DNA of 36,276 nt from Bacteroidota bacterium (GTDB taxonomy: Bacteria > Bacteroidota > Bacteroidia > 2-12-FULL-35-15): contig CANJYB010000036.1 in the NCBI GenBank assembly GCA_947479085.1, forward strand, positions 1 through 36,276, given 5' to 3'. Within the stretch, counting starts at the first letter, position 1; each line of letters opens with the position of its first letter. Shown piece after piece: positions 1-36,276 of this stretch. A program made the translations under genes and the position numbers. Below the pieces are notes generated by a model that saw nothing but the letters and a program-made list of their open reading frames with translations, was not told where the DNA came from and made no database searches.

Positions 1-42
1 TTTTAAATACTGAAATAAGTTGAGTATTGTTTTTTTTGCCAT
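1..42 (-). CDS. N-terminal fragment of a putative transposase (runs off the window)
   Basis: Fourteen codons from an ATG at 42-40 read MAKKTILNLFQYLK and continue past base 1. The same codons occur at the other end of the window. The position about 105 bases inside the repeated boundary is where an insertion-sequence transposase would begin. The transposase call rests on context only, since no catalytic motif is visible. Confidence 0.4.
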   Translation of the reverse strand, partial: MAKKTILNLFQYLK

Positions 43-147
43 TTTTTATTTGTAAAATTCGGGCTTGTTTCCTCTTGAATTACCCAACTTCATTGTATCT
101 TATTAAAACTATAATGTTAATTTCGTCTCCTTAACTTAATGACATTG
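1..147 (-). mobile_element. End of a putative insertion sequence (left copy)
   Basis: These 147 bases are the exact reverse complement of 36129-36275. Similarity stops abruptly at 147/148 on this side and 36128/36129 on the other. On the minus strand, about 105 bases of leader separate the boundary (147) from an ATG at 42-40 that opens an ORF running off the window. A shared end with an ORF start just inside it, abutting two interrupted genes, fits two copies of one insertion sequence that bound the sequenced segment. The element family cannot be named from 14 codons. A composite transposon, or an assembly that stopped at a repeated element, would look the same from inside this window. Confidence 0.7.
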
Positions 148-458
148 CCCCCGCGTCTTCAACTCCATTAATATTTGCAAAGTCAGCAGGAGGAATTTAT
201 GCACCCGGAAACGAAGAGTTGACTGCAATAAAAGTCAAATATAATGAGGTTACCTTAGATAAATTGAAAGAAGGGTATACCATTTATACGGAAGGTGCGT
301 GTATTGGTTGTCATGTTCCGCAGAGCATTTATGAAAGAGATGAAACACAATGGAAAAATATAATGGATGATATGGCATTAAGAGCAAATATTACCGATTC
401 GCAAAAAGATGCAGTTTATAAATATGTACTTGCAATAAAAGCAAAACAACCTAAATAA
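148..458 (+). pseudogene. C-terminal fragment of a c-type cytochrome domain protein, start lost at the element boundary
   Basis: The reading frame is open from 135 to the TAA at 456-458, but its first codons lie in the inserted element, so only 148 onward is native. It contains one haem-binding motif, CIGCH (300-314), followed by an amphipathic tail with the pattern QWKNIMDDMA and ITDSQKDAVYKYV. That resembles the small Bacteroidota cytochromes whose CxxCH is followed by a W-x-x-I/L-x-x-M helix. Such proteins normally start with a signal peptide, since haem is attached in the periplasm. No signal peptide remains here, and the only near-start (TTG at 219) lies inside the domain. It is therefore probably a remnant of an interrupted gene. 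The identity of the electron-transfer partner cannot be inferred. Confidence 0.6.
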
Positions 459-528
459 ATTATTCTACAATCATGCACGTCAAGTATTGCGGGTGTAAAA
501 TTTAGTACGCTGATTAATATGCTTTGAA

Positions 529-588
529 TTATGATAAAAAATGATTCGTAACTTGAAGATGGGAGTTATGATAAAAATGGATGTTACG
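529..588. repeat. Imperfect direct repeat in the intergenic region upstream of the TonB-domain gene
   Basis: TTATGATAAAAAATGATTCG (from 529) and TTATGATAAAAATGGATGTT (from 566) are similar copies about 37 bases apart. They lie in an otherwise featureless AT-rich gap (459-667). No terminator or clear promoter was seen there. Confidence 0.4.
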
Positions 589-667
589 TTTAATGAGATA
601 CAAATTAAGTGCAATAGTGTAAATGTGGCATTGCTTAACAGAATAATTAATAAAATAAAAGAATAAA

Positions 668-1468
668 ATGAAAAACAACATTGTAACCTTAATTTTATGT
701 GTCCTGTTGAATATTAGCTTTTCGCAAAATTCAGGATTTGACTATAAAGGAAGACGCACAGCGGCTGCTAAAAAAGAACACCTGAAAGAAGTAAATGTAA
801 TCAGTGATATTACTCCAGATTTATGGTCCAGAATGGTATTGCCCTATAAAGAAAGGATTGAACTGGATAACCGAAGGAAAAATGAATATGCTCTTGGTTA
901 CTATCTTTGTCCGGAAGGTGGTTATGAACAGTTTATTAATTACCTGTCTGTAGAAATATCGGCAATACATAATGGTAAAACAACAACTGCCATGAGTACA
1001 AGTAATAAACTGACTACGGTGCAAAAGAGTATTTTGTTTAATGCTGATATGGATACAGACATTAATGTAAAGATTAAGTTTAAAATGAAAAACAGGAAAA
1101 ATGATTCACCCTATGAAAGTAATGAAGTAGAAGGAGAATGCACTATTACTGTTGTTCCTGAAATTGAAGCCGTTTACCCGGGAGGGTTTAAGGAACTGAC
1201 GACTTATTTAAAGGAGAATGTAATTAATAAGATTGCTGATTCGGGTAATTTGCCTGAAATTCAAAATACAATTCTAAAGTTTATTGTAAATGAAGAAGGC
1301 CAGGTTATTGATGCTAAAATAGTGAGGTCGTATTATGATACCAAAACGGATAAAATAATAATAGATGCCGCTTATAAAATGCCAAAATGGAAACCTGCAG
1401 AAAACTCAAAAGGGGAGAAGGTGACGCAAGAGATAAGTATACCCTTTGGGAATGAAGGAGGGTGTTAA
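668..1468 (+). CDS. Exported protein with TonB C-terminal-like domain
   Basis: This is a 266-residue protein with a signal peptide (MKNNIVTLILCVLLNISFSQ) and no lipobox cysteine. The middle is not recognisable. From about residue 168 the pattern YPGGFKELTTYLKENV, then LKFIVNEEGQVIDAKIVRS and MPKWKPAENSKGEKV, matches the TonB C-terminal fold. In that fold a PGG-x-x-x-L segment precedes a G-x-V-x-D-x-x-V strand and an MP-x-W-x-P motif. Bacteroidota encode many such proteins that are not classical energy transducers. This one lacks the N-terminal transmembrane anchor plus proline-rich span of canonical TonB, so a periplasmic or envelope role is likelier than powering receptors. It stands alone between an AT-rich gap and guaA. 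Function beyond the domain call is unknown. Confidence 0.7.
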   Translation: MKNNIVTLILCVLLNISFSQNSGFDYKGRRTAAAKKEHLKEVNVISDITPDLWSRMVLPYKERIELDNRRKNEYALGYYLCPEGGYEQFINYLSVEISAIHNGKTTTAMSTSNKLTTVQKSILFNADMDTDINVKIKFKMKNRKNDSPYESNEVEGECTITVVPEIEAVYPGGFKELTTYLKENVINKIADSGNLPEIQNTILKFIVNEEGQVIDAKIVRSYYDTKTDKIIIDAAYKMPKWKPAENSKGEKVTQEISIPFGNEGGC

Positions 1469-1613
1469 GTATTAACAGGAGTAATCGGTGACCGGAAGGA
1501 AAGGGAATTAAAAGTAATAGTTAGCATCTAAAATAAGTAACTATTTTTATGATTATTAACATTTTGAATTGATAAACTCCTCAAACTTTTCAAAACGGTT
1601 AAAATCATTTTTC

Positions 1614-1621
1614 TATCTTTG
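1614..1621 (+). promoter_or_regulatory. Bacteroidota -7 element of guaA (TATCTTTG)
   Basis: TATCTTTG matches the TAnnTTTG consensus of the Bacteroidota primary sigma factor. It ends only five bases before the ATG at 1627. Transcription starting about 5-7 bases downstream of the element would give an mRNA with almost no 5' leader. No convincing -33 TTTG was found at the usual distance. Confidence 0.55.
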
Positions 1622-1626
1622 CGGCC

Positions 1627-3156
1627 ATGCAGGAAACCATTTTAATCCTTGATTTTGGGTCGCAATACACCCAACTGATAGCCCGAAGAGTCAGAGAACT
1701 CAATGTGTATTGCGAAATTCACCCCTACAATAAAATTCCTGAGATAACCGGCTTTATAAAAGGTGTAATTCTTTCCGGTAGTCCATTTTCGGTGCGCGAT
1801 GCTAATTCCCCAAATCCTGATTTGTCAGCTTTTAAAGGGAAATTGCCATTACTTGGGGTTTGCTATGGAGCTCAGTTGATGGCACAAAAGTTTGGAGGGG
1901 AAGTATTGCCTTCTCAACATAGGGAATATGGGAGGGCCGACCTTTCATTTGTAAACAAAGAAAACCTTCTTTTTAATGGAATAAGTGATAATTCGCAGGT
2001 TTGGATGAGCCATGCCGATACCATTACAAGGATTCCAGATAATTATGAAATTATCTCTTCTACAAGAGATGTAAAGTTTGCCGGTTACCAGGTAAAAGGC
2101 GAACAAAGCTATGGAATACAGTTTCACCCAGAAGTTTACCATACAACTGAAGGTAGTATTTTATTAAAAAACTTTGTGGTAACCATTTGTGGTTGTGCTC
2201 AAAGCTGGACTCCTGATTCGTTTGTGGAAACTACAATGGAAGAACTGAAACAAAAAATAGGGAATGATAAAGTAGTGTTGGGGTTGAGTGGTGGAGTGGA
2301 TTCATCAGTGGCGGCAGTATTACTGCACAAAGCCATTGGTAAAAACCTGTATTGCATATTTGTTGACAATGGTTTGCTTCGCAAAAATGAATTTGAACAG
2401 GTGTTGGATTCCTATATGCACATGGGATTGAATGTAAAAGGAGTTAATGCCAAAGACCTTTTTTATTCGGCCTTAGCCGGAGTTACTGACCCTGAAAAAA
2501 AGCGCAAAGCAATAGGAAAAGTATTTATTGACGTTTTTGATACCGAATCGAAACACATAGAAGATGTAAAGTGGCTGGCGCAGGGAACAATATACCCTGA
2601 TGTGATTGAATCCATATCGGTTAAAGGACCATCAGCCACTATTAAGTCGCATCATAATGTAGGCGGATTGCCTGATTTTATGAAACTTAAAATAGTGGAA
2701 CCTCTGAATACCTTATTTAAAGATGAAGTACGTAGGGTAGGCAGAACGCTTAAAATAGATGATGCTATATTAAACCGTCACCCTTTCCCTGGTCCAGGCC
2801 TTGCCATCAGGATACTTGGAGACATAACAGCAGAAAAGGTACGTATATTGCAGGAAGTGGATGCCATTTTTATTAATAGCCTGAAATCAGAGAACTTATA
2901 TAAAGATGTTTGGCAGGCAGGAGCTATTTTTCTTCCGGTACAATCGGTGGGGGTAATGGGAGATGAACGTACTTATGAAAACGCAGTGGCATTAAGGGCT
3001 GTAACCAGTACTGATGGTATGACTGCTGACTGGTGCCATTTGCCTTACGATTTCCTTGGCCGTGTGTCAAATGAAATAATAAATAAAGTAAAAGGAATTA
3101 ACAGGGTGGTGTATGATATTAGCTCTAAACCGCCTGCCACTATTGAGTGGGAATAA
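1627..3156 (+). CDS. guaA: GMP synthase (glutamine-hydrolysing)
   Basis: The 509-residue enzyme amidates XMP to GMP using glutamine and ATP, the last step of guanine nucleotide synthesis in the cytoplasm. The N-terminal class I glutamine amidotransferase has the nucleophile elbow GVCYGAQ (Cys79) and the FHPEV motif (His167, Glu169). The ATP-pyrophosphatase domain has the PP-loop SGGVDSS (221-227). The C-terminal dimerisation part carries [11 protein letters not shown] and ends in KPPATIEWE, as is standard for the family. Length is typical (about 510-525). The start at 1627 is supported by the amidotransferase opening directly at [17 protein letters not shown] and by the -7 element just upstream. 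The gene has its own promoter and appears complete. Confidence 0.97.
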
Positions 3157-3160
3157 AAAG

Positions 3161-3279
3161 AGTATTAAGTAAAAAGTATTAAGTACAAAGTAATAAGAAG
3201 AATGATTTCAAATAAAAGTAAAATTAATAATTTATTCAGGCATCATACTTTGTACTTTGTACTTTGTACTTTGTACTTT
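3161..3279. repeat. Heptanucleotide repeat (TACTTTG)n with inverted partner upstream
   Basis: TACTTTG is repeated in tandem five times (3246-3279, the last copy imperfect) inside the signal-peptide coding region of the following gene. Just upstream, 3161-3192 holds 14-base repeats AGTATTAAGTAAAA and AGTATTAAGTACAA, ending in AAGTACAAAGTA (3181-3192). That end is the reverse complement of two adjacent heptamers. The two arms flank the start codon at 3202 and could pair in DNA or mRNA. Confidence 0.8.
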
Positions 3280-5040
3280 CTGCTAAGTACCAATGTTTCC
3301 TTCGCACAGAAAAAAGGAAAAGAGAAGGAAATTGATAACGGGAAAAGCAAAAAGACCATTGTGGAAGAGGGTAAAAAATACTATTTGCATAAGGTAGATA
3401 AAAAACAAACCTTATTTGCAATTGCCAAAATTTACAACCTTTCCGTCAACGATATTGTTCTTGAAAACCCGGATGCAATTGACGGTATTAAACCCGGAAT
3501 GGTTTTGAAAGTTCCTTTTGAAAAACCAAAACCGAAAGAAACAGTAAAAAAAACAACAGAAGACAAAACGAAACCCAAAGAAACTACCTCCAAGCCATCT
3601 GATGTATTGGCTGCTGATACATCACAATTTATACTTGATACGGTTGAAAAGGGTCAGACACTTTATTCGTTTTCGAAACAATACGGTATTTCAATTGAGA
3701 AAATAAAAACATTGAATCCTGAAGCGGTTGATGGTTTAAGGATAGGGCAGGTACTCCGCTTTCCTTCTGATAATAAAAAGCCTTTGGTTCAGACAAAAGA
3801 AAAACCAAGAGAAAAGGAAAAACCGGCAACTGCTAAAACAGAAAAGGCTGTTGTTATTAATGAACCAGCGAATAAGACAGAATCCAAACCAATTGAAGCA
3901 GTTAAAGATACTGTTAAAGTCCCTGCCTATCCATCTATATTGAAAAGTGAATACAATATCGCTTTCTTTCTTCCTTTTCATGCGGATGAAGCCACAGCAA
4001 TAGACCTTGACAAATTATTAAAAGGGGACGAAGAACTTCCGAACAAAACAAGCCTTGCATTATCCTTTTATGAAGGAGCTTTAATTGCTATTGATTCTCT
4101 GGAAAAGCAAAAGCTGAATGCTAAAATATTTGTTTATGATATTGACGATAAAGACTCAATGAATATTGAAAAGATATTAAAGAAACCAGAACTTACCAAA
4201 ATGGATTTAATGATAGGTCCGCTGTATGGTTCCAGTTTTGTTCCTTTTTCGAAATTTGCAAAAGAGCATAATATTGCCATCGTTTCTCCGTTTATTCAGG
4301 TAAACAAAATATTATTCTCCAATCCTTATGTTTGTAAGGTGTTACCTTCAACTACTTTATTGGTAGAGCAAATGGCGCACTTTGTGGTGGATACGTTCAG
4401 CAAACAGAACATTATCCTGGTGGATAATGCCAATACCAGGGAGTCTTCTTTTTTTAATGCTTTCAAAAGTACGGCCAATAAAAGGTTGTTGGAAAAGGGA
4501 CTTACAACCTCTGATTCTGTAAAACAGGCGAGAGGATTAGGCTCAGTGGAAGCTATGTTGGTTGAAAATAAAACCAATGTAGTGGTATTACCTTCCAACA
4601 GCCAGTCCTATGTTACCGAATTTGTAAGAGGACTGAGAAGTAAGCACGAGAAATTCAAAATAGTATTATTCGGTCTTCAAAACTGGTCGAATTTTGACAA
4701 CCTCGATTTTGAATACCTAAACGATTTATCGCTCCATATTGCATCACCTAATTTTGTGGATTATGAAAACGCAGCTACTCAAAACGTAATAAAAACCTAT
4801 CGAAATAAATACAAAACAGAACCCGATATGTATGCTTACCAGGGGTTTGACATCAGCTATTACTTTATTTCGGAATTATTAAAACAAGGGACAGGTTTTC
4901 TGAAAACCATTTCCACTGATGCTTTTAAAGGAGTGGAAACAAATTACAAATTTATCCAACATCCAGCAGACAGTGGATTTGAAAACAATTTTGTTCATAT
5001 ATTAAAGTACCAGGATTATAAATTAGTGAAAGCTAATTAA
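3202..5040 (+). CDS. Secreted LysM protein with periplasmic-binding-protein-like domain
   Basis: The 612-residue protein has an N-terminal signal peptide ending near NVSFAQ (residue 36). Two LysM modules follow at about 60-106 (HKVDKKQTLFAIAKIYNLS, then VLENPDAIDGIKPGMVLKVP) and 143-188 (DTVEKGQTLYSFSKQYGIS). LysM binds the glycan strands of peptidoglycan. Lys/Thr/Glu/Pro-rich linkers lead to a domain from about residue 250 (YNIAFFLPFHADEA) to the end. Its strand-helix pattern resembles type 1 periplasmic binding proteins (leucine-binding/ABC receptor fold). A cell-wall-anchored sensor or scaffold is plausible, but no ligand can be inferred. The hydrophobic core of the signal peptide is encoded by a 7-base repeat. 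The stop is four bases before hemF, so the two are probably cotranscribed. Confidence 0.8.
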   Translation: MISNKSKINNLFRHHTLYFVLCTLYFLLSTNVSFAQKKGKEKEIDNGKSKKTIVEEGKKYYLHKVDKKQTLFAIAKIYNLSVNDIVLENPDAIDGIKPGMVLKVPFEKPKPKETVKKTTEDKTKPKETTSKPSDVLAADTSQFILDTVEKGQTLYSFSKQYGISIEKIKTLNPEAVDGLRIGQVLRFPSDNKKPLVQTKEKPREKEKPATAKTEKAVVINEPANKTESKPIEAVKDTVKVPAYPSILKSEYNIAFFLPFHADEATAIDLDKLLKGDEELPNKTSLALSFYEGALIAIDSLEKQKLNAKIFVYDIDDKDSMNIEKILKKPELTKMDLMIGPLYGSSFVPFSKFAKEHNIAIVSPFIQVNKILFSNPYVCKVLPSTTLLVEQMAHFVVDTFSKQNIILVDNANTRESSFFNAFKSTANKRLLEKGLTTSDSVKQARGLGSVEAMLVENKTNVVVLPSNSQSYVTEFVRGLRSKHEKFKIVLFGLQNWSNFDNLDFEYLNDLSLHIASPNFVDYENAATQNVIKTYRNKYKTEPDMYAYQGFDISYYFISELLKQGTGFLKTISTDAFKGVETNYKFIQHPADSGFENNFVHILKYQDYKLVKAN

Positions 5041-5044
5041 GAAA

Positions 5045-5950
5045 ATGCTCACCAAGGAAATTATTACCGATTGGTTTTTATTGCTGCAAGATACTATTTG
5101 TGCCAGTCTTGAAAAGGAAGATGGTAAGGGTAAGTTTGTGGAAGATAAATGGACCCGCCCGGAAGGTGGTGGAGGACGAACCCGAATTATTCAGAATGGT
5201 AATGTGATTGAAAAGGGAGGTGTATTGTTTTCTGCGGTGTATGGTGATGTTCCTGCCTTTTTGAAGAAAGATGATTCCACAGAGAATCTCCCTGCTTCAC
5301 AGTTTTATGCAACCGGAATTTCTATTGTTATTCATCCTGAAAATCCATTTGTTCCTATAATTCACATGAACGTTCGATATTTTGAAATGGATAACGGTGT
5401 GTTTTGGTTTGGAGGAGGAATTGATTTGACACCTCATTATGTTGTTGAAGAAGATGCACGTTTTTTTCATTCTGCACTTAAAACCTCCTGTGATAAGCAC
5501 GATATGAATTACTATGCACATTTCAAGAAATGGGCTGACGATTACTTTTTTATTCCTCATCGTAACGAAACCCGTGGAATTGGTGGTATTTTCTTTGATA
5601 AATTAATGGAAACAAAAGAAACCAGCAGGGAACAATTGTTTGCATTTGTGCAGGAAATTGGAAATACCTTTCCTCCCACATACACCAGGTTAATGAATAA
5701 AAACAAAGAAAAACGCAATACCAAAGAAAACAAACATTGGCAGTTGCTTCGCAGAGGCCGGTATGTAGAGTTTAATCTTGTTTATGACAAAGGAACTAAA
5801 TTCGGGCTGGAAACAAACGGGAGAACAGAATCGATATTAATGAGTTTGCCGGAAACAGCCTCCTGGGCTTATAATTTTATTCCTGAAGTTAATTCCGAGG
5901 AAGAAAAAACGCTTTCCTTTCTCAAAAAAGGAATCGATTGGGTTCAATAA
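5045..5950 (+). CDS. hemF: Oxygen-dependent coproporphyrinogen III oxidase
   Basis: The 301-residue cytoplasmic enzyme decarboxylates two propionates of coproporphyrinogen III to vinyl groups using O2, giving protoporphyrinogen IX for haem. Family hallmarks are visible: RPEGGGGRTRI (about 38-48), the HMNVRYFE segment, WFGGGIDLTPHYV, the GIGGIFFD motif, and the C-terminal RRGRYVEFNLVYDKGTKFGL followed by RTESILMSLP. Length matches bacterial HemF (about 300). The ATG at 5045 lies four bases after the LysM gene stop, suggesting one transcript. Its presence implies aerobic or microaerobic haem synthesis. Confidence 0.97.
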   Translation: MLTKEIITDWFLLLQDTICASLEKEDGKGKFVEDKWTRPEGGGGRTRIIQNGNVIEKGGVLFSAVYGDVPAFLKKDDSTENLPASQFYATGISIVIHPENPFVPIIHMNVRYFEMDNGVFWFGGGIDLTPHYVVEEDARFFHSALKTSCDKHDMNYYAHFKKWADDYFFIPHRNETRGIGGIFFDKLMETKETSREQLFAFVQEIGNTFPPTYTRLMNKNKEKRNTKENKHWQLLRRGRYVEFNLVYDKGTKFGLETNGRTESILMSLPETASWAYNFIPEVNSEEEKTLSFLKKGIDWVQ

Positions 5951-6039
5951 AATCTACTTTTCTTTAATTATTTTTGAATTATTTTCATTTTTACACAATA
6001 AAATACAAAGTTCTGCGTTTACTAAAGGAATATTTTCAC

Positions 6040-6047
6040 TTACTTTG
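6040..6047 (+). promoter_or_regulatory. Possible -7 element upstream of porQ (TTACTTTG)
   Basis: TTACTTTG is one mismatch from TAnnTTTG and sits 12 bases before the ATG at 6060. A start of transcription here would exclude the upstream TTG at 6045 as the translation start. No -33 element was seen. Confidence 0.35.
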
Positions 6048-6059
6048 TACTTAATAAAC

Positions 6060-7133
6060 ATGAAAAAAACACAATTCCTTTTATTTTTAATGCTTTTGAG
6101 CATTACCGCTTTTAGCCAGGTTGGCGGAAATAATACCTACAAGTTTTTAAATTTACCAATTTCGGCCAGGGTTACTGCTCTTGGAGGGAATCTTATTTCT
6201 ACCAAAGACAATGATTTGAATGTGGCACTTAACAACCCTTCATTGCTTACCGATTCGATGGATAATAATGTGGCATTAAGTTTCATTAATTATTTCGGAG
6301 GCATAAAATACGGGTATGCCGCTTATGCCAAAAATTTCAAAAAGCTTGGGAATTTCAGTGCAGGTGTTAATTACCTGAGTTATGGAAAAACTGTGCGTGC
6401 CGATGAAATAGGCAATACAGATGGTACCTGGAGCGCCAGTGAAATGAGTTTCAACCTTGCTTATGCTCATACCCTATTGGATTCTAATCTAACTGTTGGC
6501 GCTACCTTAAAAACTATTTATTCGCAAATGGATACTTATTTTTCATGGGGAAGCGCATTGGATATAGGAGCTACTTATTTCCGTCCCAAAAAGAATTTTG
6601 CTGTTGCTTTTGTAATAAAAAATGCAGGGAGACAATGGAGAAATTATGATTCAGGGAACAAGGAAAAACTTCCTTTTGAAATGCAGATAGGCTTTTCGAA
6701 AAAACCAAAACATGTTCCTATTCGTTTATCTTTTACCTATGAAAACCTAGAGAAATGGGATTTGACTTATGAAGACCCAGCAAATCCTACTCAAACCGTT
6801 GACCCTTTGACCGGTGAGGCGATAAAGCAAAACAAATATAAAATTTTTGGTGATAAATTAATGCGCCACATGGTGATTGGAGGAGAAGTGATTATCACAA
6901 AGAACTTATTTCTTCGTTTAGGATACAACTATCAACGCAGGAAAGAATTAAAAATACCTGAAAAAAGAGGAATGGCTGGTTTTTCATTTGGCTTCGGATT
7001 TCGTGTTTACAAGTTTCATTTCAGTTATGGAAGAGCAGTTTATCATCTGGCTGGAGCCACCAACAATTTTTCAATCAGTTTTGATATAAATGGTTTTTAT
7101 TCTAAAAAACCAGCTACTTCAATAACCTTATAA
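6060..7133 (+). CDS. porQ: Type IX secretion system protein PorQ
   Basis: This is an outer-membrane beta-barrel protein of the type IX secretion system, which exports and attaches cargo at the cell surface. The ATG at 6060 gives a clean signal peptide (MKKTQFLLFLMLLSITAFSQ). An in-frame TTG 15 bases upstream was rejected because it lies in the probable promoter. The mature start NNTYKFLNLPISARVTALGG is the characteristic PorQ opening. NPSLLTDSM, alternating aromatic/glycine strands and a terminal strand ending in FDINGFY follow. Length of 357 residues suits the family. cmk follows after seven bases, and porQ-cmk adjacency is recurrent in Bacteroidota. Its presence is consistent with the many T9SS-type cargo genes elsewhere in the window. 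Confidence 0.9.
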   Translation: MKKTQFLLFLMLLSITAFSQVGGNNTYKFLNLPISARVTALGGNLISTKDNDLNVALNNPSLLTDSMDNNVALSFINYFGGIKYGYAAYAKNFKKLGNFSAGVNYLSYGKTVRADEIGNTDGTWSASEMSFNLAYAHTLLDSNLTVGATLKTIYSQMDTYFSWGSALDIGATYFRPKKNFAVAFVIKNAGRQWRNYDSGNKEKLPFEMQIGFSKKPKHVPIRLSFTYENLEKWDLTYEDPANPTQTVDPLTGEAIKQNKYKIFGDKLMRHMVIGGEVIITKNLFLRLGYNYQRRKELKIPEKRGMAGFSFGFGFRVYKFHFSYGRAVYHLAGATNNFSISFDINGFYSKKPATSITL

Positions 7134-7140
7134 ATAGTTT

Positions 7141-7836
7141 ATGTCTAAAATAGTAATAGCAATAGACGGGTACTCATCATGCGGAAAAAGTACAGTTGCC
7201 AAGGCATTGGCATCACACCTAGGTTATGCTTATGCTGATTCCGGAGCTATGTACAGATGTATCACATTGTATGCTATTCGAAAAGGGGTGATAAAAGATC
7301 ATAGTTTTATAGAAGATGAAATAATTAAACTATTACCCGAAATCAATCTTCGTTTTGAATTTAACCCGCAAACAAAATCATCTGATACCTATTTAAATGA
7401 AGAGAATGTGGAGAAAGAGATAAGACAAATGATAGTTTCCGAAAATGTAAGTAAAGTATCTGCCATACATGATGTTCGTGTAAAAATGATTGCCATACAA
7501 CGAGAACTTGGAAAAGATAAAGGAATAGTAGTGGATGGCAGAGATATAGGTACCAACGTGTTTCCAAATGCAGAGCTGAAATTATTTATGACGGCAGATC
7601 CTAATATAAGGGCCAAACGCAGGTATAATGAGTTAAAAGCGAAAGGACAAAATGTTTCTTTAGGTGATATCAGAACCAATCTTGATCAGCGCGATTACGA
7701 GGATACCCACCGAAAGGAAAACCCGCTGGTTCAGGCAAAGGATGCTATAGTGCTTGATAATTCAGAATTAACCCGTGAGCAACAGCTGCAATTCATTTTA
7801 AATATCATACAAGAATTAACGCTTTCTACAACCTGA
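7141..7836 (+). CDS. cmk: (d)CMP kinase
   Basis: The 231-residue cytoplasmic nucleoside-monophosphate kinase phosphorylates CMP and dCMP with ATP. It opens with a P-loop, GYSSCGKST (residues 10-18), followed by YADSGAMYR, the nucleotide-binding segment typical of Cmk. VDGRDIGTNVFPNAELK (about 137-153) and the lid region FMTADPNIRAKRRY are also diagnostic. The C-terminal part contains QRDYEDTHRKENPL, matching the conserved R-D-x-x-D-x-x-R motif. Length is standard (about 220-230). It lies seven bases after porQ and is almost certainly in the same operon. Confidence 0.95.
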   Translation: MSKIVIAIDGYSSCGKSTVAKALASHLGYAYADSGAMYRCITLYAIRKGVIKDHSFIEDEIIKLLPEINLRFEFNPQTKSSDTYLNEENVEKEIRQMIVSENVSKVSAIHDVRVKMIAIQRELGKDKGIVVDGRDIGTNVFPNAELKLFMTADPNIRAKRRYNELKAKGQNVSLGDIRTNLDQRDYEDTHRKENPLVQAKDAIVLDNSELTREQQLQFILNIIQELTLSTT

Positions 7837-8240
7837 ATTCTCCTGTTTTTTTTTATCCCTTAAGTGCCCCCCTCTAGGAAATTAGTGCTAATAAACAATA
7901 AATGGTTTATTAGTAATATTTTTTAAGATTTATTTACTGAATAAATTAACCACAAACCTTCTCGAAGGTTTGTGAAACGTTCTCAAACGTTAAGGAAGCA
8001 TTCAAATAGGTTCAGGAAGGATTTTATAACATTCAGGGAGCTTTTTAGTAATTTATTAAAATATGTTCATGCGAAGTTTCTTCAGTTCCACGAAGAGAGT
8101 GCAAAGCCAAACAGGGTTTTCCTTTATTTTGAAAAAAAACATGTTAATTACCGCTGGTTTAATAAAAACTTATTATTACCTTAGCAAGGTTTTTAAACAG
8201 CAATAGAATCAATTTAATGATATAGGTTGCATAGATATAA
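7837..8240. other. 404-base non-coding interval before the repeat-protein cluster
   Basis: The interval is AT-rich and separates cmk from the first adhesin-like gene. It contains one perfect hairpin (7951-7974), followed by AAACGTT repeated twice (7976-7982 and about 7985-7991). The open frame here that starts at a GTG (7972) begins inside the hairpin and has no recognisable product. No clear TAnnTTTG promoter was found upstream of 8241. Confidence 0.5.
7951..7974. repeat. Perfect 10-bp inverted repeat with 4-base loop
   Basis: CACAAACCTT and AAGGTTTGTG flank a CTCG loop. There is no T-tract on either side in the direction of a flanking gene, so it is not a standard intrinsic terminator. It could be a REP-like dispersed palindrome or a regulatory RNA structure. 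Confidence 0.7.
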
Positions 8241-11200
8241 ATGATAAGAAAATACAGACTCTTTTTTACCCTTCTTTCCGTCTTTTTTATTTCGGAAAAA
8301 ATTAATGCACAGAATTTCGTTAATGGTAGTTTTGAAAATTGCACTGCCGGGGGCACTGATCAGATTAATATGACCAATAGCGCATTTAATGCAATGATGT
8401 CGAATGTGACCGCATTTGGCAGTTGGGGAGGAGGAGGAGCAGGCGGTGGAGATATGGATATTATTACTTCATCCACATGGGGTGGTGGTGGCGCTCAAAA
8501 TGGGCTATATTATGTGGCATTAACTGGAGGAGGTTCTGATTTGATAACCATGGATTTGTCTGCCCCTCTTGTGGGAGGAAATACTTATACTCTTACCTTT
8601 TATGATAGGGCAGATGCAGGATATACTGCCCAACAAGTTGAAGTAGGTTTATCAACAACAAACAATAGTTTTGGCACATCTATTTACGTTGCACCGGTTC
8701 CAAACCCTAATCTATGGTCTTTAAGAACCGTAACATTCGTAGCTCCATTCTGTGGTACCTACATCTCTGTTCAGCAAACCGGGGCATTTTCAGGTTCTAC
8801 CTGGTTACATATAGATAATTTTAATCTTACTAATGCCGGTGGTGGTAGTAACCAAATAACAACAACTCCAATAGCAGGAAGCCCATTTTGTGCCTGTAGT
8901 TCCATTAATGTTTCATTTACAAGTGTAGGAACCTATGTCGCAGGTAATGTTTATTCCGTTTTACTGTCTGACGCAACAGGTAGTTTTGCAGCACCTACCA
9001 CCCTTGGTAATTTAGTCAGCACTGCTAACTCAGGAATAATTACATGTAATTTGCCTTGCAATGCCTTATCCGGTGCAGGTTATCAGGTGCAGGTAATCAG
9101 TTCGTCTCCTTCAAGCGGTACAGGATGTATTCCGGTAGTTATTAGTATTGATGCAGCACCAACAGTCACGGTCAATTCGGCAACTATCTGCCCGGGGCAA
9201 ACTGCTAATCTTATAGCAGGTGGTGCAACTTCCTATACATGGAGTCCGGGCGCAACACCTACAGGAGTTAATACTGCTGACGCATCTCCTGCAATAACAA
9301 CATCCTATACCGTGACAGGAACTGCAGCAGGATGTTCTGATACCGCTGTGGCTACTGTGATAATAGGAGGTTCATTAAACCTTGCCGTTAATTCTCCAAC
9401 TATATGTCCAGGCCAGGCTGCTAACTTAGTAGCTACCGGAGCAACTTCTTATACATGGAGTGCAGGGGCTACCTCTACTGGTTTAAATACTGCAGATGCA
9501 ACCCCGGTTTCAACCACAACTTATACTGTTACAGGAATTTCCGGGGGCTGTTCAGGAACTGCTGTTGCAGCGGTTACTGTCGTTAATGCGTTATCTGTAA
9601 CCGTAAATTCAATGACTGTTTGTTCAGGGCAGACAGCAAATTTAGTGGCAGGAGGAGCAAACTCCTATACATGGTCTGCAGGTGCTACTCCAACCGGTTC
9701 GACTACTGCCGATGCTTCTCCTGTAACAACTACATCCTACACTGTTACCGGCATTTCAGGTGCCTGTTCGGCCACTGCGGTAGCCACAGTTACTGTGAAT
9801 AATTCAATTAATGTTACCGTCAATTCACCAACAATTTGTAACGGGCAAACAGCCGTTTTAACGGCAAACGGGGCAGTTTCTTATGTTTGGAGTGCAGGCG
9901 CGACCTCTTCCGGAATAAATACTGCTAATGCTTCACCTGTTATAAACACCTCTTATACAGTTACAGGTACGTCAGGTACTTGCACCAATAGCGTAGTTGC
10001 TGTTGTTACAGTAAATCCTGTCCCCAATGTTATTGTAAGTTCTGCCACCATTTGTGCAGGCGATACAGCATTTCTTGTTTGTAACGGGGCGTCCTCGTTT
10101 ACATGGAGCGCAGGACCGACCATAACCGGCACTAATAATGCTTATGTATTTCCGCTTACTACCACTACTTATACCGTTACAGGAACAACAAACGGATGCT
10201 CCAATACAGCAGTTTCCACAGTTACTGTTAATCCATTGCCGGTTATTGTGGTTAACTCAGACACTGTTTGCCAAGGTCAAACAACTAGCTTAACAGCAAG
10301 TGGGGCAACCAGTTATTTATGGAGTGGAGGTTCAACTGTGAATCCATTTACCGTAACACTAAATTTTACAACTTTTTATACCGTTACAGGTACTCTTAAC
10401 GGATGTTCGTCAACGGCACTTACCACCATTTATGTAAATCCTCCCGCAACAGTTTCTGTAAATACGGATACTGTTTGCCCGGGGCAATCCACCACACTGA
10501 CTGCTTCCGGAAGTATGTTTTATTTATGGAGTACAGGTGCAAATACAAGTTCTATTGTTGTATCTCCGCCAACTACTACCACTTATACTGTTACCGGAAA
10601 TCCAACTGGCTGCCCGGGAACTGCAACCACAACCGTTCAGGTTCAAAATGTTTTTCCTTCTGTATTTGTTAATTCAGATTCAATTTGTGAAGGAAGTGTT
10701 GCTTTGCTTACAGCCACGGGTGCCAATAATTACCTCTGGTCCACGGGAGCTACTACAAGCTCCATTTCGGTTGCTCCTAATACTACCAGTTCTTATACAG
10801 TAACCACTACCAACCAGTGTAATAACTCCGCAACTGCCGTATCATTGGTTGCTGTTAAGGCAAAGCCGATAGCCCTGTTTTCCACTCTTGATACACTTGG
10901 TTGTGTGCCACTTTGTGTTCCATTTACCGAGGCATCTAGTGTTTCTGCAGGTACTTTAACCTCCTGGGATTGGGCTTTTGGTGACGGACAAACAGACTTT
11001 ATACAAAATCCGGTTCCTCATTGTTACACAAATTCTGGTAATTACAATGTAAGACTAATAGTTACTGCCTCTGATGGTTGCAGAGATACTTTAAGAAGAA
11101 ATAACTATATTCACATTTATCCTTACCCAACTGCCGAATTTACCAATAACCCAACAGAAACCAGTTTGAATAATGCAACCATTAATTTTTATAATCAGTC

Positions 11201-11654
11201 TTCCGGTCAGACCAGCTGGCTATGGAACTTTGGTGACACTGTAAGTTCTAACGTTTTATCACCTTCTCATACCTATAATTACCCGGGGAATTTTCCTGTT
11301 ACATTAATTGTTTCAAACAATGAAGGATGCAAGGATACAGTAGTACATACTATCATCATCAACGATAATTTTGAGTTTTATGCTCCGAATAGTTTTACTC
11401 CTAATGAGGATGAAATAAATGATGTTTTTCTTCCTCAAGGTACCGGATGGGATTCGGATAATTATCAATTGTGGATATTCGATAGATGGGGTAGCACCTG
11501 TTTTTATACCAAAGACCCTCTTAAGGGTTGGGACGGAAAAGCAAATGGTGGTTCCGAATCTTCCGCCAGTGATGTATTTGTATACAGGATAGAATTAAAA
11601 GATTTAGGCGGTTCCTCACATAAATATATTGGTTCAATTACAATTGTTAAGTAA
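8241..11654 (+). CDS. Large secreted repeat protein with PKD domains and T9SS type B sorting domain (8 repeats)
   Basis: The 1137-residue protein has a signal peptide ending near INAQ. A jelly-roll-like N-terminal module follows (NGSFE, WLHIDNFNL; about 25-200), then a Cys-containing ~100-residue module (FCACSSINVSF). Eight tandem units of about 72 residues span roughly 310-873. Each reads (S)xTICxGQTANLxAxGATSY, TWSAGAT, TTSYTVTG, GCS and TAVATVTV. Two PKD-type domains follow, with WDWAFGDGQ and WLWNFGDT. The last ~85 residues (NSFTPNEDEINDVF, FDRWGSTCF, GWDGKANGG) form the gliding-motility-type C-terminal (type B) T9SS sorting domain. The protein is expected to be exported and surface-attached via PorQ-dependent machinery. 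Adhesion is inferred from architecture only. It is first of three paralogues in a row. Confidence 0.85.
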   Translation: MIRKYRLFFTLLSVFFISEKINAQNFVNGSFENCTAGGTDQINMTNSAFNAMMSNVTAFGSWGGGGAGGGDMDIITSSTWGGGGAQNGLYYVALTGGGSDLITMDLSAPLVGGNTYTLTFYDRADAGYTAQQVEVGLSTTNNSFGTSIYVAPVPNPNLWSLRTVTFVAPFCGTYISVQQTGAFSGSTWLHIDNFNLTNAGGGSNQITTTPIAGSPFCACSSINVSFTSVGTYVAGNVYSVLLSDATGSFAAPTTLGNLVSTANSGIITCNLPCNALSGAGYQVQVISSSPSSGTGCIPVVISIDAAPTVTVNSATICPGQTANLIAGGATSYTWSPGATPTGVNTADASPAITTSYTVTGTAAGCSDTAVATVIIGGSLNLAVNSPTICPGQAANLVATGATSYTWSAGATSTGLNTADATPVSTTTYTVTGISGGCSGTAVAAVTVVNALSVTVNSMTVCSGQTANLVAGGANSYTWSAGATPTGSTTADASPVTTTSYTVTGISGACSATAVATVTVNNSINVTVNSPTICNGQTAVLTANGAVSYVWSAGATSSGINTANASPVINTSYTVTGTSGTCTNSVVAVVTVNPVPNVIVSSATICAGDTAFLVCNGASSFTWSAGPTITGTNNAYVFPLTTTTYTVTGTTNGCSNTAVSTVTVNPLPVIVVNSDTVCQGQTTSLTASGATSYLWSGGSTVNPFTVTLNFTTFYTVTGTLNGCSSTALTTIYVNPPATVSVNTDTVCPGQSTTLTASGSMFYLWSTGANTSSIVVSPPTTTTYTVTGNPTGCPGTATTTVQVQNVFPSVFVNSDSICEGSVALLTATGANNYLWSTGATTSSISVAPNTTSSYTVTTTNQCNNSATAVSLVAVKAKPIALFSTLDTLGCVPLCVPFTEASSVSAGTLTSWDWAFGDGQTDFIQNPVPHCYTNSGNYNVRLIVTASDGCRDTLRRNNYIHIYPYPTAEFTNNPTETSLNNATINFYNQSSGQTSWLWNFGDTVSSNVLSPSHTYNYPGNFPVTLIVSNNEGCKDTVVHTIIINDNFEFYAPNSFTPNEDEINDVFLPQGTGWDSDNYQLWIFDRWGSTCFYTKDPLKGWDGKANGGSESSASDVFVYRIELKDLGGSSHKYIGSITIVK

Positions 11655-11707
11655 TTGAATTTTAATTGTTAATTAAAATTAATTAGTAATGTAAATCTGG
11701 TAAGAAT

Positions 11708-14452
11708 ATGTTTAAAAAACATCTGTTTATTTTAACTTTTGTATTTCTTTTTTGTTTCGAACAAATAAGTATTGCACAGAATTTCCTTAACGGAAGTTTT
11801 GAAATTAATACATCTTCTCCTTGTAATTATAACTTATCTAATGCCACATTTACGGCTACTGTATCATTTACTGTGGCTTATGGTGGAGGGGGAGAATTAG
11901 ACATAATGGGACCTGGTGCAGGCTGTCCATACGGTACTCCGGAATGTGGAAACTGGCATATTGGAATGGCTTACCCAAGTGCAGGGAGTCCAGATGCTTT
12001 TACGATGGAACTATCTGCCCCTTTAGTTGCAGGCAATACATATACAATGTCCTTTTGGGATAAAGGAGATGGAACCTATCCTCCGGCTATGCCTATTCAG
12101 ATTGGAGTTTCTACTGTTCCGGGAGCTACAGGAACACCTGTTTATACCGGGCCTGTTCCAACTATAAATGTCTGGAATCAACGAATTTTTACATTTGTAG
12201 CACCCAATAATGGAATGTATATCAGTGTTGAAACAACAGGTTGGCGTTGGACCCATGTTGATGATTTTGTATTGGGAACTGTTGGAAACATGGTTGCTCC
12301 GGGAAATGTATTGGGCAGTCCATTTTGTGCCTGCGGAACATTTATGTTTCCATTTACCAGTACAGGAGTTTTTAATTCGGGTAATACCTATTCTGTATTG
12401 CTTTCTGATGCATCCGGAAGTTTTGCAGCCGCCACCACAATAGGAACATTGAATTCCATTTCAAATGCAGATTCTATACTTTGTACTATCCCTTGCAATG
12501 CTGTTGCAGGTAGTTTATACCAACTTCAAGTTGTGAGCTCAGATCCGGTAAATAGTTTATCCTGCAGTGGTACAAATTCAACTGTTAATATTTCTATCAA
12601 TGCTGGAGGAACAGTTACCGTTAATTCCCCGTCTGTTTGTGCGGGACAGACCGCGACCCTTATTGCGGCAGGAGGCACCAATTATACATGGAGTGCAGGG
12701 GTTACTAATGTGGGAGCTGACACTGCGAATGCTGCCCCATTGGTTACTACCTCTTACACAGTTACAGGAACGGGAGCTTCCTGTTTAGATACTGCGGTGG
12801 CTACTGTAACAATAATTGCGAATTTACCTATAACTGTAAATTCTCCTACTATCTGTGCAGGGCAAATAGCAAATTTAACAGGGGGAGGCGCTTCGTCCTA
12901 CACATGGAGTGCTGGTGCCACATCAACCGGAATTTCTACTGCTGATGCTTCTCCTGTTGCTACAACCAATTATACCGTTACTGGAACAAATGGAACCTGC
13001 TCAGGAACTGCGGTTTCAACAGTTACCGTAAACCCTTTACCGGTTATTACAGTCAATTCACCATCTGTTTGCTATGGTCAGACAGCCAATTTAACCGCAA
13101 ACGGAGGAACTACATATACTTGGAGCTCAGGTACCACTATTACAGGCATAAATACAGCTGATGCAAGCCCCGTAAGTTCTACCAGTTATACTGTGGTTGG
13201 CACAAGTAGTGGTTGTTCAGATTCTGCAGTTGCTTTAGTCACTATAGTTCCATTACCTGTTATTAACGTAAATTCTCCTATTATTTGTGAAGGACAGACT
13301 GCTAATCTAGTAGCAAACGGTGGGACTATTTATTCATGGTCCGCAGGTGCCAACGTTACAGGAACAGGAACCGCTAATGTAACACCAATTATTACTACAT
13401 CATATACAGTAACCGGAACTATGGGTGCGTGTTCAAATACTGCAGTTTCCTCTGTTACAGTTAATCCAATTCCTGTTGTTGTTGTAAACTCTCCAAGTAT
13501 TTGTAACGGGCAGACTGCCTCTTTAGTGGCTTCAGGAGCCAATACCTATGTATGGAGTTTAGGAGCGACCTCAACAGGCATTAATACAGCATCTGCATCT
13601 CCAACTTCAACCACTGTTTATATTGTTACTGGCACAAGTAATGGCTGCACCGGAACGGCTTCTTCAACTGTAACTGTTAATAATTGCAACCCCGTTATAG
13701 CAGACTTTTCAGGTAATCCTCTAACTATATGTAATTCAGGTTGTGTCGATTTTGTTGATTTAAGTGTAAATACACCTACAAATTGGTCGTGGCAGTTTCC
13801 AGGAGGTGTGCCTGCAAGTGCGAATTCACAAGGACCAATAAATGTTTGTTATAGTTCTGTTGGACAATACACAGTTATTTTAATCGTTTCAAATCTGCAA
13901 AGCATAGATACCATTATAAAAACGAACTATGTAAATATTGTTAGTCCTGTTCAGGTTAGCATTGCCGGAAATACTATGGTAAATGCATGTGAACCTGCTC
14001 ATCTCAGAGCAGAGCCTCCGGGAACAACTTACCTTTGGGGGCCAAACTCCTATTTATCATGTGGTAATTGTGAGGAAGCAACAGTTACTCCACTTTTTAC
14101 CCAAGATTATTATTGCGAGTATACAGACGTAAATGGTTGTTATTCGGCTGATACAACAACTGTTGATGTAATACAAAAGTATACTTATTTTATGCCAACC
14201 GGGTTTTCTCCTAATGCAGACAGAACGAATGATGTCCTTTATGTTTTCGGAAAAGGAATTGATTACATTAATTTAAAGATTTACGATAGAGTGGGCGAAA
14301 AGGTTTTTGAATCCTCTGATATAGAGCAAGGTTGGGATGGAACTTATTTTGGACAACCAATGAATGAAGGTGTATTTGTTTATAATCTGGAGGTTACTTA
14401 TTGCAACGGACAAACGGTGAAAGAACATGGCAGTTTGATGCTTGAGAAATAA
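11708..14452 (+). CDS. Large secreted repeat protein with T9SS type B sorting domain (5 repeats)
   Basis: The 914-residue paralogue of both neighbours has a signal peptide ending at SIAQ. An N-terminal jelly-roll-like module (NFLNGSFEINTSSPCNYN, WTHVDDFVLG) and the module with FCACGTFMFPF come next. Five ~72-residue units (about 302-660) each carry VNSPxxCxGQTAxL, YTWSAG and TSYTVTG. One PKD-like domain (WSWQFPGGVP) follows. A Cys-rich segment, TYLWGPNSYLSCGNCEEA, with FTQDYYCEYTDVNGCYS, leads into a type B sorting domain (FMPTGFSPNADRTNDVL, YDRVGEKVFE, GWDGTYFGQ). It differs from the next gene mainly in repeat number. The ATG at 11708 lies about 50 bases after the previous stop, so one transcript is possible. 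Confidence 0.85.
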   Translation: MFKKHLFILTFVFLFCFEQISIAQNFLNGSFEINTSSPCNYNLSNATFTATVSFTVAYGGGGELDIMGPGAGCPYGTPECGNWHIGMAYPSAGSPDAFTMELSAPLVAGNTYTMSFWDKGDGTYPPAMPIQIGVSTVPGATGTPVYTGPVPTINVWNQRIFTFVAPNNGMYISVETTGWRWTHVDDFVLGTVGNMVAPGNVLGSPFCACGTFMFPFTSTGVFNSGNTYSVLLSDASGSFAAATTIGTLNSISNADSILCTIPCNAVAGSLYQLQVVSSDPVNSLSCSGTNSTVNISINAGGTVTVNSPSVCAGQTATLIAAGGTNYTWSAGVTNVGADTANAAPLVTTSYTVTGTGASCLDTAVATVTIIANLPITVNSPTICAGQIANLTGGGASSYTWSAGATSTGISTADASPVATTNYTVTGTNGTCSGTAVSTVTVNPLPVITVNSPSVCYGQTANLTANGGTTYTWSSGTTITGINTADASPVSSTSYTVVGTSSGCSDSAVALVTIVPLPVINVNSPIICEGQTANLVANGGTIYSWSAGANVTGTGTANVTPIITTSYTVTGTMGACSNTAVSSVTVNPIPVVVVNSPSICNGQTASLVASGANTYVWSLGATSTGINTASASPTSTTVYIVTGTSNGCTGTASSTVTVNNCNPVIADFSGNPLTICNSGCVDFVDLSVNTPTNWSWQFPGGVPASANSQGPINVCYSSVGQYTVILIVSNLQSIDTIIKTNYVNIVSPVQVSIAGNTMVNACEPAHLRAEPPGTTYLWGPNSYLSCGNCEEATVTPLFTQDYYCEYTDVNGCYSADTTTVDVIQKYTYFMPTGFSPNADRTNDVLYVFGKGIDYINLKIYDRVGEKVFESSDIEQGWDGTYFGQPMNEGVFVYNLEVTYCNGQTVKEHGSLMLEK

Positions 14453-14516
14453 GGATTTTTGTAAGTTTGTGCAGAGTATTTAAACAAAAAACATTTTTTA
14501 TCAAAATAAAGATTAT

Positions 14517-17500
14517 ATGATAAAATTCAATTCATTTATAATTGCTTTTCTTTTTTTTCTTTTAATAAACAAAAATGCAAGTTCTCAAAGCTTCTTAAAT
14601 GGAAGTTTTGAAATTAATACTTCTCCTCCTTGTAATTTTAATATGTCCAATGCTTCATATAATGCTACAATGTCAAACACTACTGCATTTGGTTCTGGTC
14701 ATTTGAATATTTATGATGCTTCGGGTTCTTGTTTGGCAGGGTCACCGGAATGCGGAAATTGGTTTGTGGGTCTAACTTTTAATGGAACAAGTGATGCTTT
14801 TACTATGGATCTTTCGGCACCCTTAGTGGCAGGTTCATCCCACACTATTTCTTTTTGGGATAAAGGAGACGCTTCTCTCCCTCCTGGAATGCCAGTTATT
14901 ATTGGTCTTTCTGCTGTTCCCGGAGCTGCCGGCACAACTATTTATACCGGACCTGTACCAACGCAAAATATCTGGACACAAAGAATTTTTAATTTTGTCG
15001 CACCCAATAATGGAATGTATATTAGTGTTAGAACAGCCGGTCCCTCTCAAATCACACATGTCGATGATTTTAAATTGGATAATATTGGAAATACAGTTAC
15101 CTCAGGACCAATTCAGGGTAATACTTTTTGCACTTGTGCTCCTTTAATGGTTCAATTTACTAGTGCAGGGACTTATAATTCGGGTAATGTCTATTCAGTT
15201 ATTTTGTCTAATCCTTCCGGTAACTTATTTGTAGGAACAACAACAATTGGAAGTTTAACATCAACCTCTAACCACGATTCAATTGCTTGCGTTATTCCAT
15301 GCAATGCTGTTCCAAGTTCTTCTTATCTTATTCAGGTTGTAAGTTCTAACCCTATTAACGGAACAGTCTGTAGCGGAACACTATCTGTAGTGCCAATTAC
15401 GATAAATCCTTCTCCTTCTGTTACAGTAAATTCTGCAACCATTTGTCCAGGACAAACGGCCAACTTGGTTGCAAATGGAGCAGTATCCTACACATGGAGT
15501 GCCGGTGCAACTGCAACCGGTGTAAATACCGCGGATGCTTCGCCAGTTGTTACTTCATCTTATACCGTAACCGGTACATCGGGAGGAGGGTGTTCGGATA
15601 CTGCTATTTCAACGGTTACAATTGGAGGTGCGTTAACCATTAATGTTAACTCACCAACGATATGCCCAGGGGCTACAGCTAATTTAACAGCTTCAGGCGC
15701 CACTTCATATACATGGAGTGCAGGCGCAACATCCACAGGAGTTAATACAGCGGATGCTTCCCCAATTATTACTACAACATATACCGTTACAGGAAACACA
15801 GGTCCTTGCATAGGTACAGCAGTTGCCACAGTAACTGTAACATCTGCATTACCTGTCTCCGTCAATTCTCCAACTATTTGTACCGGGCAAACAGCTAATT
15901 TAACTGCTACAGGGGCCACCAATTATATATGGACTGCAGGCGCAACTTCAACCGGAATTAATACAGCAGATGCCTCTCCTTTGGTTACCACTACTTATAC
16001 TGTTAACGGAACAAGTGGTGTTTGTACAGGAAGTGCTGTTGCAACGGTTACAGTTAATGTTACACCTGTTGTGACAGTTAATTCGCCAACAATATGTAGT
16101 GGACAAATTGCTAATTTGACTGCTTCAGGAGCTAACAGTTATGCTTGGACTACAGGAATTACACCAACAGGCCTAGGTACTGGCAATGCATTTCCAGTTT
16201 CAACAACTTCTTATACAGTTACTGGCACAAGCTTAGGATGTATTGATTCCGCAATAGCCACTGTAACTGTTAATACAACACCATCTGTTTCTGTCAACCC
16301 GGCAACCATATGTCCCGGGGCTACCGCAAGTTTAACTGCAACCGGAGCTACATCTTATGTATGGAGTGCAGGGGCCAATCCTACAGGAATAAATACAGCG
16401 GATGCTTCACCTATCATTACTACCACTTATACTGTTACCGGCACAACCGGCACTTGTTCTGATACAGCTTCTGCAATTGTAACCGTAACTGCAGGTTTAC
16501 CTGTTACCGTTAATTCATTAACAATATGCGCAGGACAAATGGCTTCTTTAATAGCAGGTGGCGCTACAAATTACACATGGAGTTCAGGGGTAACACCAAC
16601 CGGAACAACTACGGGTGATGCTTCACCATTAGTAACTACAAGTTATACTGTTACAGGAACAACCGGTGTATGCACGGGAAGTGCGGTTTCTGTTGTTACC
16701 GTGAATCCGCTCCCAATAGTAGGAGTTAATTCTTCAACCATATGTTCCGGGCAAACTGCCATACTAAATGCCAGCGGAGCAACCAGTTATACTTGGAGTG
16801 CCGGTGCTATATCTTCAGGAATATCTTCTGCAAATGCGTCTCCTGTAATAACAACAACTTATACGGTTACCGGAACTACAAATTCCTGCGTAGGTTCAGC
16901 TATTGCGACTGTAACCGTAAATTCAACTCCATTGATTTCTGTAAATTCTCCTACAATTTGTTCGGGGCAAACAGCAAATTTAGTTGCTACCGGTGGTGCA
17001 ACCTACACATGGACTTCAGGCGCTGTTTCCACGGGAGGAGGAAATGCGACTGCTTCTCCATTAACCACTGCCAGTTATACAGTTACTGGAACTACTAACG
17101 GTTGTTCAAACACTGCAGTTTCAGCGGTAACCGTTAACCAAACTCCTTTGGTTACATTTAGTTCTAATTCTTTAACCATATGTAATGGACAAACGGCAAC
17201 ATTAACTGCAAATGGGGCAGCTTCTTATAGCTGGTCTTCAGGAGCAACTTCTGCAGGTGGAAACACTGCTACTGCATCACCTGTTTTAACAACTAACTAT
17301 ACAGTTACCGGTACAACGAATGGTTGTTCCTCAACAGCGGTGGCTACAATTAATGTTCAAAATTGTCCACCTCCTACTGCGAATTTTTCTGCTAGTCCTT
17401 TAGTGCTTTGCGATAGCGGATGTGTTAATTTTACTGATTTAAGTACGGATTTGCCTACAAGTTGGTTATGGCAGTTTCCAGGGGGGACACCTTCTAGTTC

Positions 17501-18131
17501 CACATTACAGAACCCTCCCACTATTTGTTATAATGTTCTTGGTCAATATTCTGTAATTCTTATTGCTACAAATGCCCAAGGGTCAGATACTCTTGTAAAA
17601 ACTGCTTATATAAGTATTGTAAGCCCTATACAAGTTTCAATTACAGGAAGCACAACCATAAATGCTTGCGAATCGGCTCATTTGGTAGCTGAACCAGAAG
17701 GAAATTCTTATTTATGGGGGCCTAATTATGGATTATCCTGCAGCAATTGTCAGGAGGCTATTGTTTCTCCTCTTTTTACGCAGGATTATTATTGCGAATA
17801 TACTGATATTAACGGATGCTATTCGACAGATACAACAACTGTAAATGTTACACAACTATTCACATATTTTATGCCTACTGCATTTTCTCCCAATAGCGAT
17901 AGGGTTAATGACATATTGTTTGTTTATGGAAAAGGTGTTGATAAAATTTATTTGGTAATTTATAACAGAGTTGGACAAAAAGTTTTCGAAACTGATAATA
18001 TTGAAGCGGGATGGGATGGCACTTTTAATGGAAAACCTTTAAATAATGATGCATTTGTTTATATTCTTGAGGTTACTTATTGCAACGGGCAAACGGTGAA
18101 AGAACATGGCAGTTTGATGTTAACAAAGTAA
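14517..18131 (+). CDS. Large secreted repeat protein with T9SS type B sorting domain (9 repeats)
   Basis: The 1204-residue protein has the same order of modules as the preceding gene. These are a signal peptide ending near NASSQ, an NGSFEINTSPPCNFN jelly-roll-like module, an FCTCAPLMVQF module, and nine ~72-residue units (about 300-949). A PKD-like domain (WLWQFPGGTP), the Cys-rich YLWGPNYGLSCSNCQEA segment and a type B sorting domain (FMPTAFSPNSDRVNDIL, YNRVGQKVFE, GWDGTFNGK) follow. The two C-terminal halves are clearly homologous, and the last 51 bases before the final codons are almost identical. Each repeat carries a pair of cysteines (TIC and GC/SC) that could form a disulphide. Repeat-number difference from its neighbours suggests growth and loss by recombination. 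Confidence 0.85.
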   Translation: MIKFNSFIIAFLFFLLINKNASSQSFLNGSFEINTSPPCNFNMSNASYNATMSNTTAFGSGHLNIYDASGSCLAGSPECGNWFVGLTFNGTSDAFTMDLSAPLVAGSSHTISFWDKGDASLPPGMPVIIGLSAVPGAAGTTIYTGPVPTQNIWTQRIFNFVAPNNGMYISVRTAGPSQITHVDDFKLDNIGNTVTSGPIQGNTFCTCAPLMVQFTSAGTYNSGNVYSVILSNPSGNLFVGTTTIGSLTSTSNHDSIACVIPCNAVPSSSYLIQVVSSNPINGTVCSGTLSVVPITINPSPSVTVNSATICPGQTANLVANGAVSYTWSAGATATGVNTADASPVVTSSYTVTGTSGGGCSDTAISTVTIGGALTINVNSPTICPGATANLTASGATSYTWSAGATSTGVNTADASPIITTTYTVTGNTGPCIGTAVATVTVTSALPVSVNSPTICTGQTANLTATGATNYIWTAGATSTGINTADASPLVTTTYTVNGTSGVCTGSAVATVTVNVTPVVTVNSPTICSGQIANLTASGANSYAWTTGITPTGLGTGNAFPVSTTSYTVTGTSLGCIDSAIATVTVNTTPSVSVNPATICPGATASLTATGATSYVWSAGANPTGINTADASPIITTTYTVTGTTGTCSDTASAIVTVTAGLPVTVNSLTICAGQMASLIAGGATNYTWSSGVTPTGTTTGDASPLVTTSYTVTGTTGVCTGSAVSVVTVNPLPIVGVNSSTICSGQTAILNASGATSYTWSAGAISSGISSANASPVITTTYTVTGTTNSCVGSAIATVTVNSTPLISVNSPTICSGQTANLVATGGATYTWTSGAVSTGGGNATASPLTTASYTVTGTTNGCSNTAVSAVTVNQTPLVTFSSNSLTICNGQTATLTANGAASYSWSSGATSAGGNTATASPVLTTNYTVTGTTNGCSSTAVATINVQNCPPPTANFSASPLVLCDSGCVNFTDLSTDLPTSWLWQFPGGTPSSSTLQNPPTICYNVLGQYSVILIATNAQGSDTLVKTAYISIVSPIQVSITGSTTINACESAHLVAEPEGNSYLWGPNYGLSCSNCQEAIVSPLFTQDYYCEYTDINGCYSTDTTTVNVTQLFTYFMPTAFSPNSDRVNDILFVYGKGVDKIYLVIYNRVGQKVFETDNIEAGWDGTFNGKPLNNDAFVYILEVTYCNGQTVKEHGSLMLTK

Positions 18132-18275
18132 TTGCTTCATAATTATTAATGCTTACTTTTAGTTTACGGAGTTATACTTTAAATAAAGGATATTTTTAGT
18201 TTTTGGAATTTCTCATTCAAAACAGGCAAGATTAAAATAATTACCCTAAATTAGCCAAAAATTAGTTTAAATTAC

Positions 18276-18824
18276 ATGGTGAACATTTTAGATTTTTATG
18301 AAAAAATGCAGGACAATAACATCCTGTTTTCGTTTCGTGGAGAGATAAATTCTGATTTGGTTTCGTCCATACTTCAAATAATGGAGACTAATCTGGACAA
18401 TGCTCAGGAGGAGATAAAAACAAAAAAGAAGGTTTATTATGTGCTTGTTGAATGTCTTCAAAATCTTTATCATCACATTGAAGAGGTGCCTTTAGAGCAA
18501 ACAGATCATTTAAGAGTTCGTACCGCTATTTTTATGATAGGTAAGATAGATAATGCTTACCATATTATGACTGGCAATTATATCAAAAATGAAAATATTG
18601 GATTTCTTGAAAAACGACTGAATGAAATTAACTCATATACCAAAGAAGAGCTAAAAGAAAAGTTTAAAGCTGTTTTTGAAAACGGAGAGATGTCTGCCAA
18701 AGGTGGAGGAGGATTAGGATTAATTGATATAGCCAGGAAAACAAATGATAAATACGATTTTGCTTTTAATAGCATCGATGATAAATATTCTTTTTTTGGT
18801 TTGCGAATTAAGATTTCAAAATAA
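18276..18824 (+). CDS. SiaB-like protein kinase (DUF6272-type, histidine-kinase-like ATPase fold)
   Basis: The 182-residue cytoplasmic protein has a GHKL-like ATPase arrangement. The N-box is VECLQNLYHH (Glu59 to Asn63), and a glycine-rich G-box, GGGGLGLIDIARK, lies at about 142-154. No phosphoacceptor-histidine dimerisation domain and no sensor region are present. This matches the stand-alone SiaB family, whose Pseudomonas member phosphorylates an anti-anti-sigma-like partner (SiaC) and controls a diguanylate cyclase and aggregation. No SiaC-like or phosphatase gene is next to it here. It directly follows the three surface-repeat genes but has its own 144-base leader, so a regulatory link is only a suggestion. 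Confidence 0.75.
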   Translation: MVNILDFYEKMQDNNILFSFRGEINSDLVSSILQIMETNLDNAQEEIKTKKKVYYVLVECLQNLYHHIEEVPLEQTDHLRVRTAIFMIGKIDNAYHIMTGNYIKNENIGFLEKRLNEINSYTKEELKEKFKAVFENGEMSAKGGGGLGLIDIARKTNDKYDFAFNSIDDKYSFFGLRIKISK

Positions 18825-18850
18825 ACAACTTTCATACTTTAACCTGAATT

Positions 18851-18885
18851 AAACTCTGAACTTATAAAGTTTGGAGTTTTTTATT
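18851..18885 (+). terminator. Intrinsic terminator after the SiaB-like gene
   Basis: AAACTC-TG-AACTT, a 3-base loop and AAGTT-TG-GAGTTT form a stem with a small internal mismatch. It is followed by a run of T (TTTTTTATTTT), placed 27 bases after the stop. Confidence 0.75.
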
Positions 18886-18938
18886 TTCGGTCAAAAGACA
18901 GAAGATTAATTAGGAAATACAATGTGGCTAATAAGTTG

Positions 18939-18946
18939 TATTTTTG
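18939..18946 (+). promoter_or_regulatory. Bacteroidota -7 element of the pyrD operon (TATTTTTG)
   Basis: TATTTTTG fits TAnnTTTG and ends 18 bases before the pyrD ATG, just after the upstream terminator. No clear -33 element was found. Confidence 0.5.
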
Positions 18947-18964
18947 TGAGGAAATTTATCTTAT

Positions 18965-20002
18965 ATGTATAAAATCCTTATAAAGCCTATATTTTTTCTT
19001 TTTCCTCCTGAGACAATTCACCATATTGTTTTTAAAACCATTAAGTTTTTCTGTAAAATTCCTGGTATTCCTTTTCTGGTAAAAAGTTGTTATTCCGTTA
19101 ACAACAAAAGACTTGAAGTAAAACTTTTTGGTCTTTCATTTCCCAATCCGGTGGGGTTGGGAGCAGGTTTTGATAAGGATGCAAAATTGTTTGATGAATT
19201 AGGATATTTTGGTTTTGGTTTCATTGAAATAGGAACATTAACTCCCAAAGCACAGCCGGGTAATGATAAACCACGAATGTTCCGGTTGCCGGAAGATGAA
19301 GCATTGATTAACAGGATGGGCTTTAATAACCATGGTGTGGAAGAAGCAGTGGAGCGATTAAAAGGCAGAAAGACTAAAATTATTGTTGGAGGAAACATTG
19401 GTAAAAATAAAATTACTCCCAATGAAGAAGCTACACTGGATTATGAAAAGTGTTTTGAAGCATTGTTTGATTATGTAGATTATTTTGCAGTAAATGTAAG
19501 TTCACCCAATACCCCAAACCTTAGAGCATTGCAGGATAAGGAACCACTTACCAAATTATTGCTTCGTCTGAAGGAACTCAATAACCGGAAGCGAAACCCG
19601 AAAGCCATTTTATTAAAAATAGCTCCCGACTTAACCAACGAACAACTGGACGATATTATAGAAATAGTAAAGGAAACTAAAATCGATGGTGTAATTGCTA
19701 CAAATACTACCATCGACAGAAGTAATTTGAAAACAGAAAAAGCAAAAGTAGAAGCTATGGGAGCAGGAGGGTTAAGTGGTAAACCATTGACCAAACGTTC
19801 CACTGAAGTAATAAAATTCTTGTCTGAAAAATCAAACAAATCTTTCCCAATTATTGCTGTTGGAGGAATTCATACTGCCGAAGACGCTATTGAAAAATTA
19901 AATGCCGGAGCAAGTCTTGTTCAGGTGTATACAGGTTTTATTTATGAGGGACCAGGGATAGTAAAAAAAATTAATAAAGGAATTTTAAGAAAGAAGAAAT
20001 AA
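18965..20002 (+). CDS. pyrD: Dihydroorotate dehydrogenase (quinone), class 2
   Basis: The 345-residue flavoenzyme oxidises dihydroorotate to orotate in pyrimidine synthesis, passing electrons to membrane quinone. The N-terminal ~50 residues are hydrophobic/amphipathic ([20 protein letters not shown]), the membrane-associating part of class 2 enzymes. [35 protein letters not shown] and the Asn-containing [10 protein letters not shown] follow. [11 protein letters not shown] (about 177-187) includes the class 2 catalytic Ser, probably Ser180. [12 protein letters not shown] and [10 protein letters not shown] are substrate/FMN segments, and [13 protein letters not shown] and [12 protein letters not shown] are the C-terminal phosphate site. 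It heads a tight operon: the next gene starts one base after its stop. Confidence 0.96.
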
Positions 20003-20003
20003 T

Positions 20004-20855
20004 ATGAAACTAATAGAATGTCCAAGGGATGCTATGCAAGGCATACATGAATTTATCCCTACAGAAAAGAAAGTTGCCTACATCAACTCCATCTTAAAAT
20101 GTGGTTTTGATACAGTTGATTTCGGAAGTTTTGTTTCTCCGAAGGCAATTCCTCAAATGCAGGATACTGCCCAGGTACTGGAACAGTTGGATTTAAGTAC
20201 CACTACCTCCAAATTACTGGCCATTATTGCCAATGTTCGCGGAGCACAGGATGCGGTGGAATTTGAAGAGATATCCTATTTAGGTTTCCCTTTCTCTATT
20301 TCCGAAACCTTTCAGCAACGAAACACAAATTCTTCTATTTCAGAATCATTGACAAGGGTAGAAGAAATACAGGATTTATGTGTTCGTAACAGGAAGGAGC
20401 TGGTGGTTTATATTTCCATGGCATTTGGAAATCCTTATGGAGATGAGTGGAGCAGTGGAGTAGTAGTTTCATGGACCAGGCGATTGGCACAAATGGGCAT
20501 AAAAATAATTGCATTGTCCGATACCATTGGGGTTTCTAATCCTGAAAACATCTCTTCTTTGTTTTCCGAAATCATTCCTGAATTTCCGATGGTGGAAATA
20601 GGAGCCCATTTGCATACCACTCCTGATACATGGGAAGAAAAGGTACATGCTGCCTATAAAAGTGGTTGCAGGCGATTTGATAGTGCCATAAAAGGCTATG
20701 GCGGCTGCCCCATGGCAGCTGATAAATTAACCGGGAATATGCCTACTGAAAATGTATTGTCTTATTTTAAGAATAACAAAATTCAAACAGGTATTGATTC
20801 AATTGCATTTGAAGAGGCAATGCGAATTGCGGCAATTACATTTCCAATAGAATAA
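20004..20855 (+). CDS. Hydroxymethylglutaryl-CoA lyase-like enzyme
   Basis: The 283-residue TIM-barrel protein belongs to the HMGL/DRE-type family. HMG-CoA lyase cleaves HMG-CoA to acetyl-CoA and acetoacetate in leucine and ketone metabolism. Key pieces are present: PRDAMQG (residues 7-13, the Arg-Asp pair), SFVSPKAIPQM, SDTIGVSNP, the metal-binding HLHTT and GYGGCPMA with Cys235, the catalytic-loop cysteine. N-terminal ECPRDAMQGIHEF departs from the common EVGPRDGLQNE form, and the HLHTTPDT segment departs from HCHDTYGQ. Substrate assignment is therefore somewhat open, though close Bacteroidota forms are annotated as HMG-CoA lyase. Start ATG at 20004 is one base after pyrD, and DUF4442 follows one base after its stop. 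Confidence 0.8.
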   Translation: MKLIECPRDAMQGIHEFIPTEKKVAYINSILKCGFDTVDFGSFVSPKAIPQMQDTAQVLEQLDLSTTTSKLLAIIANVRGAQDAVEFEEISYLGFPFSISETFQQRNTNSSISESLTRVEEIQDLCVRNRKELVVYISMAFGNPYGDEWSSGVVVSWTRRLAQMGIKIIALSDTIGVSNPENISSLFSEIIPEFPMVEIGAHLHTTPDTWEEKVHAAYKSGCRRFDSAIKGYGGCPMAADKLTGNMPTENVLSYFKNNKIQTGIDSIAFEEAMRIAAITFPIE

Positions 20856-20856
20856 A

Positions 20857-21345
20857 ATGCAAACCAATAAATTTCAGAAGTTAGTAAATAACGGTTTTCT
20901 GTTTCGACTGTATTTGCTCAAAAGCCTTCCTATGGCTTTTATAGCTGGTATCAGGGTGGCTGAACTAACCAATGAAAAGGCGGTGACCACCGTTAGGTTT
21001 GGTTGGCTCACACAAAATCCGTTTCGGTCGATGTATTTTGCCTGCGAAGCCATGGCTGCCGAAATGTCCACCGGATTATTAGTGCTGAATGGGGTTTATA
21101 AATCTTCTCCTCCCATCTCCATGTTGATTATAGAAAATAAAGCCGTTTATTTTAAAAAAGCAATAGGAAAAATCACTTTTACCTGCAATGATGGAAATCA
21201 TATTATGGAAATGATTGACAAGGCAAAACTAACTGGCAATGCTGTAAATGGTGACATAAAGTCTTTAGGGCTAGATGAATCTGGAGAAAAGGTTGCTGAA
21301 TTTATTTTCACCTGGTCGGTGAAGGTAAAACAACCAAAATATTAA
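20857..21345 (+). CDS. DUF4442 hotdog-fold protein (possible acyl-CoA thioesterase)
   Basis: The 162-residue protein is recognisable as DUF4442. After a short helical N-terminus it has a long helix around NPFRSMYFACEAMAAEMSTG and a strand-rich second half (SMLIIENKAVYFKKAIGKIT). This fold is that of hotdog thioesterases, but the substrate of DUF4442 proteins is not established. Being third in an operon behind pyrD and an HMG-CoA-lyase-like gene, and upstream of a desaturase, it may act on acyl-CoA. That is inference from context. Confidence 0.75.
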   Translation: MQTNKFQKLVNNGFLFRLYLLKSLPMAFIAGIRVAELTNEKAVTTVRFGWLTQNPFRSMYFACEAMAAEMSTGLLVLNGVYKSSPPISMLIIENKAVYFKKAIGKITFTCNDGNHIMEMIDKAKLTGNAVNGDIKSLGLDESGEKVAEFIFTWSVKVKQPKY

Positions 21346-21390
21346 CATACTATGTTAAAAAAAAATGCTCAGAGCAGTGGAATAAATGCC

Positions 21391-21398
21391 TAACTTTG
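21391..21398 (+). promoter_or_regulatory. Bacteroidota -7 element of the desaturase gene (TAACTTTG)
   Basis: TAACTTTG fits TAnnTTTG and ends 25 bases before the ATG at 21424, giving a leader of about 18 bases. It implies the desaturase is transcribed separately from the DUF4442 gene. Confidence 0.5.
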
Positions 21399-21423
21399 AG
21401 CGAATCAATAAATAAAGATAAGA

Positions 21424-22491
21424 ATGCAAAAAGTAAGTTTTAATAATAAAAACAGTTTGTTTTTTAATGCATTGAAAGAAAAAGTAGATGCTTATTTTAA
21501 GTCCAATAATATTCGTCAGACCGGAAATTACAAATTATATTTCAAAACCATTTTCCTGGTTTTGTTCACCGCTTCTTTATATACCGTTTTAGTATTTTTC
21601 ACTCCTCCTATTTGGATTTCTATTGTTTTATGTTGCCTATTAGGAATCAGTCTTGCGGCCGTAGGTTTTAATGTAATGCATGACGGGGCACATGGAAGTT
21701 TTTCACGCAAACCATGGGTGAATGAGTTAATGGGGTATTCATTAAACGCAATGGGCGGAAGTGTTTATTTATGGAAATACAAACATAATGTGAACCACCA
21801 TTCATTTACTAATATTGAAGGTATGGACGATGATATTGATATTAAGCCTTGGATACGCGTTCATGCTGACCAGAAAAAATACTGGTACCATCGTTTTCAA
21901 CATATCTACTGGGTAGTTCTTTACGGAGTAACTTATTTACTATGGGTATTTGTACAGGATTTTACTAAATATTTTACTGGTAAAATTGGTGACCAGCCTT
22001 TCCGTAAAATGGATGCGAAAGAACATTTCATTTTTTGGGCAAGCAAATTACTGTATGTAGGGGTTTATATTGTATTACCTATATTTATGGTAGGGCTTTG
22101 GGAAACAATAATTGGCTATTTAGTTATTTCATTTGTTTGCGGTTTTGTTATAGCGGTGGTGTTTCAGCTGGCGCATATTGTGGAAGATGCTTCTTTTTCT
22201 ACCCCTGACACCAAGGTTTTTAAAATTGAAGAAGAATGGGCTGTTCACCAGGTGCAGACTACTGCTAATTTCGCAACTAAAAACAAAATTGTTTCATGGT
22301 TTACCGGGGGATTGAATTACCAGGTAGAACACCATTTGTTTCCTCGTATAAGCCACATACATTACCCGAAAATTTCGGAATTTGTTCGCGAAACCTGCGA
22401 ACAATTTGGAGTTACTTATCTTGAATTTCCTACTGTTTTATCTGCAGTGCGTTCGCATGTAGTACATTTAAAATATGTAGGTAGAAATTAG
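21424..22491 (+). CDS. Membrane fatty-acid desaturase (acyl-CoA desaturase family)
   Basis: The 355-residue integral membrane di-iron enzyme introduces a double bond into acyl chains using O2. All three histidine boxes are present: HDGAH (86-90), HNVNHH (121-126) and QVEHH (300-304). The Q-x-x-HH third box is that of the front-end/linoleoyl-CoA (delta-6-like) branch. Four or so hydrophobic segments flank the boxes (about 38-80, 155-180, 200-250). There is no N-terminal cytochrome b5 domain, so electrons must come from a separate ferredoxin or cytochrome. Regiospecificity cannot be read from sequence. An intrinsic terminator follows directly. Confidence 0.92.
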   Translation: MQKVSFNNKNSLFFNALKEKVDAYFKSNNIRQTGNYKLYFKTIFLVLFTASLYTVLVFFTPPIWISIVLCCLLGISLAAVGFNVMHDGAHGSFSRKPWVNELMGYSLNAMGGSVYLWKYKHNVNHHSFTNIEGMDDDIDIKPWIRVHADQKKYWYHRFQHIYWVVLYGVTYLLWVFVQDFTKYFTGKIGDQPFRKMDAKEHFIFWASKLLYVGVYIVLPIFMVGLWETIIGYLVISFVCGFVIAVVFQLAHIVEDASFSTPDTKVFKIEEEWAVHQVQTTANFATKNKIVSWFTGGLNYQVEHHLFPRISHIHYPKISEFVRETCEQFGVTYLEFPTVLSAVRSHVVHLKYVGRN

Positions 22492-22516
22492 ATTTACCAA
22501 ACTCAAAAGTTAACAG

Positions 22517-22545
22517 AAAAGGAATCCAATCGGGTTCCTTTTTTT
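22517..22545 (+). terminator. Intrinsic terminator after the desaturase
   Basis: AAAAGGAATCC (22517-22527), loop AATC and GGGTTCCTTTT (22532-22542) form an 11-bp stem with one G-U pair, followed by a run of seven T. Confidence 0.85.
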
Positions 22546-22640
22546 GTTTCTTAATAATCCTTTATAAATAGGTTTTAAGCATCATTTCGGCCGACCTCAA
22601 TGGTAAAAATATGGTCGGATTAGTGATTTTTCATGTCTTT

Positions 22641-22965
22641 AACAAGAGATTGAATGTCTTAAACAAAAGGTTGAATGTTTTAAACAGGAGATTGAATGTC
22701 TTGCACAAAAGGTTGAATGTTTTAAACACGAGATTGAATGTCTTGCACAAAAGGTTGATTGTTTTAAACAAGAGATGGAATATCTTGCACAAAAGGTTGA
22801 ATGTTTTAAACAAGAGATTGAATGTCTTGCACAAAAGGTTGAATGTTTTAAACAAAAGATTGAATGTCTTAAACAAAAGGTTGAATGTCTTGAACAAGAG
22901 ATTGAATGTCTTGCACAAAAGGTTGAATGTCTTAAACAAAAGATTCAATCTCTTGTTTAAGACAT
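22641..22965. repeat. 21-bp minisatellite, 14 tandem units ending in an inverted unit
   Basis: Fourteen contiguous 21-base units run from 22641 to 22934. Two variants, differing at recurring positions, roughly alternate (a 42-bp higher-order unit). Typical forms are AACAAGAGATTGAATGTCTT plus one base and CACAAAAGGTTGAATGTTTT plus one base. The array ends in an inverted copy, giving a 17-bp hairpin (22927-22943 with 22949-22965, loop TTCAA, one mismatch). Because 21 is a multiple of three, at least three frames stay open. Forward frames read as LNVLNKR or as coiled-coil-like heptads (QEIECLK), and a reverse frame reads FNLLFKT. No start signal or promoter singles out one as a gene. The rest of 22546-23036 holds nothing else recognisable. 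Confidence 0.9.
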
Positions 22966-23036
22966 GGTTTTGGCACTTTGAAATTGCAAAAATCAGTATA
23001 ACAGCAAGTTGTAAATAAAGGAAAGTAATTTAAAAT

Positions 23037-23070
23037 GTAAAAAAAGTCCGCTCTTGAAAAAGAGGGACTT
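23037..23070 (-). terminator. Intrinsic terminator of the minus-strand gene
   Basis: Read on the minus strand, AAGTCC/CTCTT pairs with AAGAG-G-GGACTT (one bulged base), followed by seven T (A-run at 23039-23045 on the plus strand). The stem overlaps the stop codon of the minus-strand gene. Confidence 0.75.
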
Positions 23071-23539
23071 AAAGTGCTTCCACCTCTTTTGAATAATCAA
23101 ACTGTATGTCCTCATGAAGTTTGCCAAGCACTTTTTTAATTTTTTCGACCTGGCCCGTGTAGAGGTTAATTAAAGTATCACTTTTATGTATGGGTATCCC
23201 GGATGCTTTCAGCCGATTGCAAAAGTAAATGCGAAGTTCTATTTCTGTTAAGGGTAAACCGGAGTATTTAATGTATTTATTGGCTGTTCTCAATACCTTT
23301 CTCACACTTTTCCGGATAAAATACATGGTATTGGTATTCATAATATCAAACAGTTCGTCTATTTCCTTTTTAACATTTGAAATGAATTTCTTTTCATCTG
23401 CCGCCTCAAACAAGAGATAGGAAAGTAATTCCTTGTTATCCTTTTTATATTTTGCAAGGCGTACACATAGTTCAACTACCTGTTTTTTTTCGAGCAGGGC
23501 TAATTCTTTTTGAAGTTGTGTTGGCGATGCCGGTTTCAT
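23069..23539 (-). CDS. Uncharacterised cytoplasmic protein
   Basis: The 156-residue, charged, helix-rich protein has no domain I can name. It begins MKPASPTQLQKEL. It contains ELCVRLAKYKKDNKELLSYL, an ISNVKKEIDELFD segment, basic RKSVRKVLRTANKYIKYSG, ELRIYFCNRLK and ends LHEDIQFDYSKEVEAL. No signal peptide or membrane segment is present. A longer form starting at 23599 is possible, but its first 20 residues lie upstream of a -7-like element, so the ATG at 23539 is preferred. It is the only clear minus-strand gene in the window. I recall similar proteins being common as hypotheticals in Bacteroidota, but assign no function. Confidence 0.75.
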   Translation of the reverse strand: MKPASPTQLQKELALLEKKQVVELCVRLAKYKKDNKELLSYLLFEAADEKKFISNVKKEIDELFDIMNTNTMYFIRKSVRKVLRTANKYIKYSGLPLTEIELRIYFCNRLKASGIPIHKSDTLINLYTGQVEKIKKVLGKLHEDIQFDYSKEVEAL

Positions 23540-23559
23540 ACCTTGTAATTTTGGGTAAG

Positions 23560-23567
23560 CAAAACTA
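23560..23567 (-). promoter_or_regulatory. -7 element of the minus-strand gene (TAGTTTTG)
   Basis: On the minus strand, 23567 to 23560 reads TAGTTTTG, a match to TAnnTTTG, 20 bases before the ATG at 23539. It favours that start over the one at 23599. No -33 element at the right distance was seen. Confidence 0.45.
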
Positions 23568-23648
23568 AATAAAAAAGAAAGATAAAGGGTTAAAAACAAA
23601 GTAACTTATCACTTCGTTAATATTTGTGAAATCACTATTGGCATATTG

Positions 23649-23678
23649 TTTGACAACTAGGTATTATTCGTAATTTCG
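23649..23678 (+). promoter_or_regulatory. Promoter of the tail-specific protease gene
   Basis: TTTG (23649-23652) and TAATTTCG (23671-23678) are separated by 18 bases, the arrangement of Bacteroidota -33/-7 promoters with one departure in the second element. The ATG at 23701 lies 22 bases downstream. Confidence 0.6.
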
Positions 23679-23700
23679 TAAAAAATAAAAACAATCCCTT

Positions 23701-25785
23701 ATGACAAAAAACAAAAAGCTTTTATTCTTTATCCCTGTTGCAGCCATTGCGCTGGTTTCATTTACCTATATTATTCAATCGGACAAAGAAAGTGCTATTG
23801 ATCAATCGCTGATGCAGAATTTAAAAGTACTGCATTTTGCTCCAAAAGATATTAATGATGATTTTTCTGAAAAGGTTTTTGATCTTTACATTAAGCGATT
23901 GGATGGCGGAAAGAAGTTTCTGATTCAATCGGACATTGATGAGCTAAAAAAAATGAATCACTCTATTGATGAGGATATAAATGCCGGAACCTTTACTTTT
24001 TTCGATAAATCGTTGGAAATAATAACTAATCGAATAGATGAAGCAAAGACTTATTATACCGATATCCTTTCCAAACCATTTGATTTAAATACCAATGAAT
24101 CGGTAGAAACGGACGGAGAGAAATTAAAATTTTCGAAAAGCAAGGATGATTTAAAAGATGCATGGAGAAAATCGATGCAATACAATGTGCTTGCTAAAAT
24201 GAGCGAAATGATGGATTCTCAGGATAAAGCAAAGGAAAAATCAGATACAGTAAAAATAAAATCGAAGGAAGTACTGGAAGTGGAAGCCCGCAAAAAAGTT
24301 ATGAAAACGTATGACGATTATTTTAAACGTCTGAAAAAATTCAATCGTAACGACAGACTTTCAATGTACTTTAACGTTATCACCAGCATTTACGATCCGC
24401 ATACCGAATATTTTGCTCCAAAAGATAAAGCTCAGTTTGATGCAAGCATGAGCGGACAGTTTTTTGGAATAGGAGCACAGTTGCAGGAAAAAGACGATTA
24501 CATCAAAGTAACCAACATTATTGCCGGTACTCCATCTTATCGTCAGGGAGAACTGAAAGTAGGTGATTTTATTTTAAAGGTAGCGCAGGGAGCTGCCGAA
24601 CCGGTAGATGTGGCGGATATGCCACTGGAAGATGTGGTGCAATTAATAAGAGGTAAAAAAGGTACCGAAGTAAGATTAACGGTGAAAAAACCGGACGGAA
24701 GTATTATTGTAATTCCTATTATTCGCGACATTGTAGTGATGGAAGATACATTTGCCAAATCATTGATTTTAAAAGGTAAAAAGAACATCGGATATATAAA
24801 GTTACCCGAATTTTATGACGATTTTAACGGAACAGGAGGACGCAGTTGTTCAAGAGATGTGAAGAAAGAATTGGAAAAACTAAAAGAGGAGAATGTGGAT
24901 GGTGTTATTCTTGATTTAAGATATAACGGTGGTGGCTCATTGAACGATGTAATAGAAATGGCGGGTTTATTTATTGATAAAGGTCCGATGGTTCAGATAA
25001 AAACCAGAACAGGTGCGCCTGAAATAAAAGATGATCCGGATCCTTCTATCACTTATAGCGGACCACTTACCATCATGGTAAATTCCAATTCTGCTTCGGC
25101 TTCCGAAATTATGGCAGCAGCCATTCAGGATTACAAACGGGGCGTTATAGTGGGTACCAGCCCTACCACTTATGGTAAAGGAACAGTACAGCGGGTTTAC
25201 GAACTGGATGCTTCATTACCTCCTTCCATGGCAGCTCTAAAACCATTAGGAGCAGTGAAAGTTACCATGCAGAAATTTTACAGGATAAACGGTGGTGCTA
25301 CCCAACTGAAAGGGGTTACTCCGGATATTATATTACCTGACCCTTATTATTTGCTTGATTTGGGTGAAAAAGAAACCGATTACCCTATGGAATGGGATGA
25401 AATAGCATCTGCCAAATACAAGGAACTGAAACCTGATTATTCCATTTCCAAATTAAGAAGTAATTCTGCAGCGCGATTGAAAAACAATCCAGGTTTTAAC
25501 ATTCTGGAAGCAGCCGCAAAAAGAGTAAAAAGACAAAAAGACAGCAGCATTGTTTCTTTGAATTTCGACAAATACATAGCAGAGCAAAAACGATTTAAAG
25601 CGGAATCTAAAAAGATGGAAGATTTGGATAAAGAGATTGGTGGATTGGAAGTGTTGGGTTTAAAAGCAGATGCATTTCCTGAATCGGATACGGTAAAGGT
25701 CAGCAAAGCAAAGGAATTTCATAAAGCCATTAAAAAAGACATTTACCTAAACGAAACACTCAACATCATGAATGATATGAAGTAG
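23701..25785 (+). CDS. Carboxy-terminal processing (tail-specific) protease, S41 family
   Basis: The 694-residue periplasmic serine protease resembles E. coli Prc/Tsp in size (682) and layout. An N-terminal signal/anchor (LLFFIPVAAIALVSFTYII) is followed by a helical domain (about 35-240) and a PDZ domain beginning near FFGIGAQLQEKDDYIKV (about 255-330). The S41 core has GYIKLPEFYDDF, GVILDLRYNGGGSL and NSNSASASEI, the catalytic Ser lying within residues 464-468 (probably 466). Lys493 in YGKGTVQ is the other member of the Ser-Lys dyad. The ~150-residue C-terminal helical extension is of Prc type. Such proteases trim or degrade envelope proteins from their C-termini. The gene is monocistronic, bounded by its own promoter and a strong terminator. 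Confidence 0.92.
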   Translation: MTKNKKLLFFIPVAAIALVSFTYIIQSDKESAIDQSLMQNLKVLHFAPKDINDDFSEKVFDLYIKRLDGGKKFLIQSDIDELKKMNHSIDEDINAGTFTFFDKSLEIITNRIDEAKTYYTDILSKPFDLNTNESVETDGEKLKFSKSKDDLKDAWRKSMQYNVLAKMSEMMDSQDKAKEKSDTVKIKSKEVLEVEARKKVMKTYDDYFKRLKKFNRNDRLSMYFNVITSIYDPHTEYFAPKDKAQFDASMSGQFFGIGAQLQEKDDYIKVTNIIAGTPSYRQGELKVGDFILKVAQGAAEPVDVADMPLEDVVQLIRGKKGTEVRLTVKKPDGSIIVIPIIRDIVVMEDTFAKSLILKGKKNIGYIKLPEFYDDFNGTGGRSCSRDVKKELEKLKEENVDGVILDLRYNGGGSLNDVIEMAGLFIDKGPMVQIKTRTGAPEIKDDPDPSITYSGPLTIMVNSNSASASEIMAAAIQDYKRGVIVGTSPTTYGKGTVQRVYELDASLPPSMAALKPLGAVKVTMQKFYRINGGATQLKGVTPDIILPDPYYLLDLGEKETDYPMEWDEIASAKYKELKPDYSISKLRSNSAARLKNNPGFNILEAAAKRVKRQKDSSIVSLNFDKYIAEQKRFKAESKKMEDLDKEIGGLEVLGLKADAFPESDTVKVSKAKEFHKAIKKDIYLNETLNIMNDMK

Positions 25786-25810
25786 TTAATTTAAGTAACA
25801 GCATTCAGTG

Positions 25811-25850
25811 CAAAGTCCAAAGTATCCATCTGCTTTGGACTTTGTGTTTT
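25811..25850 (+). terminator. Intrinsic terminator after the tail-specific protease
   Basis: CAAAGTCCAAAG (25811-25822) and CTTTGGACTTTG (25833-25844) form a perfect 12-bp stem with a 10-base loop, followed by TGTTTT. Confidence 0.9.
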
Positions 25851-25930
25851 AATTATATTTAATTCAATCGTCTTTCAAAAACTAGAAAACGAATTGTTAA
25901 CCTTACAAGTTTTTAAACAAAAAAAATACC

Positions 25931-26518
25931 ATGAATGAAATGAATCCTAAAGTTGATTTTTACTTTATCAAAGCCAATAAGTGGCAGGAAGAGATAGAAC
26001 AATTAAGAACAATAGCGCTCGACTGCGGGCTTACCGAACAACTGAAATGGGGCTGCCCGTGCTACACCTTGCAGAAAAGCAATATTGTTTTAATACATGT
26101 GTTTAAAGAGTACTGTGCGTTTTTTTTTTTTAAGGGTGCACTTTTAAAAGATACCAAAGGCATCCTTATTCAGCAAACAGAAAATGTGCAGGCAGCACGA
26201 CAAGTAAGGTTTACCAATCTGAAAGAAATAGTGAAGTTAAAAACTACCCTGAAAGCTTATATTCATGAAGCTATAGAAGTGGAGAAAGCCGGTTTGAAAG
26301 TACCCATGAAAAAGACCACAGAATATAAAGTTCCCGAAGAGTTTCAAAACAAACTCGATAAAAACCCTCAATTAAAAACAGCTTTTAATGCATTAACTCC
26401 CGGACGACAAAGAGGCTACCTTTTTCATTTTTCTCAACCCAAACAGTCTAAAACCAGAGAGGCAAGAGTAGAAAAATACATTCCTCAGATAATGAAGGGA
26501 AAAGGATTTGATGATTAG
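25931..26518 (+). CDS. YdeI/OmpD-associated (DUF1801) family protein
   Basis: The 195-residue cytoplasmic protein has two parts. The N-terminal DUF1801-like domain (about 5-115) carries LTEQLKWGCPCYTLQKSNIV and the aromatic FKEYCAFFFFKGALL strand. The C-terminal part (about 140-195) has VPEEFQNKLDKNP and the LTPGRQRGYLFHFSQPKQSKT motif typical of YdeI/OmdA-type proteins. These are linked in the literature to stress or peptide resistance, but the biochemical role is not settled. A run of 12 T (26120-26131) encodes four consecutive Phe. The gene is flanked by a terminator upstream and a repeat-containing gap downstream. Confidence 0.8.
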   Translation: MNEMNPKVDFYFIKANKWQEEIEQLRTIALDCGLTEQLKWGCPCYTLQKSNIVLIHVFKEYCAFFFFKGALLKDTKGILIQQTENVQAARQVRFTNLKEIVKLKTTLKAYIHEAIEVEKAGLKVPMKKTTEYKVPEEFQNKLDKNPQLKTAFNALTPGRQRGYLFHFSQPKQSKTREARVEKYIPQIMKGKGFDD

Positions 26519-26554
26519 AAACATAGGAATACACATAGAAAAAAACTCCGTGCA

Positions 26555-26640
26555 TCTCTGTTTTTTATCAGAGAAACTCTGTGTAACAATTTTTTTTAAT
26601 TACAAAGAGAAAAAGGAGAAGACACAGAGAACCACAGAGA
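26555..26640. repeat. Inverted CTCTGTG/CACAGAG intergenic repeat
   Basis: TCTCTG (26555-26560) pairs with CAGAGA (26569-26574). CTCTGTGT (26577-26584) pairs with ACACAGAG (26622-26629), and a further CCACAGAGA follows. The A- and T-rich spacers and repeated CACAGAG words suggest a dispersed non-coding palindromic repeat. The rest of the 204-base gap shows nothing else. Confidence 0.55.
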
Positions 26641-26722
26641 AATAATGTTTAGATTTGTTGTGAATATATGGTTGCCTTAATATGAATTAATTTCTTATCG
26701 AGTGATAACAAAAAAGATATAA

Positions 26723-28363
26723 ATGAAAAGACTATTCTTTATCAGTGCAATTTTATTTGTTGGCTTAAATATTCACTCCCAAACACCTTATTGGCAGTGG
26801 GCAAAGGCTGGAATAGGTCATAATTTAACCACAAGTGAAGGCTATAGCATAGCTAATGATGTTAATGGAGCCTCTTACATAGCTGGTAATTTTCATGATA
26901 CTCTCACTTTTGATACAACCATTTTATTGCCTCAAAATTCCTCTAATGCAAATAGTTATTTGGTAAAATACAATTCTTTTGGAAGCGTTGTCTGGGCAAA
27001 GAGTTTTGGAGGATTTGGAGGACGAGTCAAAACTGACATTTCAGGAAACGTATATTTAGCAGGAGGGTTTAACAATGCAGCAGGGACTGTAAGTATAGGT
27101 TCCTACATACTAACAAGTGCTGGTGATCACGATATCTTTATAGCTAAATTCGATTCATCTGGTAATCTTCAATGGGTAAAAACTGCTGGTGGAACGAAAG
27201 CGGAAACTGTAAATGATATTGAATGCGATATGTTTGGAAATATTTATGTTACAGGATCGTTCTATTCTCCAATAATATCCTTTGGTTCATCTAGTTTAAC
27301 TAATTCAAGCAGTGCAGGTAATATTTCCAATGTTTTTATTGCAAAATATAATCCTTCGGGTAACATAATATGGACTAAAGGAGCACTTGAAAATGCAAGT
27401 GACTATCTTCTTGGAATTACTAATGATAATATTGGAAATGTTTTAATAACCGGTTATTTTGAATCTACTACCATTAACTTTGGAATAACAACATTATCAT
27501 TAATTGGAACAGGTAATTCTTTTCTTGTAAAACTAGATTCATCTGGTAATGAAATTTGGGCAATAAGTATAGGATCTTCATCATTTGTAAGAGTTGGAGA
27601 AGATATAATAACCAATTCTTCACGAGATATTTATGTAGTAGGAGCAACTACAATTGTTTCAAATCAAAATTGCAATGCTATACTCATGAAATATGATTCT
27701 TTTGGAAATTTACAATGGATTAAAAGTTCACTTACAAACAATTCATCTTATGGTAGTTCAATCGCCTTAGATGCTTGTGAAAATGTGTTTATTTCAGGAC
27801 TCATGGATAATGCAAATCATATATCATTTGCTACATTTAATTTACCACCAATAGATACAATTTATAACGACAATATGTTTTTAGCTAAATTCGATTCTAA
27901 TGGAACAGTTCTATGGGCTGAAGTTTTAGGAGGAGGTGGTGATGATATGAATAGTATATCATCTGACCTTGTCGGAAATATATATGTTACTGGCGATTTT
28001 ATTCCTATGCAGTTCATAATTGGAAATGATACATTAATAAATACTTGTAATGAATCGCCTTTTATAGCAAAACTTTATTTCCCTTGTTTTATTGGGCAAC
28101 AAATTCCTGAAACTCAAAATTCAAATACTGAAATCATAATTTCCCCAAACCCTTTTACCTATCAAACCACCATTACCTTTAACGAAGCGCAAAAAAACAC
28201 TACAATTAAAATAACAGATATATTTGGAAAAGAAATCAAAACAATAAAATTTACAGGCCGACAACTTATAATAGAAAAAGCAGAAATGGAAGCTGGTATT
28301 TATTTCGTGCAGACTACAGACGAACAGAAACACATTTGTAACAAAAAAATAATAATACAATAA
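26723..28363 (+). CDS. Secreted propeller-like (SBBP-type) repeat protein with T9SS type A sorting domain
   Basis: The 546-residue protein has a signal peptide ending near IHSQ. It contains repeated blades of about 50 residues with the SBBP-like cycle DxxGNIYVTGxF, then FLVKLDSSGNEIW or AKFDSSGNLQWVK, then A-x-x-GG. The last ~80 residues (EIIISPNPF, TIKITDIFGKEIKT, EAGIYFVQTTDEQ, NKKIIIQ) are a type A T9SS sorting domain. It is probably surface-displayed or released. Nine bases separate it from the GH5 gene, which is followed three bases later by a similar propeller gene, so the three form an operon. Ligand or partner is unknown. Confidence 0.85.
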   Translation: MKRLFFISAILFVGLNIHSQTPYWQWAKAGIGHNLTTSEGYSIANDVNGASYIAGNFHDTLTFDTTILLPQNSSNANSYLVKYNSFGSVVWAKSFGGFGGRVKTDISGNVYLAGGFNNAAGTVSIGSYILTSAGDHDIFIAKFDSSGNLQWVKTAGGTKAETVNDIECDMFGNIYVTGSFYSPIISFGSSSLTNSSSAGNISNVFIAKYNPSGNIIWTKGALENASDYLLGITNDNIGNVLITGYFESTTINFGITTLSLIGTGNSFLVKLDSSGNEIWAISIGSSSFVRVGEDIITNSSRDIYVVGATTIVSNQNCNAILMKYDSFGNLQWIKSSLTNNSSYGSSIALDACENVFISGLMDNANHISFATFNLPPIDTIYNDNMFLAKFDSNGTVLWAEVLGGGGDDMNSISSDLVGNIYVTGDFIPMQFIIGNDTLINTCNESPFIAKLYFPCFIGQQIPETQNSNTEIIISPNPFTYQTTITFNEAQKNTTIKITDIFGKEIKTIKFTGRQLIIEKAEMEAGIYFVQTTDEQKHICNKKIIIQ

Positions 28364-28372
28364 ACACTACCA

Positions 28373-29869
28373 ATGAAAAAACAAACCTCCAAAACAACCG
28401 TACTTTTAATAATCCTATTCTCCTTTATTTCAATTAATAACACTAAAGCACAAGCCATTTGGAACAATACCACATTCGTTCACCGCAGCAATCAGCAAAT
28501 ACTGGACGGGCAGAACAATGCAATACAACTAAACGGAGTAAACCTTGGCGGTTGGTTAATGTGGGAAGGCTGGATTTGGGGTGGAGGATTTACAGCCGAA
28601 AAAGACATTTACAACAACATGCAAACCATAGTAGGAAGCACCGCTGCAAATAATTTCAGAGATTCAGTTTACAAGAACTTTATAACCAGAGCAGACATTC
28701 AAAAAATAGCACAGGAATGTTTTAATGTAGTCCGAATCCCCTTTAATCATAACATATTAGAAGATGATTTTAACCCTTACGTTTACAAACAATCAGGTTG
28801 GAACCTGCTGGACAGCGTCCTACAATGGTGCGAAGATTATAATGTGTATGTCGTGCTCGACTTACATTCAGCGCCAGGCGGACAAAGCACATCATTTACT
28901 GCCGACCCCGACTTTATAATTAATTTATGGAATGGCACTATCAATCAAACACGTACCAAAAGATTATGGAAAGCCATTGCCAACCGCTATAAAGACAGGG
29001 GCATAGTAGCTGCTTATGATTTATTAAACGAACCAAATGTAACTACTGATGCAGATATGTTGAATATGTATCACGACATTATAGATAGTGTTCGCTCAGT
29101 CGATACTCACCACATGCTATCAATAGAAGGAAATAATTACGCACAAAACTTTAGTATGTTTACTTCCTTGCCCGACCCCAATATGAATTTTCAGTTTCAT
29201 ATCTATAGCTGGTTTTACAACAATGCAGACTCTATTGCAGCTCACATAAATTACAATACCAACATTTCCAACTCCCTTAATGTACCCATCTGGTGTGGCG
29301 AATGGGGAGAAAATGATTACCCACATTTAGACACAACACTTACTATATTAAACAACCCTTTATATAAAGTAAGTGGAAGCTCCTTTTGGACTTGGAAGAA
29401 AATGAAAGCCACACTTCAATACCCTTATTATAATGGCATTGATACCACCCATAATTGGAACACCACCATCGCGTGGGTATCTAATACTAGTCTTCCAACT
29501 CCCTCTCTTGCAACAATGCAAAGTGGCATAAATGATTTTATCCATAACATTAAGCAACCGAATTGTATATTTAATACATCCATGTCAAGCATATTAAATG
29601 CCTGTGTAGCTTCAGGAATAAAAGAGGAAACAGAACAGAACAACATCACCATTTATCCTAACCCTTCAAACGGGCGATTCCTGATTTCAACATATATCCA
29701 GCAATTTAAAGCCCTTAAGGTTATTAATCTGCTGGGAGAAATAGTTTATCAATCTGAAATAAATAATAGTAAATTTGAAGTTGATTTAAGTGGTTTGGAT
29801 AAAGGTGTTTATTTTGTGAAAATGAACACAGAAAACAAGATTATAATTAAAAAAATACTTATTAAATAA
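28373..29869 (+). CDS. Secreted glycoside hydrolase family 5 enzyme with T9SS type A sorting domain
   Basis: The 498-residue protein has a signal peptide ending near TKAQ. The catalytic TIM barrel (about 35-405) opens with LNGVNLGGWLMWEGW, then VVRIPFNHNILEDD and VVLDLHSAPGGQ. The acid/base Glu220 is in LLNEPN, and the probable nucleophile is Glu310 in WCGEWGE. GVNLGGWL and the LHSAPGGQ loop are seen in GH5 enzymes acting on beta-1,3- or beta-1,4-glucans. Exact substrate is not predictable here. The C-terminal ~75 residues (ITIYPNPSNGRF, KVINLLGEIVYQSE, KGVYFVKMNTENK, KKILIK) form the type A sorting domain. It sits between two propeller-type cargo genes with intergenic gaps of nine and three bases. 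Confidence 0.9.
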   Translation: MKKQTSKTTVLLIILFSFISINNTKAQAIWNNTTFVHRSNQQILDGQNNAIQLNGVNLGGWLMWEGWIWGGGFTAEKDIYNNMQTIVGSTAANNFRDSVYKNFITRADIQKIAQECFNVVRIPFNHNILEDDFNPYVYKQSGWNLLDSVLQWCEDYNVYVVLDLHSAPGGQSTSFTADPDFIINLWNGTINQTRTKRLWKAIANRYKDRGIVAAYDLLNEPNVTTDADMLNMYHDIIDSVRSVDTHHMLSIEGNNYAQNFSMFTSLPDPNMNFQFHIYSWFYNNADSIAAHINYNTNISNSLNVPIWCGEWGENDYPHLDTTLTILNNPLYKVSGSSFWTWKKMKATLQYPYYNGIDTTHNWNTTIAWVSNTSLPTPSLATMQSGINDFIHNIKQPNCIFNTSMSSILNACVASGIKEETEQNNITIYPNPSNGRFLISTYIQQFKALKVINLLGEIVYQSEINNSKFEVDLSGLDKGVYFVKMNTENKIIIKKILIK

Positions 29870-29872
29870 TTC

Positions 29873-31873
29873 ATGAGATTAAAACTTATTTTCGCTCTAC
29901 TAGCAAGTTACATTTCATTATCTAGCGTCAGCGCCCAGACATGGGATTGGGCACATAGTGCCACAGGAAATGATGATGAACAAATCAATGATGCTAAAAC
30001 TGATTCAAATGGTAATATATACGTTACCGGATATTTTGCATCAACATCCTTAACTCTTGGTACAATAACAATTAACAACACAGGAATAAATAGTGGATTT
30101 CTTGCTAAATACGATAGTAACGGTGTTGTAATTTGGGCAAAATCATGGGGAGGTAATTATTCTGAAGTGGGTTATGGTGTTAATATTGACCCAATGGGTA
30201 ATATTGTTGTAGTTGGTAGCATGTCTTCTGATACGGTTGTTGTTGGGAGTACAACTTTATTTGGCAATGGCGGAAGCTTAGATATTTTCATTGCCAAATA
30301 TTCACCTGCCGGGGTTCCTATCTGGGCTAAAAGATATGGAAGTTCCACCAGTGCTGATGCCGCCTATGAAGTTAGTTTTGATGCGGCAAGCAATATTTAT
30401 TTTACAGGGTATTTTGGCTCATCCCCAATAAACTTTGACGGTATCTCCCTTACAAATTCAGGTGCTTATGATTGTTTCGTTGCAAAGATGGATTTGTTCG
30501 GAATCATGCAATGGGCAAAGAAAGGAGGAGGAACGGCAAACGATTATGGAATGGGTATTGCGACTGATGTTAATGGCAATAGTTATGTCACAGGGTATTT
30601 TAGTTCCAATACAGCTAATTTTTCGGGAACTACAATAACAAACAATGGACAGGCTGATTTTTTTATTGCTAAGTATAACAATGCCGGTGTACTCAAATGG
30701 ATAAGAAAGGAGGGAGGAGCTTTTACAGATCAGGCACTTGATTCTTTTATCGATAATGCAGGTGATGTGTATGCCTGCGGTTCATTCGCATCGTCTTTTC
30801 TTACTTTCAATGGTGATACACTTTATAATACAAGTGCCATTGCAGATTGTTTTTTAGTGAAATTTGATACCTCTGGTAATTTTCAATGGATAAAGGGTGC
30901 AGGTGGTTACGTTGATGATGCAGCATATAGCATTACTCAACACGCTAATGGTAATATTCAGTTTGTGGCGTCAGGCAACGGAACGCAAACGTTTATAGGT
31001 AGTGACACACTTATTAATGCAGGTAATTATGATATTTACATAGGTGAATTCACAACTTCTGGTAATTATGTAACCAATTATGCGTTGCATGGCAGTGGCG
31101 CCCAAATTTCCTACGCTCTTGATGCCGATAATTTTGGCAACACATATCTTGCAGGACATTTCACCAGTGCCAATTTTACAGTTGATTCAACAATACTTAC
31201 CAATACAAGTGCCTTTACCGCTGATATTTTTGTTGCTAAACTCAATATTACATATTGCAACACAAGTACATCTTCCATTTCACCAATATCCTGTGGAAGC
31301 CATACATTAAATTCACAAACATATACTTCAACAGGAACATATACTCAAACGCTTATTAATGCTGCAGGATGCGATAGTACATTAACTATTAACCTTACTA
31401 TTAATACTGTTGATGTTTCTGTAACAATAGGCAATGCAAGTATTATGGCAAACTCTGCAACCGGTACTTATCAATGGTTGGATTGCATTAACGGATTTGC
31501 TATTATTGCTGGGGAAACCAACCAAATTTATACAGCGCCTGTAAATGGATATTATGCTGTGATGGTTACAGATAACGGTTGTGTGGATACTTCTGCCTGT
31601 GTAAATCTTTTTTCGGTTGGTTTAAATGAAATGAATGAAGGAGGAATCAGTTTTTATCCTAACCCGTCTAACGGACAATTCCTTCTTTCAGATTCAGAAT
31701 TACAAATGGAAAGTATTAAAGTAATGAATGTACTTGGTGAAACAGTTTATCAATCCGAAATCACTACTTCATCATCTGAAATTGATTTAACTAAAAATGC
31801 AAAAGGCCTTTATTTTATCCGGATTAAGACAAAAGACAACAGGAGTTTTAACAAAAAAATCATTATTGAGTAA
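29873..31873 (+). CDS. Secreted propeller-like (SBBP-type) repeat protein with T9SS type A sorting domain
   Basis: The 666-residue protein has a signal peptide ending near SVSAQ. About eight propeller-type blades follow (about 25-455), each with DSNGNIYVTGYF, then FLAKYDSNGVVIWAKSWGG-like segments. A ~45-residue module (ISCGSHTLNSQTYTSTGTY, TLINAAGCDSTLTINLTI) recurs in the cargo gene at 32246. A second small module, GTYQWLDCINGF, is followed by the type A sorting domain (ISFYPNPSNGQF, KVMNVLGETVYQSE, KGLYFIRIKTKDN, KKIIIE). It lies three bases after the GH5 gene and is probably the last gene of that operon. A tandem-repeat array begins about 50 bases after its stop. Confidence 0.85.
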   Translation: MRLKLIFALLASYISLSSVSAQTWDWAHSATGNDDEQINDAKTDSNGNIYVTGYFASTSLTLGTITINNTGINSGFLAKYDSNGVVIWAKSWGGNYSEVGYGVNIDPMGNIVVVGSMSSDTVVVGSTTLFGNGGSLDIFIAKYSPAGVPIWAKRYGSSTSADAAYEVSFDAASNIYFTGYFGSSPINFDGISLTNSGAYDCFVAKMDLFGIMQWAKKGGGTANDYGMGIATDVNGNSYVTGYFSSNTANFSGTTITNNGQADFFIAKYNNAGVLKWIRKEGGAFTDQALDSFIDNAGDVYACGSFASSFLTFNGDTLYNTSAIADCFLVKFDTSGNFQWIKGAGGYVDDAAYSITQHANGNIQFVASGNGTQTFIGSDTLINAGNYDIYIGEFTTSGNYVTNYALHGSGAQISYALDADNFGNTYLAGHFTSANFTVDSTILTNTSAFTADIFVAKLNITYCNTSTSSISPISCGSHTLNSQTYTSTGTYTQTLINAAGCDSTLTINLTINTVDVSVTIGNASIMANSATGTYQWLDCINGFAIIAGETNQIYTAPVNGYYAVMVTDNGCVDTSACVNLFSVGLNEMNEGGISFYPNPSNGQFLLSDSELQMESIKVMNVLGETVYQSEITTSSSEIDLTKNAKGLYFIRIKTKDNRSFNKKIIIE

Positions 31874-31921
31874 ATAAAAACTGCCATTAGGACATATAGC
31901 AACGGGCATATAAAAATCTGT

Positions 31922-32131
31922 AGGGCAGTTGCCGGGTCTGGCAGAAGGGTTACAAAAATTTATATGGCAGTTGCCGGTTCCGGCAGAAGGGTTACAAAAA
32001 TTTATATGGCAGTTGCCGGAACCGGCAGAAGGGTTATAAAAATTTATATGGCAGTTGCCGGAACCGGCAGAGGGGTTATAAAAATTTATATGGCAGTTGC
32101 CAGTTCCGGAAACAGGCAAATAAAAAGCTAT
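31922..32131. repeat. 42-bp tandem repeat, five units, each with a central palindrome
   Basis: Five head-to-tail units of exactly 42 bases start at 31922, 31964, 32006, 32048 and 32090. Each carries a 6-bp inverted repeat around a two-base centre, TGCCGG-NN-CCGGCA. The centre differs (GT with a compensating wobble, TT, AA, AA) while the arms hold, and the last unit is degenerate. An AT-rich spacer (AAAATTTATATGGCAG) joins units. Forward frames read MAVAGTGRRVIKIY and reverse frames NPSAGSGNCHINFY without stops, because the unit is a multiple of three. The array fills most of the 372-base gap 31874-32245. There are no unique spacers, so it is not a CRISPR array. Confidence 0.9.
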
Positions 32132-32200
32132 AACCCCAATGTTAGTAGGGTAAAGTAAGAAAAACAGACATTTTGGCATATAAACATCAGCAAAAAGTAC

Positions 32201-32208
32201 TAAATTTG
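32201..32208 (+). promoter_or_regulatory. -7 element upstream of the interrupted cargo gene (TAAATTTG)
   Basis: TAAATTTG matches TAnnTTTG. A TTTG at 32172-32175 lies 25 bases upstream, longer than the usual spacing of about 19. The ATG at 32246 is 37 bases downstream, supporting it as the original start. Confidence 0.45.
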
Positions 32209-32245
32209 AAATTCAATTATAGTCAACTCTAAAAAAACAAACAAA

Positions 32246-34810
32246 ATGAAAAAACTACTACTTAACATCATCCTTACAGTGTGTACTTTTTACTCTTCAC
32301 TGTCTACTGCAAATGCTCAAATGTAGGAAAAACATTTCGGGCTGAATGCCTCACTTACTTATATGCCTCAGATGAGAACTGTTGCTCATAGGGCAAATGG
32401 AAATAACCTAATTTCCATTTTTCAGCAAATAAGCACCGGAAACGGAGTTACGGGTATTGCTGAAATTACCCCTCAGGGAGATACTCTTTGGTTCCGTCAG
32501 TTTAACCGTTCGGGTACTTCCAATGGTTCCTGTTTTGTTAATTTTATGAAAGAGCTCCCTAACCATACTATTTTTATGGCCGGAGGAACACACTTCTCCT
32601 CTGGTTTTTATCATTCCGCTTTCTGGCTTGCAGATTCGTTAGGTCATGTTACCGCCTATCAGCAAATGTTGTTTCCCAACAACCTTAACATTACATTAAA
32701 CGATGTGGATGTGGCCACCGATGGTTCGTTTTATTTTGCAGGTAGCCATTACGATGTTTATAGCGGTGGAGTGACCTTTTACAGCTGGACAGAGCCTGCT
32801 TATGGTAAACTGAATGCTAATCTTACACTTGCATGGGGCAAAACCTGGGGTACGGGCAACCATACTAACAGCAATCATAACTCAGGAGCGGCTTATGGTA
32901 TCAAGGTTTGCCCAGATAACAATATTGTAGTAATGGGTACCGATGCTCAATATAATAATGGTTCGGGTTTTTATGAAATAGCCAAAGTAACTCCAGGAGG
33001 AACTCAGATTTGGAAATACGAAAGAGCCATGGCAGCCAATAACTTTCCGGTGGGCATAGATGTATCTAACCATGGCGATATTTATTGGACTGCTGCTTTA
33101 AGTAATGCTTCTACTGTGTACGGCAATGCCGATGTGGTGGTACAAAAATTAAATTCCAACGGCTCATTGGCATGGAGCAAATCGTTTGGTACGGCTCAAA
33201 ACGAGAGTGTAACCAAGATACGTTTTGATGAATCAGCCAATGCAGTTCTGCTTGCCGGACAGCATTATTATAACGGCACCGAATATTCTGCCTGGTTTTC
33301 GAAAATAGATACTGCCGGAGCACTTGTGTTCAATAAGCTATTTGGCCTGCCTGCAACTTACGATGTTTTTAACGATGTCATACCAAGCGGAAGTAATTAT
33401 TTGCTTGCAGGCAATGCAGGTAACAGTGGTGCATATCTTGTTCAAACGGATAATGCAGGTACTACCAGTTGTACTGTAGTTGATTTAACTGTTCAATCGG
33501 GTAATTATGCTGCTGCATTTTCGCCCGGTGTTACTCACAGTGGCCGTACCTTTACCTTTACAGGATACACCCTCGCTTATTACGGTTACGTCTTAACACC
33601 CAGCACCAACTGTTATGCTTGCAGCAATGTGGTTCAAAACAGTATTGTTACTGCTTGCCAAAGTTATTTTGCAGGAGGGGGTGTACAAACCACATCAGGC
33701 GTATATAGCGATACGTATCCGGCTTTTGGCGGGTGCGATAGTGTAGTTACTACTAATCTTACTATACAGCAACCACCAACAGCTTCGTTTGCAGGCGCAA
33801 ATCAAAACGTTTGCACTAACTCGGCTTCTCTTACTGGGAACTCCCCTACAGTAGGCACCGGCCATTGGACATTAGTAAGTGGTACCGGAACGATTGTAAA
33901 TGCAAACAGTGCAAATACAGGAGTTAATGGGTTGGCTGTGGGTTCCAATGTATTCCAGTGGACCATCAGTAACGGAGTATGTACACCTTCCTCTTCCACA
34001 GTAACTATTACGGTGGGAAGCACCACTGCCGGCAACATCACCGCTTCGGCCTGCATCAACTATACCCTGAATGCTCAAACGTACACTTCCTCTGGCATTT
34101 ACACCCAAACGCTTACTAACAGTGTCGGCTGCGACAGTTTGCTTTCTATCAATCTCACCATTTATGCTGCAACCGGTAATAGCCTTGGTCCCGTTGCCTG
34201 CGATAGTTATACCTTGAACAGTCAAACCTATACTTCATCAGGACTCTATACCCAAGTGCTAACCAATGCCAATGGTTGCGACAGTACACTTTTAATCAAC
34301 CTTGTAATACATACTTCTCCCACAGTAACATATTCACAAAACCCTTCTCTTGTTTGCGAAAACTGGGCACCATTTGCTTTATCAGCAGGAAGCCCGGCAG
34401 GTGGTACTTATGTGGGTACAGCAATAACTACTAATGTATTTGACCCTACACAAGCAGGTGTAGGTACTTTCGGAATTCAATATACATATACCGATGTCAA
34501 TGGCTGTTCAGGTACTGATGGTTCTGCTATAACTGTAGATGCTTGTACGGGAGTAAACGAATTTGGAATGGAGGAATTAGCTATTTATCCGAACCCTTCT
34601 AATGGAGAATTCCAGATTTCAAATTTGAAATTTCAGATAGAAAGTATTGAGATAACTAACTTACTTGGGCAAACGGTTTATGAATCTGAAATCTGTAATC
34701 TGAAATCTGAAATAAGCGTGGACATCAGCAAAGAACCTAAAGGAATCTATTTTATTAACATACAAACAACCGACAGTAAGTACGTGAATAGGAAAATGCT
34801 AATTGAATAA
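32246..34810 (+). pseudogene. T9SS cargo protein gene with in-frame TAG after the signal peptide
   Basis: From the ATG at 32246 the frame encodes a signal peptide (MKKLLLNIILTVCTFYSSLS, then TANAQM). It hits TAG at 32324-32326, then continues open in the same frame (EKHFGLNASLTYMPQMRT) to 34810. Repaired, it would be 854 residues. The body has propeller-like blades and repeated ~45-residue modules (YTLNAQTYTSSGIYTQTL, CDSYTLNSQTYTSSGLYTQ) shared with the gene at 29873. It ends in a type A sorting domain (LAIYPNPSNGEF, KGIYFINIQTTDSK, NRKMLIE). The codon was probably TGG (Trp). A product restarting at 32363 would lack the export signal. A sequencing error or stop readthrough is possible. The next gene begins three bases after its stop. 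Confidence 0.8.
34612..34713. repeat. Short inverted and 14-bp direct repeats inside the sorting-domain coding region
   Basis: CAGATTTCAAATTTGAAATT (from 34613) is largely palindromic. At 34683-34713 a 14-base unit, AATCTGAAATCTG plus one base, occurs twice and starts a third time. This second block is largely complementary to the first. Both lie in the T9SS type A domain of the interrupted cargo gene. Confidence 0.65.
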
Positions 34811-34813
34811 TCA

Positions 34814-36145
34814 ATGAAAAAATTAACCCTGCTTTCACTTTTCTTCATTATCAATTGTCAATTATTAATTATCAATTGCAATGCTCAGTCGGTTTTGCAA
34901 TTTGGAGGAACGAATGCTTACGTTACTTTTGGCATAGCACCACAACTTGGGTTGCCCGAATTTACGTTGGAATGTTGGTTCAATAAACAAGGTGCAGGAG
35001 TAACTGCAAGTACAGGTACAGGTGGAGTGGTAGCCCTTCCGCTTATTGCAAAAGGAAGAGGAGAAGCCGATGGTACTACACAGGATATGAATTATTTTTT
35101 GGGAATAAATGCTTCTAATCAGTTGTGTGCCGATTTCGAAGAAATTACTCCTTCTGCCAACCCCGGACTCAATCATCCCATTGTGGGAATTACTACTATT
35201 GCTGACAATATATGGTATCACGCCTCTGCAACGTATGATGGAGCAGTTTGGAAATTGTATCTGAACGGAGTGCTGGAAAATACAGTTGCCGCAGGTGTAA
35301 TGCCTCAGAGTGGGAGTATACAACATGCGTCTATAGGGTCTGCTTTGAACAGCACAGGAGCGCCATCCGGTTATTTTTATGGAATGATTAGCGAAGCAAG
35401 GATATGGGATACTGCTCTTACTTCGTACGAAATACTTGCTAACATTAATATCCAACTTACCTATCCTTTACCACATCTTGTAAGCCACTGGGCAATGGAC
35501 GAAGGCAGTGGTACCAATATCTATAGCGGGGGCAGCGCAGTTTCAACAGGTACTATTATTGGTAATAATTATACATGGGTAAACACTACTGTTCCTTTTG
35601 ATATTAATTTATTGCCTGATAGTCCGGTGGTAGTAAACCCTGCCAACAGCGATTCGTGCCAAAGTACCAGTGTAACTCTTTCTGTAAATGCCACTGACCA
35701 AGACAATACAAGTTTAATCGTCAACTTTTACGGACGACCAAGAATACCTGCTCCTCCACCTTTTACCATCATTGGGTTGCCCGACACACAGCATTATTGT
35801 GCTTTGCTAAATGGAGGTACAAACCAAATGTATAAGGCCCAAACCAACTGGATAGTAGCTAACCGTACAGCACTCAATATTCCGTTTGTTGCCCACTTTG
35901 GCGATTGTGTACAAAATGGAGATAACGGTGGTAATGACATAGAATGGAAACGATGCGATACCGCTATGAGTATTATCGAAAATCCTGTAACCACCACTCT
36001 TGCTGATGGAATACCCTACGCAATGAATGTAGGTAATCATGACCAGTCTCCTGTGGGTAGTGCCACAGGTACTTCTACTTTTTACAATCAATACTTTGGT
36101 GTCAATCGTTTCTCTGCTCGCCCATGGTCAATGTCATTAAGTTAA
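34814..36145 (+). CDS. Truncated LamG and metallophosphoesterase protein, 3' end cut off by the element boundary
   Basis: The signal peptide ends near IINCNAQ. A LamG/concanavalin-like domain (about 26-255) has the typical FTLECWFNKQG, YHASATYDGAVWKLYLNGV and GMISEARIWDTAL segments. A linker (SVTLSVNATDQDN) leads to a calcineurin-like phosphoesterase domain from about residue 315. GLPDTQ, HFGDCVQNGDN and VGNHD supply the first metal-ligand motifs. The native sequence stops at codon 438 (36128), and the last codons and stop come from the inserted element. The missing part would include the downstream metal-binding histidines and probably a T9SS sorting domain, so the product is likely inactive and not surface-attached. 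Substrate is unknown. It starts three bases after the interrupted cargo gene. Confidence 0.8.
   Translation: MKKLTLLSLFFIINCQLLIINCNAQSVLQFGGTNAYVTFGIAPQLGLPEFTLECWFNKQGAGVTASTGTGGVVALPLIAKGRGEADGTTQDMNYFLGINASNQLCADFEEITPSANPGLNHPIVGITTIADNIWYHASATYDGAVWKLYLNGVLENTVAAGVMPQSGSIQHASIGSALNSTGAPSGYFYGMISEARIWDTALTSYEILANINIQLTYPLPHLVSHWAMDEGSGTNIYSGGSAVSTGTIIGNNYTWVNTTVPFDINLLPDSPVVVNPANSDSCQSTSVTLSVNATDQDNTSLIVNFYGRPRIPAPPPFTIIGLPDTQHYCALLNGGTNQMYKAQTNWIVANRTALNIPFVAHFGDCVQNGDNGGNDIEWKRCDTAMSIIENPVTTTLADGIPYAMNVGNHDQSPVGSATGTSTFYNQYFGVNRFSARPWSMSLS
34847..34888. repeat. 21-bp direct repeat encoding the signal-peptide core
   Basis: ATTATCAATTGTCAATTATT plus one base (34847-34867) is followed by ATTATCAATTGCAATGCTCA plus one base (34868-34888). 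The first 11 bases are identical and palindromic CAATTG words recur. It encodes the IINCQLL and IINCNAQ halves of the signal peptide. Confidence 0.65.
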
Positions 36146-36276
36146 GGAGACGAAATTAACATTATAGTTTTAATAAGATACAATGAAGTTGGGTAATTCA
36201 AGAGGAAACAAGCCCGAATTTTACAAATAAAAAATGGCAAAAAAAACAATACTCAACTTATTTCAGTATTTAAAAA
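36129..36276 (+). mobile_element. End of a putative insertion sequence (right copy)
   Basis: Bases 36129-36275 are the exact reverse complement of 1-147, and one further base continues outward. The boundary falls inside the phosphoesterase coding frame. An ATG at 36234, about 105 bases inside the element, opens the same ORF as on the left. Confidence 0.7.
36234..36276 (+). CDS. N-terminal fragment of a putative transposase (runs off the window)
   Basis: The first 14 codons read MAKKTILNLFQYLK, identical to the left copy, and continue past the window. Assignment as transposase rests on its position inside a repeated element end. Confidence 0.4.
   Translation, partial: MAKKTILNLFQYLK

Follow-up and report, generated by a model that had tools for sequence, protein, structure and literature searches.

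A translated heptanucleotide array in a LysM gene, one arm of an inverted repeat and probably recruited as a signal peptide

A run of TACTTTG heptanucleotides close to the 5′ end of a LysM gene is probably one arm, translated, of an inverted repeat of heptamers, of a kind recurrently recruited as signal peptide. The source is Bacteroidota bacterium (2-12-FULL-35-15; assembly GCA_947479085.1, contig CANJYB010000036.1, positions 1 to 36,276, forward strand), and these 36,276 nucleotides, the whole stretch of DNA analysed, are termed the window. G numbers designate genomes, G000 being the genome to which the window belongs, and L numbers designate loci. The features first needed are as follows.

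1627 to 3156, forward strand: guaA (GMP synthase), the 5′ neighbour of the LysM gene.
3157 to 3197, forward strand: degenerate heptamers AAGTATT/AAGTACA, the complementary 5′ arm, following the guaA stop and preceding the LysM start codon.
3202 to 5040, forward strand: gene for a conserved, putative cell-envelope protein of 612 aa, carrying two LysM domains plus a Peripla_BP_6-like part.
3202 to 3306, forward strand: putative signal peptide, residues 1-35, with cleavage placed by eye before Q36 (...SFA, then Q).
3246 to 3279, forward strand: TACTTTG array of 4.9 copies with 100% matches (TRF), the 3′ arm of the inverted repeat and putative hydrophobic core.

A reading of the sequence alone had pointed to a TACTTTG repeat at 3246-3279 within the LysM ORF, and the repeat is real; the five units it counted are, strictly, four full units and six bases of a fifth. 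The array spans codons 15-26 of ORF 3202-5040 and residues 15-28 of the protein are HTLYFVLCTLYFLL, which supports the earlier claim that the repeat encodes the hydrophobic core of a putative signal peptide, its role in export being presumptive. A basic n-region, a hydrophobic core and a small residue before the cleavage site are visible by eye at the N-terminus, as in a putative Sec signal peptide, and the Peripla_BP_6 match further on is a weak periplasmic-binding one, below threshold. The ATG at 3202, which sits between the two arms, is the sole ATG, GTG or TTG in the open frame ahead of the array. Chance does not account for so long a repeat: at lag 7, exact matching reaches a maximum run of 27 in the window, where lags 5, 6, 8, 9, 10 and 11 each reach 9, and in 50 block shuffles of the window the lag-7 maximum did not exceed 10. 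With up to 2 mismatches allowed, TACTTTGTACTTTG has 9 matches against 0.67 expected.

What had escaped the sequence-only reading is the complementary 5′ arm. The array is one half of an inverted heptamer repeat with arms at 3161-3192 and 3246-3277, whose complementarity is 84% across 32 nt, and the LysM start codon falls between them. The 5′ arm lies outside the LysM gene and therefore owes nothing to coding. When the inverted repeat is folded as DNA, z is -4.2 and none of 200 shuffles equals it. The inverted repeat straddles the start of the LysM gene: its 5′ arm occupies the guaA-lysM spacer, its two arms enclose the ATG and basic n-region, and the putative hydrophobic core is encoded by its 3′ arm. 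In the mechanism proposed, the array is a translated representative of a mainly intergenic class of 7-bp repeats, and such arrays seem time and again to have been taken up, exchanged and degraded as signal peptides, at the LysM gene and at others.

A gene search covering 59 genomes including its own (36 of the genus, 23 at class level) found a match to the LysM gene in all 59 at E <= 0.001. Matches were strong (E < 1e-30) in 34 of the 36 genus genomes, own included. Those in G018 and G022 (83% and 75% complete) were weak and resembled other LysM proteins; G023 has a gene fragment only, and some of the class-level genomes gave weak matches only. Thirty orthologue loci were compared, the own locus and 29 from genus relatives, with L037-L040 left out as duplicates of L008, L009, L010 and L025. 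All 30 have guaA directly upstream, and in the window the LysM gene is flanked by guaA and a coproporphyrinogen oxidase gene. Unit labels, assigned by eye, give a TACTTTG-type signal peptide in L007, L008, L012, L013, L015 and L032, a GTCAATT type in L009, L011 and L026, GTCTTCT followed by GTACTTC in L021, and a degenerate TCGTACT type in L033; the other 19 of the 30 are without a labelled array. Period-7 arrays of score at least 9 are present in 9 of 30 signal peptides versus 0 of 180 body segments, and period-8 matches in the signal peptides fall from 4 at that score to 0 at a score of at least 10. (Mono-, di- or trinucleotide-like, i.e. simple, arrays are excluded from the period-based array counts given here and below.)

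The gene tree of these orthologues was built without the signal peptide. On it the minimum number of changes, gains or losses, is 4 for TACTTTG and 3 for GTCAATT. The labels cluster weakly, with 29 of 500 shuffles as low for TACTTTG and 21 of 200 for all groups, and the sister pair of L011 (GTCAATT) and L012 (TACTTTG), with support 86/64, has a neighbour, L027, that is without an array. In the 11 labelled orthologues lag-7 matching is 0.559 versus 0.27-0.33 at lags that are not multiples of 7, a figure sharing the bias that these rows had been labelled for their repeats. The 19 unlabelled orthologues, which are related rows, retain a lag-7 excess, with matching of 0.365 versus 0.315 in codon shuffles, none of 500 being as high; the corresponding shuffle counts are 92, 170 and 101 of 500 for lags 8, 10 and 11. 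Lag 17, for which no shuffles were made, is high too (0.360).

As RNA, the leader of the window's gene folds at -33.9 kcal/mol (z -5.3; none of 200 shuffles equal) with the start region within the hairpin, and a switch at the RNA level, controlling translation or termination after guaA, has this in its favour. The same is true of the RNA folds of all six TACTTTG-labelled leaders, own included, at z -2.7 to -5.3, in which the self arm scores 12-19.5 versus 6-9 in reversed controls. An unrelated lipoprotein gene, L207 (family f16), repeats the layout, with 5′ arm, ATG, n-region and TACTTTG core in that order by eye. However, 19 of the 30 orthologues are unlabelled and 10 of those 19 leaders have a fold z above 0, with L016, array-less and at z -2.6, the only one near the TACTTTG range. 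Folding is weak in the leaders of GTCAATT type (z -1.9, -0.3 and -0.8), Rfam has nothing at gathering score in the window, and in the window sequence the 3′ arm has no U run after it. On balance such a switch is unlikely as the account of the array. Its AU-rich hairpin would possibly be temperature sensitive, and a switch of this kind would be compatible with signal-peptide coding. The arm search gave no matching arm in the leaders of L021 and L033. Strong folding, the arm scores and the L207 layout speak also for the recruitment reading, and the weakly folding GTCAATT-type leaders, L016 and the two leaders lacking a matching arm speak against it. Ranking own against swapped arms (self ranks 2-6 in nine of the labelled leaders and 17 in L021 and L033) was uninformative because the species share the unit.

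For signal-peptide recruitment, the properties of a 7-base unit are pertinent. As 7 mod 3 is 1, a heptamer array encodes a single heptapeptide whichever of the three frames is read. The TACTTTG strand is computed to give (YFVLCTL)n, hydrophobic and stop-free in every frame, and its complement (KYKVQST)n, basic, polar and also stop-free; TATTGCC, ATTGTCA, TCTTGTG and TGTCTTC translate to YCLLPIA, IVNCQLS, SCVLCLV and CLLSSVF. One strand being hydrophobic and stop-free and the other basic, TACTTTG arrays are therefore ready-made signal-peptide material. Opposite DNA strands tend to encode opposite hydropathy, and because of this an inverted heptamer repeat can supply the basic and hydrophobic parts together. 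Evolution of signal peptides is rapid, a wide range of sequences being tolerated, and the origins of new ones are seldom seen. One source seems to be repeat DNA that already carries a hydropathy pattern, with fresh, degenerate and replaced states of the array caught at one gene across the genus and at unrelated genes.

The unit itself is lineage-restricted, three perfect TACTTTG units being found class-wide in 4 of 295 genomes and 2 of 155 genera. With up to 1 mismatch, three units match in 7 of the 36 genus genomes (reversed control 0), and G005 has five array sites at unrelated places. Pooling the own genome (up to 2 mismatches), the genus (up to 1) and the class (exact) gives 23 distinct places, which were classed by hand. 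Eight are signal-peptide cores (the LysM gene in G000, G002 and G014, and L005, L067, L074, L207 and L213), three are signal-peptide n-regions (L061 GldD, L208 and L212), one is a hydrophobic segment, probably a membrane helix (L210), two are in T9SS tails (L064, L066) and one is mid-gene (L209). The remaining eight are intergenic (L004, L006, L065, L068, L069, L071, L072 and L075), two of which, L071 and L075, overlap with short ORFs of doubtful status. Of the 15 coding places, the 9 hydrophobic segments all have the TACTTTG strand as sense and the remaining 6 places have it as antisense; the pattern search was independent of frame. In L208 and L212 (genome G093, family f16; probably paralogues) the n-region KVQSTKYKVQG and the core TLYI(V/I)LCTSYI come from opposite heptamer strands.

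Two further families were followed as the LysM family was, each of the three having been chosen because at least one member carried an array. The unit in the GDSL lipoprotein gene is TACTTTG in G000 and TATTGCC in G015 and G005; in LptE it is TACTTTG in G005, TATTGCC in G015 and G000, and of TCTTGTG type in L158, L161 and L168. Both show unit turnover like that of the LysM signal peptide. Arrays of score at least 9 are present in 5 of 29 GDSL signal peptides versus 0 of 174 body segments (L146, its start missing, was left out), and in 6 of 30 LptE signal peptides versus 1 of 180 body segments, the rows within each of the three families being related and the counts hence not independent. Control periods in the GDSL signal peptides gave, for period 8, 2 at a score of at least 9 and 2 at a score of at least 10, and, for period 10, 1 at a score of at least 9. 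A broader reading, on which our judgement is evenly divided, is that inverted heptamer repeats are a seedbed for signal peptides and that export signals of these Bacteroidota are repeatedly overwritten by new arrays, which differ from one another in sequence and agree in hydropathy. In it, one palindromic array would supply the whole signal peptide in L208 and L212, and the array would supply just the core in LysM, the GDSL lipoprotein, LptE, L207 and L213.

The census of arrays in G000 covers 1.236 Mb, a 28% sample made up of 60 stretches and the window. Period 7 is enriched there with 74 arrays, where periods 4, 5, 8, 10, 11 and 13 have 3-16 each and period 14 has 62; period 21 is enriched likewise. 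Though spacers are 17% of bases, 53 of the 74 period-7 arrays are intergenic. The units are many and diverse, and those listed differ from TAACTGA. Coding arrays comprise 5 within 105 nt of an ORF start, 4 within 240 nt of an ORF end and 12 at other ORF positions. The start-proximal five are two from the window, L115, which is likewise a clear signal peptide, and L097 and L114 in doubtful ORFs. The window has, beyond the LysM array, a second putative signal-peptide array.

34847 to 34878, forward strand: array of ATTATCA/ATTGTCA units in MKKLTLLSLFFIINCQLLIINCNAQS, within ORF 34814-36145, which has a Laminin_G_3 domain.

Signal-peptide-like ORFs carry an array of score at least 9 in 4 of 193 cases, the corresponding counts being 3 of 755 for the 5′ ends of other ORFs and 2 of 660 for segments from the middle of genes, and two of the four are in the chosen window. 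A strong genome-wide enrichment in signal peptides is rejected, the excess over other coding sequence being modest or weak, and this counts against the recruitment reading. Cyanobacterial STRR are intergenic tandem heptanucleotide repeats, and the 7-bp class, mostly intergenic, is like them.

An alternative in which a mobile palindromic element (REP or MITE-like) was inserted across the start of the LysM gene draws on the same distribution. Inverted arms are present at several sites, a complementary arm of score at least 10 being within 200 nt of 13 of the 53 intergenic arrays (3 and 2 in the reversed and complemented controls), and one unit can be at unrelated places within one genome, as with the five sites in G005. 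However, a consensus across sites is lacking and the units vary widely, and insertion of such an element is improbable. The low share of intergenic arrays with an arm, 13 of 53, also counts against the recruitment reading.

Slightly lower in standing is the proposal of the sequence-only reading, a phase-variable contingency locus in which slippage in the TACTTTG run would set the LysM protein to ON at one repeat count in three and otherwise to OFF. Its arithmetic is sound. Gain or loss of one perfect 7-base copy breaks the frame and ends translation at 46 or 25 residues, and loss or gain of two units is computed to leave 39 or 32. Three units either way keep the frame, at 619 or 605 aa, the gain being the lengthening by seven residues that was foreseen. 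Also as claimed, no rescuing Met is close downstream, the next ATG being codon 100 (the in-frame GTG 54 and TTG 62 are both past the signal peptide). There is, moreover, a real precedent. In the part of PMC13001214 available, neuO of E. coli K1 (CUS-3 prophage) is described as phase-variable through a heptanucleotide, AAGACTC, in its 5′ coding region, being ON when the repeat count is divisible by 3, with 3-53 copies, 20 the commonest, and 42 of 64 genomes OFF. The LysM array shares with neuO, as there described, a heptamer tandem repeat in 5′ coding sequence and the need for the right count remainder to give full-length protein.

With frequent slippage switching, OFF frames would be expected, as in neuO. 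However, among signal-peptide-region arrays of score at least 8 in the three families, 23 of 24 are open in the frame of the body with a start codon upstream, these 24 being from related rows rather than independent draws and including weak arrays; the remaining one, L028, begins 5′ of its open frame. A search for OFF frames among the 24, between species with one genome for each species as in all copy-number and frame comparisons, found none. Array length is shared by the three species G000, G005 and G014, the stretch from ATG to array end aligning without indels between G000 and each of the other two. The strong matches in 34 of 36 genus genomes, the mostly substituted units of relatives (by eye) and, less clearly, the 4.9 copies here, a number inside the neuO range of 3-53, also count against it, and neuO as described differs in copy number, in frames, in the conservation of the gene and in having no counterpart to an inverted repeat that codes a putative signal peptide. 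Phase variation as the main reading is dropped on frames, constant length and wide conservation of the gene, and has become quite improbable. The repeat is most likely not a dedicated on/off switch; occasional or rare switching within a species is possible. Finding within an open frame a repeat whose unit is not a triplet should not, by itself, be taken as evidence of phase variation. Recruitment as a signal peptide, instead of switching, would then explain the array, and its peptide presumably works in export.

Chance low-complexity coding of a hydrophobic stretch is scarcely credible, for though signal peptides are biased in composition and their autocorrelation is raised at every tested lag, 4 to 14, the lag-7 run of 27 versus 9, the complementary arm outside the gene, the period controls and the 0.559 versus 0.27-0.33 of the labelled orthologues (rows labelled for repeats) count against it.

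Several known systems invite comparison with recruitment of heptamer arrays as signal peptides. TAACTGA heptamer direct repeats occur in Beggiatoaceae, Cyanobacteria and some Bacteroidetes and, in the portion of PMC4679880 available, are likewise tandem heptamer arrays, often intergenic and immediately 5′ of start codons, with strand-dependent coding. That system has a single fixed unit with stops in its forward strand, whereas here units are many, both TACTTTG strands are open and the arrays are translated as putative signal peptides, a use of TAACTGA repeats that the same portion does not describe. Set beside what characterizes TAACTGA-like or STRR repeats, the class here agrees in its enrichment for period 7 and mostly intergenic location, has a unit other than TAACTGA, and the LysM array is coding. 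Heptamers are the commonest class of long simple sequence repeats in most genomes according to Mrazek et al. 2007, as cited in that portion of PMC4679880; the 7-nt bias is common to both, slippage was proposed there, and recruitment into targeting signals does not feature in the work as so cited. In archaeal Borg elements tandem repeats also become new protein segments (PMC9879509, in the part available), those elements being extrachromosomal and the segments disordered regions, unlike the chromosomal heptamers and signal peptides here. Among the open-access matches listed, no title was recognised as concerning signal peptides built of heptamer repeats.

Heptamers are also encountered at the other end of proteins, and again the window has an instance.

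34608 to 34713, forward strand: heptamers AATTTGA/AATCTGA in a T9SS type A sorting domain, within ORF 32363-34810.

Three proteins unrelated to one another, those of the window, L064 and L066, have heptamers at similar places within their T9SS type A sorting domains. The 4.28-Mb G000 has at least 150 such domains (150 of 341 candidates scored). A special link was considered and set aside: within the sampled stretches of G000, 1 of 40 tails has an array, namely the window's own, and the association is therefore not general. Longer repeats form a separate set of observations. At a score of at least 12, a 436-kb sample has 45 arrays of period 21 versus 14 of period 7. Long degenerate arrays of periods 21 and 42, with many units and in spacers or doubtful ORFs, are at 22633-22955 and 31909-32109 of the window, and others are at L058 3781-4300, L047 12629-12906, L043 7719-7840 and L048 10635-10819.
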